From Streptomyces sp. P3 (lineage in GTDB: Bacteria; Actinomycetota; Actinomycetes; Streptomycetales; Streptomycetaceae), in assembly GCF_003032475.1 (NCBI RefSeq), contig NZ_CP028369.1, positions 4,774,001-4,838,000 on the forward strand: a stretch of 64,000 bases of DNA, written 5' to 3'. Shown in pieces: positions 1 to 64,000 of the stretch. The notes beneath the pieces were generated by a model. It saw nothing but the letters and a program-made list of their open reading frames with translations. It did no database searches and was not told the DNA's origin. The stretch's first letter is position 1. Every line of letters starts with the position of its first letter. Position numbers and translations under genes: made by a program.

Positions 1-506
1 CGCCGCACCGGGCCGATGGACACCACGCCGATGAGCAGCAGCAGACCGGTGCCGATCGCGGCCTTGCCCATGTCGGGCAGCTGGTTCACCGAGTCGACGG
101 TCTGCGAGACGATGTCGCCGAGCGACTTCCCGGCCTGCAGCGCGTATCCCCACATGATGAGGAACACGTGCGCGAACGTCAGGCAGAGGGTGTACCGGCC
201 GCTCATCGCGTGCCAGCGGGCGACCCGGTCCGAGCCCACCCGGCGCTCCAGCGCCGGCACCCGGGCCATCTGCAGCACGACGAGCGCCATCAGGTACCCG
301 GCCAGCAGACCGGTGATCCGCCCCGCGTTGAGGATCTTGCTGTTGTCGTCCGCGATGTTGGGCGTGTTGTGCCACCACAGCCACAGCACGCCCGCGGCTC
401 CCGCCCAGACGGCGATCAGCAGCGGCACGGCCGGGGAGCGGCGCGGACGGATGCGGCGCATCGTCTGGCGGCGGGCGGCACGGCCGCCGGCGATCGTCGT
501 GGTCAC
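1..506 (-). CDS. Ferric reductase-like transmembrane protein (N-terminal part, cut by window edge)
   Basis: Translation on the minus strand from a GTG at 506 gives a protein that opens with a basic tail, then a hydrophobic helix (PLLIAVWAGAAGVLWLWW), a second helix (GRITGLLAGYLMALVVLQMA) and a third containing a probable haem-ligand histidine (YTLCLTFAHVFLIMWGYAL). This matches the start of the bacterial ferric-reductase-like transmembrane/ferredoxin-reductase family, in which a haem-binding membrane domain precedes FAD/NAD-binding and often 2Fe-2S domains. Those C-terminal domains lie outside the window. The predicted role is membrane electron transfer, possibly to iron or another acceptor. 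Only about 168 residues are visible, so the exact subfamily is inferred. Confidence 0.75.
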   Translation of the reverse strand, partial: MTTTIAGGRAARRQTMRRIRPRRSPAVPLLIAVWAGAAGVLWLWWHNTPNIADDNSKILNAGRITGLLAGYLMALVVLQMARVPALERRVGSDRVARWHAMSGRYTLCLTFAHVFLIMWGYALQAGKSLGDIVSQTVDSVNQLPDMGKAAIGTGLLLLIGVVSIGPVR

Positions 507-649
507 TGTTCCTCCGTGGGTGCGGACCCTTGGCCCTCAGATACGGGCCACGGCCGCGCAGCGTTCAGTCCCGGCGAGAGTCCGCGCGAAGGGCCGCCGA
601 CGGACGTGACCCCCGGTAACCGGTGCTGGCGGGGGTGGCTCCGGCCGAC

Positions 650-1387
650 TCAGTACCGCGTGACCGCCGTCCGCCCGCTCGCCGTGCCGATCGCGATGTG
701 CGGCCGCTCTTCCGGCCGGACCCACGCGAGCAGCCGCCGCATCGCGCCGGCCGGCACCGACACGCACCCGGCCGTTGCCCCGCGCCCGTCGACGTGCAGA
801 AAGATCCCCGCGCCGCGACGGCGCACCGGCTTGCGGTAGTTGAAGCCGATGACCAGGGCGTGCGCGTACTGCGCGCGGTAGGCGACCAGGTGTTCGGACC
901 CGCCGGCCCGGCAGTCGGCCGGCCGCGGCTCGGCCCACCGGTTGTAGGCGCGGGAGGCGTTGTCCTGGCACCACCAGGAGTCCTCGTGGACCGGACGGTA
1001 CGGGTACGACGTCCCGCGGGGCGGCGCCTGGACGCCGAAGGCGTAGGGGAGGCCGTAGAGGCCCGTCGGCGTCGTGTTCGTGCCCTGCCGGCGCGCGGCG
1101 CCTTCGACGAGGCCCTTCGCGCCGAACCGGGCGGGTGCGGAACCGGCCCGCACCCATCGCCCGTGCCGCAGCTCCCACCAGGAGACGACGCCCGCGGTGG
1201 AGCCGGTCCCGGGCGCCAGGGCGGTGATCAGCTGGGCACCGGGGCCCGGGTCCGCCATTCGCGCGGGCAGGGGCGCGTCACGCGGGGCCGGCTCCCCGGC
1301 GCGTGGAACCGCCCCGGCCCCGGGGGCCGCGCCGAGCACGAACAGGGAGGCGACGACGAGGCCGGCGGCGACGACACGAGGAGGCAT
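650..1387 (-). CDS. Secreted L,D-transpeptidase-family protein (YkuD domain)
   Basis: 245 residues with an N-terminal signal peptide (VVAAGLVVASLFVLGAAPGAGA) and a YkuD-type catalytic core. The diagnostic histidine and cysteine occur near the C-terminus in the stretch HVDGRGATAGCVSVP (His about 198, nucleophilic Cys about 208). Family members cross-link peptidoglycan stem peptides (3-3 links) or attach proteins to them outside the membrane. The ATG at 1385-1387 sits just before the signal peptide and lies 9 bp downstream of the end of the FMN-binding gene, so the two may be co-transcribed. The domain is short and lacks a visible peptidoglycan-binding module, so the exact substrate is unknown. 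Confidence 0.82.
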   Translation of the reverse strand: MPPRVVAAGLVVASLFVLGAAPGAGAVPRAGEPAPRDAPLPARMADPGPGAQLITALAPGTGSTAGVVSWWELRHGRWVRAGSAPARFGAKGLVEGAARRQGTNTTPTGLYGLPYAFGVQAPPRGTSYPYRPVHEDSWWCQDNASRAYNRWAEPRPADCRAGGSEHLVAYRAQYAHALVIGFNYRKPVRRRGAGIFLHVDGRGATAGCVSVPAGAMRRLLAWVRPEERPHIAIGTASGRTAVTRY

Positions 1388-1396
1388 GCGAAGACG

Positions 1397-2068
1397 CTAA
1401 GGGCGCACGTCTTCTCCGGCAGTCCGGGAGGGGCCGACCGTGCGTCGGTGCTGTGGCTGTGGCTGTGGCTGCGTCGACGGCAGCGAGGGGAGTGGCGGGA
1501 GCGGCAGCGGCAGGCCGGGCAGCCCGTCGATGCTCGAGGCGATGTGGTCCTTCTTGGCGAAGTACGCGCCGAGCGAGGCGTCGTCCTCCCGGGCGAAACG
1601 CTTGCCGTGCAGTTCGCGGTCCTCGTCGTAGGTCATGAAGGGCACCGCGTATCCGCAGGTGTCCCGGACGAGTTCGGCGTGCACGACGATGATCGCGCGC
1701 AATCCGTGCGCGCTCGGCTCGATGTCCGGGAAGCGGCCCAGGAGTTCGCCGAAGCGGGGGTCGTCGCGGAAGACCGGTTCGCCCCGGCCGTGCACCCGCA
1801 CGATGTTCGGCGGCCCCTGGAAGGCACACCACATCAGGGTGATCCGGCCGTTCTCCCGCAGGTGCGCGACGGTCTCGGCGTTGGAGCCGGCGAAGTCGAG
1901 GTAGGCCACGGTGTGCTCGTCGAGCACGGCGAACGATCCCTTGAGGCCTTTGGGGGAGAGGTTGACCGTGCCCTCGCCGGACAGGGGCGCGGTAGCGGTG
2001 AAGAAGAGGGGCTGTTCCTCGATGAACGAACGGAGTCTTCCGTCTATGCGCGCGTAGGTCTTTCCCAT
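1397..2068 (-). CDS. Pyridoxamine 5'-phosphate oxidase-family FMN-binding protein
   Basis: 223 residues starting at the ATG at 2066-2068 (MGKTYARIDGRLRSFIEEQ). The reading frame stays open further upstream, but the family normally starts at this MGK. The N-terminal split-barrel core (FFTATAPLSGEGTVNLSPKG, then AYLDFAGSNAETVAHLREN and RITLMWCAFQGPPNIVRVHG) is that of the PNPOx-like FMN/F420 fold. The C-terminus ends in a Pro/Leu/Gln low-complexity tail. A redox role with FMN is inferred; no substrate can be read from the sequence. Upstream of, and probably co-transcribed with, the L,D-transpeptidase gene. Confidence 0.8.
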   Translation of the reverse strand: MGKTYARIDGRLRSFIEEQPLFFTATAPLSGEGTVNLSPKGLKGSFAVLDEHTVAYLDFAGSNAETVAHLRENGRITLMWCAFQGPPNIVRVHGRGEPVFRDDPRFGELLGRFPDIEPSAHGLRAIIVVHAELVRDTCGYAVPFMTYDEDRELHGKRFAREDDASLGAYFAKKDHIASSIDGLPGLPLPLPPLPSLPSTQPQPQPQHRRTVGPSRTAGEDVRP

Positions 2069-2217
2069 GTTCAGGAAGTATCCGGGAAAGTCTTTCGCGC
2101 GTCTAAGGAAATACGGGACCTCCCCGGTCGACGCGCGTGCGCCTGGTGCGGCCGTACGCATGGTGCGGCGGCCGCCCCGGCCGGTGCTGTCCCGGGGCGG
2201 CCGCCGCACCTGTCACG

Positions 2218-3159
2218 TCACTTGTTCAGCGTGCAGGCGGCGAGGGCGTTCAGGCCCTGCGGCTTGGTGCCCTTGCGGCCGATCGAGATGGCGATGCGGT
2301 CGATCGTGGACTCGCGCTTGCCCTGCAGCGGGCCGAGGATCGCGTTCTGCACGAAGTTGGGGCCGCCCTGGCCGACGGTGTTCTGCAGGCGGGTGTTGGC
2401 CTCGTTGATCTGCGTCTGGAGGAGGGCGAGGTTGCGGTCGACCTCGGCCTTGGCGGTGGCGGGGACGGCGGGCAGCTGCGACGCCACGTCCGGGCAGGTG
2501 ATCGTGCCGACGCCGTTGGCGTTGCCCGCGTTACCTGCGTTGCCCGCGTTTCCGTTGTTACCCGCGTTTCCCTTGTTCCCTGCGTTGCCCGCGTTTCCGT
2601 TGTTACCTGCGTTTCCCTTGTTCCCGTTGTTCCCGTTGTTCCCGGCGTTGCCGTTGTTGCCCGCGTTGCCGTTCGCCGGAGCGGCAGCGCCGCCGTTGTT
2701 CGCCGCGCCGCCCGCGTTCAGAGCGCACTTGGCGAGGGCGTTCAGGCCCTGCGGCTTGGTGCCCTTGCGGCCGATCGAGATGGCGATGCGGTCGATCGTG
2801 GACTCGCGCTTGCCCTGCAGCGGGCCGAGGATCGCGTTCTGCACGAAGTTGGGGCCGCCCTGGCCGACGGTGTTCTGCAGGCGGGTGTTGGCCTCGTTGA
2901 TCTGCGTCTGGAGGAGGGCGAGGTTGCGGTCGACCTCGGCCTTGGCGGTGGCGGGGACGGCGGGCAGCTGCGACGCCACGTCCGGGCAGGTGATCGTGCC
3001 GGGACCGGCGGCCAGTGTCTGGGCGTTGGTCGCACCACCCTTGGACGACTCCCCGGCGAGAGCGGAGTTCACGACCACCGCACCGGTCAGGGCCAGAGCG
3101 GCGGCCGCGCCGATGACGACCACACGACGCTTGTTGTACTTCGGAAGAGCCCTGGACAT
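2218..3159 (-). CDS. Secreted protein with two identical ~90-residue domains joined by a Gly-Asn repeat linker; function unknown
   Basis: 313 residues. The basic N-terminus and hydrophobic stretch (VVVIGAAAALALTGAVVVNSALAG) look like a signal peptide or signal anchor. Two copies of a domain beginning GTITCPDVASQLPAVPATAK follow, at residues about 54-143 and 218-307. The copies are identical in protein and in DNA (271-bp perfect direct repeat). Each has one Cys near its start and one just past its end (KCALN and ACTLN), suggesting one disulphide per domain. Between them lies a linker of about 17 X-Gly-Asn triplets (X = Asn, Ala or Lys), with glycine every third residue. I do not recognise the domain. 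It is predicted mostly helical and amphipathic, with export inferred. Transcribed divergently from argH. Confidence 0.75.
   Translation of the reverse strand: MSRALPKYNKRRVVVIGAAAALALTGAVVVNSALAGESSKGGATNAQTLAAGPGTITCPDVASQLPAVPATAKAEVDRNLALLQTQINEANTRLQNTVGQGGPNFVQNAILGPLQGKRESTIDRIAISIGRKGTKPQGLNALAKCALNAGGAANNGGAAAPANGNAGNNGNAGNNGNNGNKGNAGNNGNAGNAGNKGNAGNNGNAGNAGNAGNANGVGTITCPDVASQLPAVPATAKAEVDRNLALLQTQINEANTRLQNTVGQGGPNFVQNAILGPLQGKRESTIDRIAISIGRKGTKPQGLNALAACTLNK
2239..2509. repeat. 271-bp perfect direct repeat, copy A
   Basis: Identical base for base to 2731-3001, offset 492 bp (164 codons, in frame). It encodes the C-terminal copy of the duplicated domain in the secreted protein at 2218-3159. 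I compared the two copies block by block and saw no mismatch. Confidence 0.95.
2731..3001. repeat. 271-bp perfect direct repeat, copy B
   Basis: Partner of 2239-2509. It encodes the N-terminal copy of the duplicated domain. The bases on either side of the repeats differ, so the boundaries are sharp. Confidence 0.95.
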
Positions 3160-3314
3160 GCGGATGCCTCACTTGGGTCAGGAGTGGGTTTGTTTCACGC
3201 GGCCGGCGTTCAGCGGTGAGTACGGGTAAGCGGTTGCCGTTGTTCAAGGCATTCTTCAAAAAGTCTTCGCAACTCATCGGGGCCGCCGCCCCGCGCACGT
3301 CGGATTGACGAATC

Positions 3315-3352
3315 ATGCAGAGGTCTGCATAATCATGCAGGTCGGTGAATGC
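3315..3352. promoter_or_regulatory. Candidate tandem ARG box (arginine repressor site) upstream of argH
   Basis: ATGCAGAGGTCTGCAT at 3315-3330 is an inverted repeat with perfect 7-base arms around GG. It is followed at once by a second TGCA...TGCA pair (3336-3352). TGCAT/ATGCA half-sites in tandem upstream of arginine biosynthesis genes are typical of actinomycete ArgR operators. The site ends about 20 bp before the argH start, where bound repressor would block transcription or clearance. The match to the ArgR consensus is from memory. Confidence 0.6.
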
Positions 3353-3360
3353 AGCGGTGA

Positions 3361-4800
<1,440 letters not shown>

Positions 4801-4870
4801 CACCGGCGGGGCGCGCGGCGCGCGAGGGCCGCGGCGATCGCGGCGCACCCGCGCGGCGGTGGGCGACCAC

Positions 4871-4892
4871 GAAGCCCCGTGCGCGGGGCTTC
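4871..4892 (+). terminator. Hairpin after argH
   Basis: GAAGCCCC, a six-base loop, then GGGGCTTC: a perfect 8-bp stem 71 bp past the argH stop. There is no U-run, which is common for streptomycete terminators. Confidence 0.6.
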
Positions 4893-4894
4893 CG

Positions 4895-4933
4895 CGCACT
4901 CCGCCTCCCGCACTCCGCCTCCCGCACTCCGCC
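4895..4933. repeat. 14-bp tandem repeat (2.8 copies) followed by a C-run
   Basis: The unit CGCACTCCGCCTCC occurs at 4895-4908 and 4909-4922, with a partial third copy from 4923 that runs into about ten cytosines. It is intergenic and probably a slippage product without function. Confidence 0.85.
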
Positions 4934-5015
4934 CCCCCCCCGCACGCCGGAGCGAACGCCGTCGCGGGTTACGTTGGTCGTCAGCCGTACCGGAGCCGAC
5001 CGAACGGAGCCCGCG

Positions 5016-5987
5016 ATGCCCTTCGCCCGCCTCGCTTCAGCGACCACCCCCACCTGTCACATCGGCTTCGGGCTCGCCGCCGTCGGCCGCCCCGGCTATC
5101 TCAACCTCGGCCGTGACCGGGACCTTCCGCAGGACCGCAGCGTCGAAGCGCTCCGTGCCCGTACGCACGAACTCCTCGACGCCGCCTACGCGCAGGGCGT
5201 CCGCTACATCGACGCGGCCCGCTCCTACGGCCGCTCCGAGGAGTTCCTCGCCGGCTGGCTCGCCGTCCGGCCCGACGCCGACGACGTCGTCGTGGGCAGC
5301 AAATGGGGGTACACCTACACGGCCGACTGGTCGACGGACGCCGAGACGCACGAGGTCAAGGACCACGGTCTCGCCACCTACGAACGTCAGCGCCGGGAGA
5401 CGGAAGGCCTGCTCGGCGACCGGCTCGACCTCTACCAGATCCACTCGGTGACCCCGGACAGTCCGGCCCTCGCCGACAAGGAACTGCACGCGAAACTGGC
5501 GGAGGCCGCCGCCCGCGGCCGCACCGTCGGCTTCTCCACCAGCGGCCCCGCCCAGGCCGACGCCATCCGTGCCGCGCTCGCCGTGTCGGTCGACGGCGAG
5601 CCCCTCTTCCGCACCGTCCAGGCGACCTACAACGTCCTGGAGACCTCGGCCGGCCCGGCTCTCGCCGAGGCCCGGGAGGCCGGACTCACGGTGATCGTGA
5701 AGGAGGGGATGGCCAACGGGCGCCTCGCCGGGCCGGCCGCGCCCGACGCCCTCGAAGCGGTCGCGCGGGAGACGGGTCTCGGCTGTGACGCGGTCGCCCT
5801 GGCGGTGATCCTGCGCCGCCCCTGGGCCGGAGTCGTCCTCTCCGGCGCGGCGACCGTCGCCCAACTGGTCTCCAACCTGCACGCGGCGGCCGTCGACCTA
5901 GACGACGACCAACTGGACCGGCTCGCCGGACTGGCGGAGGACCCGCAGGCCTACTGGGAGCGGCGCAGCCGGCTGCCCTGGCACTGA
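5016..5987 (+). CDS. Aldo/keto reductase
   Basis: 323 residues with the TIM-barrel layout of the aldo/keto reductase superfamily: an early strand with FGLAAVGRPGYLNLGR, catalytic Asp and Tyr in YIDAARSYGRSEE, Lys in VVVGSKWGY and His in LYQIHSVTPDSP. These make up the expected Asp-Tyr-Lys-His tetrad. NAD(P)H-dependent carbonyl reduction is therefore likely. The late segment VILRRPWAGVVLSGAATVAQL corresponds to the cofactor-binding region. The start is the ATG at 5016. Substrate unknown; it stands alone between argH and the TetR gene. Confidence 0.88.
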   Translation: MPFARLASATTPTCHIGFGLAAVGRPGYLNLGRDRDLPQDRSVEALRARTHELLDAAYAQGVRYIDAARSYGRSEEFLAGWLAVRPDADDVVVGSKWGYTYTADWSTDAETHEVKDHGLATYERQRRETEGLLGDRLDLYQIHSVTPDSPALADKELHAKLAEAAARGRTVGFSTSGPAQADAIRAALAVSVDGEPLFRTVQATYNVLETSAGPALAEAREAGLTVIVKEGMANGRLAGPAAPDALEAVARETGLGCDAVALAVILRRPWAGVVLSGAATVAQLVSNLHAAAVDLDDDQLDRLAGLAEDPQAYWERRSRLPWH

Positions 5988-6088
5988 GCGCGTCGAGTGC
6001 GCCGAGCACATCGAGCGAGCGCGCCGAGCCTACGACGTCCGGCGGACTCTCGCCCTGACCGTGCCGGGTGAGCCGCACACCCTGAGAA

Positions 6089-6106
6089 TGAGACATGAAC
6101 GTCTCA
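6089..6106. promoter_or_regulatory. Candidate autoregulatory operator of the TetR gene
   Basis: TGAGAC-ATGAAC-GTCTCA is a perfect 6-base inverted repeat centred 28 bp before the TetR start codon. A further GTCTCA at 6121-6126 runs into the ATG, so three half-sites surround the start. Position and symmetry fit a TetR-family operator; binding is inferred. Confidence 0.55.
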
Positions 6107-6125
6107 CATGGGTTATTCTTGTCTC

Positions 6126-6668
6126 ATGGCTGTCGACCGTGACCACGTGCTGCGCAGTGCCGCGGCCCTGCTGACCCGAAAATCCACCGCGACGATGGAC
6201 GAGGTCGCCAAGGCGGCCGGGATCAGCCGGGCCACGCTGCACCGCCACTTCGCCGGGCGTGACGCGCTCGTGCGCGCCCTGGAGTCCCTCGGCATCGCGG
6301 AGTGCGAGTCCGCCCTGGAGGCGGCGCGGCTGGACGAGGGCCCGGCGCCCGACGCCGTACGCCGGCTCGTCCGGGAGATCGAGCCGGCCGCCGCCCTGCT
6401 CGCCTTCCTCTACACCGAGAACCAGTTGTTCGAGGGTGAGCGGCAGAACCCGGGCTGGACCAGGATCGACGAGCGCGTCGCGGCCCTGTTCCGGCGCGGC
6501 CAGGCCGACGGAGAGTTCCGCATCGACCTCACCCCCGCCTGGCTCACCGAGGCGCTTTACGGCCTGCTGGCCTCCGGCGCCTGGGTGGTCTCCGAGGGCC
6601 GGGTCGCCGCCAAGGACTTCACCCACATGATCACCGAGCTGCTGCTCGGCGGCGCGCTGCGCCACTGA
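6126..6668 (+). CDS. TetR-family transcriptional regulator
   Basis: 180 residues. The N-terminal helix-turn-helix (ATMDEVAKAAGISRATLHRHFAGRDALVRAL, about residues 19-50) is typical TetR. The remaining helical domain (about 55-180) would bind a ligand. ATG at 6126 is preferred over the in-frame ATG at 6108 because the HTH then lies at the usual distance and the operator stays outside the gene. The DHA2 efflux gene follows 211 bp downstream on the same strand, so the regulator probably controls it, itself, or both. The inducer is unknown. Confidence 0.92.
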   Translation: MAVDRDHVLRSAAALLTRKSTATMDEVAKAAGISRATLHRHFAGRDALVRALESLGIAECESALEAARLDEGPAPDAVRRLVREIEPAAALLAFLYTENQLFEGERQNPGWTRIDERVAALFRRGQADGEFRIDLTPAWLTEALYGLLASGAWVVSEGRVAAKDFTHMITELLLGGALRH

Positions 6669-6726
6669 AACCGGCACCGCCCACCGCCCACCGCCCGGCA
6701 CCGCCCATCGCCCGGCACCGCTCGGT

Positions 6727-6776
6727 ACCACCTTGGCTCGGTGGTCCAGAACTCGGTACCACCGCCGATCGGTGGC
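6727..6776. promoter_or_regulatory. Two tandem palindromic operators upstream of the efflux gene
   Basis: ACCACC-7 nt-GGTGGT (6727-6745) and ACCACC-7 nt-GGTGGC (6758-6776) are inverted repeats embedded in a 31-bp direct repeat (CTCGGTACCACC at 6721 and 6752). The centres are 31 bp apart, about three helical turns, so two dimers would sit on the same DNA face. They lie 104-153 bp before the efflux start. Confidence 0.55.
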
Positions 6777-6879
6777 GGCCGCTCGCTGCCCCACCGTCGG
6801 CCGCCTCGCGCCGGTTCGAGCGGTCGGCCGTCCCCTTCACCCGATCCTTCGGCTCACCCCGCTCACGAACAGAGGAACC

Positions 6880-8403
6880 ATGACCAGCACCCTGCAGCCG
6901 GCGACCACGACCGAGGCGGTGAGGCGCCCCGACCGTTGGCTGGCGCTCTCCGTCCTCGTGCTCGCCGTGCTGCTGGTGGCCGTCGACGCGACCGTCCTCG
7001 GTCTCGCGACCCCGTACATCAGCGAGGATCTCGAACCCTCCGGCGCCCAGTTGCTCTGGATCGGCGACGTCTACTCGTTCGTCATCGCCGGCCTGCTCGT
7101 CTCCATGGGCAGCCTCGGCGACCGCATCGGCCGCAAGCGGATCCTGCTCCTCGGCGCCACCGCCTTCGGCCTGATCTCGGTCCTCAACGCCTACGCGACC
7201 TCCCCGGAGACGATGATCGCGGCCCGCGCCCTGCTGGGCGTGGCGGGAGCGACCCTCATGCCGGCCACCCTCGCCCTGATCCGCAACCTCTTCCACGACC
7301 CGCGCGAACGCAGTCTCGCGGTCGGCATCTGGGGCGCGACGGCCTCGGCGGGCACCGCGGTCGGTCCGATCGTGGGCGGATTCCTGCTCGAGCACTTCTG
7401 GTGGGGCTCGGTCTTCCTCATCAACCTGCCCGTCATGGTGGTGCTCGTGGTGGTCGGCGTGAAGACGCTGCCCGAGTCCAGGAACCCCGACCACGGACCC
7501 TGGGACCTGATCAGCGTGACGCTGTCGCTGGTCGGCGTGATCGCCGTCGTGTACGCCGTGAAGGAGGTCGCCGCTCACGGCCCGAGCTGGGAGACCCTCG
7601 CCGCGGCCGTGCTCGGCGCCGCGGCGCTGTACGGCTTCGTGCGGCGTCAGTTCGCGCTCCCGGTCCCGCTGCTGGACATGCGGCTGTTCCGCAGGCGCGG
7701 TTTCAGCGGCGCGGTGCTGGCCGACCTGCTGACCGTGCTCGGCATGTCCGGCCTGGTGTTCTTCCTGTCCCAGTACCTGCAGTCGGTCCAGGGCAGGCGG
7801 CCCCTGGAGGCGGGACTGGCCGAACTGCCGGCGGCGGTGGGCGCGGTGGCGGCCGGCCTGCTGGCGGGCCGCGTGGCGCGCCGCTTCTCGGTGCGGGCCG
7901 TGGTCTCCGGCGGTCTCGCGGCGATCGGCCTGGCACTGGCCGCGCTGACGACGGTCACCGGGACCACCGGCTATCCGCTGCTGGGCGCGGCCCTGTTGGT
8001 GGTGGGCGTGGGCGCCGGGTTCTCCTTCACGGTGACCGCGGACGTCGTACTGAGCTCGGTGCCGAAGAACCAGGCGGGCGCGGCCTCGGCCGTCTCCGAG
8101 ACGGCGTACGAACTCGGCGCGGCGCTCGGCATCGCCCTGCTCGGCTCGATCGTGACCGGCGTCTACCGGGGCTTCGCGGCCCCGGCGGGCACGCCGGAAC
8201 AGGCGCACGAGTCGCTGGGCGGTGCGGTGGAGGCGGCGGGGCACCTGCCGCCGGCCGCGGGCGCGCAGATGCTGGCGTCGGCCCGCGAGGCCTTCGTCGA
8301 CGGCCTCGCGGTGGCGTCAGGGGTGGGCGCGGCGGTCCTGCTGGCGGCGGCGGTGGCGGCGTGGTTCCTGCTCAGGGGGCAGCGCCTGGAGACCGCCGGC
8401 TGA
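6880..8403 (+). CDS. MFS drug-efflux transporter, DHA2 (14-helix) type
   Basis: 507 residues with a repeated pattern of hydrophobic helices consistent with 14 transmembrane segments. Helix 1 reads ALSVLVLAVLLVAVDATVLG, with the Asp typical of DHA2 pumps. The cytoplasmic loop motif LGDRIGRKR follows helix 2, and the antiporter motif C region follows helix 5 (GTAVGPIVGGFLLEHFWW). Such proteins export cationic or hydrophobic drugs using proton motive force. The ATG at 6880 follows AGAGGAA. Control by the neighbouring TetR protein is likely from the gene order and the tandem operators; the substrate cannot be read. Confidence 0.93.
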   Translation: MTSTLQPATTTEAVRRPDRWLALSVLVLAVLLVAVDATVLGLATPYISEDLEPSGAQLLWIGDVYSFVIAGLLVSMGSLGDRIGRKRILLLGATAFGLISVLNAYATSPETMIAARALLGVAGATLMPATLALIRNLFHDPRERSLAVGIWGATASAGTAVGPIVGGFLLEHFWWGSVFLINLPVMVVLVVVGVKTLPESRNPDHGPWDLISVTLSLVGVIAVVYAVKEVAAHGPSWETLAAAVLGAAALYGFVRRQFALPVPLLDMRLFRRRGFSGAVLADLLTVLGMSGLVFFLSQYLQSVQGRRPLEAGLAELPAAVGAVAAGLLAGRVARRFSVRAVVSGGLAAIGLALAALTTVTGTTGYPLLGAALLVVGVGAGFSFTVTADVVLSSVPKNQAGAASAVSETAYELGAALGIALLGSIVTGVYRGFAAPAGTPEQAHESLGGAVEAAGHLPPAAGAQMLASAREAFVDGLAVASGVGAAVLLAAAVAAWFLLRGQRLETAG

Positions 8404-8532
8404 GTGAGGCGAGCGGGGCGCGGGAAACGGCGTCCGCACGTCACCGGGCAGGTGGTCCCGCGAGCCGGGGGCGCGGGCGACCTTGCGACGGGCCGTCGTG
8501 CCCGCGCCGGACGGCGCACCCCGGCGGCGGCG

Positions 8533-9204
8533 TCACGCCGCCTTGGCCTTGGTGGCGTACATGTCCACGTACTCCTGCCCCGACAGCCGCATGACCTCGG
8601 TCATCACGGAGTCGGTGACGGCCCGGAGCACATAGCGGTCGCGGTCCATCCCGTCGTACCGGGAGAACTCCATCGCCTCGCCGAACCGGACCGTCACCCG
8701 GCCCGGACGGGGCATGCCCGCTCCGCCCGGCTGCAGCTTGTCCGTGCCGATCATCGCGAACGGCACGACGGGCGCACCCGTCATCAGGGTCAGTCGCGCG
8801 ATGCCGGTACGGCCCCGGTAGAGGCGGCCGTCGGGGGACCGCGTCCCCTCGGGGTAGATCCCGAAGACGTTGCCCTCCTCCAGGATCCGGCGTCCGGTCA
8901 TCAGCGCGGCGACGCCGCCGCGGCCTCCGTCCCGGTCCACCGGGATCATGCCGACCCCGGTGAAGAACCAGGCCATCAGCCGGCCCTTCAGGCTCTTGCC
9001 GGTGACGTACTCGTCCTTGCCGATGAAGAAGACCTGTCGGTCGCACACCAGCGGCAGGATCATCGAGTCGATGAAGGTGAGGTGATTGCCCGCCAGGATC
9101 ACGGGGCCGTCGCCCGGGATGTGCTCCGCGCCCTCGACCCGAGGGCGGAACATCAGGCGCATGACCGGTCCGAGCACTGCCTTGATGAGCGCGAAGCGCG
9201 ACAA
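8533..9204 (-). CDS. 1-acyl-glycerol-3-phosphate acyltransferase-like protein (PlsC family)
   Basis: 223 residues. Family motif I, NHLTFID (NHx4D), and motif III, YPEGTRS, are intact, with the intervening FIGKDEY and GRTGIARL blocks. This indicates acyl transfer to a lysophospholipid or similar acceptor at the membrane. I place the start at TTG 9204 (LSRFALIKAVLGPVMRLMFRP), which has GGAGGG just upstream and gives the usual family N-terminus. An in-frame ATG at 9285 would add 27 residues that look unrelated. Lysophosphatidate is the textbook acceptor, but streptomycetes carry many paralogues. Confidence 0.87.
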   Translation of the reverse strand: MSRFALIKAVLGPVMRLMFRPRVEGAEHIPGDGPVILAGNHLTFIDSMILPLVCDRQVFFIGKDEYVTGKSLKGRLMAWFFTGVGMIPVDRDGGRGGVAALMTGRRILEEGNVFGIYPEGTRSPDGRLYRGRTGIARLTLMTGAPVVPFAMIGTDKLQPGGAGMPRPGRVTVRFGEAMEFSRYDGMDRDRYVLRAVTDSVMTEVMRLSGQEYVDMYATKAKAA

Positions 9205-9694
9205 CGAGCCCTCCGATGTCAAGGGAAAACGGTATGAGTCTGTGCAGGTGAGGACGATACTCGCGGGCCGGGGGCCGACGCACATCGGGTCACCCGGGTC
9301 TTACGCACTGTTGACGTTTGTTTACCTGTACGGCCGCAGAGCCGCCCGTCGGCAGCGCACCCGTAGCCCGGCCGTAGCCCGCCCGTCATCCGGCGGAACG
9401 AGGAGGCCCACCCCCGGGAAGGCCGGGTGAGGGGCCCCGGACCCCGCCGTGGCCGCCGGCACCCCGCGCCGGCGGTGACCGGGTTCCCCGGCCGGCCGGG
9501 GCGAATCTCGGCGTCCGACGACCCGTCACCTCGACGTACCGCACGGACCGCATCCGGCGTAGACGACATCGCGCACCCGCGTACACCACGTGCCGTCCGC
9601 CGTCCGCCGCGTGTTGGGGCCGAGGTCTCCCGGCGGTCATGTCCACGCCCCTACCATCGGCCCGCAGGGACGAGCCGACGACCGGAGGACCCTC
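9205..9694. other. 490-bp intergenic region, divergent promoters
   Basis: Lies between the divergent acyltransferase and glycerophosphodiesterase genes. It holds a duplicated CCGTAGCCCG (near 9360-9380), GC-rich inverted repeats near 9470-9510, and a TACCAT hexamer near 9652 that could be a -10 element for the downstream gene. No ORF with convincing family content was found. Confidence 0.5.
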
Positions 9695-10867
9695 ATGGGA
9701 ACGCAGGACACGCAGGAGTCGAACGAGCAGGCGGCCACGGGCGGCACCGGGCGGCGGGCGCTCCTCGGCGCGGCCGTGCTCGGCGCCACAGGCGTGCTCG
9801 GTCTGCCCGGCACGGCGGCGGCCGCCGAGGCACGTCACGGGGGCCTCAGAGGCCTTCCGGTGCCGACGGTCATCGGTCATCGCGGCGCCAGCGGCTACCG
9901 CCCCGAGCACACCTTCGGCTCCTACCAGCTCGCCCTCGACCTCGGGGCCGACATCGTCGAGGCCGGCGACCTCGTCCCCACCCGGGACGGCCACCTCGTC
10001 TGCCGGCACGAGCCGGAGATCGGCGGCACGACGGACGTCGCCGCCCACCCCGAGTTCGCCGGCCGCCGCACGACCAAGGTGCTCGACGGCGTCCCCACCA
10101 CCGGATGGTTCACCGAGGACTTCACGCTCGCCGAACTGAAGAGACTGCGGGCGGTCGAGCGCATCCCGGCCAACCGCCCGCACAACACGCTCTACGACGG
10201 CCGCTGGGGGATCCCCACCTTCGAGGAGGTCCTCAAGTGGCAGGACGAGCAGACCCGTAGGCGCGGCAAGCAGGTCTGGATCTACCCCGAGACCAAGCAC
10301 CCCACCTACTTCCGCAAGCAGGGCCTGGGCCTGGAGGAGCGGGTCGCCAAGCTGCTCCACAAGTACGGCAAGGACGGGAAGAACTCGCCGGTCGTCCTGC
10401 AGTCCTTCGAGCCGACCAGCATCCAGCGCCTGAACAAGCTGGTCGACAACCCGCTCGTCGTGCTGCTGTCCACCGCCGGCTCCCGCCCCTGGGACTTCGT
10501 CGAGACGGGCGACCCGCGCACCGTCGCCGACCTGATCACCCGGGCCGGCCTGCGGGAGATCGCCGGGTACGCGCAGGGCATCGGACCCACCCTCGACCTG
10601 GTCATCCCGAAGGACGCGGCCGGCAACCTGACCAGGCCGACCACCCTGGTGAAGGACGCCCACGCGGTCGGCCTGATCCTGCATCCGTACACCATGCGCA
10701 ACGAGAACCCCTTCCTGCCCGCCGACTTCCGCAAGGGCTCCGACGCGGACGCCTACGGCGACTCCTTCGGCGCGTTCCGCACCTACTTCGCGACCGGTAT
10801 CGACGGGGTCTTCACGGACAACCCGGACACCGGGGTGCTGGCCCGCGCGGACTTCGTCAACGGCTGA
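9695..10867 (+). CDS. Exported glycerophosphodiester phosphodiesterase (GlpQ type)
   Basis: 390 residues. A twin-arginine-like signal (GRRALLGAAVLGATGVLG, Arg20-Arg21) points to Tat export. The GDPD core follows: VIGHRGASGYRPEHT near residue 66 (metal and catalytic His), the acidic pair region DIVEAGDLVPTRDG, a second catalytic His in RHEPEIGG, and YPETKHP further on. The enzyme hydrolyses glycerophosphodiesters to glycerol-3-phosphate and an alcohol, a phosphate/glycerol scavenging role outside the cell. The start ATG at 9695 follows GGAGG. Oddity: the usual E-x-D pair is spaced E-A-G-D here. Confidence 0.93.
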   Translation: MGTQDTQESNEQAATGGTGRRALLGAAVLGATGVLGLPGTAAAAEARHGGLRGLPVPTVIGHRGASGYRPEHTFGSYQLALDLGADIVEAGDLVPTRDGHLVCRHEPEIGGTTDVAAHPEFAGRRTTKVLDGVPTTGWFTEDFTLAELKRLRAVERIPANRPHNTLYDGRWGIPTFEEVLKWQDEQTRRRGKQVWIYPETKHPTYFRKQGLGLEERVAKLLHKYGKDGKNSPVVLQSFEPTSIQRLNKLVDNPLVVLLSTAGSRPWDFVETGDPRTVADLITRAGLREIAGYAQGIGPTLDLVIPKDAAGNLTRPTTLVKDAHAVGLILHPYTMRNENPFLPADFRKGSDADAYGDSFGAFRTYFATGIDGVFTDNPDTGVLARADFVNG

Positions 10868-10934
10868 GTCCTCGTTGGGGTGACAGTCGGCCGCCCGGGC
10901 AACCGACCGCCCGGGCCGCCGCATCGTGTGGCAC

Positions 10935-11441
10935 ATGACCCCCGACTTGCTCGCCTCCCTGTACCCGCTGCTCAGCGCGGAGGCCTTCGCGGAGGCCCCA
11001 GCCGCCGGCGCCGAACCCGGTGACCTGGAGCAGGCCGTCTGGCTCCGTCTGCTCGAACGCCTCGCCGCCGACGGCCCGCCCCGCGACCCCGAGGGCTGGC
11101 TGCGCCGGGCGGTCCGGGCGGAGGTCCGCCGCGCTCGCCGTACCACCCGCCGTGAACAGCCCTACGAGACCGAGCCCGCCGACGACGCGGAACGCGGGCC
11201 CGAGCACCTGGCCCTGACCGCCGCCCGCCACCGCGCGCTGCGCGAGGCCGTGCACCGGCTGCCCGGCCGCTGTTCCCGTCTTCTGCAGGCTCTTCTCTCG
11301 CCCGAGGACCTCACCTACCGGGAGATCGCGGGGAAGTTGGGTATCTCACAGGGCAGTCTCGGACCGGAACGTTCCAGATGTCTGGGATGTCTTCGCCGTT
11401 TGCTCGCACCGGAGGTTGCGGCTCCCGAAGTGCGGGGATAG
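10935..11441 (+). CDS. ECF-type sigma factor-like protein (region 4 HTH)
   Basis: 168 residues. The C-terminal half carries a sigma-70 region 4 helix-turn-helix: REAVHRLPGRCSRLLQALLS then LTYREIAGKLGISQGSLGPERSRCL, which would contact the -35 element. The N-terminal half (QAVWLRLLERLAADGPPRDPEGWLRRAVRAEVRRARR) resembles a short region 2. ATG at 10935 is preferred over the in-frame ATG three codons earlier. No anti-sigma gene lies beside it. It could direct RNA polymerase or act only as a DNA-binding regulator; targets are unknown. Confidence 0.8.
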   Translation: MTPDLLASLYPLLSAEAFAEAPAAGAEPGDLEQAVWLRLLERLAADGPPRDPEGWLRRAVRAEVRRARRTTRREQPYETEPADDAERGPEHLALTAARHRALREAVHRLPGRCSRLLQALLSPEDLTYREIAGKLGISQGSLGPERSRCLGCLRRLLAPEVAAPEVRG

Positions 11442-11486
11442 GAGTGAGGGACCACAGGCGATCAGGTGAGCGGGAGGCGTGCGCAC

Positions 11487-11984
11487 ATGGGCATGAGCGT
11501 GACCATCTCGGTGGCGACCGAGCATGATGCCGAGCAGATCTTCAGACTGCAGTACCTGTGCTTCCAGAGTGAAGCCGCGCTGTACGGGAACTACCGCATC
11601 GCCCCGCTCGTCCAGAGCCTCGACTCGGTGCGGCAGGAACTCACCGCCGACTGCGTCTTCGTGGCCCGGCTGGGCGACGAGGTGGTCGGCTCGGTGCGCG
11701 GCACCCTCACCGAGGACGGCGCCGCCGCCATCGGCAAGCTCTGCGTCCACCCCCGCCTGCAGGGCCACGGCATCGGCGCGCGGCTGCTGCGCGCCGCCGA
11801 GTCGGCGCTGGGCGGCGAGCGCGGCGCCAAGAAGTTCCGCCTCTTCGCCGGCCACCGCAGCGAGGGCAACCTCCGCCTCTACCGCCGCGTCGGCTACGAG
11901 ACGGTCGGCACCTCCCAGGGCACGGACGGCGTGCCGATGATCGTCCTGGAGAAGCAGGCCGGGCAGTACGCCGCTACGGCGTAG
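11487..11984 (+). CDS. GNAT-family N-acetyltransferase
   Basis: 165 residues. The acetyl-CoA binding motif A is clear in KLCVHPRLQGHGIGARLLRAAE (Q/RxxGxG/A), preceded by strands LTADCVFVARLGDEVVGSV and followed by KFRLFAGHRSEGNLRLYRRVGYE. The start at 11487 is chosen because GGGAGG lies 9 bases upstream (11472-11477); a GTG at 11466 is also in frame. The acceptor substrate is unknown. The 3' end overlaps the convergent membrane-protein gene by 11 bp. Confidence 0.87.
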   Translation: MGMSVTISVATEHDAEQIFRLQYLCFQSEAALYGNYRIAPLVQSLDSVRQELTADCVFVARLGDEVVGSVRGTLTEDGAAAIGKLCVHPRLQGHGIGARLLRAAESALGGERGAKKFRLFAGHRSEGNLRLYRRVGYETVGTSQGTDGVPMIVLEKQAGQYAATA

Positions 11985-12390
11985 CCGTACGGGAGGTGCG
12001 CAGCCAGTACAGGGCCGACACCGGAAGCAGCACGGGGATGAAGACATACCCCATCCCGTAGTCGGACCAGACGGTCGCCTCGGGGAAGGCGGACGGCTGG
12101 ACCAGGGTCCAGGTCCCGACGACCAGTACGCCCGCGAGTTCGGCGGCGCAGCACAACCGCGCCGCCCTGCGTGCCGTCTCGCCGCCCCGCACCAGCGAGT
12201 ACGTGATGAAGCCGTACACCACACCCGCCACCGCCGACAGCGTGTACGACAGCGGCGCCCGGTCGAAATGCGCGGCGATCTCGTACGCCGACCGCGACAC
12301 CGCCCCGACCACCATCACGCCGTAGAACCACACCAGCAGCATCCCGGGCCCGCTGATCAGCCGGCCCGGCTTCTCCTGCACCGCCGTCAT
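11974..12390 (-). CDS. Small four-helix membrane protein, function unknown
   Basis: 138 residues with about four hydrophobic segments (GMLLVWFYGVMVVGAV, LSAVAGVVYGFITYSLV, AAELAGVLVVGTWTLV, GYVFIPVLLPVSALYWL). No catalytic motif was recognised. Its start lies 1 bp after the stop of the next gene upstream (12392-12751), so the two are probably translationally coupled and may form a membrane complex. The end overlaps the convergent GNAT gene. Confidence 0.8.
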   Translation of the reverse strand: MTAVQEKPGRLISGPGMLLVWFYGVMVVGAVSRSAYEIAAHFDRAPLSYTLSAVAGVVYGFITYSLVRGGETARRAARLCCAAELAGVLVVGTWTLVQPSAFPEATVWSDYGMGYVFIPVLLPVSALYWLRTSRTATP

Positions 12391-12391
12391 C

Positions 12392-12751
12392 TCAGCCTCC
12401 CCAGATGTCGAAGAGCCGCACCTCGAGCACGGCGAGCACCACTCCGCCCGCGGCGACCGTCACCGAACCCCAGCGGGTCCGCTCGGCCAGTGACATGAAC
12501 CCCGCCGTCGGCACGCATGCGAACGCGCCCAGCAGATACGCCACGAAGAGCGTCGTGCCCTGCTCCGGCTTCTCGCCCCGCGCCAGCTGCACGGTCCCGA
12601 TCACCAGCTGGACCGTCGCCAGCAGCGAGACCACGGCCATCCCGATGAAGTGCCAGTCCTTGGTCGACTGGTCGCGGTAGGCGGCCCAGCCGCACCAGGC
12701 GGCGAGCAGCAACGCGGCGACGCCGGTCATCGCCGTCAGGGCATCAAGCAT
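12392..12751 (-). CDS. Small membrane protein, function unknown
   Basis: 119 residues, four predicted hydrophobic helices (LTAMTGVAALLLAAWCGW, GMAVVSLLATVQLVIGTVQL, LFVAYLLGAFACVPTAGF, SVTVAAGGVVLAVLEV). First gene of a two-gene unit with 11974-12390. No family was recognised. Confidence 0.8.
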   Translation of the reverse strand: MLDALTAMTGVAALLLAAWCGWAAYRDQSTKDWHFIGMAVVSLLATVQLVIGTVQLARGEKPEQGTTLFVAYLLGAFACVPTAGFMSLAERTRWGSVTVAAGGVVLAVLEVRLFDIWGG

Positions 12752-13000
12752 GCAGTGACCTTAATACGGCGTAACAGACACCCGGCGGTCGGCCCCGTGG
12801 ACCCGTGGGACCGGCGGCGCGGCCGTGGCGTCGGCCACAGCATGCCGGGTCCGCGAACCGGGCGCCGGCCTCGTGGCCCTGGACCGGTCCGCCTCGTCGG
12901 CGCCGGTCACCGGCGGGGGAGCGGAGATCTGCGTGCCGGGGTCAGGAACGCCGGAGGCCGTCCACGGCTGTCCACGGCTGTCCAGAATACGGACAGCGGC
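12752..13000. other. Gene-free segment upstream of the metI remnant
   Basis: No recognisable coding signal in any frame. It includes a short tandem duplication (GTCCACGGCT twice, 12960-12979, plus a further GTCC) just before homology to the methionine permease begins. It probably contains the promoter of the minus-strand membrane-protein pair and the scar of a deletion. Confidence 0.5.
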
Positions 13001-13231
13001 GTCCTGGTCAGGACCGTACGTCTGCGTTACGGCTACCAGCGCTTCCAGACCGAACTGATGTGGATCACGGTGGCGGTCCTCGCCGTCGCCATCTCGCTCA
13101 TCCAGTTCGCCGGCGACCGCACGGCCCGCTCGCTGCACCGCCGCGGCGGCAGTTCGGGCCCCGCCCCCAAGCTCCGCCTGCTGAAGGCGAAGCAGCCGGC
13201 GGACGCCGCCGACGCCCGCAAGGTCGCCTGA
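13001..13231 (+). pseudogene. metI: 3' remnant of a methionine ABC transporter permease gene (metI)
   Basis: The frame ending at 13231 encodes LRYGYQRFQTELMWITVAVL, continuing into AVAISLIQFAGDRTARSLHRRGG. This matches the C-terminal end of MetI-type permeases (RYGYQRF..., last helix, GD..R). The other three quarters of a permease, and the MetN ATPase gene normally before it, are absent: upstream bases show no homology in any frame and no plausible start. The MetQ gene follows 77 bp downstream, the normal order metN-metI-metQ. I read this as a deletion that removed metN and the 5' part of metI. Confidence 0.75.
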
Positions 13232-13308
13232 GCCCTCCGCGGGCCGCCCACCGAACTCCCCGCACCACCCGACGCGGGGCCGCACCACCTTCAGGAAAGG
13301 CACTTTTC

Positions 13309-14142
13309 GTGCGTAACACCGCCAGGATCACCACTGCCGTCCTCGCCGCCGGAGCCCTCACCCTCGGACTCACCGCCTGCGGCTCGGACAAGGACTCCGG
13401 CGCCGACGCGAACGCCACGCTGACCGTCGCCGCCACACCCACCCCGCAGGGCGAGATCCTCGACTACATCAAGGACAACCTCGCGGCGAAGGCCGGCCTC
13501 GAGCTCGAGGTCAAGGAGTTCACCGACCACGTCACGCCCGACACGGCCGTCCAGCAGGGTGAGGTCGACGCCAACTACTTCCAGCACCAGCCGTACCTCG
13601 ACGACTTCAACAAGGAGAACGGCACCGACATCGTCGCCGTGCCCGGCGCCACGGTGCACCTCGAGCCGCTCGGCCTGTACACCCGCAGCGTCAAGAAGCT
13701 CGACGCCCTCGAGAAGGGCGCCACCGTCGCCCTGCCGAACGACACCACCAACGAGGCACGCGCGCTGAAGCTCCTGGAGGCCGCAGGTCTCATCGGGCTG
13801 AAGCCGAGACGCGGCTACGACGCGACCCCGGGGGACGTCACCTCCAACCCCCAGGGCCTGAAGTTCAAGGAGCTCGAGGCGGCTCAGCTGCCGCGCTCCC
13901 TCTCCGACGTCGACGCCGCCGTGGTCAACGGCAACTACGCGCTGGAGGCCAGGCTCAGCCCGGCGAAGGACGCGCTGGCGGCGGAGTCCGCGACGGACAA
14001 CCCGTACGCCGACTTCCTCGCCGTGAGGAAGGGCGACCAGGACGACCCTCGGGTGAAGAAGCCGGCCGGGCTGCTCACCTCTCCCGAGGTGAAGAAGTTC
14101 ATCGAGGACAAGTACGACGGAGCCGTCGTGGCGGCCTTCTGA
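13309..14142 (+). CDS. metQ: MetQ/NlpA-family methionine-binding lipoprotein (orphaned)
   Basis: 277 residues. The signal peptide ends in a lipobox (LGLTAC, Cys24), so the mature protein is lipid-anchored outside the membrane. The NlpA-family core is evident: LTVAATPTPQGEILDYIKD, AVQQGEVDANYFQHQPYLDDFN, ATVALPNDTTNEARALKLLE and AAVVNGNYALEA. Members capture D- or L-methionine for the MetNI importer. The GTG at 13309 follows AGGAAAGG. Its permease gene is only a remnant and no ATPase gene is present, so it must work with a transporter encoded elsewhere or be losing function. Confidence 0.9.
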   Translation: MRNTARITTAVLAAGALTLGLTACGSDKDSGADANATLTVAATPTPQGEILDYIKDNLAAKAGLELEVKEFTDHVTPDTAVQQGEVDANYFQHQPYLDDFNKENGTDIVAVPGATVHLEPLGLYTRSVKKLDALEKGATVALPNDTTNEARALKLLEAAGLIGLKPRRGYDATPGDVTSNPQGLKFKELEAAQLPRSLSDVDAAVVNGNYALEARLSPAKDALAAESATDNPYADFLAVRKGDQDDPRVKKPAGLLTSPEVKKFIEDKYDGAVVAAF

Positions 14143-14168
14143 CCCGCGCCCCCGACGCACACACACGC

Positions 14169-14203
14169 ACGGGGTCCGCGCCTTCACCCGGTGTGGACCC
14201 CGT
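14169..14203 (+). terminator. Hairpin after metQ
   Basis: ACGGGGTCC (14169-14177) and GGACCCCGT (14195-14203) form a perfect 9-bp stem 27 bp past the metQ stop. Confidence 0.6.
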
Positions 14204-14302
14204 GGTGGGGTTCCGGGCGCACATGCTGCATGCTGGGCAGTTCAGTCGGCCCTGACGGGGCGGCAGGTCTCACCCGAGGTCCCGAAGGTTACGGAGCGGC
14301 GC

Positions 14303-14941
14303 ATGACGAGCACCTTCCCCAACATCTCCATCAGCACGGAGCGGTTGGTGCTGCGCCCCCTCGACGAGGACGACGTGCCCGCCCTGGCCGACATGATGAA
14401 CGACGAGCAGGTCACGGCCTGGACCGCGGTGCCCCAGCCCTTCGACGAGGCGGCCGCCCGCCGCTGGATCGCCGAGTGCGCGCCCGGTGAACGCACCGCG
14501 GGACGCGGCCTCGACCTCGCCGTCACCGAGTTCCTCACCCAGCGCCTGGTCGGCGTCGTCCAGCTCGCCAAGACCGACTGGCACGTCCGCTCCACCGAAC
14601 TGTCGTACATCATCGGCCCCTGGGCGCGCGGCGAGGGCTACGCCTCCGAGGCGGCGCTGGCCACCGCCCAATGGCTCTTCGCCGACCAGAAGTTCGAGCG
14701 CATCGAGCTGCGCACCGCCGCCGACAACACCGCCTCCCAGCAGGTCGCGCAGAAGATCGGCTGCATCAGCGAGGGCGTGCTGCGCGGCGCCTGCATAGCG
14801 CGCGCCCGTGCCGAGGACGGGACCTGGAACGAGGTGCGCACCGACTACATCGTCTACAGCCTCCTGCCGGAGGATCTGGACGGAGGCGGCGAGCCCTTCG
14901 CGGAGAGCGGCGGATTCACGTCGTACACCGACTGGAACTGA
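14303..14941 (+). CDS. GNAT-family acetyltransferase (RimJ/RimL-like)
   Basis: 212 residues. It opens with ISTERLVLRPLDEDDVPALADMMND, a hallmark of the RimJ/RimL branch, and has the acyl-CoA segment YIIGPWARGEGYASEAALATAQW and the late strand FERIELRTAADNTASQQVAQKIG. Such proteins acetylate N-termini of ribosomal proteins, amino sugars or antibiotics; the substrate is not readable here. ATG at 14303. The last 25 residues are acidic and Gly-rich. Confidence 0.88.
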   Translation: MTSTFPNISISTERLVLRPLDEDDVPALADMMNDEQVTAWTAVPQPFDEAAARRWIAECAPGERTAGRGLDLAVTEFLTQRLVGVVQLAKTDWHVRSTELSYIIGPWARGEGYASEAALATAQWLFADQKFERIELRTAADNTASQQVAQKIGCISEGVLRGACIARARAEDGTWNEVRTDYIVYSLLPEDLDGGGEPFAESGGFTSYTDWN

Positions 14942-15038
14942 TCCCCGCCGCAGGTGTCACCGCCCCCGCCCCCGCCCGCCGACCAGGTACCCTCACGGTG
15001 CCCGCTGCCTGCGTGAACCCCGGGGGAGACTGACGACG

Positions 15039-16253
15039 ATGGCCGACCGCGTCACGGTGATCGGCTGGGACGGCTCGCCGCTGACCGACGCGGCCCGCTC
15101 CGCTCTGAACGCCGCCACGCTGGTGGCCGGCGCCGCCCACCACCTGGCGCTGCCCGAGGTGCCGCCCGGCGCGGAACGCATCCGGCTCGGCAGCGTCGCC
15201 CTCGCCGCCCGCCGTATCACCGGCCACCGTGGCACCGCCGTCGTCCTCGCCGACGGAGACCCGGGCTTCTTCGGCGTCGTACGAACCCTGCGTGCACCCG
15301 AGTTCGGCCTGGAGGTCGAGGTCGTCCCGGCCGTCTCCGCCGTCGCCGCCGCCTTCGCCCGCGCCGGGATGCCCTGGGACGACGCCCAGGTGGTCGTCGC
15401 CCACCGGCGCACGCTGCGCCGGGCGGTCAACGTGTGCCGCGCCCACACCAAGGTCGCCGTCCTCACCTCCCCGGGCGCCGGTCCCGCCGAGCTCGGCCTG
15501 CTCATGGAGGGCGTGCACCGCACCTTCGTGGTCTGCGAGGAACTCGGCACCGATCGCGAGCAGGTCAGCGTCGTCACCTCCGACAAGGCGGCCGACCACG
15601 CCTGGCGCGACCCCAACGTCGTCATCGTCATCGGCCCCGCAGGCCCGGCCGCCGCCGGGGACGGTGGCTGGATCGCCGGCCGTGACCCGGGCGCCGGCCC
15701 GCGCGGCTGGACCCTGCCCGCCGACACCTACGGCGGCGGGCTGGGCGAGGGGGAGGCGCCGTTGCTGCGCGCAGCCCAACTCGCCCACCTCGGGCCGCGG
15801 ACGGGCGACCTCGTCTGGGACATCGGCTGCGGCAGCGGAGCCTTCGCCGCCGACGCCGCCCGGGCGGGCGCCGCCGTCATCGCCGTCGACCGGGACATCC
15901 AGGCCTGCGCCCGTACCGACGCCGTCGCACGCCGGTACGGCGTCCAGCTCCAGATCGTCCGCGGGGACGCCCCGCACGTGCTGGAGAACCTGCCCGAACC
16001 GGACGTCGTCCGGGTCGGCGGCGGGGGAGCGGCCGTCGTCTCCGCGGTCGCCGACCGCCGCCCGCAGCGCATCGTCACCCACGCGGCCACCCGGGACACC
16101 GCCGAACTCGTGGGCCGCGACCTGACCGAGCACGACTACCGCGTCGAATGCGCCCTCGTCCAGGCCGTCGCACTCGACACCCGGGCCTGGACGGAGACGG
16201 AGCGGAGCGTCGCGTTCCTGCTCACGGGGGTTCTCGCGGACCGCAGGCCCTGA
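15039..16253 (+). CDS. cobL: Precorrin-6Y C5,15-methyltransferase (decarboxylating), CbiE-CbiT fusion
   Basis: 404 residues, the usual length for the fused enzyme. The N-terminal CbiE domain (about 1-205; VTVIGWDGSPLT, VLADGDPGFFGV, PAVSAVAAAFARAGMPWDDA) is a tetrapyrrole methylase. The C-terminal CbiT domain (about 215-404) has the SAM-binding motif VWDIGCGSGAFAADAARAGA. Together they methylate C5 and C15 and decarboxylate the C12 acetate side chain in aerobic-type cobalamin synthesis. ATG at 15039 with GGGGGAG upstream. Adjacent to the BluB-CobT gene, so both ends of corrinoid assembly are represented here. Confidence 0.95.
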   Translation: MADRVTVIGWDGSPLTDAARSALNAATLVAGAAHHLALPEVPPGAERIRLGSVALAARRITGHRGTAVVLADGDPGFFGVVRTLRAPEFGLEVEVVPAVSAVAAAFARAGMPWDDAQVVVAHRRTLRRAVNVCRAHTKVAVLTSPGAGPAELGLLMEGVHRTFVVCEELGTDREQVSVVTSDKAADHAWRDPNVVIVIGPAGPAAAGDGGWIAGRDPGAGPRGWTLPADTYGGGLGEGEAPLLRAAQLAHLGPRTGDLVWDIGCGSGAFAADAARAGAAVIAVDRDIQACARTDAVARRYGVQLQIVRGDAPHVLENLPEPDVVRVGGGGAAVVSAVADRRPQRIVTHAATRDTAELVGRDLTEHDYRVECALVQAVALDTRAWTETERSVAFLLTGVLADRRP

Positions 16254-16617
16254 CCCGGTCGCCCGCCCGGTGATCCTGTTGTCGTACCGCTCGCGGTAGG
16301 CTGGCCGATCGTCGTACCGCTTCCGGTCGCCCGGCGCTTCGTCGGTCAATGTCCGGAAAACACCTCCCTTTTGGGCTGGGTGTGGTACGGCAGAACCGGA
16401 GGGCGCGCAACGTGGCGCAGTCCACAGCGGAGCGTCGCGGATCAAGCTGTCGCGACGACACGACAGCCGGGACAATGCCACTGTATGGCTTTGTCGCTTT
16501 TTCGAGCGGGTCGTTCGTGCCGCTGGGCACGGACGCTCGTTCTCACTGCGGGGCGGTCGGTGCGCCGCTCCGGGCGAGCTGGTCGTAAGAGCACTAACCG
16601 ATGGGCGAGGGGTACGC
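16254..16617. other. 364-bp intergenic region before the BluB-CobT gene
   Basis: Contains the palindrome TACCGC-TC-GCGGTA (16285-16298), GTCGTACCGCT repeated at 16281 and 16311, and lower GC around 16480-16510. I looked for a cobalamin riboswitch and found only an isolated GCCACTG, without the other conserved boxes. A promoter is expected but not assigned. Confidence 0.45.
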
Positions 16618-19600
16618 ATGACCGACACCGGCCAGGTCCCGGGCGAGGCGCTGCCGGAGAGGGCAGGCATGGTGGAGCAGCCGGGCGCCCCCGCGCACGG
16701 TGCGTACACCTACCTCTCCGAGACCACCGCCGAGGACGCAGACCTGTTGCTGCTGCCGGGCGCCCAGAGCGCGTGGGGCAACGAAGTGGCCCCGCCCGCC
16801 CCGGAACCGGTGGTCGAGGCGGTCCACGAGCCCGGCCCGCACGAGACGGACGGCCGCGACAGCGGCTCGGTCGACCTCAGCGCCGTCCGTCTGCCCGGCG
16901 CGTCGGCGCCCCAGGCGGCCCCGCGCCGCCCACTGCACCTCGGCCCGCCGATCCCGGACGCCTCCGCCAGCCCGGTCCGCTCACTGGCCGACCGCGGCCC
17001 CGCGGGCGCGCCGGTCCGCCAGCCCGGCCCCTCCGCCTCCGGACCCGAGTACCTCGACGTGCCGCAACTGCGCGAGATGCCGCTGCAGGGCGCGTCCCCC
17101 TGGGGCACCGCGCAGGCCACGGCCCAGGCGCCGGCCGCCTCCGGGGCGACCACCGCGGAGCCGGTCGTGCCGGCCCCGGTCGCGGCGCAGCAGCAGGGCG
17201 AACCGGCGGGCGTGGCCCAGGCCGTGGTGACCCGGGTGGCGACCGAGGCGATCGCCGCTACCGCCCCGCAGGAGCCGCAGGAGCCGCAGGAGCCGCAGGA
17301 GCCGCAGGCCGAGCTCGCGGCCGAACCCGAAGGCGCCTCGCCGGAGCCGCCGTCCACCGGGACGTACGGCGTCGTCGACCCCGGTGAACTGCTGGGCGCC
17401 GCCATGATGGCGGAGGCCGGACAGGACCTGGCCGAGGCCGCGGACGCGCTTGTGCCCGGCGGCGACCAGCCGGTGGACGCCCCCGCCGAGCCGCCGGCGT
17501 CGCTGCCCGCGGACGAGGACGCCCCGGCGGCTTCCCGGACGCCGGAAGCCTTTGAACCGGCTGGACACAGCGCCGCCGAGGCGGTCGAGCCCGCCGAGCC
17601 CGTGGAGGCGGAGGCGCCGGACGCGGCCGAGGCGGGCCCCGTGGTGGAAGCCGCCCAGGAGCCCGAGGCCCAGCCGCAGGCCCAGGCCCAGGTTGAGGCA
17701 TCGGACGCGGACGCCCGTCCCGGCGAGGCGCCTGCCCCGGCTCCGCAGACGGCGGCCGAACCCGTACCGGTCGCCGACGCGCCTCCCGGCCCGGAGGTCG
17801 GGCCGGCCGACGAGCCCGCCCCGGCCACGGAACCCGGAGCCGCCCTGGGCGCAGAGCCCGAAGCGGCCGAGGCTCCGCAGCCCGACGAAGCCATGACCGG
17901 GGGCATGACCGAGGAAGCGGCCGAAGCGCCTGAGCCGGCGGCGTCCGCCCCGAAGGCCCCGGAATCCGCGCACGTTCCGAACACCGACGCCGACACCGAC
18001 GCCGTTGCCGTCGCCGAGCAGTTCGTCCCGCAGACCGAGCCCGCGTCCGCCGAGGAGCAGCCCGTCGAACCGGCCCCCGACGCCGGGCCCGCGCCGCAGT
18101 CGGAGACCCGGCCGACGGCGGACGCGGAGTCGGAGAGTTCACCCACGCCCGAGCCTGTTGTCCCGGTCGCCGCTCACCTCGCGGATCCGGCATCCCCCGC
18201 TCCGGACGCCCTGCAGCCCGCCCCCGCGCACGGCGAGTCCCCGCAGGCCGGCCCCGAGGCGTCGGTCACCCCCGAAACACCCCCCGCGGAGCCGCAGCCG
18301 GAGGCAGGACCGGAGCCCGGGCTGGACGACGTGGCGCAGTCCCGGCCGGGGCCCGACCCCAAGACGACGGCCGTGTCGGAGCGGCCCGCCGAGGCGCCCC
18401 TCGCTTCTGCCGCCGCCCCCGAGCCCCTGACCTTCCTCGCGGAGGCCGTCCCCGCCCCGCGGCCCGTGCCTTCGGCGCCGGGTGACGCGACCGGCGCGGA
18501 TCTCGCGGCCGCCGCCCCCCAGGGCCCCCGGCCCGCACCGGAACTGCCGGAGACGGACCAGGCGGTGCACCGGGCGCAGGAAGCCGTGCCCGGCCACGCC
18601 GTGCCGGAGCCCGCGCCGCAGCCGTCCCTCGGGCAGTTCGTTCCGGTCGAGGGCGAGGTGCCCACCCCCGCGCACCTCGCCCCGACCCCGCCGCGGCTCC
18701 TCGTGCTCCCGCCCGAGGAGCAGCCGGTCGCGGAGCCGGCCCCCGAGACGGCCACGGAAGCGGCCTCCGAGGCCCGTCCCGCCGTCGAGGCCGCCGCCGG
18801 CCTGCCCGCCGCCACGGTTCCCGCCCCCCGCGAGACCGCGCCCGGCGAGAGCGGCCCCGCCCCGGCAGCCCAGGACACCCCGGACGCCCGGCGGGAGACC
18901 GGCGTCGCCGCGTCCGGAGCCGTCGACCCCGACGTCGTGCAGAGCCCGGAGGACCTGGAGACCAGAGCCGCCGAACAGGACGACGACCCGGCTGCCGACG
19001 GAGTGCGGCGGGTGTCGGCGGGTCCCGCCGCGCCCGGGTACGACGACGCCGAACGCGAGGCCGTCCTGAAGGTCATGCGCGAGCGCCGGGACATCCGCAA
19101 CGGCTTCCGCGACGACCCGATCCCGCACGAGGTGCTGCTGCGGGTCCTGGAGGCCGCCCACACCGCGCCCTCCGTCGGTCACTCGCAGCCCTGGGACTTC
19201 GTCGTCATCCGCTCCGCCGACACCCGGCGCGCGATGCACGAACTGGCGGTCCGGCAGCGTGACGCGTACGCGAAGTCACTGCCCAAGGGGCGGGCGAAGC
19301 AGTTCAAGGAACTCAAGATCGAGGCCATCCTCGACACCCCGGTGAACATCGTCGTCACCGCCGACCCGACCCGCGGCGGCCGTCACACCCTCGGCCGTCA
19401 CACCCAGCCGCAGATGGCGCCGTACTCCTCCGCGCTCGCGGTCGAGAACCTCTGGCTCGCCGCCCGTGCCGAGGGCCTCGGCGTCGGCTGGGTCAGCTTC
19501 TTCGACGAGCGCGAGATGGTCCGCGCGCTGGGACTGCCGGAACACCTCGAGGTGGTCGCCTACCTCTGCGTCGGCTACGTCGACGAGTTCCCGGACGAGC

Positions 19601-20754
19601 CGGAGCTGATGCAGGCGGGCTGGGCCAAACGCCGTCCGCTGTCGTGGGTCGTCCACGAGGAGACGTACGGCCGTCGCGCGCTGCCCGGAGAGGACCCGCA
19701 CGATCTGCTCGCCGAGACCGTCGCCAGCGTCCGCCCGCTGGACGCCAAGGCGCTCGGCGAGGCCTGGGAGCGGCAGAAGCGCATGACGAAGCCGCCGGGC
19801 TCGCTCGGCATGCTGGAGATCATCTCCGCGCAGCTGTCCGGTCTGTCCCGGCAGTGTCCGCCGCCGATCCCGGAGCCCGCGGCCGTCGCGATCTTCGCCG
19901 GCGACCACGGCGTCCACGCGCAGGGGGTCACCCCGTGGCCACAGGAGGTCACGGCCCAGATGGTCGCCAACTTCCTGGGCGGCGGAGCGGTCTGCAACGC
20001 CTTCGCGAGCCAGGTGGGCGCCGAGGTGTGCGTGGTGGACGTGGGCGTCGCCGCCGAACTGCCCGCGACCCCGGGGCTGCTGCCCCGCAAGGTCCGCGCC
20101 GGCACGTCCGACATGACCACCGGCCCCGCGATGACCCGCGAGGAGGCCAAGCAGGCCATCGAGGTCGGCATCGAGACGGCCCGCGACCTGGTGGCGGCCG
20201 GCAACAAGGCGCTCCTCACGGGCGAGATGGGCATCGCGAACACGACCGCGTCCGCGGCTCTCATCTCGGTGTTCACGGGCGCCGACCCCGCCGAGGTCAC
20301 CGGCCGCGGCACCGGCATCAACGACGAGACGCTCGCCCGCAAGACCGAGGTCGTGCGCCGCGCCCTGGACTTCCACCAGCCGGACCCGGCCGACCCGATC
20401 GGCGTCCTGGCCGCGATCGGCGGCTTCGAGCACGCCGCGATGGTCGGGCTGCTCCTGGGCGGGGCGTCCCTGCGCACGCCGGTCATCCTGGACGGCGTCA
20501 GCGCCGGCGCCGCCGCTCTGGTGGCCCGTGCGATCGCCCCCGAGGTCCTCGCGGCCTGCATCGCGGGCCACCGCAGCGCCGAACCCGGTCATGTGGCCGC
20601 CCTGAACAAGCTGGGCCTGCGTCCTCTCGTCGACCTCGACCTCCGTCTCGGCGAGGGCACGGGCGCGCTGCTGGCCCTGCCGCTGGTCCAGAGCACGGCC
20701 CGGGCGATGCACGAGGTGGCGACGTTCGACTCGGCGGGCGTGACGGAGAAGTAG
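16618..20754 (+). CDS. cobT: 5,6-dimethylbenzimidazole synthase (BluB) fused to CobT phosphoribosyltransferase, with ~800-residue disordered N-terminus
   Basis: 1378 residues. Residues 1 to about 807 are low-complexity, rich in Ala, Pro, Glu and Gln, with a run of EPQ triplets near 220; no fold is recognisable. Residues about 808-1030 are a BluB-type nitroreductase domain (RRDIRNGFRDDPIPHEVLLRV, APSVGHSQPWDFVVI, ENLWLAARAEGLGVGWVSFF) that makes dimethylbenzimidazole from reduced FMN. Residues about 1030-1378 are CobT (FAGDHGVHAQGVTPWP, GEMGIANTT, RSAEPGH, and LGEGTGA with the catalytic Glu, about 1346), which activates the base with nicotinate mononucleotide for the lower ligand of cobalamin. 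ATG at 16618 follows GGCGAGGGG. Confidence 0.95.
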   Translation: MTDTGQVPGEALPERAGMVEQPGAPAHGAYTYLSETTAEDADLLLLPGAQSAWGNEVAPPAPEPVVEAVHEPGPHETDGRDSGSVDLSAVRLPGASAPQAAPRRPLHLGPPIPDASASPVRSLADRGPAGAPVRQPGPSASGPEYLDVPQLREMPLQGASPWGTAQATAQAPAASGATTAEPVVPAPVAAQQQGEPAGVAQAVVTRVATEAIAATAPQEPQEPQEPQEPQAELAAEPEGASPEPPSTGTYGVVDPGELLGAAMMAEAGQDLAEAADALVPGGDQPVDAPAEPPASLPADEDAPAASRTPEAFEPAGHSAAEAVEPAEPVEAEAPDAAEAGPVVEAAQEPEAQPQAQAQVEASDADARPGEAPAPAPQTAAEPVPVADAPPGPEVGPADEPAPATEPGAALGAEPEAAEAPQPDEAMTGGMTEEAAEAPEPAASAPKAPESAHVPNTDADTDAVAVAEQFVPQTEPASAEEQPVEPAPDAGPAPQSETRPTADAESESSPTPEPVVPVAAHLADPASPAPDALQPAPAHGESPQAGPEASVTPETPPAEPQPEAGPEPGLDDVAQSRPGPDPKTTAVSERPAEAPLASAAAPEPLTFLAEAVPAPRPVPSAPGDATGADLAAAAPQGPRPAPELPETDQAVHRAQEAVPGHAVPEPAPQPSLGQFVPVEGEVPTPAHLAPTPPRLLVLPPEEQPVAEPAPETATEAASEARPAVEAAAGLPAATVPAPRETAPGESGPAPAAQDTPDARRETGVAASGAVDPDVVQSPEDLETRAAEQDDDPAADGVRRVSAGPAAPGYDDAEREAVLKVMRERRDIRNGFRDDPIPHEVLLRVLEAAHTAPSVGHSQPWDFVVIRSADTRRAMHELAVRQRDAYAKSLPKGRAKQFKELKIEAILDTPVNIVVTADPTRGGRHTLGRHTQPQMAPYSSALAVENLWLAARAEGLGVGWVSFFDEREMVRALGLPEHLEVVAYLCVGYVDEFPDEPELMQAGWAKRRPLSWVVHEETYGRRALPGEDPHDLLAETVASVRPLDAKALGEAWERQKRMTKPPGSLGMLEIISAQLSGLSRQCPPPIPEPAAVAIFAGDHGVHAQGVTPWPQEVTAQMVANFLGGGAVCNAFASQVGAEVCVVDVGVAAELPATPGLLPRKVRAGTSDMTTGPAMTREEAKQAIEVGIETARDLVAAGNKALLTGEMGIANTTASAALISVFTGADPAEVTGRGTGINDETLARKTEVVRRALDFHQPDPADPIGVLAAIGGFEHAAMVGLLLGGASLRTPVILDGVSAGAAALVARAIAPEVLAACIAGHRSAEPGHVAALNKLGLRPLVDLDLRLGEGTGALLALPLVQSTARAMHEVATFDSAGVTEK
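17272..17310. repeat. Short in-frame tandem repeat (9-bp unit) in the disordered region
   Basis: GAGCCGCAG is repeated about four times, encoding EPQ triplets. This is a slippage-prone tract inside the low-complexity N-terminus of the BluB-CobT protein. Confidence 0.8.
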
Positions 20755-20762
20755 GACCCCCG

Positions 20763-20801
20763 CGGGGCCGGCGGGCGCGCCGGTGCGCGCCCCTGGCCCC
20801 G
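20763..20801 (+). terminator. Strong hairpin after the BluB-CobT gene
   Basis: Outer stem CGGGGCC/GGCCCCG and inner stem GGGCGCGC/GCGCGCCC with a CGGT loop, beginning 9 bp past the stop codon. Confidence 0.7.
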
Positions 20802-20831
20802 CCGCATGCTGCACACACCTGAACACACCTC

Positions 20832-20837
20832 TAAAAT
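20832..20837 (+). promoter_or_regulatory. Candidate -10 element for cysG
   Basis: TAAAAT in a short low-GC patch 77 bp before the cysG start. The matching -35 element is not convincing. Confidence 0.3.
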
Positions 20838-20913
20838 GCGCACGTCAGGGCCGCTCCAGAGTCGCAGCGCCCGCTCACTGCACCTCTCTGCCCGTACGAG
20901 GAGCCGCACCCTC

Positions 20914-22146
20914 ATGGCCGAACACCCCGCCTACCCCGTAGGTCTCCGCCTCGCCGGCCGCAGGGTCGTCGTCCTCGGCGGCGGCCAGGTCGCCCAGCGC
21001 CGGCTGCCCGCCCTGATCGCCGCGGGCGCGGTCGTCGAGCTCGTCTCCCCGAGCGCCACCCCGTCCGTCGAGGCCATGGCCGACGCGGGCGAGATCACCT
21101 GGTCCCGGCGCCGGTACGCGCAGGGCGACCTCGCCGGAGCCTGGTACGCCCTGATCGCCACGAGCGACCTCGAGGCGAACGTTCTGGCGTCCGCGGAGGC
21201 GGAGGAACACCGCATCTGGTGCGTGCGCTCCGACGACGCCGAGGCCGCGACCGCTTGGACTCCGGCGACCGGCCACAGCGAGGGCGTGACGGTCGCGGTC
21301 CTCACCACCGACGGCCGCGGCCGCGACCCCCGGCACACCGCCGCCATCCGCGACGCGGTCGTCGAGGGCCTGCGCGACGGCACCCTCGTCGCCCCCCACC
21401 ACCGCACCCGGACCCCCGGCGTGGCGCTGGTCGGCGGCGGCCCGGGCGACCCCGACCTGATCACCGTCCGCGGCCGCCGTCTGCTCGCCGAGGCGGACGT
21501 CGTGATCGCCGACCGCCTCGGCCCGCGCGACCTCCTGGCCGAGCTCCCGCCGCACGTCGAGGTGATCGACGCGGCGAAGATCCCCTACGGCCGGTACATG
21601 GCCCAGGAGGCCATCAACAACGCGCTGATCGAGCACGCCAAGCAGGGCAAGTCCGTCGTCCGTCTCAAGGGCGGCGACCCGTACGTGTTCGGCCGCGGCA
21701 TGGAGGAGCTCCAGGCCCTCGCCGAGGCCGGCATCGCCTGCACGGTCGTCCCGGGGATCTCGAGTTCCATCTCGGTGCCGGGCGCGGCCGGCATCCCCGT
21801 CACCCACCGGGGCGTCGCCCATGAGTTCACGGTGGTCAGCGGCCATGTGGCGCCCGACGACGAGCGCTCGCTGGTCGACTGGGCGTCTCTCGCGAAGCTC
21901 ACCGGCACCCTGGTGATCCTGATGGGCGTCGACAAGATCGGGAAGATCGCCGAGGCGCTCGTCGCGCACGGCAAGTCGCCCGACACCCCGCTCGCCCTCG
22001 TCCAGGAGGGCACGACGGCGGCCCAGCGCCGGGTCGACGCGACGCTCGCCACGGTCGCCGAGACGGTCCGCGTCCAGGAGGTCAGGCCCCCGGCGGTCGT
22101 CGTCATCGGCCCGGTCGTCGGCGTCGGGCCGCGGACCTCAGAGTAA
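20914..22146 (+). CDS. cysG: Siroheme synthase: precorrin-2 dehydrogenase-like domain plus uroporphyrinogen-III C-methyltransferase
   Basis: 410 residues. The N-terminal Rossmann domain (about 5-160; GRRVVVLGGGQVAQRRLPALI, YALIATSDLEAN) resembles the NAD-dependent dehydrogenase/ferrochelatase part of CysG. The C-terminal domain (about 165-405; VALVGGGPGDPDLITVRGRRLL, RLKGGDPYVFGRG, VPGISSSISVPGAAGIPVTHRG) is a SUMT methyltransferase. The product feeds both siroheme (sulfite reduction) and the cobalamin branch, consistent with cobL and cobT next door. ATG at 20914. Whether the N-terminal domain also chelates iron is not decidable here. Confidence 0.95.
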   Translation: MAEHPAYPVGLRLAGRRVVVLGGGQVAQRRLPALIAAGAVVELVSPSATPSVEAMADAGEITWSRRRYAQGDLAGAWYALIATSDLEANVLASAEAEEHRIWCVRSDDAEAATAWTPATGHSEGVTVAVLTTDGRGRDPRHTAAIRDAVVEGLRDGTLVAPHHRTRTPGVALVGGGPGDPDLITVRGRRLLAEADVVIADRLGPRDLLAELPPHVEVIDAAKIPYGRYMAQEAINNALIEHAKQGKSVVRLKGGDPYVFGRGMEELQALAEAGIACTVVPGISSSISVPGAAGIPVTHRGVAHEFTVVSGHVAPDDERSLVDWASLAKLTGTLVILMGVDKIGKIAEALVAHGKSPDTPLALVQEGTTAAQRRVDATLATVAETVRVQEVRPPAVVVIGPVVGVGPRTSE

Positions 22147-22210
22147 CCGCGGGTAACACAACCGTTCCGAGCCGTTGGCACCGCACCCAGGACAAGGCAG
22201 TATCACCCCT

Positions 22211-23029
22211 GTGGCCGATCTCATCACCGTGGAAGATCCCGACGACCCGCGCCTGCGCGACTACACCGGCCTGACCGACGTCGAGCTGCGCCGCAGACGC
22301 GAGCCCGCGGAGGGCCTGTTCATCGCCGAGGGCGAGAAGGTCATCCGACGCGCCAAGGACGCCGGGTACGAGATGCGCTCGATGCTGCTCTCGGCCAAGT
22401 GGATCGACGTCATGCGCGACGTCATGGACGAGCTCCCGGCGCCGGTCTACGCGGTCAGCCCCGACCTCGCCGAACAGGTCACCGGCTACCACGTCCACCG
22501 GGGCGCGCTGGCCTCGATGCAGCGCAGGCCGCTGCCCACGGCGGCCGACCTGCTCCACACCGCGCGGCGGGTGGTCGTGATGGAGTCGGTCAACGACCAC
22601 ACCAACATCGGTGCGATCTTCCGCTCGGCCGCCGCCCTCGGGATGGACGCCGTACTGCTCTCACCGGACTGCGCGGATCCCCTCTACCGGCGCAGCGTGA
22701 AGGTGTCGATGGGCGCGGTCTTCTCCGTCCCGTACGCCCGTCTGGACACCTGGCCCAAGGGCCTGGACTCGGTCCGCGAGGCCGGCTTCACCCTGCTCGC
22801 CCTCACCCCGGACGAGAAGGCCCGCAGCCTGGACGAGGCCGCCCCGCACCGGATGGACCGGGTGGCCCTCATGCTCGGCGCGGAGGGCGACGGCCTCTCC
22901 ACCCAGGCGCTCGTCGCCGCCGACGAATGGGTCCGCATCCCGATGTCCCACGGCGTCGACTCGCTCAACGTGGGCGCGGCGGCGGCAGTCGCCTTCTACG
23001 CGGTGGCGACGGGCCGGCCTCGCGCTTAG
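22211..23029 (+). CDS. TrmH/SpoU-family RNA 2'-O-methyltransferase
   Basis: 272 residues with an N-terminal substrate-binding region (GLFIAEGEKVIRRAKDAGYEMRSMLLS) and a C-terminal SPOUT knot. Its motifs are VVMESVNDHTNIGAIFRSAAALGMDAVLLSP (motif 1 Asn/Arg), LMLGAEGDGLS (motif 2) and IPMSHGVDSLNVGAAAAV (motif 3). Members methylate ribose 2'-O in rRNA or tRNA with SAM. Some actinomycete relatives confer thiostrepton-type resistance, but I see no specific reason to assign that. The GTG at 22211 is the last plausible start before the conserved core. Confidence 0.92.
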   Translation: MADLITVEDPDDPRLRDYTGLTDVELRRRREPAEGLFIAEGEKVIRRAKDAGYEMRSMLLSAKWIDVMRDVMDELPAPVYAVSPDLAEQVTGYHVHRGALASMQRRPLPTAADLLHTARRVVVMESVNDHTNIGAIFRSAAALGMDAVLLSPDCADPLYRRSVKVSMGAVFSVPYARLDTWPKGLDSVREAGFTLLALTPDEKARSLDEAAPHRMDRVALMLGAEGDGLSTQALVAADEWVRIPMSHGVDSLNVGAAAAVAFYAVATGRPRA

Positions 23030-23392
23030 GGACGTCCGCGACGTGGCGTCGTCCGCCCGAAGGGCGGGGCGCGCGGCGTCCGGTGCGTGCCATCGCACGG
23101 CGGTCAGGGCCGCCCCCGCACGGGTGGTACAGGGGCGTGCCCGACGACGCGGCTGGGAGTGCCCCCACGGGGGGGAAGGGCGCACCGGGCGGGCCTTCGC
23201 TGACACGCCCGGGCCTGCGGAGACGACGGCTCCGACCCGCGGGTCGGCCCGAGCGTGACAGGCTGGGACACGCCCCCGCCGCCGGTGGCCGGCGACGATG
23301 CGACGGGCCCCGGATGTACGGGCAGGGCCGCTGTGGGCGCCGAAGTCCACGACAGATGGACGCGGACGCTTGTCCGCGCGTCGCCCGCCGGG
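23030..23392. other. Convergent intergenic region with several hairpins
   Basis: No gene recognised. It holds CCGCCC-GAA-GGGCGG (23053-23067) after the methyltransferase gene, a perfect 16-bp palindrome CCGACCCGCGGGTCGG (23232-23247), and the kinase terminator hairpin at 23361-23378. Confidence 0.55.
23361..23378 (-). terminator. Hairpin after the kinase gene
   Basis: CGCGGAC-GCTT-GTCCGCG, a perfect 7-bp stem 15 bp downstream of the kinase stop on the minus strand. Confidence 0.6.
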
Positions 23393-24757
23393 TCAGCCGG
23401 CCGTCGTATCGCCCGCGCCCGGTGCCGGCGGGAGGTGCGGTTGCTCGTGCCGGACGACGCCGTCGCCTCCGCCGAGTCCGCGTGCCGGTCCCTCGCACCC
23501 CTGGACGACGGCGATGCCCAGCGCCACGAACAGCGTCACCACCACGAACACGAACAGCCGCTGACGCAGTAGACGCGGGTTGGCGGGCCGCAGTCTGCCG
23601 CCCGTCGTCCGCGGCCCGGGACGCCGGGCGCCGCTGCGGGGTCCCGGCCGACTGCCGCTGCCGGGCCGGGTGTTGCGCGTGCCGGGAGCAGGCCGGGCCC
23701 CGGACCGCGACGCGGCGCCGCCGCCCCCGCGGGCCGGGTTCGCGCCGCGCGACGGCGCACCGCCGCGCGTGGGGGCCGGACCGCGTGAGGACGGCGTCCC
23801 GCCGCGCGGCGGGGGAGTGCCGGGCCCGCCCGGATGACGCAGGGTGCGCTCCATATGGCCCGGGTCGGCCAGTCGTCCCGTGGGCCGGTCAGCCTCGGCC
23901 GCCCGCGGTGCCGGAGGCCGCGCGTCCGCCATGCCCTGGGCCTCCCGGGTGGCGATCTCCTTCAGCCGCAGGGAGAGTTCGAGCGTGCTGGGTCGTTCCT
24001 CGGGGTCCTTCGCCAGACAGGCCCGCACCAACGGGGCCAGCGCGTCCGGGACGCCGTGCAGCTGCGGCTCCTCGTGCACCACGCGGTACAGCATCACCTC
24101 CGAACTGCCCTGCCCGAAGGGCGAGTCGGACGTCGAGGCGTAGGCGAGCGTGGCGCCGAGCGAGAACACGTCGGTGGCCGGTGTGACCAGCGCCCCGCGC
24201 ACCTGCTCCGGCGCGAGGAAGCCGGGGGAGCCGACCGCCGTGCCGACGTGCGTGAGTGTGGACGCGCCCGTCGCCCACGCGATGCCGAAGTCGATGATCC
24301 GCGGACCCTTGGGGGAGAGCAGGATGTTGGAGGGCTTCAGGTCCCGGTGCACCACTCCGGCCTCGTGGACGGCGACGAGTCCCTCCGACAGCGCGGCCCC
24401 GATCGCGGCGAGCTCCGCCGCTCCGAGCGGTCCCTCGTCGTTGACCTTGTCGTGCAGAGAGGGGCCGGGCACGTACTGCGTGGCGAACCACGGCCGGTCG
24501 GCGTCCAGATCCGCCGCGACGAGCCGTGCCGTGCAGCCGCCCCTGATCCGCCGGGCGGCCGACACCTCGCGTGCGAACCGCGAGCGGAACTCCTGGTCCT
24601 CCGCCAGATCGGGCCGGATCACTTTCAGGGCGACCCGCTGCCCCTTCTTGTCGGAGCCCAGATAGACGACGCCCATCCCGCCCGCGCCGAGCCGCCGGTG
24701 AAGCCGGAACGAGCCGACGACGCGCGGGTCCTCGCGCCTCAGGCGCATCATCGCCAT
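23393..24757 (-). CDS. Membrane-anchored Ser/Thr protein kinase (Hanks type)
   Basis: 454 residues from ATG 24757. The kinase domain has the glycine loop GAGGMGVVY (about 24-32), catalytic Lys45 (VALKV), HRDLKPSN (137-144) and DFG (156-158); GFLAPEQ follows. A Pro/Gly/Arg-rich linker of roughly 120 residues leads to one transmembrane helix (LFVFVVVTLFVALGIAVVQ) and a short extracellular tail of about 35 residues, with no PASTA repeats. The kinase faces the cytoplasm, and no sensor domain is apparent. I chose the ATG with GCGGGG 6 bases upstream; ATG codons at 24763 and 24793 are also in frame. Substrates unknown. Confidence 0.93.
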   Translation of the reverse strand: MAMMRLRREDPRVVGSFRLHRRLGAGGMGVVYLGSDKKGQRVALKVIRPDLAEDQEFRSRFAREVSAARRIRGGCTARLVAADLDADRPWFATQYVPGPSLHDKVNDEGPLGAAELAAIGAALSEGLVAVHEAGVVHRDLKPSNILLSPKGPRIIDFGIAWATGASTLTHVGTAVGSPGFLAPEQVRGALVTPATDVFSLGATLAYASTSDSPFGQGSSEVMLYRVVHEEPQLHGVPDALAPLVRACLAKDPEERPSTLELSLRLKEIATREAQGMADARPPAPRAAEADRPTGRLADPGHMERTLRHPGGPGTPPPRGGTPSSRGPAPTRGGAPSRGANPARGGGGAASRSGARPAPGTRNTRPGSGSRPGPRSGARRPGPRTTGGRLRPANPRLLRQRLFVFVVVTLFVALGIAVVQGCEGPARGLGGGDGVVRHEQPHLPPAPGAGDTTAG

Positions 24758-25272
24758 GTTCATCCCCGCTGCCCGGTCCGTCTGACGTGGCACAGCTTAC
24801 GTTTACACGGCCGTTCGCGCGCAGAGGCCGCGCCCTCTCGTCCCGATGGATTGTCAGTGCCGGACGGGAGAATCGAGGAGTCGTCAGAGGGTTCGGGAAA
24901 AGCGGCACTTGGCCGACCGTGCCCTCTCAACCACCCTCCCCGGAAGGGGGATTGAACTCATGAAGGGTGACCGGCCGCACAGTGCCCCGGACATCGGCGC
25001 CGCCGCCCGGACGCATGACGTGAGGGCGCGCGGAGCGGGCCGCCCGCTACCGGCCGCGGTACCGGGAGAGGCGCCGGAAGTGAGCGAAGTCACGGCCCTG
25101 CCCGGGAAAACCGTCCCGGATCGGGCACCCCCTCCGGGAAGACCCCGAGACGTAGGACCTTCTCTCCACCCAGGGGAGTACACCCCCGGTGGCGGCTCAT
25201 CCTCCGGGAGGCCCGTCAATCGGTACGAGGGCATGACGACCGTCGTCCGCCGTACGCCTAGATTTGAGGTCA
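24758..25272. other. Intergenic region between the divergent kinase and small membrane-protein genes
   Basis: An open frame beginning ATG 24960, with GGAAGGGGG upstream, runs in phase into the small membrane-protein gene and would give a 195-residue product. Codon third positions become irregular from about 25100 onward, with rare AGA, TTT, CCA and ACA codons, so I regard most of it as untranslated leader. Otherwise nothing recognisable. Confidence 0.4.
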
Positions 25273-25318
25273 AGCGGCGGGTGCAGCACTCGTCCCCCGA
25301 GGTCAGACACCCGCCGCT
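25273..25318 (+). promoter_or_regulatory. Long structured leader hairpin before the small membrane-protein gene
   Basis: AGCGGCGGGTG (25273-25283) pairs perfectly with CACCCGCCGCT (25308-25318). A second small stem CTCG/CGAG (25289-25301) nests in the loop. The element ends 34 bp before the start codon and would fold in the mRNA leader. Confidence 0.5.
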
Positions 25319-25352
25319 GCCAACGACAACTGATCAGGTCAGGAGAGGGACC

Positions 25353-25547
25353 ATGGCCCTTACGGCACCGCGGACGGCGATCCGCGCACCGGGACGCGAT
25401 GCGCGCCCGCGTCGCACGGGCCGCCGCCACCCCCTGGTGGCGACGCTGATGGCCCTTCCCCTGGCGGTCCTGCTCCTCGTCGTCTTCGACGGCTGGGAGA
25501 CGGTGGCCACACAGGCGTCGTCCGTGGGAGTGATGCTGGGGCGCTGA
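25353..25547 (+). CDS. Small membrane protein (64 residues), function unknown
   Basis: A basic N-terminus (about 27 residues, many Arg) precedes one transmembrane helix (PLVATLMALPLAVLLLVVFDGW) and a short tail. The ATG at 25353 is supported by AGGAGAGGG (25340-25348). It is followed 89 bp later by a textbook terminator, so it is a stand-alone transcription unit with its own structured leader. No family recognised. Confidence 0.65.
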   Translation: MALTAPRTAIRAPGRDARPRRTGRRHPLVATLMALPLAVLLLVVFDGWETVATQASSVGVMLGR

Positions 25548-25636
25548 GCGGCGACCCCAGGCCCGGAAGAGCGGTCCGGGCGGGGACATCCACCCATGAA
25601 ACCCCGTGGGGACGGGGGTGCGGCGGACGGCAAAAG

Positions 25637-25676
25637 ATGCAGGCGCAGCTGGGGAGCTGCGCCTGCATTGTTTTTC
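25637..25676 (+). terminator. Intrinsic terminator with U-run
   Basis: A perfect 14-bp stem (25637-25650 with 25655-25668; left arm ATGCAGGCGCAGCT), GGGG loop, then TTGTTTTT. Preceded by CAAAA, so it could work in both directions. Confidence 0.92.
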
Positions 25677-25790
25677 CCCGCCCGCGTCGCTCGTCCTCCC
25701 CTCTTCGAGGCCGCGAGGCCCGATCCCCGGCGACCCCGTTGCGTACCCTCACGAGGAGACCGACCCGCTACGCCGCCGTCCAGGAGCCAC

Positions 25791-26726
25791 GTGACCCCGC
25801 ACCCCCTGCTCGCCGAGCTCACCCGCCGGGCCGCGGCCCGGGCGCACGCGGCCGTCGAAACCTGCCCCTGCGGGGCGGCCACCCTCGCCGACCGCCCCGA
25901 CGCCGTCGTCGTCCGGCACGCCGATACCGTCGCCAAGGCGCACGGGCCCGACACCGACCCGGCCGCTCTGGCGCCCCGCCTCGCGGCGGCCGCCGCCCTC
26001 CCCGACATCCTCCTGCCGCCGCTCACCCCCGCCCCGACGCTGCTGCACGGACGCCTGGTCACGTTCTGGCCGTACGGCGCCCCCGTGGACCCGGACGATC
26101 CCGACGCGGCGCCCTGGGAGGCGGCCGGAGCACTGCTCGCCGAACTGCACCGCACCCCGGTCCCGGCCGGCCTGCCCGCGATGCGCGGTCCCGCGAAGGC
26201 CGCCCGGGCCGTGGCGCTGTTGGGCGCCGCCGGAGCGCATCCCGCCCTCGCCCCCGTCCTCGGCGCCTGGCGCACGCTCCCGGCCTGGGCCCGGGCCGAA
26301 GCCCCCGTGCCCGGCGTCGGCGCCCTCTGCCACGGCGACCTCCACCTCGGCCAGCTCGTCCGCCGTCCCGCCCCGGACGGCCCGTGGCGGCTGATCGACG
26401 TCGACGACCTCGGCGTCGGCGACCCGGCCTGGGATCTCGCCCGTCCCGCCGCCTGGTTCGCCTGCGGACTGCTCCCGCCCGACGAGTGGAACCGCTTCCT
26501 CACGGCCTACCGATCCGCGGCCGGTCCCGCCGTGCCGGCTGCCGGCGATCCCTGGCCCCGGCTCGACGTCCCGGCGCGCGCACTCACCGTGCAGAGCGCG
26601 GCACGGGCCGTCACCAAGGCGGCTGTGGCCGGCCGTCCGCTCGACGAGGTCGAGCAGTGCCTGGTCGACGCCTGCGCGCGCATGGGTTCCCTCCCCGCGC
26701 AGGTGGCGGCGGACTTCGCGAAGTAG
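25791..26726 (+). CDS. Aminoglycoside phosphotransferase-like kinase
   Basis: 311 residues. The APH/choline kinase-like catalytic loop is LCHGDLHLGQLV (catalytic Asp) and the metal-binding motif is LIDVDDLGVGDPAWDLARPAAW. The N-lobe is reduced: VVVRHADTVAKAH probably holds the nucleotide Lys. GTG at 25791 follows CAGGAG. Members phosphorylate small molecules (antibiotics, sugars, amino alcohols); the substrate cannot be named and resistance is not implied by the context. The zinc-ribbon gene follows 80 bp downstream. Confidence 0.85.
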   Translation: MTPHPLLAELTRRAAARAHAAVETCPCGAATLADRPDAVVVRHADTVAKAHGPDTDPAALAPRLAAAAALPDILLPPLTPAPTLLHGRLVTFWPYGAPVDPDDPDAAPWEAAGALLAELHRTPVPAGLPAMRGPAKAARAVALLGAAGAHPALAPVLGAWRTLPAWARAEAPVPGVGALCHGDLHLGQLVRRPAPDGPWRLIDVDDLGVGDPAWDLARPAAWFACGLLPPDEWNRFLTAYRSAAGPAVPAAGDPWPRLDVPARALTVQSAARAVTKAAVAGRPLDEVEQCLVDACARMGSLPAQVAADFAK

Positions 26727-26806
26727 GGTGCAACCGACCGCAGCCGGACAGTGTCTGTCCTGGCGGTAGGCGAAACAGCACCGACCGGCGAGGAGTTGAG
26801 CCGAAC

Positions 26807-27100
26807 ATGCAGTGCCCGAAGTGTCACGCTCAGATGCACACGTACAACCGCAACGGCGTCCAGATCGAACAGTGCAGCAACTGCCGCGGGATCTTCCTCG
26901 ACTACGGCGAGCTGGAGGCGCTGACCCGGGTGGAGTCCCAGTGGTCCCAGCCCGCGCCGCCGCCCCCGGGGGCCCCGCAGGCGTACCCCGCGGCGCCGGC
27001 CGCTCCCGCCTGGGGAGCCCCGCACGGCGGCGGTCACGGCGGTCACTACGGCGGCCACCACCGCCACAAGAGCTTCGGCCACATGCTGTTCTCCAGCTGA
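26807..27100 (+). CDS. TFIIB-type zinc-ribbon protein with His/Gly-rich tail
   Basis: 97 residues. CPKC near residue 3 and CSNC near residue 24 form a four-cysteine zinc ribbon (MQCPKCHAQM, IEQCSNCRGIFLDYGELEAL), matching the zf-TFIIB family of small bacterial proteins. A Pro/Ala linker leads to a tail rich in His and Gly (GGGHGGHYGGHHRHKSFGHM) that could bind metal. Function unknown. ATG at 26807 with GAGGAG upstream. Confidence 0.88.
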   Translation: MQCPKCHAQMHTYNRNGVQIEQCSNCRGIFLDYGELEALTRVESQWSQPAPPPPGAPQAYPAAPAAPAWGAPHGGGHGGHYGGHHRHKSFGHMLFSS

Positions 27101-27112
27101 ACCGGCGCACGC

Positions 27113-27148
27113 GAGAGCCCCCGACCGCGAAGGCGGCCGGGGGCTCTC
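27113..27148. terminator. Bidirectional hairpin between the zinc-ribbon gene and the tRNA cluster
   Basis: GAGAGCCCCCG (27113-27123) pairs perfectly with CGGGGGCTCTC (27138-27148). It sits 12 bp after the zinc-ribbon stop and just past the 3' end of the convergent tRNA cluster. Confidence 0.85.
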
Positions 27149-27154
27149 GGCGTG

Positions 27155-27226
27155 TGGACGATACTGGGATTGAACCAGTGACCTCTTCCGTGTCAGGGAA
27201 GCGCTCTCCCGCTGAGCTAATCGTCC
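27155..27226 (-). tRNA. tRNA-Val (GAC), copy 1
   Basis: A 72-nt cloverleaf: acceptor GGACGAT/ATCGTCC, D-arm GCTC/GAGC, anticodon stem CTTCC/GGAAG with loop CTGACAC (anticodon GAC), T-arm ACTGG/CCAGT, discriminator A. No CCA is encoded. Reads GUC/GUU valine codons. Confidence 0.97.
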
Positions 27227-27259
27227 TCGGGACCACGATCCGCGGACCGTGACACTGCG

Positions 27260-27331
27260 TGCGCGATACTGGGATTGAACCAGTGACCTCTTCCGTGTCA
27301 GGGAAGCGCTCTCCCGCTGAGCTAATCGCGC
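27260..27331 (-). tRNA. tRNA-Val (GAC), copy 2 with a different acceptor stem
   Basis: Same body and anticodon as the neighbouring copies, but with acceptor stem GCGCGAT/ATCGCGC. 72 nt, discriminator A. Confidence 0.97.
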
Positions 27332-27357
27332 GGGTAAGGATCTTCGAGCAGATCCAG

Positions 27358-27429
27358 TGGACGATACTGGGATTGAACCAGTGACCTCTTCCGTGTCAGG
27401 GAAGCGCTCTCCCGCTGAGCTAATCGTCC
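27358..27429 (-). tRNA. tRNA-Val (GAC), copy 3
   Basis: Identical to copy 1, including acceptor GGACGAT/ATCGTCC. The three Val genes are spaced 28-34 bp apart and probably come from one precursor transcript. Confidence 0.97.
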
Positions 27430-27430
27430 T

Positions 27431-27504
27431 TGGAGGTGGAGACGGGATTTGAACCCGTGTAGACGGCTTTGCAGGCCGTTGCCTCGCCTCTCGGCCACTC
27501 CACC
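27431..27504 (-). tRNA. tRNA-Cys (GCA)
   Basis: 74 nt with encoded CCA: acceptor GGTGGAG/CTCCACC, discriminator T, anticodon loop CTGCAAA (GCA), T-loop TTCAAAT. It lies 1 bp upstream of Val copy 3 in the same orientation. Confidence 0.97.
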
Positions 27505-27542
27505 AGGAGTGTAGGGGGCCGGGAAGACCCCTTCTTCCTTCG

Positions 27543-27615
27543 AGCGGACGACGAGGCTCGAACTCGCGACCTCAACCTTGGCAAGGTTGCGCTCTACCAA
27601 CTGAGCTACGTCCGC
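27543..27615 (-). tRNA. tRNA-Gly (GCC)
   Basis: 73 nt: acceptor GCGGACG/CGTCCGC, D-arm GCTC/GAGC, anticodon loop TTGCCAA (GCC), discriminator T. First gene of the minus-strand order Gly-Cys-Val-Val-Val. Confidence 0.97.
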
Positions 27616-27808
27616 TTGTCGTTTCGTTCCGCTCTCGCGGCCCGGCGACGAGTTGAACTCTAGCGGATTCCCGGGCCAGTACAAAAACGCGTTTGTGCAG
27701 CGTGCTGCGCTGCGCTCGCGCGCGCACCAGGTCGGCGTCCCACCGGAGGCCGTGACCTGCGGAACACGCGAGGGCGCTGCCCGAAGCGCCCGCCCTACAC
27801 TCGACCCT

Positions 27809-28879
27809 GTGCTCGACCTCCCTCCTCTCGCCCGTTTCGGCGGCCGCCTCGCCACCGGCCTCCTCGATGTGACCAGCGATCCCGCCGCGCTCGAGGGCAC
27901 CGGGTTCTGGGCCGTCTGCGCGGACTTCGAGGGCCGGCTGGTCTGCGCCCGCTTCGCCGAGGTGCGCGAGGAGCCGGTGCCCGCCCCCGTGCCGGGGGCC
28001 TGGCGGGGGCCCGCGGCCGGTGACTGGACGTCCTCCCTCGACCGCGCCGCGTACACGGCGGGCGTGCGCCGGATCCGCGAGCACATCGCGGCCGGCGAGG
28101 TGTACCAGGCCAACCTGTGCCGTGTGCTGACCGCGCCCGTGGCGTCCGGCGCCGACGTGGACGCGTTGACCGCCCTGCTGGCCCGGGGCAACCCCGCACC
28201 GTACGCAGGAACGATTCGCCTGCCCGCGCACGGCGTGGAGGCGGCCACCGCGTCACCCGAGCTCTTCCTTCGTCGCACCGGCCGGATCGTCGAGTCCGGA
28301 CCCATCAAGGGCACCGGCCGCACCGAGGCGGACCTCCTCACCAAGGACTACGCCGAGAACGTGATGATCGTGGACCTCGTCCGCAACGATCTGGGACGGG
28401 TCTGCGCCACCGGCACCGTGACGGTGCCCGACCTGTGCGCAGTCGAGAAGCATCCCGGTCTGGTCCATCTGGTCTCCACGGTCCGCGGCGAGCTGCGCGC
28501 GGACTCCGGCTGGCCCGAGCTGCTGGACGGCGCCTTCCCGCCGGGCTCGGTCACCGGCGCCCCCAAGGCCAGCGCGCTAGGGATCATCGACGCGCTGGAG
28601 ACGGCGCCGCGCGGCCCGTACTGCGGGGGCATCGGCTGGGTCGACGCCGACCGGGGCACGGGCGAGCTGGCCGTCGGCATCCGCACCTTCTGGATCGACC
28701 GGGCCGCCGACGGCGCGGCCGTGCTGCGCTTCGGCACCGGCGCGGGCATCACCTGGGGCTCCGACCCGGAAGCCGAGTGGGAGGAGACCGAGCTGAAGGC
28801 ATCCCGGCTCCTCGCGGTAGCGTCGGGTGCGTACGAGGTCACGGGAGCGTGCGAGGCCGAGGGAGAGGGACTGACGTGA
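27809..28879 (+). CDS. pabB: Aminodeoxychorismate synthase component I-like (chorismate-binding enzyme)
   Basis: 356 residues. The chorismate-binding fold is shown by YTAGVRRIREHIAAGEVYQANLCR, ASPELFLRRTGRIVESGPIKGTGRT, ENVMIVDLVRNDLGRVC and GSVTGAPKASALGIIDALE, with conserved Glu and Lys of the active site. It adds an amino group to chorismate for 4-aminobenzoate (folate) with a glutaminase partner not seen here. GTG at 27809. The stop overlaps the start of the aminotransferase-fold lyase gene by 3 bases, and that partnership favours PabB over anthranilate or isochorismate synthase. Confidence 0.9.
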   Translation: MLDLPPLARFGGRLATGLLDVTSDPAALEGTGFWAVCADFEGRLVCARFAEVREEPVPAPVPGAWRGPAAGDWTSSLDRAAYTAGVRRIREHIAAGEVYQANLCRVLTAPVASGADVDALTALLARGNPAPYAGTIRLPAHGVEAATASPELFLRRTGRIVESGPIKGTGRTEADLLTKDYAENVMIVDLVRNDLGRVCATGTVTVPDLCAVEKHPGLVHLVSTVRGELRADSGWPELLDGAFPPGSVTGAPKASALGIIDALETAPRGPYCGGIGWVDADRGTGELAVGIRTFWIDRAADGAAVLRFGTGAGITWGSDPEAEWEETELKASRLLAVASGAYEVTGACEAEGEGLT

Positions 28880-29697
28880 AGATCTGGCTCGACGGCGGGC
28901 TGCAGGACGGCGAGAGCGCCCGTGTCTCCGTCTTCGACCACGGACTGACCGTGGGCGACGGCGTCTTCGAGACGGTGAAGGCGATGCACGGGGAGACCTT
29001 CGCGCTCACCCGGCACCTCGACCGGCTGACCCGCTCCGCACGCGGCCTGGGCCTGCCCGACCCGGACCAGGACGAGATCCGCCGCGCCTGTGCCGCCGTC
29101 CTCGGGGCCGACCCGATGCCGCTCGGCAGGCTGCGCATCACCTACACCGGCGGCCACGGCCCCCTGGGCTCCGACCGCGGCGACCGGGGCCCCACCCTCG
29201 TCGTCGCGCTCGGCGGGACGGCCCGGCGCGCCGACTCCACGGCCGTCGTCACCGTCCCGTGGACCCGTAACGAACGCGGCGCGCTCACCGGCCTCAAGAC
29301 GACCTCGTACGCCGAGAACGTCGTCGCGCTGGCCCGTGCCCACGAGCAGGGTGCCACCGAGGCCCTGTTCGGCAACACGGCCGGGCGGCTCTGCGAAGGC
29401 ACCGGCTCCAATGTGTTCGTCGTCCTCGACGGCGAGATCCACACCCCGCCGGTGGCCTCCGGCTGCCTCGCGGGGATCACGCGCGAGCTGACCGTCGAGT
29501 GGACCGGTGCCAAGGAGACCGACCTGCCGCTGGACGTGCTGGAGCGGGCCGACGAGGTCTTCCTCACCTCCACGCTGCGCGACGTCCAGGCCGTCCACCG
29601 GGTCGACGACCGCGAACTGCCGGGCGCGCCCGGGCCGGTGACCGCCAAGGCCATGCGGATCTTCGCCGAGCGCGCGGCGGACGACCTCGATCCGTGA
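28876..29697 (+). CDS. pabC: Aminodeoxychorismate lyase-like class IV aminotransferase-fold enzyme
   Basis: 273 residues, PLP-dependent fold type IV. VSVFDHGLTVGDGVFETVKAMHG is the characteristic N-terminal segment. The PLP lysine lies in GLKTTSYAENVVALA, and the phosphate-binding region in ATEALFGNTAGRLCEGTGSNVFVV. Pyruvate elimination from aminodeoxychorismate gives 4-aminobenzoate for folate. GTG at 28876 in a GTGA overlap with pabB, so the two are translationally coupled. A branched-chain or D-amino acid aminotransferase is the alternative, but less likely in this context. Confidence 0.9.
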   Translation: MKIWLDGGLQDGESARVSVFDHGLTVGDGVFETVKAMHGETFALTRHLDRLTRSARGLGLPDPDQDEIRRACAAVLGADPMPLGRLRITYTGGHGPLGSDRGDRGPTLVVALGGTARRADSTAVVTVPWTRNERGALTGLKTTSYAENVVALARAHEQGATEALFGNTAGRLCEGTGSNVFVVLDGEIHTPPVASGCLAGITRELTVEWTGAKETDLPLDVLERADEVFLTSTLRDVQAVHRVDDRELPGAPGPVTAKAMRIFAERAADDLDP

Positions 29698-29784
29698 GGG
29701 TCCGGGCCGGACGTTCGGGGCCCGCGCCCGACAGCGGCGGAAATCGAGCTGACGACGCGCTCCGTGTTGGGTAGAAAGCCCCTG

Positions 29785-30609
29785 ATGACCACGACCCTGC
29801 GGCCGACCGAGCCGCTCCAGCGCGCTGCCGACGGGGCGCTGTCGCGCCACTACCAGGTGTGCGTGAACAGCCGTCCCGTCGGAGCGGTCCATCTCTCGAC
29901 GTCCCTTTCCTTCGGACCCCGCGTCGCAGTGATCGCCGGTCTGCGCATCGAGGAGCCGGACCGCGGGCGCGGCCGGGGCACGGTGGCCGCGCTGGCCGCC
30001 GAGGAGGTGGCCCGCGGCTGGGGCTGCAGACGAATCGACGTCCGGGTGCCGGCGGCCGCGTCGGCCGCGCTGCGGCTCGCGACCGCGCTCGGCTATGTCC
30101 ACCGCAACCGCGGCATGGAGAAACCGCTCGGCCCCACGCCCGCCCGGCTGCCCGAGGGCAGCCGGGGCCGGCCGATGACGGACGACGAGTACGAGGCCTG
30201 GCAGCGGCACGCCGTGGCGGACTACGCGCAGGACTGGCTGGAGCGCGGGGTGCCGGAGGACGAGGCCTGGGCCAAGGCACGGCGCGACCACGAACAGGAG
30301 CTGCCCCAGGGCCGCGCGACGCCGGACATGCGGTTCAGCGTGCTGGAGCACGAAGGCGTCCCGGTGGGCAGGCTCTGGCTGGCGATCGTCGGTGACAAGG
30401 CATTCGTCTTCGACGTCGAGGCCGACCAGCCCTTCCGCGGGCGGGGCCACGGCCGTTCCCTGATGCTGCTGGCCGAGACGCAGGCGGTCGAAGCCGGCAG
30501 GCAAGTCCTCGGCCTCAACGTCTTCGCCGGCAACACCCCGGCGGAACGGCTGTACGAGTCGCTGGGATACGCGCCGGTGGCCTACTCGATGTACAAGGCC
30601 CTGATCTGA
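29785..30609 (+). CDS. Tandem-GNAT acetyltransferase
   Basis: 274 residues with two GNAT-like halves. The first (about 20-115) has IAGLRIEEPDRGRGRGTVAALAAEEV. The second (about 160-270) has FVFDVEADQPFRGRGHGRSLMLLAE and GLNVFAGNTPAERLYESLGY. Only the second shows the full acetyl-CoA loop and the Asn-Tyr finish, so the first may be structural. Start ATG 29785; an upstream GTG adds seven residues. Convergent with the DsbA-like gene. Substrate unknown. Confidence 0.87.
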   Translation: MTTTLRPTEPLQRAADGALSRHYQVCVNSRPVGAVHLSTSLSFGPRVAVIAGLRIEEPDRGRGRGTVAALAAEEVARGWGCRRIDVRVPAAASAALRLATALGYVHRNRGMEKPLGPTPARLPEGSRGRPMTDDEYEAWQRHAVADYAQDWLERGVPEDEAWAKARRDHEQELPQGRATPDMRFSVLEHEGVPVGRLWLAIVGDKAFVFDVEADQPFRGRGHGRSLMLLAETQAVEAGRQVLGLNVFAGNTPAERLYESLGYAPVAYSMYKALI

Positions 30610-30683
30610 ACCGGGCACCGGCAGGGACCCACCGGCCGGCGGAGTTGCCGGTCGGCGGGCCTACCGGCTGACGGGGCCCGGTC

Positions 30684-31247
30684 TCACGCCTGCTCGGCCA
30701 GCAACCGGTCGGCGATCTCCTCGATGCGTCCGCGCAGCCCGTCCTGGCTCCGGCCGCCGTCGAGACGCTCGCCGCCGATGACGTAGGTCGGGGTTCCGGT
30801 GACGCCGATCGCCTTGCCCTCGGCCTGGTCGGCGTCCACGATCAGCATGTGCCGGCCGTCGATCAGAGCGGTGTCGAACTCCTCCGAGTCCAGACCGAGT
30901 TCAGCCGCGATCTCGACCAGGAGGGGTTCGCCCCTACGGTTCAGCTCCTCGACCCGGGCCAGCACGGCCTCGACGTACGGCCAGCCCCGGCCCTGCTCCA
31001 GAGCCTCCTCGGCGGCCTGCGCGGCGGCGAAGGCGTGCCGGTGCTTCTCCAGCGGGAAGTGCCGCAACCGCAGTTCCAGGCGATCGCCGTAGCGCTCGCG
31101 CAGGGCGTGCAGGTCGCCGAGCGCGCCACGGCAGTCGGGGCACTGCAGCTCGCACCAGACGTCGAGGACGACGGGCGGCCGGGCGTCGGCCGGGGAGGAG
31201 GCGGCCGGGGAGGCCGGGGAGGAGTGTGCCGGGGACGAGTCGCTCAT
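30684..31247 (-). CDS. DsbA/FrnE-family thioredoxin-fold oxidoreductase
   Basis: 187 residues. The redox motif is CPDC (Cys36-Cys39) in VVLDVWCELQCPDCRGAL, with an extra Cys32. The inserted helical domain follows (HAFAAAQAAEEALEQGRGWPYVEAVL, LGLDSEEFDTALIDG), and the cis-Pro loop is VTGTPTYVIGGERL. The N-terminal 24 residues are Ser/Ala/Pro-rich without a clear signal peptide, so a cytoplasmic thiol-disulphide or isomerase-type role is more likely than periplasmic-style folding. ATG at 31245-31247. Confidence 0.9.
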   Translation of the reverse strand: MSDSSPAHSSPASPAASSPADARPPVVLDVWCELQCPDCRGALGDLHALRERYGDRLELRLRHFPLEKHRHAFAAAQAAEEALEQGRGWPYVEAVLARVEELNRRGEPLLVEIAAELGLDSEEFDTALIDGRHMLIVDADQAEGKAIGVTGTPTYVIGGERLDGGRSQDGLRGRIEEIADRLLAEQA

Positions 31248-31301
31248 GCGGCCAGTCTTCCAGCCCCCGCCCGACCGCCCCAATCCGGAGGGCCTGCGGC
31301 T

Positions 31302-31373
31302 CGCCGCCACCACACCACCACAGCCCGCCGCCACCACACCACCACAGCCCGCCGCCACCACACCACCACAGTC
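31302..31373. repeat. Three tandem copies of a 24-bp unit
   Basis: Copies begin at 31302, 31326 and 31350 (unit starts CGCCGCCACCACACC). The third differs by one base near its end. They lie 55 bp upstream of the DsbA-like start on the minus strand, in the divergent spacer, and contain overlapping CCACCACACCACC blocks. Confidence 0.92.
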
Positions 31374-31605
31374 CGCGCCACGACGCCGCCCGGAGACCGG
31401 TGCCGGGGTACCCGGAGCGGCAGCCGGGGGCAGGCGCATACGGCACCTGCGGAGGAGCCGACCCGGAGATGTCCCTGATGTCCGGCTGCGGCATGGCCCG
31501 GGAGCGGTGGCCAGGTGCAGGATGGAGGAGGACGAGGCGCAGGCCTGCCGGTCGTGCCGCCGAGTCCACCCCGACCGTGCCCGCACGTTCTGCCTGGAGG
31601 ACCGG

Positions 31606-32052
31606 ATGATTGCCGAGACCGTCTGTTCCGCCGTCGCCGCGGCCGGCCTCGGCATCGCGGTGGTCACCGCCTACCGCAAGCGCTACCTCGCGGCGGCCCG
31701 TATCGCCGCCTACGCCCTCGTGCCCCTCGGCCTGGTGATGACCGGCATCGTCGACTGGATCGCCGACACCGCCTTCAGTCCCACGGCCTGGGCCGGCTTC
31801 GCCGTGCTCGGCGGGGCCTGGGCCCTCTTCGCCACGACACGCGCCGTCGAACGCCGCCGGGGCGGCACCCGCAAGGAGCGCAGAGCCGCGGCCCGCGCCA
31901 CGCACTCCGAGGCGGTGGCGCCCGCGGCCTCGGCGCCGTCCCTCGGGCAGTCCGCCCGGCCGGCCTCCCGTCCGGCGGCCACGCCGCGGGCGAACGGCGG
32001 TGCGGACGACTTCAGCGACATCGAAGCCATCCTCAAGAAGCACGGCATCTGA
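31606..32052 (+). CDS. Two- to three-helix membrane protein with conserved acidic tail, function unknown
   Basis: 148 residues. Hydrophobic segments (IAETVCSAVAAAGLGIAVV, IAAYALVPLGLVMTGIVDWI, AWAGFAVLGGAWALFATT) are followed by a basic, Ala/Pro-rich cytoplasmic tail ending DDFSDIEAILKKHGI. I recall similar streptomycete proteins with this ending, sometimes loosely named cellulose synthase; nothing here supports that activity. ATG at 31606 has GGAGG 5 bases upstream. Confidence 0.82.
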   Translation: MIAETVCSAVAAAGLGIAVVTAYRKRYLAAARIAAYALVPLGLVMTGIVDWIADTAFSPTAWAGFAVLGGAWALFATTRAVERRRGGTRKERRAAARATHSEAVAPAASAPSLGQSARPASRPAATPRANGGADDFSDIEAILKKHGI

Positions 32053-32309
32053 ACCCGGCCGGCGCCCCGCGGCTCGCCGCCCGGCAGGTCTTGTGCCGCC
32101 CGGCACTCTCATGAAGTCCGGCAGGTGAGGGCCGGTCCGGCCGGTCCGGTGGTCCAAAGGTGAAACGACACACTCGGGCCGCTCGTGCGCGGAAGTGATC
32201 ACAGCCTGGACACGGCCTGAAACCGACATCACGGAATCCAGCGAAGTCCCGCTCATTCCGTGCGTGTTGATCGCGCGGAAGATCCTTCCTGCGTCATCAT
32301 CGCGGCGAG

Positions 32310-32462
32310 ATGCTGGACACGACACAGAGCGACGCCGCGCCGCCGAAGGACGAGCCGCGCGGGTGCCTCTTCGCCCTTTCCCAGCCACCGCTGATGATCT
32401 TCCTTGCGGTGATCGGGTGTCTGCTGCTCATGGCCTCGCTGCACGATCTGCTGCTGCTCTGA
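32310..32462 (+). CDS. 50-residue single-helix membrane protein
   Basis: ATG 32310 to TGA 32462. A charged N-terminus (MLDTTQSDAAPPKDEPRG) is followed by PPLMIFLAVIGCLLLMASLH, a clear transmembrane helix with two cysteines, then LLLL. Codon third positions are mostly G/C but the leader is AT-richer. The ribosome-binding site is weak (GGCGAG directly before ATG), so initiation may be inefficient or leaderless. Function unknown. Confidence 0.6.
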   Translation: MLDTTQSDAAPPKDEPRGCLFALSQPPLMIFLAVIGCLLLMASLHDLLLL

Positions 32463-32547
32463 GCCGTACCCGCGGTCCCCGGCGCCACCCGCCGGGGCCG
32501 CGTCGGCATCAAGCATCCCGACGGAGCCCCTGCGCACGAGGGCGTGA

Positions 32548-33108
32548 TCAGCCCGCCGCCTCCTTGCGACGCGCCCGGTAGGCGGCCACGTGCAGCCGGT
32601 TGCCGCAGGTGCGGCTGTCGCAGTACCGGCGGGACCGGTTGCGGGAGAGGTCGACGAAGGCGCGCCGGCAGTCCGGTGCCTCGCAGCGCCGCAGTCGCTC
32701 CTGCTCACCGGCCACCACGAAGAACGCCAGTGCCATCCCGCAGTCGGCGGCCAGGTGGTCGGCGACCGAGGCGCCGGGGGCGAAGTAGTGGACGTGCCAG
32801 TCGTAGCCGTCGTGGTCGGTGAGGCGCGGGGTGGTGCCCGCGGCGGCGACCAGCTCGTTGATCAGATGGGCGGCCGTACGCGGGTCCCGCGCCGCGAAAA
32901 CCCCGGCGAACCGTCCACGGACCTTGCGCACGGCGGACAGATCGAACTCGGAGAGCCTGCCGATGTCGCTGATTTCGTGCTTTCGTACGAAAACTCCGAG
33001 GGCGGCGACATCCGGCAGTCCGTCCGGAGTCGTCTCGTCCTCCGGCGCGGAGTTCACCAGATCCACCACGGCGTCGAGTGCGCACCGGGTGTCGTGGGTG
33101 ATCAGCAC
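32548..33108 (-). CDS. CGNR zinc-finger (ABATE-domain) DNA-binding protein
   Basis: 186 residues. The C-terminal CGNR finger is complete: CEAPDCRRAFVDLSRNRSRRYC then the CGNR block itself (RTCGNRLHVAAYRARRK). The N-terminal region (CALDAVVDLVNSAPEDETTPDGL, VRGRFAGVFAA) fits the associated ABATE stress-sensing domain. Probably a small transcription regulator. GTG at 33106-33108 is preferred because GGGAG lies 6 bases upstream; longer in-frame options lack this. Confidence 0.88.
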   Translation of the reverse strand: MLITHDTRCALDAVVDLVNSAPEDETTPDGLPDVAALGVFVRKHEISDIGRLSEFDLSAVRKVRGRFAGVFAARDPRTAAHLINELVAAAGTTPRLTDHDGYDWHVHYFAPGASVADHLAADCGMALAFFVVAGEQERLRRCEAPDCRRAFVDLSRNRSRRYCDSRTCGNRLHVAAYRARRKEAAG

Positions 33109-33475
33109 GTTTCGCTCCCTGGCCTGACGGTCGGGCGGGCGCCCGCCGATGCTGGCCGATGGTAGCCGCACCGGGGCCCCGGGCAAGGGGCGGTTGTGAG
33201 CCGGACTCCCCGGGGGCGGCCCGCGCGGGGGTGGTACGGCCGGTTCCGGGGGCCCGGGGCCGTGGCCTCCGCCCGCGCCCGACAGGCCGGCGCAGGCCGT
33301 TCCCGCGAAGGTCCGCCAGGCCGCCTCCAGGATGCGCGCACATCGACGCACGCACGCCGACGCCGCTCCACGGGTGCCCGTGGAGCGGCGTCGGCGCATG
33401 CTCTGTGCGATGGTCTGGCCCGAGCCGTCTCCCCGAGTTGGACGGCGCCGGGCGGCTCGGTCTGAGCCCCTCGCC
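33109..33475. other. Spacer between the CGNR gene and ssgB
   Basis: Holds the CGNR gene promoter and the long hairpin at 33356-33397. Otherwise GC-rich sequence with no recognisable gene. Confidence 0.5.
33356..33397 (-). terminator. Perfect 20-bp inverted repeat with a 2-nt centre, downstream of ssgB
   Basis: Left arm 33356-33375 and right arm 33378-33397 are fully complementary around TG (core CCGCTCCACGGG/CCCGTGGAGCGG). It lies 79 bp past the ssgB stop. A terminator is the simplest reading; a cruciform-forming site is possible. Confidence 0.75.
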
Positions 33476-33889
33476 CTAGCTCTCCGCCAGGATGTGCGAG
33501 AGCTCTTGGTCGAGATCGAAATGCCGGTGTTCCGTACCCGGAGGTACGGCTGCGTCCGTTCGCTTCAGGAAGGACTCCAGAGCCCGCGCCGGGGCCTCGA
33601 GCAGGGCCTCGCCCTCAGGGGAGCTCAGAGCGATGCAGACGACGCCCTGACCGTGACTGCGCGACGGCCAGACGCGGACGTCGCCGGTGCCCGTGGGCCG
33701 GTGCAGGCCCTCGGCGAGGAGGTCGCGGGCGAACACCCACTCGACGGTTTCCTCGGCTCCGGTGTGGAAGGTGGCGTGCACGGCGTAGGGGTCGGCCGTG
33801 TCGTACCGCAGGCCTGCGGGGACAGGCAGGGAGGACTCGCTCGACACAACGAGGCGCAGGTGCAGCTCGCAGCTGACCGTGGTGTTCAT
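33476..33889 (-). CDS. ssgB: Sporulation and cell-division protein SsgB
   Basis: 137 residues, beginning MNTTVSCELHLRLVVSSESS and ending LDQELSHILAES, which I recognise as the highly conserved SsgB. SsgB belongs to the actinomycete SsgA-like family and marks sites of sporulation septa, recruiting FtsZ in aerial hyphae with SsgA. Its presence identifies a sporulating streptomycete-type organism. The start at 33889 gives exactly the family length; an upstream in-frame ATG at 33955 adds unrelated residues. Confidence 0.97.
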   Translation of the reverse strand: MNTTVSCELHLRLVVSSESSLPVPAGLRYDTADPYAVHATFHTGAEETVEWVFARDLLAEGLHRPTGTGDVRVWPSRSHGQGVVCIALSSPEGEALLEAPARALESFLKRTDAAVPPGTEHRHFDLDQELSHILAES

Positions 33890-33950
33890 AAGCGCCAGGG
33901 CCTTTCGCTCAGTGTGCGCTCGGGGATTCGCACGTCGGCGAAATCGACAT

Positions 33951-33974
33951 GCCACCTACGGTGCCGTTGTAAAC
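33951..33974 (-). promoter_or_regulatory. Candidate SigB/SigH-type promoter for ssgB
   Basis: On the minus strand GTTTAC (33974-33969) and GGTGGC (33956-33951) are 12 bp apart, resembling GTTT-N12-15-GGGTA promoters of the stress/sporulation sigma group. Transcription would begin about 50 bp before ssgB. The -10 match is imperfect. SigH dependence of ssgB is known from the literature as I recall it. Confidence 0.35.
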
Positions 33975-34080
33975 CCCTCTGCGTGTTTTGCGTGCCTTTA
34001 CGTAACTCATCCGGCCGACAGCTCGTTCGCGAAGTACCACCATTCCGGTGACTGGAATCTCTCGGGTAGGGTCTGGCTGT

Positions 34081-34542
34081 ATGAACACGGGGAGTGACGA
34101 GCCGGGTGAGGCCTTCGTGGCCGCGGACGACTCGGTGCCGGAGGGCACGGCGAACGACCGGCACGGGCAGGGGCTCGGCTCCCGGGCGCCGGAATTCGTC
34201 AAGGCGCGCCGCATGCTGCACCTCAGCTGGCAGGTCGGCGTCTTCGTCATCGGCCTGGCCGTGGTCGGCGCCGGCATCGTCATGCTTCCGCTGCCCGGAC
34301 CTGGCTGGGTCGTGATCTTCGGTGGCATGGCGATCTGGGCGACCGAGTTCGTCTGGGCCCAGCTGGTTCTGCGCTGGACCAAACGCAAGGTCACCGAGGC
34401 GGCACAGCGCGCTCTCGATCCGAGGGTCCGGCGCCGCAACATCATCCTGACGTCGGTCGGTCTGGTGATCATCGGCGCGCTGGTGGGCTTCTATCTGTGG
34501 AAGTTCGGTCTGACCATGCCCTGGAAGATCAAGGATCAGTGA
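34081..34542 (+). CDS. PGPGW-family transmembrane protein
   Basis: 153 residues. A hydrophilic N-terminus (about 55) is followed by two closely spaced helices flanking the signature LPLPGPGWVVIFGGMAIWATEF, and a final helix (NIILTSVGLVIIGALVGFYLW). This defines the actinobacterial PGPGW family (TIGR02611 type), whose function is unknown to me. ATG at 34081; the ssgB gene is divergent. Confidence 0.88.
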   Translation: MNTGSDEPGEAFVAADDSVPEGTANDRHGQGLGSRAPEFVKARRMLHLSWQVGVFVIGLAVVGAGIVMLPLPGPGWVVIFGGMAIWATEFVWAQLVLRWTKRKVTEAAQRALDPRVRRRNIILTSVGLVIIGALVGFYLWKFGLTMPWKIKDQ

Positions 34543-34671
34543 CCGTCGGTCCGTCCCGGGCGGCGAAGTCCGTGCGATCGCCGGTCCACGGCCCGCCCCG
34601 GCACCGCTGAACGGCGGGTTGTCCCTGGTCACGGCCACCCCCTGACATGGGGTAATGTTCTTCCTGCGTCC

Positions 34672-34743
34672 GGGCGATTAGCTCAGTGGGAGAGCGCTTC
34701 GTTCACACCGAAGAGGTCACTGGTTCGAACCCAGTATCGCCCA
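34672..34743 (+). tRNA. tRNA-Val (CAC), copy 1
   Basis: 72 nt: acceptor GGGCGAT/ATCGCCC, D-arm GCTC/GAGC, anticodon stem CTTCG/CGAAG with loop TTCACAC (anticodon CAC), T-arm ACTGG/CCAGT with TTCGAAC, discriminator A. Reads GUG codons. Identical to 45375-45446. Confidence 0.97.
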
Positions 34744-34748
34744 CCGGA

Positions 34749-34787
34749 ACCTCGGCCTGTCTGCGAATCCCGCAGACGGGCCGAGGT
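34749..34787 (+). terminator. Terminator hairpin after tRNA-Val
   Basis: A 17-bp stem (34749-34765 with 34771-34787; one G-T pair), loop AATCC, beginning 6 bp after the tRNA. Confidence 0.85.
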
Positions 34788-35680
34788 CGTTCTCGAAGCC
34801 ACCGGCGCATCGTCCATGTGGCCGCTCGACGGGCAGCGGTGGGTTTCGAGGCCTCCGTCGGGTGCGCCCCCGCCTCGGGAAACCCGCAGGCCGCGCGGTT
34901 GGGCTGCCCACCCCGCCAGGGGCCGGCCGCGGCCCCCGCGCACGCACGAACCTCGTTGCTCCACCCTGGTGGCGGCCCCTCTCTCGGGCCGGGCGGCTCC
35001 GAGTGGCGTGACGCCGACGACCCCACCGGCTGTCCTCCTCAAGGCGACGGCCCGGCCCGGCGAGACCCACCCCACCGGCTGTCCCTCCTCGAGCCGACGG
35101 CCCCGCCCCGGCGGCGGCCTGCGCGTCTTCACGCCGTCGAGCGACCTTGTCCGGCCTCTGCCCGCCGACGGCCCTCGCCCCGTCCTGGCGCCGGTCTCGG
35201 CCGCCGGGCGGTGTCGCCGCAGCGTGGGGCCGTCGGCTGCTGGTCCGACGACGGTCGCTCCGTCCTGGCGCCGGCGCCTCGCCCGTCCGGCGGCCTTCGT
35301 GGCCCGTCCAGGAGTCCGCGCCGGCTCGCCCCCGCCCCATGGCCCACCGCCGCCCGCGCAGCGGCCCTCGCCTGGACCGTCCCCTCGCTCCTCCGGCCCC
35401 GGCCCGCAGACGCCCCTCCTCGATCCGGGCCGCACCTTCTCTCGCGGAGGTCGTCCTTCAACTGCCGTCCCGGGCAGTGGCCTTCGCCCCGCACGTCTCC
35501 CATGTCCCGCTCCCGCAGCCGGATTTCGGCGGCCCGTGCGTGTTGACACTGGTCGCGCCTGACGTTCGGCTCTCCGAACTGCCCTGTCTGACCAGGGAGT
35601 TCACGGCTCTTGGACCAGTGGTCGACGGACCTGACCGCGCCCGGCCCCGTTGCCCGCTCACAAGAAATTCCTGTCCGAAT
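34788..35680. other. ~0.9-kb stretch with no recognisable gene
   Basis: Open frames exist on both strands because stop codons are rare at this GC, but all translate to Arg/Pro/Gly-rich sequence with no family content and no good start. It contains a degenerate direct repeat of about 43 bp (35021-35062 and 35070-35112) and a repeated CCGTCCTGGCGCCGG (near 35180 and 35263). Possibly decayed DNA, a long leader or an RNA locus. Confidence 0.5.
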
Positions 35681-35682
35681 CA

Positions 35683-35742
35683 TTGACGCTCCCTCAAGCC
35701 CCTCGTACCTTGTGCCAGCAAGCGCTTTCTTGAAACGATTCA
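35683..35742 (+). promoter_or_regulatory. Promoter with LacI-type operators for the sugar-import operon
   Basis: TTGACG (35683-35688) and TACCTT (35706-35711) are separated by 17 bp, a good vegetative promoter. Just downstream lie AAGCGCTT (35720-35727, palindromic) and TGAAACGATTCA (35731-35742, near-palindromic), resembling LacI/GalR-family operators. A repressor bound there would block the start region. No LacI-family gene is in the window. Confidence 0.6.
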
Positions 35743-35776
35743 TGCAAGCGATGACGCTGCGGGGAGGGGCCCGACT

Positions 35777-37066
35777 GTGGGAACCAGCAGGAATGTTGAG
35801 AGGCGAACCATCCTGAAGGCGGCCGGAGCCACGGCGGCCACGCTCGGGCTGGCCGCGACGACGGGGTGCGGGGGAGACAGCGGCACCTCGGCGGACGGGA
35901 CGGTGACGATCCGTTACGCGTGGTGGGGCGGCGAGCCGCGCACCATCGCCATCAAGAAGGCGATCGCGCTCTTCGAGAAGAAGTACCCGAAGATCAAGAT
36001 CAAGCCCGAATTCACCGACTACGAGGCGTTCTGGGAGAAGTTCCAGACCCAGGCTTCCGGCGGGAATCCGCCGGACGTTTTCCAGAATGCGGTCGGATTC
36101 CTGCGTAAGTACGACAAGCGCGGCGTTCTGATGGACCTCAAGGCGCAGGCGGACGCGGGGAACCTGAACCTGAAGAACTTCCGCAACGGCGTCCTGGCGA
36201 ACGGTCAGGTCGACGGCAAGCAGATCGGCATACCCGTCGGCGCCAACACCATGGCGCTCGTGATCGACCAGAAGGCTTTCAAGAAGGCCGGCGTCGAGGC
36301 GAAGTTCGGCTGGACCTGGAACGAGTACTTCGCCGCGCTGCAGACGATTCAGGACAAGTCGAAGATCGCCGGTGACACCGGTTACTTCGCCATCATGTAC
36401 CTCTACGACCTTTACCTGCGGCAGAACGGCAAGGCCTTCTTCACCGACAGCGCCCTCGGGTTCACCGAGGCCGACCTGACCCAGTGGTGGGAGGACGGCT
36501 ACAAGAGGGTGAAGTCCGGTCTCGTCGCCGATCCCAAGAAGATCGAGCAGGCCAAGCCCAAGTCCGGTCTCTCGGCGGGCCTCGCCGCCTCCGAATTCAC
36601 CTGGGACAACTTCTCGATCCGCTATCAGGGCGAGGGCGATTCCGACTACGGGCTCGCGCCGATCCCCACCACGGACGGCAAGAACACCGGCCAGTACCTC
36701 GGTTCGCTGATGCTGAGCGCCTTCTCCGGGACCAAGCACCCGAAGGAAGTCGCCCAGTTCATCGACTTCATGGTCCACGATCCCGAGGTCGGCAAGATCA
36801 TGGGCTATGACCGCGGCATCCTCGCCACCACCGAGCAGTACGACGCCTTCAAGCCGACCGACCCCAACAACAAGGGCGTCGCGGCCTACGAGGACGAGGT
36901 CGCCAAGGCGGGAATCCTCGGCAAGATCACCCCGCACCCGTCCGGCGCGGACGTCATCGAGGCGGCCTTCCTGCGCATCGGCGGTGAGGTCGCCCAGGGC
37001 AAGACCAAGCCGGCCGACGCGGCGAAGGCGCTGTTCAGCGAGGCCAAGGCCGCGTTCGCGGGCTGA
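35777..37066 (+). CDS. Sugar ABC transporter substrate-binding lipoprotein
   Basis: 429 residues. The signal has twin arginines (ERRTILKAAGAT, Arg9-Arg10) and a lipobox ending at Cys31 (ATTGC), so Tat export with lipidation is likely. The mature part is a family 1 (MalE/UgpB-like) solute-binding protein: YAWWGGEPRTIAIKKAIALFEKK, NPPDVFQNAVGFLRKYDKRG, and a long C-lobe. GTG at 35777 follows GGGGAGGGG. First gene of an operon with two permeases, a YesL-like protein and an exo-rhamnogalacturonan lyase relative, so the ligand is probably a pectin-derived oligosaccharide (inference). Confidence 0.92.
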   Translation: MGTSRNVERRTILKAAGATAATLGLAATTGCGGDSGTSADGTVTIRYAWWGGEPRTIAIKKAIALFEKKYPKIKIKPEFTDYEAFWEKFQTQASGGNPPDVFQNAVGFLRKYDKRGVLMDLKAQADAGNLNLKNFRNGVLANGQVDGKQIGIPVGANTMALVIDQKAFKKAGVEAKFGWTWNEYFAALQTIQDKSKIAGDTGYFAIMYLYDLYLRQNGKAFFTDSALGFTEADLTQWWEDGYKRVKSGLVADPKKIEQAKPKSGLSAGLAASEFTWDNFSIRYQGEGDSDYGLAPIPTTDGKNTGQYLGSLMLSAFSGTKHPKEVAQFIDFMVHDPEVGKIMGYDRGILATTEQYDAFKPTDPNNKGVAAYEDEVAKAGILGKITPHPSGADVIEAAFLRIGGEVAQGKTKPADAAKALFSEAKAAFAG

Positions 37067-37080
37067 GGGGACGTACCAGC

Positions 37081-38037
37081 ATGACGCTCGTCAAGGAAGC
37101 GCCCGTGCGCCCGGCGAAGAAGCGGTCCGCCGCTCCCGCCGCCGGGCGGCGTGGGCGGCGCCGCGAGAACCTCGCCGGCTATCTCTTCATGTCGCCGTGG
37201 ATCGCGGGGTTCCTGCTGCTCACGGCGGGGCCGATGATCGCGTCGCTCTACTACGCGTTCACCAGCTACAACCTGTTCACGCCGCCGAAGTGGGTGGGTC
37301 TGGACAACTTCACGACGATGTTCCAGGACCCGCGCTGGCAGAAGTCGGTCGAGGTCACACTCAAGTACGTCGTCGTGGCGACACCCCTGAAGCTGCTCCT
37401 CGCCCTCGGCGTCGCGCTGCTGCTCGCGCAGAAGCGGCGGGGACAGGCCCTGTACCGGGCCGCGTTCTACATGCCGTCGCTCATCGGCGCGAGCGTCTCC
37501 GTGGGCTTCGTGTGGCGGGCGCTGTTCTCCGACGACGCCGTGGTGGACCGTACCCAGAAGGTCTTCGGGGTCGACGTCGGCGGCTGGATCGGCAACCCGG
37601 ACTACGTCCTGTACTCCCTGGTTGCGTTGAGCATCTGGCAGTTCGGCGCGCCCATGGTCATCTTCCTCGCGGGGCTCAAGCAGGTGCCGCAGGAACTGTA
37701 CGAGGCCGCCGAGATGGACGGGGCCGGCCCTCTGCGGCGCTTCTGGAACATCACCCTGCCGATGATTTCCCCGGTGCTGTTCTTCAACGTGCTGCTGGAG
37801 TCCATCCACGCGTTCCAGGTGTTCGGCTCGGCGTACGTGGTCTCCGACACCCGGTGCGGACCGGCCGACGCGACCCTCGTCTACACCTGTTACCTGTACC
37901 AGAAGGGCTTCAAGGAGGCACAGATGGGCTTCGCCTCCGCGATGGCCTGGACGCTGGTGGTGGCGGTGGCGCTCGTCACGGCGGTCCTGTTCTGGTCGCA
38001 GAAGAAGTGGGTGCACTACGAGGAGGCCGCCAAGTGA
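37081..38037 (+). CDS. Sugar ABC transporter permease 1 (MalF/UgpA type)
   Basis: 318 residues with six hydrophobic segments after a basic N-terminal tail. The EAA loop that docks the ATPase is LYEAAEMDGAGPLRRFWNITLPMISP. ATG at 37081, 14 bp after the binding-protein stop. Its stop overlaps the next permease start (GTGA), so the two subunits are translationally coupled. The operon has no ATPase gene; streptomycete sugar importers of this class commonly use the shared ATPase MsiK. Confidence 0.94.
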   Translation: MTLVKEAPVRPAKKRSAAPAAGRRGRRRENLAGYLFMSPWIAGFLLLTAGPMIASLYYAFTSYNLFTPPKWVGLDNFTTMFQDPRWQKSVEVTLKYVVVATPLKLLLALGVALLLAQKRRGQALYRAAFYMPSLIGASVSVGFVWRALFSDDAVVDRTQKVFGVDVGGWIGNPDYVLYSLVALSIWQFGAPMVIFLAGLKQVPQELYEAAEMDGAGPLRRFWNITLPMISPVLFFNVLLESIHAFQVFGSAYVVSDTRCGPADATLVYTCYLYQKGFKEAQMGFASAMAWTLVVAVALVTAVLFWSQKKWVHYEEAAK

Positions 38038-38909
38038 CCAGTGCCACCAGTCCCGTCGTGCGCAGCGCGAGTGAGCGGCGGCGCGCCGGCTCCCTCGCCT
38101 GGCACGTGGGCGCCCTGCTCGTCCTCGCGGTCGTCCTCTACCCGGTGGTGTGGGTGCTGGGCGCCTCGTTCAAGCCGAGCAAGGACATCATCGCCAGCCT
38201 CGACCTGCTGCCTGCCAAGCCGGTCTGGGCCAACTTCTCCGGGCTCGCCGACGGCATCTCCGGCATCTCCGTCGGCAGCTTCTTCACCAACTCGCTGCTG
38301 TACGCGGTCCTGGCCGTGGTCGGCGTGGTGCTGTCCAGCTCGCTGACGGCGTACGCCTTCGCCAAGATCCGGTTCGCCGGCCGGAACCTGCTGTTCACGC
38401 TGATGATCGGCACTCTGCTGCTGCCGTACCACGTGCTGCTCATCCCGCAGTACGTGCTGTTCCGCAACCTCGGCTACATCGACACGCTCGTGCCGCTCGT
38501 CGCGGGCAAGTTCCTGGCCACGGAGGCGTTCTTCGTCTTCCTGATGGTGCAGTTCATGCGCGGGCTGCCGCGGGAGCTGGACGAGGCCGCCAAGCTCGAC
38601 GGCTGCGGGCACCTGAGGACCTACTGGTCCATCGTGCTGCCGCTGAGCCGCCCCGCCCTCATCACCAGCGCCATCTTCACCTTCATCAACGCGTGGAACG
38701 ACTTCATGGGGCCGTTGATCTACCTCAACACCCCCTCCAAGTACACCGTTTCACTGGGTCTGATGATGTTCCGCGACCAGGAGGGCATCTCCAACTACGG
38801 CAGCATGATCGCGATGTCGCTGGTGGCGCTGGTGCCGGTCATCGCCTTCTTCATGGCCTTCCAGCGCTATCTCATCGACGGAATGGCGACCTCCGGACTG
38901 AAGGGCTGA
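38034..38909 (+). CDS. Sugar ABC transporter permease 2 (MalG/UgpE type)
   Basis: 291 residues, six hydrophobic segments. EAA loop: LDEAAKLDGCGHLRTYWSIVLPLSRPAL. The N-terminal ALLVLAVVLYPVVWVLGASFKPSKDI and the C-terminal FMAFQRYLIDGMATSGLKG are typical of MalG-like permeases. GTG at 38034 lies inside the stop of permease 1. It forms a heterodimer with that subunit in the membrane. Confidence 0.94.
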   Translation: MTSATSPVVRSASERRRAGSLAWHVGALLVLAVVLYPVVWVLGASFKPSKDIIASLDLLPAKPVWANFSGLADGISGISVGSFFTNSLLYAVLAVVGVVLSSSLTAYAFAKIRFAGRNLLFTLMIGTLLLPYHVLLIPQYVLFRNLGYIDTLVPLVAGKFLATEAFFVFLMVQFMRGLPRELDEAAKLDGCGHLRTYWSIVLPLSRPALITSAIFTFINAWNDFMGPLIYLNTPSKYTVSLGLMMFRDQEGISNYGSMIAMSLVALVPVIAFFMAFQRYLIDGMATSGLKG

Positions 38910-38919
38910 GGCGGCCACC

Positions 38920-39519
38920 ATGGCGCAGACAGGGGTGAAGGCGCGCTCCACGCGCAAGGAGTCGGTGTTCGGCGAGCGTTTCGCGGTCTTCGCCGAGTGT
39001 CTGCTCACCGGGGTGTGGATCGCCGTGGCCTGCATCGGGGTCGTCACCTATCCCGCGGCCTTCGCGGCCGGCGCACGGCATCTGCGACGCCGCACGCGCC
39101 ACGAGAACGGCGGGCTGCGGGAGTTCGCCGCGGACTTCCGGGCGGCCGTACGCGGCGGGTGGGCCGTCGGTCTGGCCGGCTGGGCGGCGGCCGCCGCGGT
39201 CTGGACGGACGTCCTGGCCGTGCGGGCCGGTCTGCCCGGAGGGCCGTTCGTCGGAGCCGTCGGCGTCCTCGCGCTGATCGGGCTCGCCGTGGCCCTGCTG
39301 CGCGCGGCGGCCGTCTGGATCCCGGGCTCCGCCTGGCGGGTGCTGGTCGCGGACGCCGGGCGGCGGACCGTGCTCGACCCCGCCGGATCCTTCCTGGTCG
39401 TCTGCGGGCTGGCCGTCGTCACCCTGTCCGCCCTGTTCGTCCTGCCACTGGCGGTCCCGGTCCTCGGGGCCGTCGCGGCGGCGGCCGTCGCCGTCGAGCA
39501 GCGGTACCGGCACCGCTGA
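38920..39519 (+). CDS. YesL/DUF624-like membrane protein
   Basis: 199 residues with about five helices (LLTGVWIAVACIGVVTYPAAFAAG, GWAVGLAGWAAAAAVW, PFVGAVGVLALIGLAVALL, PAGSFLVVCGLAVVTL, FVLPLAVPVLGAVAAAAVAV). Spacing and gene position resemble YesL proteins found beside rhamnogalacturonan ABC importers in other bacteria. Assembly or regulation of the importer is assumed for the family. It starts 10 bp after permease 2. Confidence 0.65.
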   Translation: MAQTGVKARSTRKESVFGERFAVFAECLLTGVWIAVACIGVVTYPAAFAAGARHLRRRTRHENGGLREFAADFRAAVRGGWAVGLAGWAAAAAVWTDVLAVRAGLPGGPFVGAVGVLALIGLAVALLRAAAVWIPGSAWRVLVADAGRRTVLDPAGSFLVVCGLAVVTLSALFVLPLAVPVLGAVAAAAVAVEQRYRHR

Positions 39520-39612
39520 CGGCGGTGCCCCCACCAGGTCGGCGCCATGGGCGCCGCGCCTCTCTCTGTCATGCCCCTGACTACCTTGCTTTTCGCACGG
39601 AAAGGAAAGGCC

Positions 39613-42348
39613 ATGTCCCCCATCCCCCGCAGGTCCCTCCTCAAGGCGGCCGCCGTCGCCGGCGCCGCCGCGCAGTTCAGCTGGGCCCTGGGAGCCAAGG
39701 ACGCCGAGGCCGCGCCGAGAGCCGCGGCGGCGGACACGGATCCGGTGACCCTGGACTGGCTGGAGGACGGCGGCCTCGGCGCCGCCCCCGGCTCCACCCT
39801 CGGCGTGCCCTGGCCCATGGGTGCGTACCGGGAGGACCAGACCTTCGCGCTGACCGACGCCGCGGGCAAGGACGTCCCCGTACAGTCCTGGCCCATCGCC
39901 TACTGGCCCGACGGCTCCCTCAAGTGGACCGCGCACGCCGTAAGTTCGGGTTCGGGCAAGCTCACCCTCGCCGCCGGCGCCCCCGCCGCCCCCACGCAGA
40001 AGGTCACCGTCGACAAGCACGGCGGCACCATCGACGTGTCGACGGGCGTCATCACGGCGAAGATCGGCACGTCGGGCGCCACCCTCATCAAGTCCGTCAC
40101 CCGCGGCTCCACGGAGATCGCCCGCAACGGCCGACTGGTGCTGATCCGGCAGCCCGAGATCGAGGACGAGGACCAGGGCACGGTCAAGACCGAGCGCTTC
40201 GACGGCGCCGTCGACGGCGTCACCGTCGAGCAGTCGGGGCCGGTCCGCGCTGTCGTCCGCATCGACGGCAAGCACCGCAAGGGCAGCCGCAGCTGGCTGC
40301 CGTTCTCCATCCGCCTCTACTTCTACGCGGGCGCCGACTCCTTCCGCATGGTGCACACCATCACCTACGACGGAAAGCAGGAGCCCGGCAAGGCGAGCGG
40401 CGACTTCATCAGGGGCCTCGGCGTCCGCTTCACCGTCCCGATGCGCGACGAGTCCTACGACCGGCACGTCCGCATCGGCGGCGAGGGCACCGGTCTGCTG
40501 CGCGAGGCGGTCAAGGGCATCACCGGACTGCGGCGCGACCCCGGCGCGGCGGTGCAGGCCGCCCAGTACGCGGGCCGCAAGCTGCCCGACCCCGCCACCT
40601 GGGACCAGCGGGTCACCACCCGCCTCCAGTACATCCCCGAGTGGGGTGACTACACGCTCTCCCAGCTGTCCGCCGACGGCTTCACCCTGCGCAAGCGCAC
40701 CAAGAAGGGCCACGGCTGGATCGGCGCCGGCGGCGGCAGGCGGGCCTCCGGCTTCGGATACGTCGGCGGTGTGAGCGGCGGGTTCTCCTTCGGCCTGCGG
40801 GACTTCTGGGAGAAGCACCCCGCCCAGCTCGACATCCGCGACGCGCACACCGACGCCGCCGAGGTCACCCTCTGGCTCTGGTCGCCCGAAGCGCAGCCCA
40901 TGGACCTGCGCTTTTACCACGACGGCATGGGTCAGGACACCTTCCCCGAACAACTCGAGGGCCTCAATATCACCTACGAGGACTACGAGCCCGGATTCGG
41001 CACCCCCTACGGCATCGCCCGCACCTCCGAACTCCTCTTCTGGGCCAACGAGTCGACGCCGACGCCCGAGAAGCTCGCCGAACAGGTCGAGGCCGTCCGG
41101 GTGCTGCCGCAGCTCGCGGCCCCGCCCCGGCAGCTCATCAAGGCCAAGGTGTTCGGGCCTGGCCTGTACTCCGAGCCGGACCGCTCGACCCCCGCCAAGG
41201 CGAAGATCGAGGACCACCTCGACTTCCTCTTCACCTACTACAAGGGCCAGGTGGAGCAGCGCCGCTGGTACGGCTTCTGGGACTACGGCGACATCATGCA
41301 CACGTATGACACCGTCCGGCACCAGTGGCGGTACGACATCGGCGGGTACGCCTGGGACAACTCGGAGCTGTCGCCGGACCTCTGGCTGTGGCTCGCGTAC
41401 CTGCGCAGCGGCCGTGCGGACATCTTCCGCTTCGCCGAGGCGATGACCCGGCACACCGGCGAGGTCGACGTCTACCACCTCGGCAAGTGGGCGGGCCTGG
41501 GCACCCGGCACGGCGTCCAGCACTACGCCGACAGCGCCAAGCAGCAGCGCATCGCCAACACCACCTACCGCCGCTACTACTACTTCCTGACGGCGGACGA
41601 GCGCGTCGGCGACCTGATGCACGCCAACGTCGACTCCGACGAGACGTTCCTCGCCCTCGACCCGCTGCGCAAGATCCGTACCGAGCCCTACACACCGGAC
41701 CGGCACGCCCTGTCCATCGGTTTCGGCACCGACTGGAGCGGTCTGGTGTCGGCCTGGCTGACCGAGTGGGAGCGCAAGGGCCCCAAGTGGCAGAAGGCCA
41801 AGGCACGCGTGCTGTCGACCATGGAGACGATCGCCGCGCAGCCCAACGGGTTCGTCCAGGGCAGCGGCCTGTACGACCTGGACACCGGCAGGTTCGCCGT
41901 CGCCGACAAGCCCAAGGTCGAGGTGTCCCACCTGTCGGCCGTGTTCGGCCTGAACGAGCTGTGCGCCGAGCTGATCCACCTGGTCGACATGCCGAAGTTC
42001 AACGAGGCCTACTTCGACTACTGCCGTTACTTCAACGCCACCAAGGCGGAACAGGCGGCACGCTACGGCTCCAACTTCGGCACCCTGCTGCTCTTCCAGG
42101 GACACTCACGTCTCGACGCCTACGCCGCCGTCCAGACCGGGGACGCGGCGCTCGCCAAGCGGGCGTGGACGAAGTTCTACGGCTCCGACGGCTACACCGA
42201 GTCCTCGCCGTGGAAGACGGAGCCGCTCAGCGGGCCCGCCACCCTCGTCGCGGGCAGCGAGGCCACCTGGGTCGCCACGAACGACACCGCGCTCTACGGC
42301 CTCGCCGCCATCGAGAACCTGGCACTGCTCGGCGACAAGATGCCCTGA
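39613..42348 (+). CDS. Tat-exported exo-rhamnogalacturonan lyase-family protein (PcRGLX/YetA-like)
   Basis: 911 residues. The N-terminus SPIPRRSLLKAAAVAGAAAQF is a twin-arginine signal (Arg6-Arg7). The body matches the three-part architecture I associate with exo-rhamnogalacturonan lyase-like (YetA) proteins: an N-terminal beta region (LDWLEDGGLGAAPGSTLGVPWPMG, QSWPIAYWPDGSLKWTAHAV), a central beta region, and a C-terminal alpha/alpha-like barrel (RRWYGFWDYGDIMHTYD, RHQWRYDIGGYAWDNSELSPDLW). It would release unsaturated sugars from rhamnogalacturonan I outside the cell for the adjacent importer. ATG at 39613; an in-frame ATG at 39547 precedes a non-signal stretch. Activity is inferred. Confidence 0.82.
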   Translation: MSPIPRRSLLKAAAVAGAAAQFSWALGAKDAEAAPRAAAADTDPVTLDWLEDGGLGAAPGSTLGVPWPMGAYREDQTFALTDAAGKDVPVQSWPIAYWPDGSLKWTAHAVSSGSGKLTLAAGAPAAPTQKVTVDKHGGTIDVSTGVITAKIGTSGATLIKSVTRGSTEIARNGRLVLIRQPEIEDEDQGTVKTERFDGAVDGVTVEQSGPVRAVVRIDGKHRKGSRSWLPFSIRLYFYAGADSFRMVHTITYDGKQEPGKASGDFIRGLGVRFTVPMRDESYDRHVRIGGEGTGLLREAVKGITGLRRDPGAAVQAAQYAGRKLPDPATWDQRVTTRLQYIPEWGDYTLSQLSADGFTLRKRTKKGHGWIGAGGGRRASGFGYVGGVSGGFSFGLRDFWEKHPAQLDIRDAHTDAAEVTLWLWSPEAQPMDLRFYHDGMGQDTFPEQLEGLNITYEDYEPGFGTPYGIARTSELLFWANESTPTPEKLAEQVEAVRVLPQLAAPPRQLIKAKVFGPGLYSEPDRSTPAKAKIEDHLDFLFTYYKGQVEQRRWYGFWDYGDIMHTYDTVRHQWRYDIGGYAWDNSELSPDLWLWLAYLRSGRADIFRFAEAMTRHTGEVDVYHLGKWAGLGTRHGVQHYADSAKQQRIANTTYRRYYYFLTADERVGDLMHANVDSDETFLALDPLRKIRTEPYTPDRHALSIGFGTDWSGLVSAWLTEWERKGPKWQKAKARVLSTMETIAAQPNGFVQGSGLYDLDTGRFAVADKPKVEVSHLSAVFGLNELCAELIHLVDMPKFNEAYFDYCRYFNATKAEQAARYGSNFGTLLLFQGHSRLDAYAAVQTGDAALAKRAWTKFYGSDGYTESSPWKTEPLSGPATLVAGSEATWVATNDTALYGLAAIENLALLGDKMP

Positions 42349-42366
42349 CGGACACCCGATCCGTCC

Positions 42367-42404
42367 CGGGAGTCGTCCCGGGGCGGCCCCCGGGACGACT
42401 CCCG
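42367..42404. terminator. Bidirectional terminator between convergent genes
   Basis: A perfect 17-bp stem (42367-42383 with 42388-42404; left arm starts CGGGAGTCGTCCC), loop CGGC, between the lyase stop and the stop of the convergent membrane-protein gene. Confidence 0.9.
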
Positions 42405-42413
42405 CCACCGGGC

Positions 42414-44786
42414 CTAGTGCATGCGGTCCAGCACCTCCCGCACCCGCCGGACGTCCCGCAGTCGCTGCTCGTACGTCGCACCGAGCGCGAGCAGCAGCAG
42501 TCCGGCGAGGGCGGGAGGCACCCAGCGGGGCAGCGCGTCGCTCACCTGGGCGAGATACGGGGCGAGTTGGCGCAGCGCGTCCAGCGTGAGCACCGAGCCG
42601 CCCAGCACCAGCGGCGCCTGGAGCCGGCGCCGGGCGCCTGACAGGGTGAGCGCCAGAGCGGCCGCGCCCAGCAGCAGCGGGCGGGTCCACTCCGGGTCGT
42701 ACCAGGTGACGGCGAGGCTGGGCACAAGGGTTGCGGCGAGGCCGGGTCCGTACGCCGTCCAGGACGACGTCTGCGGGTCCTTGCGCCGGCGCAGGACGCC
42801 CACGACGAGCGCCAGGACGGTCACCGGCAGCGTGTACGCCTCCGGCGTGTCCACCCGCCAGTCGACCAGTCGTACCCACGAGGCCAGGACGAAGAGCACC
42901 GCGGCCACGTGGGCGGCGAAACGGCGGTCCGCACGGACGGCCGTGCCCGCGGCGATCACCGCGCACAGCGACAGCACCAGGGCGAGCAGGGGCAGGTCGA
43001 ACACCGCGAGGCCGATGGCCACGAGGCCCGCGACGGCGCCCGTCGCCTCGACGGCGAGCGTGGTGGCCGTGTCGCCGGTCCGGGCCGCGATCAGCGCCGC
43101 GACGGCCGGGACCACCAGCACCAGCAGCGCGATGTGCTCCGGCCGCCAGCCGTCCGCGGCGCCCGCCGCGCAGGCCAGGGCGGTGGCGTAGCCCAGGGAG
43201 GCGGCCGCGGTCACCGGCGCAGAGCGCCCGCGCCGGGCGGCTGCCGCGCACACCACGGTGAGTGAGCCGAACACGGCGAGCGTGGCGGGTTCGGCGGCCA
43301 GCGAGAGGAACGCGAGACCGAGGGACGAGCCCAGGGCGAGCGCGGTGGCCGTCCGCGACGCCGGCGCCAGCAGGACCAGCGTCAGCACACCCTGCACCGA
43401 CAGACCGACGACGTAGGGGAGTTGGAGGGCCGCCGGGGTGACGAACACCGCGGCCCAGGTCAGCGCGAGCGCGGCGGTGCGAGCCTTGCGCCGCCATTCC
43501 TCGTCGCGCACCGCCGTCGCCGTGACCGCGGCGACCGCGAGGAGGACGAGAGGGACCGTGACGGCGTACGGCGGCCAGAACACGTCGCTCGCCGCCGCGG
43601 CACGGGCGTCGGCGGGAGCGCCGGACCACACGCGTCCGAGCCAGGAGACCGGCCCCAGCAGCGCGACGCCGACGGCCGGCACCGACCACAGCACCGCGCC
43701 CGCCTGCACGGCGCCGGAGGCCCCGAAGAAGCCCCGGCGCACCGCCTCCGGTCCCCGGGCCCCGGCCAACAGCGCGATCCCGCAGGCCAGATAGGCCGGC
43801 ACCGTCCAGTCGCCGGGCAGCGACACCCGCAGGACCCCGCCCAGACCGACGACCGTGCACAGGGCGCCGGCCGCGGCCGTGCCCGCCGCGAGGCCGGGCC
43901 CCGGGGCGAACCGGGTCACCCCCAGGGCGATCACCGCCGCCAGGGCGAGGAGCGCGGCGGCCCGTGCCGCGGCGCCCGGACCGGTCGCGTCCACCGAGAG
44001 CAGGCCTGCCGTCAGCACGCCCCAGCCACCCGTCCCGGCCGCGCACACCACGGCGACCACACGCACGGTCCGCTCGGACGCCCGCAGCGCGGCCGTCGCG
44101 TCGAAGGCGGCCGTCAGCAGCACCGCGGCCGTGAGCGCGTGCGGACCGCCGTCGCCACTCACTGTCCACAGCGGCAGCACGAGTTGAGCCGCCGTCAGGG
44201 CCGCCGGGCGGGGGAGTCGCAGCGCTGCCGAGTCCGGCAGCGCGGCAAGGGCCGTGCCGTACAGCGCCCACAGCGCCGCGAGCACGGTGAAGGTGAGCGC
44301 CGCGTACGTCGTCCCGTCCGCCGCCGGGAACGCGGCCTCGTGCAGGGCGTACGCGTCCAGCAGGGTCAGGGCCAGACCCAGGCCCGCGACCGCCTCGGCG
44401 GTCGAACGCAGCCGTCGCCGCAGCAGCGGCACGGGCGTGGCCAGCACCGCCAGGGTGACCGCGCCCAGCACCGCGGAGCGGCCGACGATCCCGAGATGAC
44501 CCCAGCTGACCAGAGTGAACACCATCGCCGCGACGGTGAGCAGGATGCCGCCGAGCAGGAGGAGGACGTTCTGCACGCCCGGCGCGGTGGCCTCGGACGG
44601 GGCGGCCGGAACCCGAGGCGCCGAGGGTCCCGGCGCGGTCGGCCGGACCGGACCGGCCGCCGCCTGCTGCAGGGCGGCGACCAGCCAGGCGCGACGGGTC
44701 AGCAACTGAGCGCGGCGGGCGTCCAGTTGCCAGAGCTCCGCGTCGAGCAACCGCAGCTCGTCGGCCGGGGGCGGAATATGCGTCAT
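42414..44786 (-). CDS. Large polytopic membrane protein (SCO7613 C-terminal-domain type)
   Basis: 790 residues. An N-terminal helical region (ELRLLDAELWQLDARRAQLLTRRAWLVAAL, possibly coiled coil) and a Pro-rich linker are followed by some 20 or more hydrophobic helices starting NVLLLLGGILLTVAAMVFTLVSW. The C-terminus (ALPRWVPPALAGLLLLALGATYEQRLRDVRRVREVLDRMH) is characteristic of streptomycete proteins named after SCO7613. Function unknown; no transporter motif was recognised. ATG at 44784-44786. Confidence 0.8.
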   Translation of the reverse strand: MTHIPPPADELRLLDAELWQLDARRAQLLTRRAWLVAALQQAAAGPVRPTAPGPSAPRVPAAPSEATAPGVQNVLLLLGGILLTVAAMVFTLVSWGHLGIVGRSAVLGAVTLAVLATPVPLLRRRLRSTAEAVAGLGLALTLLDAYALHEAAFPAADGTTYAALTFTVLAALWALYGTALAALPDSAALRLPRPAALTAAQLVLPLWTVSGDGGPHALTAAVLLTAAFDATAALRASERTVRVVAVVCAAGTGGWGVLTAGLLSVDATGPGAAARAAALLALAAVIALGVTRFAPGPGLAAGTAAAGALCTVVGLGGVLRVSLPGDWTVPAYLACGIALLAGARGPEAVRRGFFGASGAVQAGAVLWSVPAVGVALLGPVSWLGRVWSGAPADARAAAASDVFWPPYAVTVPLVLLAVAAVTATAVRDEEWRRKARTAALALTWAAVFVTPAALQLPYVVGLSVQGVLTLVLLAPASRTATALALGSSLGLAFLSLAAEPATLAVFGSLTVVCAAAARRGRSAPVTAAASLGYATALACAAGAADGWRPEHIALLVLVVPAVAALIAARTGDTATTLAVEATGAVAGLVAIGLAVFDLPLLALVLSLCAVIAAGTAVRADRRFAAHVAAVLFVLASWVRLVDWRVDTPEAYTLPVTVLALVVGVLRRRKDPQTSSWTAYGPGLAATLVPSLAVTWYDPEWTRPLLLGAAALALTLSGARRRLQAPLVLGGSVLTLDALRQLAPYLAQVSDALPRWVPPALAGLLLLALGATYEQRLRDVRRVREVLDRMH

Positions 44787-44888
44787 GCCTGGGAGTGTGG
44801 CTCGCGTCACGTACACGGGCATGAGCGCACGTACTCAGGGACGTACTCAGATGCGGCCGGCCGCCCCCAGGGCGGGCACACTCGGCGC

Positions 44889-45335
44889 ATGGACTGGACC
44901 CGCTACCGCTTTTGCAGCCTGTGGCCGCTGGACGCGCCGCCCACGCGCGTGTACGAGGTGCTGGAGCGAGCCGAGGACTACCCGCGCTGGTGGCCCCAGG
45001 TGCGCGAGGTGAACCGGATCGACGACACGACCGGCGTCATCCGCGTCCGCTCCCTCCTCCCGTACGACCTGACCTTCACCGCGCGTGCGGTGCGGCGCGA
45101 TCCCGCGGCCAAAATCCTGCAGACCGCGCTGTCCGGCGACATCGACGGCTGGGCGCGCTGGACCGTCACCGCCGACGGCTGCGGCAGCCTCGCCCGCTAC
45201 GACCAGGCCGTCGAGGTGAACAAGCCGCTCCTGAGACGGCTCGCCGTGCCCGGACGGCCGGTGTTCCGCCTGAACCACCGGCTGATGATGCGGGCCGGGC
45301 GGCGCGGCCTGACCGCGTACTTGGAAGCGGTTTGA
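44889..45335 (+). CDS. SRPBCC/polyketide cyclase-like protein
   Basis: 148 residues. The START-like fold is suggested by WPLDAPPTRVYEVLERAEDYPRWWPQVREVNRIDD, a central set of strands (GVIRVRSLLPYDLTFTARAV, GWARWTVTADGCGSLARYDQAVEV) and a long C-terminal helix. Such proteins bind hydrophobic ligands, and the role here is unknown. ATG at 44889. A tRNA-Val gene begins 39 bp downstream. Confidence 0.82.
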   Translation: MDWTRYRFCSLWPLDAPPTRVYEVLERAEDYPRWWPQVREVNRIDDTTGVIRVRSLLPYDLTFTARAVRRDPAAKILQTALSGDIDGWARWTVTADGCGSLARYDQAVEVNKPLLRRLAVPGRPVFRLNHRLMMRAGRRGLTAYLEAV

Positions 45336-45374
45336 AGGAAGCGTGCGGGGACCTGTATTGTTCGGTGCGTTCCC

Positions 45375-45446
45375 GGGCGATTAGCTCAGTGGGAGAGCGC
45401 TTCGTTCACACCGAAGAGGTCACTGGTTCGAACCCAGTATCGCCCA
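45375..45446 (+). tRNA. tRNA-Val (CAC), copy 2
   Basis: Identical over all 72 nt to 34672-34743, in the same orientation 10.7 kb away. Anticodon CAC. Confidence 0.97.
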
Positions 45447-45455
45447 CCGGGAGAG

Positions 45456-45485
45456 GCCGGTCCGCATCGAGCGGGCCGGCTTTTT
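45456..45485 (+). terminator. Intrinsic terminator after tRNA-Val copy 2
   Basis: GCCGGTCCGC-ATCGA-GCGGGCCGGC (10-bp stem, one G-T pair) followed by five T. Confidence 0.92.
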
Positions 45486-45537
45486 CGTGCCCGGACGCAG
45501 GCCGGACGAGTCGCCGCGCACGCCCCGGGACGGATGC

Positions 45538-46263
45538 CTAGGCCGCTGCCGGCATCTCGGGTCGCAGGGGCCACGAGGTGTCCACCGTCTCCGGCGACCC
45601 GCTGCGCGCGAACCACGCCTGGAGCCCCCGCGCCTGAGCGGCATGCCAGGACGTCTGCAGGGCGTGCAGCTCGGCCGGGGACAGGCGCTCCAGGCGGGCG
45701 GCGAAACGGCGCCCCACCGCGCGGACGACCTCGAGGGCGGCCAGCGCGTCGGCCGCCGCGTCGTGCGCCTCCGCCAGGGTCACGTCGTAGTGCGCGCACA
45801 GGTCGGTGAGCGTGCGACGCCCCTTGCGGTAGCGGTCCAGCTGCTTGTCCAGGACCCGCGGGTCCAGCACCCGCAGCGGCGTCGAGTCCAGCCAGTGGTC
45901 CAGCGACGAGGCCCGGTGCCGGCGCAGCTCGCGGTCGAGCAGCGTCAGGTCGAACGGTGCGTTCATCACCACCAACGGGCGTCCAGCGGCTGCCTGTTCG
46001 GTGAGCAGCTGGGCTATCTCGAACATCACCGGCGCCGGCCAGCGGCCGTTGCGCTGCAGGTGGTCGTCCGTCAGTCCGTGCACCTGCGTCGCCCCCGCGG
46101 GCACCGGCACGCCCGGGTTCACCAGCCATCGGCTGACCCGCGGCCGCGCCCCCGGTGCGTCCTGGACGACGAGGGCGGCCGACACGATCCGGTCGGTCTC
46201 CACGTCGACACCCGTCGTCTCCGTGTCAAAAGCGGCCAGAGGGCCCTCGTACCAGTACGTCAT
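45538..46263 (-). CDS. DEDDh-type 3'-5' exonuclease (DnaQ/epsilon-like)
   Basis: 241 residues. Exo I: LAAFDTETTGVDVETDRIVS. Exo II: VVMNAPFDLTLLDREL. Exo III: AEAHDAAADALAAL, with the catalytic His. All four acidic ligands and the His of the DEDDh class are present. It trims DNA or RNA 3' ends; there is no polymerase domain, so it is a stand-alone nuclease of unknown pathway. The ATG at 46261-46263 is divergent from the DUF4365 gene across 168 bp. Confidence 0.92.
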   Translation of the reverse strand: MTYWYEGPLAAFDTETTGVDVETDRIVSAALVVQDAPGARPRVSRWLVNPGVPVPAGATQVHGLTDDHLQRNGRWPAPVMFEIAQLLTEQAAAGRPLVVMNAPFDLTLLDRELRRHRASSLDHWLDSTPLRVLDPRVLDKQLDRYRKGRRTLTDLCAHYDVTLAEAHDAAADALAALEVVRAVGRRFAARLERLSPAELHALQTSWHAAQARGLQAWFARSGSPETVDTSWPLRPEMPAAA

Positions 46264-46431
46264 AGCAATCCAACCCCTCGTTCACCCACGTCAGCTGACG
46301 CACCGTCTTCTGCCAGTTTGGTGATACCCGGGCTGTTTGCGCCGTACGCCGGAAGGACACAACACGAGTACGGGTCTTTGCAGTTCAGCGGCCCGTCACG
46401 GGGAACGGCTCTGCGGGGAAGGCTGTTGGCC

Positions 46432-46998
46432 ATGGCGATAGCGCAGCCCGAGCGGAGCGGGCTGCTGCCCGAGCGCGCGGGCGTCCAACGCGGCACGCTC
46501 GCCACCACCGCCTGCATGGAGACGCTGCAGGTGGGCTATCTGCACGCCGTCGCGGCCGCCGCGGGATGCTCGCTGTCCCAGCCCTTCCCCGACAACGGCA
46601 TCGACTGGCACGTCAGCCACAGCGCTCCCGGGCACACCGTCGACGACGAGGTCACCATCAAGGTGCAGCTGAAGGCCACCTACCAGGTGCGGCCCGACCC
46701 GCCCGGCCACTCCTTCTCCTTCACCCTCGACAACGACCACCTGCGCAAGCTCGCCCGCACCCCCGTGACGGTGCACAAGATCCTGGTCGTGATGATCGTT
46801 CCCCGGGTGCGGGACCAGTGGCTGCGGGCCGGCCACGACCGCCTCGACCTGCGGCACTGCTGCTACTGGGTCAATCTCGCCGGCCACCCGATCACCGGCC
46901 GGACCCGCACCACCGTGCGGATACCGACCGCACGCATATTCGACGACCGGGCGCTGTGCGAGATCATGACGCGAGCCGGGACGGGAGGCAGACCGTGA
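46432..46998 (+). CDS. DUF4365-family protein, probable nuclease-fold
   Basis: 188 residues. NGIDWHVSHS (Asp58) followed by VTIKVQLKATY (Gln79-Leu-Lys81) reproduces the D...QxK pattern seen in DUF4365 and related PD-(D/E)xK-like folds. The next strand VHKILVVMIVPR and the CYWVNLAG block complete the core. A nuclease or nucleic-acid-binding role is inferred from the fold only. ATG at 46432. Its stop overlaps the start of the following 404-residue gene (GTGA), so the two products are made together. Confidence 0.75.
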   Translation: MAIAQPERSGLLPERAGVQRGTLATTACMETLQVGYLHAVAAAAGCSLSQPFPDNGIDWHVSHSAPGHTVDDEVTIKVQLKATYQVRPDPPGHSFSFTLDNDHLRKLARTPVTVHKILVVMIVPRVRDQWLRAGHDRLDLRHCCYWVNLAGHPITGRTRTTVRIPTARIFDDRALCEIMTRAGTGGRP

Positions 46999-48209
46999 CC
47001 CACCGCCCCCTGGACGAGCGCCTGCGGCCGGTGCGGCCGCACCCCGAGGCCCAGTGGAACCGGCACCCCGAGACCGGCGAGGTCGACCCGGCCGTCCTCG
47101 GCGCCCTGCTGCGCCGGCACGGCTGGCAGCGGCGCGGCGGAGCCGCCGGACGCTACGGCCGCTGGACCCCGCCCGGCCCCGGCGGCGCGGGGACGAGCCT
47201 GCTGGTGCCGGAGAGCCGGGCCTTCCCCGACAGCGACGACCTGCTGGGGGAAGCGCTCCTGGCGCTCGCCCGCAGCGGCACGCGCGGCGCCCGCGAGGTG
47301 CTGCTCGGGCTCGCCGTGCCCAGCGACGAGATCCGCTGGTGGCGGGACGCGCCGGACGGGCCCGCCGGGGCCGCCTCCTGGGCCGTCGAGGAACAGCTGC
47401 GCGGCGCGGCCCGTCAGATGCTGCTGGCCGGCGCCCTCGCCACGCGCGCGCGTGCCGGCTACTACGGGGCCCGGCACCGGCGCGCCGCCCTCGCGACCCT
47501 GGACGGCGTCCTCGTGGGCTCCGCGGCCGGTGGGCGTCGTCTCACGGCCTTCGCGCCGGTCGCCGGCGCCCGCCCGCTCGCCGTCCGGCTGCACCAGGCC
47601 CTGTACGCCGTGCGCGAGGCCATCGACTACCAGCGGGCGGCCGGCGCCATGGACGCCTTCGACGGCGCCGTGGAGGCGGGCGCCAGCCGCGAGCTGACCG
47701 AGGCGCTGATCACCCTCGTGCGAGGGACCCAGGGTGCCCGGATCGCCGTCGAATGGGCGCCCGCGGCCGGCGTCCCCGAGGACTGCGCCCCCGGCGGCGA
47801 GCCGGTCGAGTTCTCGCCCGGCGACCTGCCCGTGCTGCGCGAGGCGGGCGCCCGCTATCTGCGCGAGGAGCCCTCCGTGCCGGTGCGGATCACCGGCACG
47901 GTGGTGCGGATGCGCCGGTCGGGGCCGCGCGGCGAGGGCAGCGTGCGACTGCGGGTGCTGGCCGGCGCCGAGATCCCGCACGTCCGGCTGACCCTCGACG
48001 AGGAGGACTACCGCATCGCCGGACAGGCCCACCTGGTGGGGCTGCCCGTGCGGGTGCGCGGCCGGCTGGAGAGCCGGGGCGGGTTCCGCAGGGTCACCGG
48101 CGCGTGCGGGGTCGTCCCCGTACAGGTGGACGAGGAGGAGCGGGACCGGCTGCTGAAGTCCCTCCAGGAGAACGTCGACTTCTTCGAGGAGGCCTGCGGC
48201 GGGGAGTAG
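46995..48209 (+). CDS. Unknown protein translationally coupled to the DUF4365 gene
   Basis: 404 residues, no family recognised. The N-terminus (HPETGEVDPAVLGALLRRHGWQRRGGAAGRYGRW) contains a charged helix. The centre is helical (LHQALYAVREAIDYQRAAGAMDAFDGAV). The C-terminal about 110 residues (VRITGTVVRMRRSG, GLPVRVRGRLESRGGFRRVTG) look like an OB-fold-type barrel that could bind nucleic acid. GTG at 46995 overlaps the DUF4365 stop. Partnership with the DUF4365 protein is the main clue to its function. Confidence 0.72.
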   Translation: MTHRPLDERLRPVRPHPEAQWNRHPETGEVDPAVLGALLRRHGWQRRGGAAGRYGRWTPPGPGGAGTSLLVPESRAFPDSDDLLGEALLALARSGTRGAREVLLGLAVPSDEIRWWRDAPDGPAGAASWAVEEQLRGAARQMLLAGALATRARAGYYGARHRRAALATLDGVLVGSAAGGRRLTAFAPVAGARPLAVRLHQALYAVREAIDYQRAAGAMDAFDGAVEAGASRELTEALITLVRGTQGARIAVEWAPAAGVPEDCAPGGEPVEFSPGDLPVLREAGARYLREEPSVPVRITGTVVRMRRSGPRGEGSVRLRVLAGAEIPHVRLTLDEEDYRIAGQAHLVGLPVRVRGRLESRGGFRRVTGACGVVPVQVDEEERDRLLKSLQENVDFFEEACGGE

Positions 48210-48326
48210 CCACCGGCCGGGACGGCGGGGGCTGATTTCGCGGTCGGCGGGTGCGGGTCGGTACGATCCCCTATTGCGCGCGCCCACGGTACGGCGCCCG
48301 CATCCGCCTTCAGTCAGGAGAGACCG

Positions 48327-50303
48327 GTGTCAGACGTCCGTGTGATCATCCAACGCGATTCCGAGCGGGAAGAGCGCACGGTGACGACGGGCACCACGGC
48401 CGCCGACCTCTTCGCCGGCGAGCGCTCGATCGTCGCCGCGCGGGTGGCCGGCGAGCTCAGGGACCTGGCGTACGTGCTGCGGGACGGCGAAGAGGTCGAG
48501 GGCGTCGAGATCTCCTCCGAGGACGGTCTGAACATCCTGCGCCACTCCACCGCGCACGTGATGGCCCAGGCCGTGCAGGAGCTCTTCCCGGAGGCCAAGC
48601 TGGGCATCGGCCCGCCGGTCAAGGACGGCTTCTACTACGACTTCGACGTCGACAAGCCGTTCACGCCCGAGGACCTCAAGGCCGTCGAGAAGAAGATGCA
48701 GGAGATCCAGAAGCGGGGTCAGCGTTTCTCCCGCCGCGTGGTCACCGACGAGGCGGCCCGCGAGGAGCTCGCCGACGAGCCGTACAAGCTGGAGCTGATC
48801 GGCCTCAAGGGCTCGGCCTCCTCCGACGACGGCGCCGACGTCGAGGTCGGGGCCGGCGAGCTGACGATCTACGACAACCTCGACGCGAGGACCGGCGACC
48901 TGTGCTGGAAGGACCTCTGCCGCGGTCCCCACCTGCCCACCACCCGCAACATCCCGGCGTTCAAGCTGATGCGCAACGCGGCCGCCTACTGGCGCGGCAG
49001 CGAGAAGAACCCCATGCTCCAGCGCATCTACGGCACCGCGTGGCCGACCAAGGACGAGCTGAAGGCGCACCTCGACTTCCTCGCCGAGGCCGAGAAGCGC
49101 GACCACCGCAAGCTGGGCTCCGAGCTCGACCTGTTCTCCATCCCGGAGCAGATCGGGTCCGGCCTCGCGGTCTTCCACCCCAAGGGCGGCGTCGTCCGCC
49201 GGGTCATGGAGGACTACTCCCGCCGCCGTCACGAGGAGGAGGGCTACGAGTTCGTCTACACCCCGCACGCGACGAAGGGGAAGCTCTTCGAGCAGTCCGG
49301 GCACCTGGACTGGTACGCCGACGGCATGTACCCGCCCATGCAGCTCGACGAGGGCGTGGACTACTACCTCAAGCCCATGAACTGCCCGATGCACAACCTG
49401 ATCTTCGACGCGCGCGGCCGCTCCTACCGTGAACTGCCGCTGCGCCTCTTCGAGTTCGGGACCGTGTACCGGTACGAGAAGTCGGGCGTCGTGCACGGCC
49501 TGACCCGCGCGCGCGGCTTCACCCAGGACGACGCGCACATCTACTGCACCCGCGAGCAGATGGCGGAGGAGCTCGACAAGACGCTCACCTTCGTCCTCGG
49601 CCTGCTGCGCGACTACGGCCTGACCGACTTCTACCTGGAGCTGTCCACCAAGGACCCGGAGAAGTTCGTCGGCTCGGACGACGTCTGGGAGGAGGCGACC
49701 GAGACGCTCCGCCAGGTCGCCGAGAAGCAGGGGCTGCCCCTGGTCCCGGACCCGGGCGGCGCCGCCTTCTACGGCCCCAAGATCTCCGTCCAGACGAAGG
49801 ACGCCATCGGCCGCACCTGGCAGATGTCGACCATCCAGCTCGACTTCAACCTGCCGGAGCGCTTCGCGCTCGAGTACACCTCGCCGGACGGCTCCAAGCA
49901 GCGACCGGTCATGATCCACCGGGCGCTGTTCGGGTCGATCGAGCGGTTCTTCGCGGTGCTTCTGGAGCACTACGCGGGCGCGTTCCCGGCGTGGCTGGCC
50001 CCGGTGCAGGCGATCGGCATCCCGATCGGCGACACGCACGTCGACTACCTGGAGAAGTTCGCCGCGGCGGCCAGGAAGCAGGGGCTGCGGGTCGACGTCG
50101 ACTCCTCCTCCGACCGGATGCAGAAGAAGATCCGCAACGCCCAGAAGCAGAAGGTGCCCTTCATGGTCATCGCGGGCGACGAGGACATGGCGGGCGGTTC
50201 GGTGTCCTTCCGCTATCGCGACGGCTCCCAGGAGAACGGCATCCCGTTCGACGAGGCCATCGCGAAGATCGCGAAGGTCGTGGAGGAGCGGACACAGGTC
50301 TGA
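48327..50303 (+). CDS. thrS: Threonyl-tRNA synthetase
   Basis: 658 residues, normal class II ThrRS architecture. It has a TGS domain (about 1-60), then the editing domain with HSTAHVMAQ (about 72-80), a catalytic core with [16 protein letters not shown] (zinc Cys; motif 2 region follows at [23 protein letters not shown]), and an anticodon-binding domain ([19 protein letters not shown]). It charges tRNA-Thr in the cytoplasm. GTG at 48327 follows CAGGAGAG. Essential housekeeping gene; no T-box leader seen. Confidence 0.98.
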
Positions 50304-50314
50304 GCCGGCGCGGC

Positions 50315-50351
50315 CGGGCCCCGGGAGAGCCGATCAGCTCCCCGGGGCCCG
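50315..50351. terminator. Hairpin between thrS and the convergent channel gene
   Basis: CGGGCCCCGGG(A)GAGC pairs with GCTCCCCGGGGCCCG around CGATCA, with one bulge. The channel gene's stop codon lies in the loop, so the element is shared. Confidence 0.7.
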
Positions 50352-51011
50352 CTCGTCGCCTTCCCGTGAGAACACCTGGAGCAGCCAGGACGAGAACGAG
50401 CCGGTGACCGCGCCCAGCAGCGCGAGACCGCAGGCCATCATGCCGACGGCGATGATCCGGCCCGCTTGCGTCACCGGCACGACGTCCCCGTACCCGACGG
50501 TCGTCAGAGTGGCCGCGGTCCACCACAGCGAGTCGCCGAACGTGCGGATGCTGGCCCCCGCCGCACCGCGCTCCTGCTGGTAGACGGCCAGAGCGCCGGA
50601 GAAGCCGAGGAGCAGGGTGGCCAGCCCGGCGTAGGCGACCACGCGTGCGTAGAGCGAGAGTCGCGGCTCGTCGCGTCGGCGCGCCATCGCCTGGTACACC
50701 TTCACGATCCGAAGGGGGCGCAGCAACGGCAGGATCAGCACGACGGTGTCCAGCCCATGGGTCCGCACGAAGCTCGGCCCCCGTCCGCTGAGCCGCCAGC
50801 GCACCGCGTAGTCCACGCCGAACGCCGCCCACGTGGTGTACAGCACCGCCAAGCAGACGTTGTGCAGGACGGCGGGCATGCCCGGGGCGAGGACGTGGAG
50901 GGCGTACGCGCCGAGATAGACCAACGAGGCGAGTGCGAGTGGCAGCTCGAGGCGGTCCTCCCACCCTGCCAGGCGGCTGTCGTCGCGGACCGTGCGGCTG
51001 CTGGCGTCCAT
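50334..51011 (-). CDS. Potassium channel-like membrane protein
   Basis: 225 residues. N-terminal helices (LPLALASLVYLGAYALHVLAP, LAVLYTTWAAFGVDYAVRW) and a positively spaced segment (DTVVLILPLLRPLRIVKVYQAMARRR), reminiscent of a reduced voltage-sensor domain, precede the pore. The pore helix and filter are LWWTAATLTTVGYGDVVPVT, with the canonical TVGYGD. The C-terminus is short and cytoplasmic with no RCK domain. ATG at 51009-51011. A K+-selective channel is likely. Confidence 0.9.
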   Translation of the reverse strand: MDASSRTVRDDSRLAGWEDRLELPLALASLVYLGAYALHVLAPGMPAVLHNVCLAVLYTTWAAFGVDYAVRWRLSGRGPSFVRTHGLDTVVLILPLLRPLRIVKVYQAMARRRDEPRLSLYARVVAYAGLATLLLGFSGALAVYQQERGAAGASIRTFGDSLWWTAATLTTVGYGDVVPVTQAGRIIAVGMMACGLALLGAVTGSFSSWLLQVFSREGDERAPGS

Positions 51012-51090
51012 GGGCCCAGCTTGGCGCGCGAGCCGTTGCCCGCAGCCCCGGCGACACGCCGCGAACGGGCGAAGCCATATGCTGCCTTGC

Positions 51091-51639
51091 ATGACGAGTG
51101 AGCCGGAACAGCAGATCGGAGTGGGGACGCAGGACGCGTTCCAGCGCCTGTGGACGCCCCACCGGATGGCCTACATCCAGGGCGAGAACAAGCCGACCGG
51201 CCCCGGTGCCGGCGACGGCTGTCCGTTCTGCTCCATCCCGGCGAAGTCCGACGAGGACGGCCTGGTCGTCCACCGCGGTGAGCACGTGTACGCGGTGCTG
51301 AACCTCTACCCGTACAACGGCGGCCACCTGATGACCGTGCCCTACCGTCATGTGGCCGACTACACCGACCTGACCGGGCCGGAGACCGCCGAGCTGGGCG
51401 AGCTGACCAAGCAGGCGATGACGGCCCTGCGCCTCGCGTCCGGCGCGCAGGGCTTCAACATCGGCATGAACCAGGGCGCCGTCGCGGGCGCCGGGATCGC
51501 CGCCCACCTGCACCAGCACATCGTGCCCCGCTGGGGCGGCGACACGAACTTCATGCCGGTGGTCGGACACACACGCGTGCTGCCGCAGCTCTTGGCCGAC
51601 ACCAGGAAAATGCTGGCCGAAGCCTGGCCGACAGCCTGA
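51091..51639 (+). CDS. HIT-family hydrolase (Ap4A phosphorylase-like)
   Basis: 182 residues. An N-terminal zinc-ligand-like CPFC occurs in GCPFCSIPAKSDEDG. The HIT strand is AVLNLYPYNGGHLMTVPYRHV and the histidine triad HLHQH (about 139-143) is intact. Members cleave or transfer nucleoside phosphates or dinucleoside polyphosphates. Start taken as ATG 51091 (MTSEPEQQ); ATG 51079 is in frame. Divergent from the channel gene with only 79 bp between starts. Confidence 0.9.
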   Translation: MTSEPEQQIGVGTQDAFQRLWTPHRMAYIQGENKPTGPGAGDGCPFCSIPAKSDEDGLVVHRGEHVYAVLNLYPYNGGHLMTVPYRHVADYTDLTGPETAELGELTKQAMTALRLASGAQGFNIGMNQGAVAGAGIAAHLHQHIVPRWGGDTNFMPVVGHTRVLPQLLADTRKMLAEAWPTA

Positions 51640-51655
51640 CACAGGTGACCGTGTC

Positions 51656-51723
51656 AGCCCGTCCGGCGTTTGAGGTCGAGGCCCCTTCAGGGCCGGCCGC
51701 GGGGGTCTGGGGGCGCAGCCCCC
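51656..51723. repeat. Intergenic hairpin pair of a repeated Streptomyces-type element
   Basis: CCGTCCGGCGTTTGAGG followed by GGCCC-CTTCA-GGGCC (51680-51694) and GGGGGC-GCA-GCCCCC (51709-51723). I recall this combination as frequent between convergent genes in streptomycete genomes. It probably ends transcription from both sides (HIT gene and the convergent membrane-protein gene). Confidence 0.55.
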
Positions 51724-51772
51724 GGGGATGCCCACCCCACCGCCCGCGCGCCTCCGGCCGGCCGCCGGAGGC

Positions 51773-53434
51773 CTACGCGTCGTAGCTGTCCGCCTTCCTC
51801 GGCGCCACGTCCTGGACCGCACCGCTGAGGATCGAGGACCGCGAGGTGAACTTGTCGATGTTCACGTCGTGCTCCTTGAGCACCTTGAGCGCGGCCGAGT
51901 GCACCACACGCAGCACCGGGGTGGCCGCCCGCAGGGCGTCGTCGGCCATGAAACGATGACGCCAGGGCTGGTCCGCCCAGGCGTGCCGCAGGCCGAAGGG
52001 CTCCGGCAGGCCTATCGAGCCGCCGAGCCACTTCAGCAGCGGCGGGTACCAGCTGATCGTGGCGCGCGCGGCCACCCGGACCACCTCGTCGGCGGTGACG
52101 AGCGGCAGCTTGATCGTCCGGGTCTCCCAGAACCGGACGCTCTTGGCGACCTCCTTGGTGGGGGCCTCGGGCTTGGTGGTGAACAGGCCGTTCACCGGGC
52201 CCAGGGCGTGTCCGGTGACCTCGATGCGCAGCGTCTCGTGCAGCACCGTCACCGTGATCAGCATGGTGATGATCAACTGGCCGTCCCACAGCGGCCACTG
52301 GACGCCCAGGTAGTGCCGGTCGCCGCCGCCGAACTGCTGGTTGTTGCAGATGTCCTCTATGGCCCGCGGCTTGACCTGGTACGCCTCGACGTCGGTGCCC
52401 TCCGGCCGCGCGACCGCCTTGGCGTTCTCGCCGACCGGGGTGACGATCCAGTGCCGGACCGTGGGCGGCGGGAAGCCGCCGGTCTTCAGGCTCTGCCGGT
52501 TGAGCACGGAGAGCTGGTCGTGGATGGCGCGTACGACGGTCCAGCTGCGGAACTCGTGCACACCCTTGTTCGGGTCGCTCGGCACCAGCTCCTCGGCGAG
52601 GTGCCAGGCCCCCCACCGCGTGCCCATGCCGAGTATGCCCTTGGGGCCGGCGTAGAAGACCGAGTTGGACTGCTGCTCCGCGCTGAGCCGGGCCAGGGAC
52701 TGACGCAGTTGCTCCGCCGCCGTCTGGTTCGGGCTGGTCGGCACGGCCTCGGGGACCTTGGCGCCGACGCTGCCGCCGGACAGCAGGCTGTCCCAGCGCT
52801 CGCGAAGGTCGACCGCGGTGCCCTCGCAGATCCGCTTGGCCAGGAACCAGCCGACCACGGGCGCCACGACGCACCCGCGCGCGTACCACCCCACGACGCC
52901 GGTGAACGGCATCTTGACCAGGAACAGCACGGCGAGCGCGCCCATGGCGACGAGCAGACCGGTGCCGAGGCCGGAGACCCGCTTGTCGTCCAGCTTCCCC
53001 ATGCTCGCCCGCAGTTGGAAGACCAGCAGCCACACCAGCAGGCCGGGCAGGAACAGCAGGCCGCACAGCAGCATGACGCCGGTCAGCTTCTGGTCGCGTT
53101 CCCGGCGGATGCGGTTCGCGGCGAGGCAGTGCTCGACGACCACCTGCGGCTCGCTGCCGAACGACTGGATGAGCGGCTTGCGGCCGACGCCCAGCATGCG
53201 GTCGATCACCGCCTGCGAGAACGCCTCGCCGAGGTTGGGCCGGAAGATCCGGGCCCAGCTGCGGCCGCCGTTGACCGCCGTCTGGTGCCACTCGTTGTCG
53301 GCCTTCTTGATGTCGTCGACCGGGTTGTCCCGGTAGGCCGCCGACGCCAGGCCGAACGTCGGCGTCTGCCCTCCGTCGCCCTGTTGCGGCACCTGCGGTC
53401 CGAAGATGTCCGCGTAACCGCTGCCAACGGTCAT
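51773..53434 (-). CDS. Large membrane protein of unknown function
   Basis: 553 residues. The N-terminal about 100 residues are soluble (TPTFGLASAAYRDNPVDDIKKADNEWH). Helix pairs lie at about 110-190 (LTGVMLLCGLLFLPGLLVWLLVF, GTGLLVAMGALAVLFLVKMPF). A long soluble region follows, with further hydrophobic strands (GQLIITMLITVTVLHETLRIEVTGHALG). No motif was recognised. The ATG at 53434 follows a G-rich stretch; a longer frame begins at 53497. Predicted to sit in the membrane with a large cytoplasmic part. Confidence 0.75.
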   Translation of the reverse strand: MTVGSGYADIFGPQVPQQGDGGQTPTFGLASAAYRDNPVDDIKKADNEWHQTAVNGGRSWARIFRPNLGEAFSQAVIDRMLGVGRKPLIQSFGSEPQVVVEHCLAANRIRRERDQKLTGVMLLCGLLFLPGLLVWLLVFQLRASMGKLDDKRVSGLGTGLLVAMGALAVLFLVKMPFTGVVGWYARGCVVAPVVGWFLAKRICEGTAVDLRERWDSLLSGGSVGAKVPEAVPTSPNQTAAEQLRQSLARLSAEQQSNSVFYAGPKGILGMGTRWGAWHLAEELVPSDPNKGVHEFRSWTVVRAIHDQLSVLNRQSLKTGGFPPPTVRHWIVTPVGENAKAVARPEGTDVEAYQVKPRAIEDICNNQQFGGGDRHYLGVQWPLWDGQLIITMLITVTVLHETLRIEVTGHALGPVNGLFTTKPEAPTKEVAKSVRFWETRTIKLPLVTADEVVRVAARATISWYPPLLKWLGGSIGLPEPFGLRHAWADQPWRHRFMADDALRAATPVLRVVHSAALKVLKEHDVNIDKFTSRSSILSGAVQDVAPRKADSYDA

Positions 53435-53591
53435 TCCCGCCCCCGATCGCCGCTGCTCTCGCTTCTGCGGCTTTCCCGACTTCCGTGCTCCGCACACCTG
53501 TTGATCAGGTCATCAGCGTATCGGCAGGCACCGACATCCGTCGGCGGACGACCGAAGCCGTCCGCCGAACCGGAAGAAAGTCCTCCGCATG

Positions 53592-53625
53592 GTGCCGCAC
53601 CGGCCACTTGGGACCGGTGCGGCAC
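53592..53625 (-). terminator. Terminator hairpin after the EF-G-like gene
   Basis: GTGCCGCACCGG (53592-53603) pairs perfectly with CCGGTGCGGCAC (53614-53625), starting 7 bp past the stop on the minus strand. Confidence 0.85.
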
Positions 53626-53631
53626 CAAGCG

Positions 53632-55827
53632 TCAGCCTGTCTCCGCCTGTTGACGCACCTTCTCGGCGACCTGAGGAGGCATCGGCTCGTGCCGGGCGTA
53701 CGCGCGGTGGAAGCGGGCCGTGCCGTGCGAGAGGGAGCGCAGATCGACCGCGTACCGGCCGATCTCGATCTCCGGCACCTCGGCCCGCACGAGCGTGCGG
53801 CTCCCGCTGGTCTGCTCGGTGCCCAGCACGCGTCCGCGCCGCCCCGACAGGTCGCTCATCACGGTGCCCACGTACTCGTCGCCCACCAGCACGGACACCT
53901 CGGCCACCGGCTCCAGCAGATGGATCCTCGCGTCGGCGGCCGCCTCCCTCAGGGCCAGTGCGCCGGCTGTCTGGAAGGCGGCGTCGGAGGAGTCCACCGA
54001 ATGCGCCTTGCCGTCCAGCAGCGTGATCCGCACGTCCACCAGCGGATGCCCTGCCGCCACCCCCTTGGCCGCCTGCGCCCGGACGCCCTTCTCGACCGAC
54101 GGGATGAACTGCCGCGGCACCGAACCGCCGACGACCCGGTCCACGAACTCGATGCCCGAGCCCCCCGGCAGCGGCTCCACCTCGATCTCGCAGACGGCGT
54201 ACTGGCCGTGCCCGCCGGACTGCTTCACATGCCGCCCGCGCCCGGCGGACTTCGCCGCGAACGTCTCGCGCAGGGAGACCCGGTGCGGGACGACGTCGAC
54301 CTGGACGCCGTATCGGGAGCGCAGCCGCTCGAGCGCGACGTCGGAGTGCGCCTCGCCCAGGCACCACAGCACCACCTGGTGGGTGTGCTGGTTGTGCTCC
54401 AGGCGCATCGTGGGGTCCTCGGCGACCAGTCGGCCCAGGCCCTGCGACAGCTTGTCCTCGTCGGCCTTGCTGTGGGCCCGGATGGCCAGCGGCAGCAGCG
54501 GGTCCGGCATCTGCCAGGGCTCCATGAGGAGTGGGTCGTCCTTCGCCGAGAGGGTGTCGCCGGTCTCCGCGCGGCCGAGTTTCGCCACGCACGCGAGATC
54601 GCCCGCGATGCAGTGGGTCAGGGCCCGCTGCTGCTTGCCGAACGGCGCGGACAGGGCGCCGATGCGCTCGTCGACGTCGTGGTCCTCGTGACCGCGGTCG
54701 GCGAGGCCGTGCCCGGAGACGTGGACGGTCTCGTCGGGGTGCAGCGTCCCGGAGAACACACGGACCAGCGAGACCCGGCCGACGTAGGGGTCGGAGGAGG
54801 TCTTCACGACCTCCGCGACCAGCGGACCGTCCGGATCGCACGGTTTCAGCTCCCGTGGCCGGCCGTCGACCGTCGTCACCTGCGGCGCCTCGCGTTCCAA
54901 GGGCGTCGGGAAGCCCCGGGTGACCAGTTCCAGGAGTTCGACCGTGCCGAGGCCCTGCCGGGCGCCCTCGGCGGCGGGGGCCGCCGCGAGGACGGGGAAG
55001 AAGGCGCCTCGCGCGACGGCCCGCTCCAGGTCGTCGATCAGCGTCCTGACGTCGATCTGCTCGCCGCCGAGATACCGGTCCATGAGGGTCTCGTCCTCGC
55101 TCTCGGCGATGATCCCCTCGATCAGCCGGTTGCGGGCCTCCTCGATGGCCGGCAACCGCTCCTCGTCTGGCTCGGACTCCCTGCGTTCGCCGGAGGAGTA
55201 GTCGAACAGCGTCCGGGACAGCAGGCCGGTCAGCCCGGTCACCGGCGCGTGTCCGTCGGGCCCCTCGGGCCCGCGCAGCGGCAGGTACAGCGGCAGGACG
55301 GCGTCCGGGTCGTCCGCGCCGAAGGCCTCCGCGCAGATCCGCGTCATCTCCTCGAAGTCCGCGCGGGCGGCCTCCAGGTGCGTGACGACGATCGCGCGGG
55401 GCATGCCGACGGCCGCGCACTCCTCCCAGACCATGCGGGTCGACCCGTCCACGCCGTCCGCCGCCGAGACGACGAAGAGGGCCGCGTCCGCGGCGCGCAG
55501 ACCGGCCCTGAGCTCCCCGACGAAGTCGGCGTATCCGGGGGTGTCGAGGAGGTTGACCTTGATGCCGTCGAACGTGACGGGCACCAGCGAGAGCTGCACC
55601 GAGCGCTGCTGCCGGTGCTCGATCTCGTCGTAGTCCGAGACGGTGCCGCCGTCCTCCACGCGGCCCGCCCGGTTCACTGCCCCCGCGGTCAGCGCGAGGG
55701 CTTCCACCAACGTCGTCTTGCCCGATCCGCAGTGGCCGACCAGCACCACATTCCGTACGGACGCGGGTTGGTCGGCCGCCGTAGCCCTGCCGGCGGCTCC
55801 GGGGTGTGCGTTCGCCTTGTCGCCCAT
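53632..55827 (-). CDS. EF-G-like GTPase (EF-G2 type) with altered G motifs
   Basis: 731 residues with the five-domain EF-G layout: GTPase domain (P-loop GHCGSGKTT at 31-39, DTPG at 95-98), domain II (DPYVGRVSLVRVFSGTL), and domains III-V (LHRE-like region, GGHGQYAVCEIEVEPL, ADARIHLLEPVAEVSVLVGDEYVGTVMSDLSGRRGRV). Two hallmarks differ from canonical EF-G. The switch II His is Tyr99 (DTPGYADF), and the G4 motif NKxD reads THLE (149-152). This fits the mycobacterial/streptomycete EF-G2 group of unclear function rather than translocase FusA. The ATG at 55825-55827 follows AAGGA. Confidence 0.9.
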   Translation of the reverse strand: MGDKANAHPGAAGRATAADQPASVRNVVLVGHCGSGKTTLVEALALTAGAVNRAGRVEDGGTVSDYDEIEHRQQRSVQLSLVPVTFDGIKVNLLDTPGYADFVGELRAGLRAADAALFVVSAADGVDGSTRMVWEECAAVGMPRAIVVTHLEAARADFEEMTRICAEAFGADDPDAVLPLYLPLRGPEGPDGHAPVTGLTGLLSRTLFDYSSGERRESEPDEERLPAIEEARNRLIEGIIAESEDETLMDRYLGGEQIDVRTLIDDLERAVARGAFFPVLAAAPAAEGARQGLGTVELLELVTRGFPTPLEREAPQVTTVDGRPRELKPCDPDGPLVAEVVKTSSDPYVGRVSLVRVFSGTLHPDETVHVSGHGLADRGHEDHDVDERIGALSAPFGKQQRALTHCIAGDLACVAKLGRAETGDTLSAKDDPLLMEPWQMPDPLLPLAIRAHSKADEDKLSQGLGRLVAEDPTMRLEHNQHTHQVVLWCLGEAHSDVALERLRSRYGVQVDVVPHRVSLRETFAAKSAGRGRHVKQSGGHGQYAVCEIEVEPLPGGSGIEFVDRVVGGSVPRQFIPSVEKGVRAQAAKGVAAGHPLVDVRITLLDGKAHSVDSSDAAFQTAGALALREAAADARIHLLEPVAEVSVLVGDEYVGTVMSDLSGRRGRVLGTEQTSGSRTLVRAEVPEIEIGRYAVDLRSLSHGTARFHRAYARHEPMPPQVAEKVRQQAETG

Positions 55828-56053
55828 TTTTTCCTTGCCTCCCGTGCACGGTGAGGTCACTGGGGGCGCGGGCACGACGGCCCCGCGTGCGATGGCGGCT
55901 CCGGCGACGCCCGCGGTCCTTCGAGCTTTCCACTCCCGCCACGGCGCGTCCATACGACGGACGCGACCCGGCCGCGTGCCGGACACCGTGCGGCCGTGAA
56001 ACGGTGCGGGGGGCCGGGTGCCCGACCGTCGCTCACACACGCGCGTGACTACG

Positions 56054-56827
56054 ATGGGCCAGCCGACGGCCAGCAGGGGCCGCACGGCCACACCGAACCT
56101 CGGGAAGGCCATGCTGAACAAGTACGCGCGTGCATTCTTCACGCGTGTCCTCACACCGTTCGCCGCGTTTCTCATCCGCAGGGGCGTGAGCCCCGACACG
56201 GTCACGCTCCTCGGCACCGCCGGCGTGATCGCGGGCGCGCTGGTCTTCTACCCCCGGGGCGAGTTCTTCTGGGGCACGATCGTGATCACGCTCTTCGTGT
56301 TCTCCGACCTCGTCGACGGCAACATGGCCCGCCAGCTCGGCCGTACCAGTCGCTGGGGGGCCTTCCTGGACTCCACGCTCGACCGGGTCGCCGACGGCGC
56401 GATCTTCGGCGGCTTCGCACTCTGGTACGCGGGCCACGGCGACGACAACGCCCTGTGCGCCGTCTCGATCTTCTGTCTGGCCAGCGGTCAGGTGGTGTCG
56501 TACACGAAGGCCCGCGGCGAGTCGATCGGCCTGCCGGTCGCCGTCAACGGGCTGGTGGAACGCGCCGAACGCCTGGTGATCTCGCTGGTCGCGGCCGGAC
56601 TCTCGGGTCTGCACGCGTTCGGCGTGCCCGGCATCCAGGTGTTGCTGCCGATCGCGCTGTGGATCGTCGCCGTCGGCAGCCTCGTCACGCTGATCCAGCG
56701 CGTCGTCACGGTCCGCCGGGAATCCGCCGAGGCGGAGCAGGCGGCCGCGGCCGACGCCCCGGACGTCGCGGAGCGGGCGGACGAGGCACACGGCAGCGAG
56801 GCCCGGGGGAGCGAGGCCGCGAAGTGA
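56054..56827 (+). CDS. pgsA: CDP-alcohol phosphatidyltransferase, probable phosphatidylinositol-phosphate synthase
   Basis: 257 residues. The CDP-alcohol signature DLVDGNMARQLGRTSRWGAF is followed by the acidic DSTLDRVAD. Several helices follow, and an acidic Ala/Glu tail. The next two genes encode a PIM acyltransferase and a PimA-like mannosyltransferase, so the product is probably phosphatidylinositol phosphate made from CDP-diacylglycerol and inositol phosphate, as in mycobacteria. ATG 56054 is used; ATG 56111 (MLNKYARAFFTRVLTP) is the more conserved family start and could be the true one. Confidence 0.88.
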   Translation: MGQPTASRGRTATPNLGKAMLNKYARAFFTRVLTPFAAFLIRRGVSPDTVTLLGTAGVIAGALVFYPRGEFFWGTIVITLFVFSDLVDGNMARQLGRTSRWGAFLDSTLDRVADGAIFGGFALWYAGHGDDNALCAVSIFCLASGQVVSYTKARGESIGLPVAVNGLVERAERLVISLVAAGLSGLHAFGVPGIQVLLPIALWIVAVGSLVTLIQRVVTVRRESAEAEQAAAADAPDVAERADEAHGSEARGSEAAK

Positions 56828-57756
56828 GCGCCCAGGAGCGTCTGACGGACGCGTTGTACGGTCTCGGCTGGAGCGCCGTCAAGAAGCTCCCCGAGCCCGC
56901 CGCCGTACGCCTCGGCCGCACCGTCGCCGACCTCGTGTGGAAGCGGCGCGGGAAGGGCGTGCTGCGCCTGGAGAGCAACTACGCGCGCGTGGTGCCGGAC
57001 GCGAGCCCGGAGCGCCTGGCCGAGCTCTCCCGCGCGGGGATGCGCTCCTACCTGCGGTACTGGATGGAGTCCTTCCGGCTGCCGGCCTGGAGCGCCGAGC
57101 GCGTCGCCGACGGCTTCGATCCCAAGGACCTGCACCACCTGACGGACGGCATCGCCTCGGACCGGGGCGTCGTCCTGGCGCTGCCGCACATGGCCAACTG
57201 GGATCTGGCCGGCGCCTGGGTCACGACGAAGCTGCGCACGCCGTTCACCACCGTCGCCGAACGCCTCAGGCCCGAGACGCTGTACGACCGGTTCGTCGCC
57301 TACCGGGAGGGCCTCGGCATGGAGGTGCTGCCGCACACCGGCGGCGCCGCCTTCGGCACCCTCGCCCGGCGGCTGCGTGACGGCGGTCTGGTCTGCCTGG
57401 TCGCCGAGCGCGACCTGTCCGCCTCCGGCGTCGAGGTCGACTTCTTCGGGGACACCGCCCGGATGCCCGCCGGACCCGCCCTGCTCGCCCAGCAGACCGG
57501 CGCGCTGCTGCTGCCCGTCACGCTCTGGTACGACGACTCGCCCGTCATGCAGGGCCGCGTGCACCCGCCCGTCGAGGTGCCCGAGGCCGGCACCCGGGCC
57601 GAGAAGACGTCCGTCATGACACAGGCGCTGGCAGACGCCTTCGCCACCGGCATCGCCGACCACCCGGAGGACTGGCACATGCTGCAGCGACTGTGGCTCG
57701 CCGACCTGGAATCCCGCCCGTCGCCGCCCCGCCCGTCGGACGGGGCGAGCGCGTGA
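56824..57756 (+). CDS. Phosphatidylinositol mannoside acyltransferase (PatA-like)
   Basis: 310 residues of the LpxL/HtrB-type acyltransferase fold: ALPHMANWDLAG (HxxxxD-like catalytic site), GTLARRLRDGGLVCLVAERDLSASGVEVDFFG and ARMPAGPALLAQQTGALLLPVTLWY. It would transfer a fatty acyl chain to mannose of phosphatidylinositol mannoside at the inner membrane face. GTG at 56824 overlaps the pgsA stop; its own stop overlaps the pimA start. This is a tightly coupled three-gene operon. Confidence 0.92.
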   Translation: MSAQERLTDALYGLGWSAVKKLPEPAAVRLGRTVADLVWKRRGKGVLRLESNYARVVPDASPERLAELSRAGMRSYLRYWMESFRLPAWSAERVADGFDPKDLHHLTDGIASDRGVVLALPHMANWDLAGAWVTTKLRTPFTTVAERLRPETLYDRFVAYREGLGMEVLPHTGGAAFGTLARRLRDGGLVCLVAERDLSASGVEVDFFGDTARMPAGPALLAQQTGALLLPVTLWYDDSPVMQGRVHPPVEVPEAGTRAEKTSVMTQALADAFATGIADHPEDWHMLQRLWLADLESRPSPPRPSDGASA

Positions 57757-58922
57757 GAATCGGCATCGTCTGCCCGTACTCCTGGGACGTCCCGGGCGGC
57801 GTCCAGTTCCACATCCGCGACCTCGCCGAGTACTTCGTCGGGCTCGGACACGAGGTGTCCGTCCTCGCCCCGGCCGACGACGACACCCCGCTGCCGCCGT
57901 ACGTCGTCTCGGCCGGCCGGGCGGTCCCAGTGCCGTACAACGGCTCCGTCGCCCGGCTCAACTTCGGGTTCCTGTCCGCCGCGCGCGTGCGACGCTGGCT
58001 GCACGACGGCACGTTCGACGTCGTCCACATCCACGAGCCGACCTCTCCCTCGCTCGGCCTGCTGACCTGCTGGGCGGCCTCCGGCCCGATCGTGGCGACC
58101 TTCCACACGTCCAACCCGCGCTCACGGGCCATGATCGCCGCGTACTCCATCCTCCAGGCCGCCCTGGAGAAGATCAGCGCGCGTATCGCCGTCAGCGAGT
58201 ACGCCCGGCGGACGCTGGTCGAGCACCTCGGCGGCGACGCGGTCGTCATCCCGAACGGCGTCGACGTCGACTTCTTCGCCAAGGCCGAGCCCAACCCCGA
58301 CTGGCAGGGCGGCACCATCGGCTTCGTCGGACGCATCGACGAGTCGCGCAAGGGCCTGCCCGTGCTGATGCGGGCCCTGCCGAAGATCTTCGCCGAACGC
58401 CCGGACGCACGGCTGCTGGTCGCCGGGCGCGGCGACGAGAAGGAAGCGGTGGAGAACCTGCCGAAGGAGTTGCACGCGCGCGTGGAGTTCCTCGGCATGG
58501 TCAGCGACGAGGACAAGGCGCGCTTCCTGCGCAGCGTCGACCTCTACGTCGCGCCCAACACCGGCGGCGAGAGCTTCGGCATCATCCTCGTCGAGGCCAT
58601 GTCGGCGGGAGCGCCGGTGCTCGCCTCCGACCTCGACGCGTTCGCCCAGGTCCTCGACCAAGGCGCGGCGGGCGAGCTGTTCGCCAACGAGGACGCGGAC
58701 GCGCTGGCCGCCGCGGCGGTACGGCTCCTGGGCGACCCGGAACGCCGGGAGCAGCTGAGCGAGCGGGGCAGCGCGCATGTGCGGCGCTTCGACTGGTCGA
58801 CCGTCGGCGCCGACATCCTGTCGGTCTACGAGACGGTGACGGCGGGAGCGGCGGCGGTCGCGGCCGACGACGAACGGGGATCGACGGGGTTGCGGGCCCG
58901 GCTCGGGCTGGCCAGGGACTGA
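57753..58922 (+). CDS. pimA: GT4 glycosyltransferase, probable phosphatidylinositol mannosyltransferase PimA
   Basis: 389 residues, GT-B fold. The N-terminal glycine loop is CPYSWDVPGGVQFHIRDLAE. HIHEPTSPSLGLL and FHTSNPRSRAM are acceptor-side segments. The C-terminal donor site is NTGGESFGIILVEAMSAGAPVLAS (the E-x7-E motif), with GFVGRIDESRKGLPVLM earlier. PimA adds the first mannose from GDP-mannose to phosphatidylinositol on the cytoplasmic side. GTG at 57753 overlaps the acyltransferase stop (GTGA). The assignment rests on this gene order plus the family motifs. Confidence 0.93.
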   Translation: MRIGIVCPYSWDVPGGVQFHIRDLAEYFVGLGHEVSVLAPADDDTPLPPYVVSAGRAVPVPYNGSVARLNFGFLSAARVRRWLHDGTFDVVHIHEPTSPSLGLLTCWAASGPIVATFHTSNPRSRAMIAAYSILQAALEKISARIAVSEYARRTLVEHLGGDAVVIPNGVDVDFFAKAEPNPDWQGGTIGFVGRIDESRKGLPVLMRALPKIFAERPDARLLVAGRGDEKEAVENLPKELHARVEFLGMVSDEDKARFLRSVDLYVAPNTGGESFGIILVEAMSAGAPVLASDLDAFAQVLDQGAAGELFANEDADALAAAAVRLLGDPERREQLSERGSAHVRRFDWSTVGADILSVYETVTAGAAAVAADDERGSTGLRARLGLARD

Positions 58923-58964
58923 CCCGCCCCGCCGCCGCGGGGATCGCGGGTAGCCTTGCCGCCC

Positions 58965-59507
58965 GTGACCGCAACCCTGATCTGGATCCTGGTCGTCCTC
59001 GTCGCGATCGGCCTCTACCTGAGCTGGACGGCGGGACGGCTCGACCGGCTGCACGCCCGCATCGACGCCGCCCGTGCGGCGCTCGACGCGCAGCTGCTGC
59101 GCCGCGCGTCGGTGGCCCAGGAACTGGCCACCTCCAAGGTCCTCGACCCCGCCGCCTCGATCGTCCTGTACGAGGCCGCGCACGCCGCCCGACAGGCCGA
59201 GGAGGAGCAGCGCGAGGTCGCCGAGAGCGAGCTCAGCCAGGCCCTGCGGGCCGTCTTCGCGGATGTCCAGCAGGTCGAGGTCGTACGCGAGGCGCCCGGC
59301 GGGGAGGAGGCGGCCCGCGAGCTCACGGAGGCAGTCCGCCGGGTCCCCATGGCCCGGCGCTTCCACAACGACGCGGTGGGCGCCGTCCGCAGACTGCGCG
59401 AGCACCGCAAGGTCCGCTGGTTCCGCCTGGCCGGCCACGCCCCGTTCCCGATGGCCTTCGAGATGGACGACGAACCCCCGTCGGCGCTGGCCGACCGGGC
59501 CGTCTGA
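58965..59507 (+). CDS. LemA-like membrane-anchored protein
   Basis: 180 residues. One N-terminal helix ([21 protein letters not shown]) is followed by a helical rod ([60 protein letters not shown]) with heptad-like spacing and a C-terminal [20 protein letters not shown]. The [18 protein letters not shown] segment and topology resemble LemA-type proteins. GTG at 58965 directly precedes the helix. Function unknown; probably the last gene of the PIM operon, 42 bp downstream of it. Confidence 0.72.
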
Positions 59508-59612
59508 CCGGGGACCGGCCGAGCCCGTCCGGGCGGCGCATCGGCGTGCGTCGGGGGCTGCTCGGGCGCCGCCCGGGAAAAGGATCCACCGGCTGCACAT
59601 TGGCCCTTGCTG

Positions 59613-59624
59613 TGGACTGGTCCA
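59613..59624. promoter_or_regulatory. Candidate PdxR/MocR-type operator upstream of pdxS
   Basis: TGGAC-TG-GTCCA is a perfect palindrome 53 bp before the pdxS start, in the otherwise gene-free 59508-59676 spacer. Actinobacterial pdxST operons are commonly activated by a MocR-type PdxR; the site assignment is a guess, and no pdxR gene is in the window. Confidence 0.35.
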
Positions 59625-59676
59625 TTCGCGTTTCCTCAGTGCCGAAGAATCCTCTTTTCGACTAGTGAGGTCACCC

Positions 59677-60588
59677 GTGTCCAGCACGATCTCCGAAAAC
59701 CAGACCCCCGAGACCGGCACCGCGCGCGTGAAGCGCGGGATGGCCGAGCAGCTCAAGGGCGGCGTGATCATGGACGTCGTCACGCCGGAGCAGGCGAAGA
59801 TCGCCGAGGACGCGGGCGCCGTCGCCGTCATGGCGCTGGAGCGGGTCCCGGCCGACATCCGCAAGGACGGCGGCGTCGCCCGGATGTCGGACCCCGACAT
59901 GATCGAGGGCATCATCGAGGCCGTGTCCATCCCGGTCATGGCCAAGTCCCGGATCGGCCACTTCGTCGAGGCCCAGGTCCTGCAGTCGCTCGGCGTCGAC
60001 TACATCGACGAGTCCGAGGTCCTCACCCCGGCCGACGAGGTCAACCACAGCGACAAGTTCGCCTTCACGACCCCGTTCGTCTGCGGCGCCACCAACCTGG
60101 GCGAGGCCCTGCGCCGCATCGCCGAGGGCGCCGCGATGATCCGCTCCAAGGGTGAGGCCGGCACCGGCAACGTCGTCGAGGCCGTGCGCCACCTGCGCCA
60201 GATCAAGAACGAGATCGCCCGTCTGCGCGGCTACGACAACAACGAGCTGTACGCCGCCGCCAAGGACCTGCGCGCCCCCTACGAGCTGGTCAAGGAGGTC
60301 GCCGAGCTCGGCAAGCTCCCGGTCGTGCTGTTCTCCGCCGGCGGTGTCGCCACCCCGGCCGACGCCGCGCTGATGCGCCAGCTCGGCGCCGAGGGCGTCT
60401 TCGTCGGCTCCGGCATCTTCAAGTCCGGCGACCCGGCCAAGCGTGCCGCCGCGATCGTGAAGGCGACCACCTTCTACGACGACCCGAAGATCATCGCGGA
60501 CGCGTCCCGCAACCTGGGCGAGGCCATGGTCGGCATCAACTGCGACACCCTCCCCGAGGCCGAGCGCTACGCCAACCGCGGCTGGTAA
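59677..60588 (+). CDS. pdxS: Pyridoxal 5'-phosphate synthase lyase subunit
   Basis: 303 residues, nearly invariant family: [89 protein letters not shown] and [15 protein letters not shown]. It forms a TIM-barrel dodecamer that builds PLP from ribose 5-phosphate, glyceraldehyde 3-phosphate and ammonia supplied by PdxT. GTG at 59677 follows GTGAGG with 6-base spacing. pdxT follows after 6 bp, the usual operon. Confidence 0.98.
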
Positions 60589-60594
60589 CACCTC

Positions 60595-61203
60595 ATGAGC
60601 GACACGGTCCCTGTCATAGGCGTCCTGGCCCTCCAGGGCGACGTACGGGAGCACCTCGTAGCCCTGGCCGCGGCCGACGCCGTGGCCAGGCCGGTGCGGC
60701 GCCCCGAGGAACTCGCCGAGGTCGACGGCCTCGTCATACCCGGCGGCGAGTCCACGACCATCTCCAAGCTGGCCGTCCTGTTCGGCGTGATGGAGCCCCT
60801 TCGCGCGCGTGTACGGTCCGGCATGCCCGTCTACGGCACCTGCGCGGGCATGATCATGCTCGCCGACAAGATCCTCGACCCGCGCTCGGGCCAGGAGACC
60901 GTCGGCGGCATCGACATGATCGTGCGCCGCAACGCGTTCGGACGTCAGAACGAGTCCTTCGAGGCCACGGTGGACGTCGTGGGCGTGCAGGGCCCTCCCG
61001 TGGAGGGTGTCTTCATCCGCGCTCCCTGGGTCGAGTCCGTGGGCGCCCGGGCCGAGGTGCTCGCCGAGCACGGCGGGCACATCGTCGCGGTCCGCCAGGG
61101 CAACGCGCTCGCCACCTCGTTCCACCCGGAGCTGACCGGCGACCACCGGGTGCACGCCCTCTTCGTGGACATGGTGCGCGCGAACCGGGTGGCGGCGTCC
61201 TAG
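60595..61203 (+). CDS. pdxT: Pyridoxal 5'-phosphate synthase glutaminase subunit
   Basis: 202 residues, class I glutamine amidotransferase-like. It has [11 protein letters not shown] at the start, [11 protein letters not shown] (oxyanion region), nucleophile Cys83 in [10 protein letters not shown], and the His-x-Glu pair in [10 protein letters not shown]. It supplies ammonia to PdxS. ATG at 60595. Confidence 0.98.
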
Positions 61204-61280
61204 TAGGATCTGGAGGTCCCCTCTGGCTCCGCAGGCCCGGGGAGTTCGTCCAGGTTGGGTTACGCGAAGGAGACAGGCAG

Positions 61281-62033
61281 ATGTCCGGCCACTCTAAATG
61301 GGCTACGACGAAGCACAAGAAGGCCGTGATCGACGCCAAGCGCGGCAAGCTCTTCGCGAAGATGATCAAGAACATCGAAGTCGCGGCCCGTACCGGTGGC
61401 GCGGACGTGTCCGGCAACCCGACGCTGTTCGACGCCATCCAGAAGGCCAAGAAGAGCTCGGTCCCGAACAAGAACATCGACTCCGCGGTGAAGCGCGGCG
61501 CCGGTCTCGAGGCCGGCGGCGCCGACTACGAGACGATCATGTACGAGGGTTACGGACCGAACGGCGTCGCGGTCCTCATCGAGTGCCTCACCGACAACCG
61601 CAACCGCGCAGCCTCAGACGTCCGCGTGGCCATGACCCGCAACGGCGGCTCCATGGCCGACCCGGGCTCGGTGTCGTACCTCTTCAACCGCAAGGGCGTC
61701 GTCGTCGTCCCCAAGGGCGAGCTGGCCGAGGACGACGTCCTCGGCGCCGTGCTCGACGCGGGCGCCGAAGAGGTCAACGACCTCGGTGAGACCTTCGAGG
61801 TCCTCTCCGAGGCCACCGACCTGGTCGCGGTGCGCACCGCGCTCCAGGAGGCCGGCATCGACTACGACTCGGCCGAGGCCAACTTCGTCCCGACCATGCA
61901 GGTCGAGCTCGACGAGGACGGCGCGCGGAAGATCTTCAAGCTGATCGACGCGCTCGAGGACAGCGACGACGTGCAGAACGTCTTCGCCAACTTCGACGTC
62001 AGCGACGAGGTCATGGAGAAGGTCGACGCCTGA
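61281..62033 (+). CDS. yebC: YebC/PmpR/TACO1-family protein
   Basis: 250 residues, start [22 protein letters not shown], the unmistakable family N-terminus, with [33 protein letters not shown] and [17 protein letters not shown]. Family members act as transcription regulators or as translation factors relieving ribosome stalling at proline-rich sequences; which applies here is open. ATG 61281 with AAGGAG upstream. It lies upstream of ruvCAB, as in many bacteria. Confidence 0.97.
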
Positions 62034-62206
62034 GCCGGCGCTCCACCGCGTCTTCGAACGGGCCGACGGGACACCCCCGTCGGCCCGTCGCGTTGCCGGG
62101 CGTGCGCAGGGGCGTGTGCCGCCAGGCGTTGTCGGTGGCACCCGATAGCCTGCACGAACCGGTGGGCGTCCCGGCCGGGCCGGGGGAGAGCGAAGGGAGG
62201 GCGGGC

Positions 62207-62776
62207 GTGCGGGTACTCGGGGTGGACCCCGGACTGACACGGTGCGGTGTCGGCGTCGTCGAGGGAGTCGCGGGCCGGCCCCTCACCATGCTCGGTGTGG
62301 GAGTCGTACGGACCCCCGCCGACGCCGAGTTGGGACAGCGCCTCGTCGCCGTCGAGCAGGGCATCGAAGCGTGGCTCGACGAACACCGGCCCGAATTCGT
62401 CGCCGTGGAACGGGTGTTCAGCCAGCACAACGTGCGCACGGTGATGGGCACCGCCCAGGCGAGTGCCGTCGCCATGCTGTGCGCGGCCCGCCGCGGCATC
62501 CCCGTCGCCCTGCACACCCCCAGCGAGGTCAAGGCCGCCGTCACCGGCAGCGGGCGCGCGGACAAGGCCCAGGTCGGCGCGATGGTCACCCGCCTGCTGC
62601 GACTCGACGCGCCCCCCAGACCGGCCGACGCCGCCGACGCCCTCGCCCTCGCCATCTGCCACATCTGGCGCGCACCCGCGCAGAACCGGCTCCAGCAGGC
62701 GATCGCCCGGCACACCGCCAAGGCGCGCACGCACCCCGAGACCGCCCCGATCACATCGAAAGGCCGTACGGCATGA
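62207..62776 (+). CDS. ruvC: Holliday junction endonuclease RuvC
   Basis: 189 residues. RNase H-like resolvase: [20 protein letters not shown] (first catalytic Asp), [21 protein letters not shown] (Glu), [25 protein letters not shown], and [15 protein letters not shown] (two Asp). It cleaves four-way junctions with RuvAB. GTG at 62207 is chosen because AAGGGAGG lies 6 bases upstream. ATGA overlap with ruvA. The C-terminal 30 residues are an unconserved extension. Confidence 0.97.
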
Positions 62777-63378
62777 TCGCCTTCGTCAGCGGCACCGTCG
62801 CCGCACTCGCCCCGGACACCGCGGTGCTGGAGGTGGGCGGTGTGGGCATGGCCGTCCAGTGCTCGCCGAACACGCTGTCCACGCTCCGGCTCGGCAAACC
62901 GGCCAAGCTCGCCACCTCCCTCGTCGTACGGGAGGACTCGCTGACCCTCTACGGCTTCGTCGACGACGACGAGCGTCAGGTCTTCGAACTGCTGCAGACC
63001 GCCAGTGGCGTCGGCCCCCGGCTCGCCCAGGCCATGCTGGCGGTCCACGCCCCGGACGCCCTGCGCCGCGCGGTGGCCACCGGAGACGAGAAGGCGCTGA
63101 TCGCCGTCCCCGGCATCGGCAAGAGGGGCGCGCAGAAGCTGCTGCTGGAGCTCAAGGACCGGCTCGGCGAGCCGATCGGCGCCCCCGCGGTCGGAGCACC
63201 GGTCACCAGCGGCTGGCGCGACCAGCTGCACGCCGCCCTGATCGGCCTCGGCTACGCCACCCGCGAGGCCGACGAGGCGGTCGCCGCAGTGACCCCGCGG
63301 GCCGAGGCCGCCGGCGGTGCGCCCCAGGTCGGCCAGCTGCTGAAGGCCGCCCTGCAGACCCTGAACCGCGCCCGCTAG
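62773..63378 (+). CDS. ruvA: Holliday junction-binding protein RuvA
   Basis: 201 residues. The N-terminal OB-fold is [28 protein letters not shown]. Two helix-hairpin-helix motifs follow ([19 protein letters not shown] and [22 protein letters not shown]), then a C-terminal RuvB-binding helix domain ([22 protein letters not shown]). Tetramers hold the junction open for RuvB. ATG 62773 overlaps the ruvC stop. Confidence 0.98.
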
Positions 63379-63388
63379 GAGAACGTCA

Positions 63389-64000
63389 GTGAACTGGGAC
63401 GACACGACCGAGGACACCACCGCCGAGGAGCGGCTGGTGGGCTCGGTCGCCGACCGGGAGGACCAGGCCGTCGAGGCCGCCCTGCGTCCCAAGGACCTCG
63501 GCGAGTTCATCGGTCAGGAGAAGGTCCGCGAGCAGCTCGACCTCGTCCTGCGCGCCGCCCGCGCGCGGGGCGCGACCGCCGACCACGTGCTGCTCTCCGG
63601 AGCCCCCGGCCTCGGCAAGACCACCCTCTCGATGATCATTGCCGCGGAGATGGGCGCCCCGATCCGCATCACCTCAGGTCCCGCGATCCAGCACGCCGGC
63701 GACCTCGCCGCGATCCTCTCCTCGCTCCAGGAGGGCGAGGTCCTCTTCCTCGACGAGATCCACCGCATGTCCCGGCCCGCCGAGGAGATGCTGTACATGG
63801 CGATGGAGGACTTCCGCGTCGACGTCATCGTCGGCAAGGGCCCCGGCGCCACCGCCATCCCCCTCGAACTGCCCCCCTTCACCCTCGTCGGCGCCACCAC
63901 GCGCGCGGGCCTGCTGCCGCCCCCGCTGCGCGACCGCTTCGGGTTCACCGCGCACATGGAGTTCTACGAGCCCGGCGAGCTGCGACGCGTCATCCACCGC
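63389..64000 (+). CDS. ruvB: Holliday junction branch-migration ATPase RuvB (5' part, cut by window edge)
   Basis: The first 204 residues are visible. Walker A is [17 protein letters not shown], Walker B is [10 protein letters not shown] (DEIH), sensor 1 is [12 protein letters not shown], and the arginine finger region is [13 protein letters not shown] at 63389 is preceded by TAGGAG, which overlaps the ruvA stop. This AAA+ motor drives branch migration with RuvA. The C-terminal winged helix is outside the window. Confidence 0.98.

Follow-up and report, generated by a model that had tools for sequence, protein, structure and literature searches.

Bacterial Periscope Proteins are described, in the parts of PMC8201768 available, as having highly identical structured repeats whose copy number is thought to vary by intragenic recombination, and they are detected as tandem repeats of over 50 residues that are at least 80% identical. 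In the available parts of PMC5120217, a survey found homogenization of protein repeats to be relatively rare, with mechanisms other than recent duplication confidently inferred only in a few proteins. A third point of comparison is DUF1996 (PF09362), which fungal proteins are described as holding alone (PMC4738358, as far as its available text goes).

The gene studied here lies in a 64,000-nucleotide stretch of Streptomyces sp. P3 (contig NZ_CP028369.1), referred to as the window, and encodes a protein with two copies of one domain. It shares highly identical structured repeats, with a copy number that probably varies by intragenic recombination, with the Periscope Proteins as far as these are described in the available text, and differs from them in its one to three copies, its long linker and the transfer of sequence at constant copy number. 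Its repeats (95 residues each and 97.9% identical over that length) fall within the Periscope detection rule, yet they are split by a linker of 69 residues, and the range of one to three copies was seen between species, whereas the Periscope criterion, in that text, concerns similar strains. A Periscope-like stalk projecting a functional domain was considered and set aside, since no family but the linker's collagen match passed the cut-off and no anchor was seen in the sequence. As in the homogenization survey, repeats within a protein are closer to each other than to their counterparts in orthologues; against the picture in its available parts, tract edges and an intermediate separate conversion from recent duplication here. 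We consider it highly probable that the copies are kept alike by intermittent, patchy gene conversion within the gene, after an old duplication. Such a process would be of a known kind (PMC8201768 and PMC5120217, in their available parts); the domain is apparently new, and so is a case as clear as this one.

The two-domain gene and its exact repeat

A sequence-only reading of this DNA had described a perfect, in-frame repeat of 271 bp that gives two identical Cys-bracketed domains without synonymous differences, and this description held. Positions 2239-2509 equal 2731-3001 exactly over 271 bp at a spacing of 492, both in frame in a single open reading frame (ORF) of 313 codons; repeat family D2 covers the same pair at 297 nt and 97%. 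Each domain copy has Cys5 and Cys92, and none of the 57 fourfold sites differs between them. Over the 95 codons only 5 nucleotides differ, all in codons 91 and 93, so that the identical tract ends just short of Cys92 and K91/A91 and A93/T93 remain distinct. When copy 1 of one gene is set against copy 2 of another, 55 of 285 sites differ on average, and the identity of the window copies is far beyond chance.

Table 1. Features of the two-domain locus (positions in the window)
Feature	Position	Strand	Basis or remark
ORF of 313 aa encoding the two-domain protein and its signal peptide	2218..3159	minus	open frame; orthologues share N-terminus
Signal peptide, residues 1-35, hydrophobic core	3055..3159	minus	read from sequence
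Domain copy 1, 95 aa	2716..3000	minus	profile match; AlphaFold2 model pLDDT 96
Identical tract within copy 1	2731..3001	minus	exact-repeat comparison
Linker, low-complexity Asn/Gly/Ala, 69 aa, built on imperfect 9-bp repeat	2509..2715	minus	repeat family D1
Domain copy 2, 95 aa	2224..2508	minus	profile match
Identical tract within copy 2	2239..2509	minus	exact-repeat comparison
19-bp perfect inverted repeat, 11-nt loop	2162..2210		directly 3' of stop codon
argH (argininosuccinate lyase)	3373..4800	plus	Pfam Lyase_1 + ASL_C2; divergent neighbor of two-domain gene

The sequence GAGG stands at 3167-3170, seven bases upstream of the ATG. The signal peptide, which begins MSRALPKYNKRR, would be cleaved after ALA, and its N-terminus is nearly invariant across 23 sequences (alignment A2); the protein is apparently exported, as the same reading had proposed. 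Its further suggestion of a surface or cell-wall binder found no backing, as no LPXTG, lipobox or C-terminal membrane segment was seen in the sequence. The X-Gly-Asn linker that it had described stood for the window, with its Asn/Gly/Ala repeat, but not as a constant feature, the linkers of loci L015 and L031 being Glu/Ala/Gly-rich. A match to the Pfam Collagen family (PF01391) scored over the cut-off and was confined to residues 163-213, in the linker; unlike collagen-like repeats, the matched stretch is Asn/Gly/Ala-rich without proline, and the linkers of some relatives have the other composition just mentioned.

The inverted repeat behind the stop codon is a possible terminator hairpin; a terminator scan that required a loop of 3-8 and a T-run did not flag it. 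Between the divergent genes (window 3305-3340), AATCATGCAG occurs twice, at 3311-3320 and 3331-3340, and these repeats overlie a sigma-70-like site for argH at 3305-3333. We take the pair to resemble ARG boxes, and the two-domain gene might be coregulated with argH. Two genes downstream of the two-domain gene, on the same strand, lies a gene for an L,D-transpeptidase (YkuD, PF03734; 650-1387), whose product is apparently exported.

Copy number and synteny among relatives

With scoring restricted to the 7991 candidates that had the most words in common with the query, a protein search found 2070 homologues at E≤1e-3, and in the window protein plus the 120 homologues listed, two profile segments were found in 115 of 121 and three in 6 of 121. 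A search with the domain profile, to which only short proteins were admitted, gave 602 matches; among the 120 listed, 95 have an initial Met and a length of 140-160 aa, representing one-domain forms, and 84 of these begin MSRALPKY. Some proteins of the family (P0008, P0009 and P0059) are named "F0F1-type ATP synthase membrane subunit b/b'" in some sources. No such family was present among the Pfam-A and NCBIfam matches of the 313-aa protein up to E=1; the name is apparently a misannotation and may reflect coiled-coil likeness.

In the genus sample, 289 of 392 genomes matched at E≤1e-10, while in a sample of Actinomycetota 10 of 396 genomes matched at E≤1e-8, 9 of these belonging to the window's genus. 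We fetched 123 genus loci, one per genome, among the best matches listed down to ~3e-45, a choice that leaves out genomes with weaker matches and is no census. Two full copies were present in 99 of them, one in 19, three in 4 and none in 1, which has a broken frame; 6 of the 19 one-copy loci are special cases with a split or frameshifted copy, an extended frame or no linkage to argH (L172, L185, L199, L202, L207 and L208). In S. regalis, the reading frame is lost partway through the second copy (L097 4556-4834; L185). The 34 fetched genus loci on contigs over 5 Mb comprised 29 with two copies, 3 with three (L154, L156 and L157) and 2 chromosome-scale one-copy genes (L193 and L204). Named genomes were scanned as well, and two profile segments were present in every one of the best 80 among 266 relatives, a list that favors full-length matches and of which some at least overlap the genus sample.

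The gene argH was used as a synteny marker and as a clock for the relatives' loci. It was found on the opposite strand in 167 of 203 loci and on the same strand in 0; the 36 loci in which it was not found include some whose flanks are short and others that belong to different genera. Within the 123 genus loci it was found in 106. On the argH tree (90 loci, 85 scored, with L172, L185, L200, L202 and L207 left out of the scoring), 11 one-copy genes required 10 changes and 3 three-copy genes required 2, against 10.6 and 3.0 with shuffled labels. The scattered one-copy genes fit repeated loss by recombination between the repeats, with a scatter no different from that of shuffled labels. Because of this, and because draft assemblies can collapse repeats, we rely on L193 and L204 as one-copy cases.

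Concerted evolution within the gene

Copies within and between genes were compared in 93 of the 123 loci, 24 having been dropped for want of exactly two profile segments and 6 for want of two complete 95-residue copies. Nucleotide identity within a gene had a median of 0.898 (range, 0.789 to 1.000), with copies at least 0.98 identical in 11 genes, the window's included, and fully identical in 1. The fourfold difference within a gene had a median of 0.191 and was zero in 5 genes, while the medians between genes were 0.404 for copy 1 against copy 1, 0.364 for copy 2 against copy 2 and 0.392 for copy 1 against copy 2. Taken as a median over the 93 genes, silent sites are more alike within a gene than between species, and the two copies of a gene usually resemble each other more than they resemble those of different genes. 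Distances within genes of half those between genes do not match plain divergence since an old duplication, which would predict about equal distances. Silent differences fixed in both copies amounted to 0.199 of the sites aligned, and a control that used different sites from the same codon family gave 0.064; the copies thus evolve in concert, with shared silent changes ~3 times the codon-matched control.

Homogenization was strongest over codons 6-60 (index, 0.52-0.63), weaker toward both ends (0.21 at codons 1-5 and 0.34-0.50 at codons 66-90) and weakest in the last five codons (0.10 at 91-95). The longest identical run exceeded expectation (p<0.01) in 49 genes, to which one gene without a mismatch is added; 43 did not pass this test. 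The two copies were of distinct types in 42 genes, both of type 1 in 36, both of type 2 in 14 (including the window) and reversed in 1. For the 186 copies, the nearest neighbor was the same-position copy of another gene in 106 cases, the own partner in 74 and a copy at the other position in 6. In the whole-copy tree, the copies of a gene were nearest neighbors in 32 of 93 genes, the window gene not among them; they paired in 43 genes, the window's included, in the tree of codons 6-60, and in 23, without the window's, in that of codons 61-95. With distinct types in 42 genes, same-position neighbors in 106 of 186 copies and few tree pairs, conversion is intermittent.

A stepwise overwrite can be followed in the window's lineage. 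Locus L009 has two copy types, copy 1 reading KDKRVSTVNRIATAIGRTAAKP and copy 2 reading QGKRESTIDRIAISIGRKGTKP. Copy 1 of L008 reads KDKRVSTIDRIAISIGRKGTKP, with its left part its own and the remainder from copy 2, and in the window and L007 both copies contain QGKRESTIDRIAISIGRKGTKP. By codon, L008 copy 1 is still of the copy-1 type at 62, 63, 66 and 67, and copy-2 codons stand at 69, 70, 74, 79, 81, 84, 86, 87, 89 and 94; codons 75, 80, 88, 91 and 93 match neither L009 copy, and codon 85 matches copy 1. At its right edge the patch is a mixture, in which residues 88 and 93 are copy-1-like and codons 89 and 94 copy-2-like. In window copy 1, codons 62, 63, 66, 67, 69, 70 and 74 are all copy-2-like, and the L007 residues are the same. 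Judged from these sequences, copy 1 appears to have lost its own carboxy-terminal signature and taken that of copy 2 in at least two steps, L008 being the apparent intermediate. At codons 8, 40, 42, 44, 61 and 85, both window copies carry the codon of L009 copy 1; transfer may therefore have gone both ways, unless L009 copy 2 changed at those six codons.

Compared with L007, the window has 3 differences common to both copies, 4 position-specific ones, all at nt 271-277 and outside the tract, and 4 single ones; the corresponding numbers are 4, 1 and 16 for L008 and 30, 0 and 32 for L015. The argH fourfold differences from the window are 20/259 for L007, 33/258 for L008 and 77/249 for L015. The tract is thus bounded by position-specific flanks, with an intermediate at hand whose right edge is mixed. 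For the origin of the repeat, the sequence-only reading had left a choice between gene conversion and very recent duplication; the first is favored by these flanks and the half-converted relative, and the second is contradicted by the wide occurrence of two copies next to argH.

In the mechanism that we propose, the duplication would be old, two copies being present in most fetched orthologues, and gene conversion in short tracts, recurring between the gene's own direct repeats and probably in both directions, would keep the copies alike. Occasional crossing-over between the repeats would probably change the copy number to 1, 2 or 3, and the events would presumably rest on homologous recombination, either within a chromosome or between sisters. 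The wide two-copy distribution, the tract boundaries, the partial intermediate and the shared silent changes all support gene conversion, and double crossovers or copy gain and loss are possible in some lineages.

Unequal crossing-over, in cycles from two to three to two or from two to one to two copies, might homogenize the repeat in place of gene conversion, which we regard as improbable. Copy numbers of 1, 2 and 3 all occur, and the 11 one-copy genes need 10 changes on the argH tree, but their scatter is no greater than that of shuffled labels and drafts may collapse repeats. Besides, the copy-2-like stretch of L008 copy 1 is flanked by copy-1 codons 62-67 and by copy-1-like residues 88 and 93, which points to two exchanges, albeit with the mixed right edge, and two exchanges are also needed in the window, where codons 91 and 93 of copy 1, beyond the tract, are still its own. 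As a contributor to the process, unequal crossing-over is probable.

That a one-domain gene was duplicated in tandem very recently in the window's strain is very unlikely. The near-identity of the copies speaks for it, as do one-domain proteins that share the N-terminus, but two full copies in 99 of 123 fetched genus loci contradict it, one-copy genes occur at scattered places in the argH tree, and two copies are already present in L007 and L008, the sister genomes. Furthermore, the tract flanks are position-specific, with K91/A91 in L007 as in the window, and L008 resembles a conversion intermediate. It is hardly credible that selection and codon bias hold the copies identical without recombination: the protein is constrained (second-position divergence of 0.083 between copy 1 of different genes), but silent sites diverge between genes (medians 0.36-0.40) and yet change jointly within a gene. 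An assembly artefact, with one copy duplicated or polished to match the other, is scarcely believable either, as the window genome is one 9.85-Mb contig, L007, another single-contig genome, has the same two copies around a linker of 48 aa against 69 aa, and copies at least 98% identical occur in 11 of 93 genes.

The domain, its DUF1996 hosts and its possible role

Over the ~95-aa domain no Pfam-A or NCBIfam family passed the cut-off, the linker's Collagen match being the sole exception in the 313-aa protein; the domain, which the sequence-only reading had also failed to recognize, is apparently undescribed. An AlphaFold2 model built on 58 alignment rows (pLDDT 96.2, pTM 0.86) predicts a helical hairpin, with helices at residues 17-43, 52-78 and 86-90 and two-residue strands near both ends. 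Among the fold matches of the domain none was significant. The hairpin ends may pair, and Cys5 and Cys92 would probably be bonded. Among 362 related, partly redundant copies, Cys5 and Cys92 are conserved at 1.00 after rounding, as are G46, G48, G49, F52, N55, A56, P60, L61, K64, R65, R71 and R78; conservation of the turn and of basic residues hints at a contact site, and binding by the domain is plausible. The protein would probably consist of two helical-hairpin modules on a flexible linker, each clasped by a putative disulfide.

The same module stands in front of or inside DUF1996 in other actinobacterial proteins. Three paralogues in the window's genome have the module followed by DUF1996. 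Among 120 listed of 5131 homologues of one paralogue, the module occurs once in 75, twice in 43 and three times in 2; it lies before DUF1996 in 79 and between the DYVGN and SCWDG motifs in 14, several of which are named Amycolatopsis, while 27 were left unplaced by the motif rule, the 12 printed all being without an exact DYVGN. DUF1996 of some kind was found in 112 of 121 Streptomyces genomes, and the 30 genus DUF1996 genes fetched (L239-L268, all of the best-scoring subfamily) are all without the module. The argH-linked protein itself was considered as a DUF1996 member and rejected, PF09362 being absent among its matches up to E=1. Found alone, before and inside DUF1996, the module looks portable; if the ends of its hairpin meet, it could easily be inserted into a host loop.

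In Amycolatopsis (P0316; L105, L109, L110 and L112), two module copies are nested inside DUF1996. Over the first 135 nt, the four loci have 114 position-specific against 7 shared differences, and beyond it 29 shared against 12 position-specific ones, with 195 single differences overall, all of them counts from six non-independent gene pairs. This nested pair appears to be partly homogenized, in the other half of the domain than in the argH-linked gene.

For the function, the hairpin copies may be passive spacers without a ligand, their identity a neutral by-product of recombination; we hold this possible, at somewhat less than an even chance. No family other than the collagen-like linker match passes the cut-off in the protein, copy number differs among species, and linkers vary between relatives. 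Against it, the invariant residues from G46 to R78, in the related and partly redundant copies mentioned, suggest a contact site, and all 120 DUF1996 relatives listed for the paralogue, picked by likeness to a module-bearing query, contain the module. The main reading to which this is the alternative, and which we put forward tentatively, is that the module is a small portable bead for binding or assembly whose copies are interchangeable, so that homogenization is tolerated or favored. A further idea, which we think unlikely, is that the disulfide-clasped module spreads by joining and nesting in secreted proteins since its ends meet, and that conversion is selected so that the copies bind one repetitive target multivalently.

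Gene conversion of protein repeats is hard to distinguish from recent duplication. The two-domain gene appears, from its sequences, to show concerted evolution clearly within a single small gene of a bacterium, and because it combines a recurrent neighbor, a silent-site clock, position-specific flanks and an intermediate in many sequenced species, the locus could make the length of tracts and the direction and rate of conversion measurable within it. The uncatalogued domain, which stands alone, in front of or inside DUF1996 proteins, offers a starting point for understanding DUF1996.
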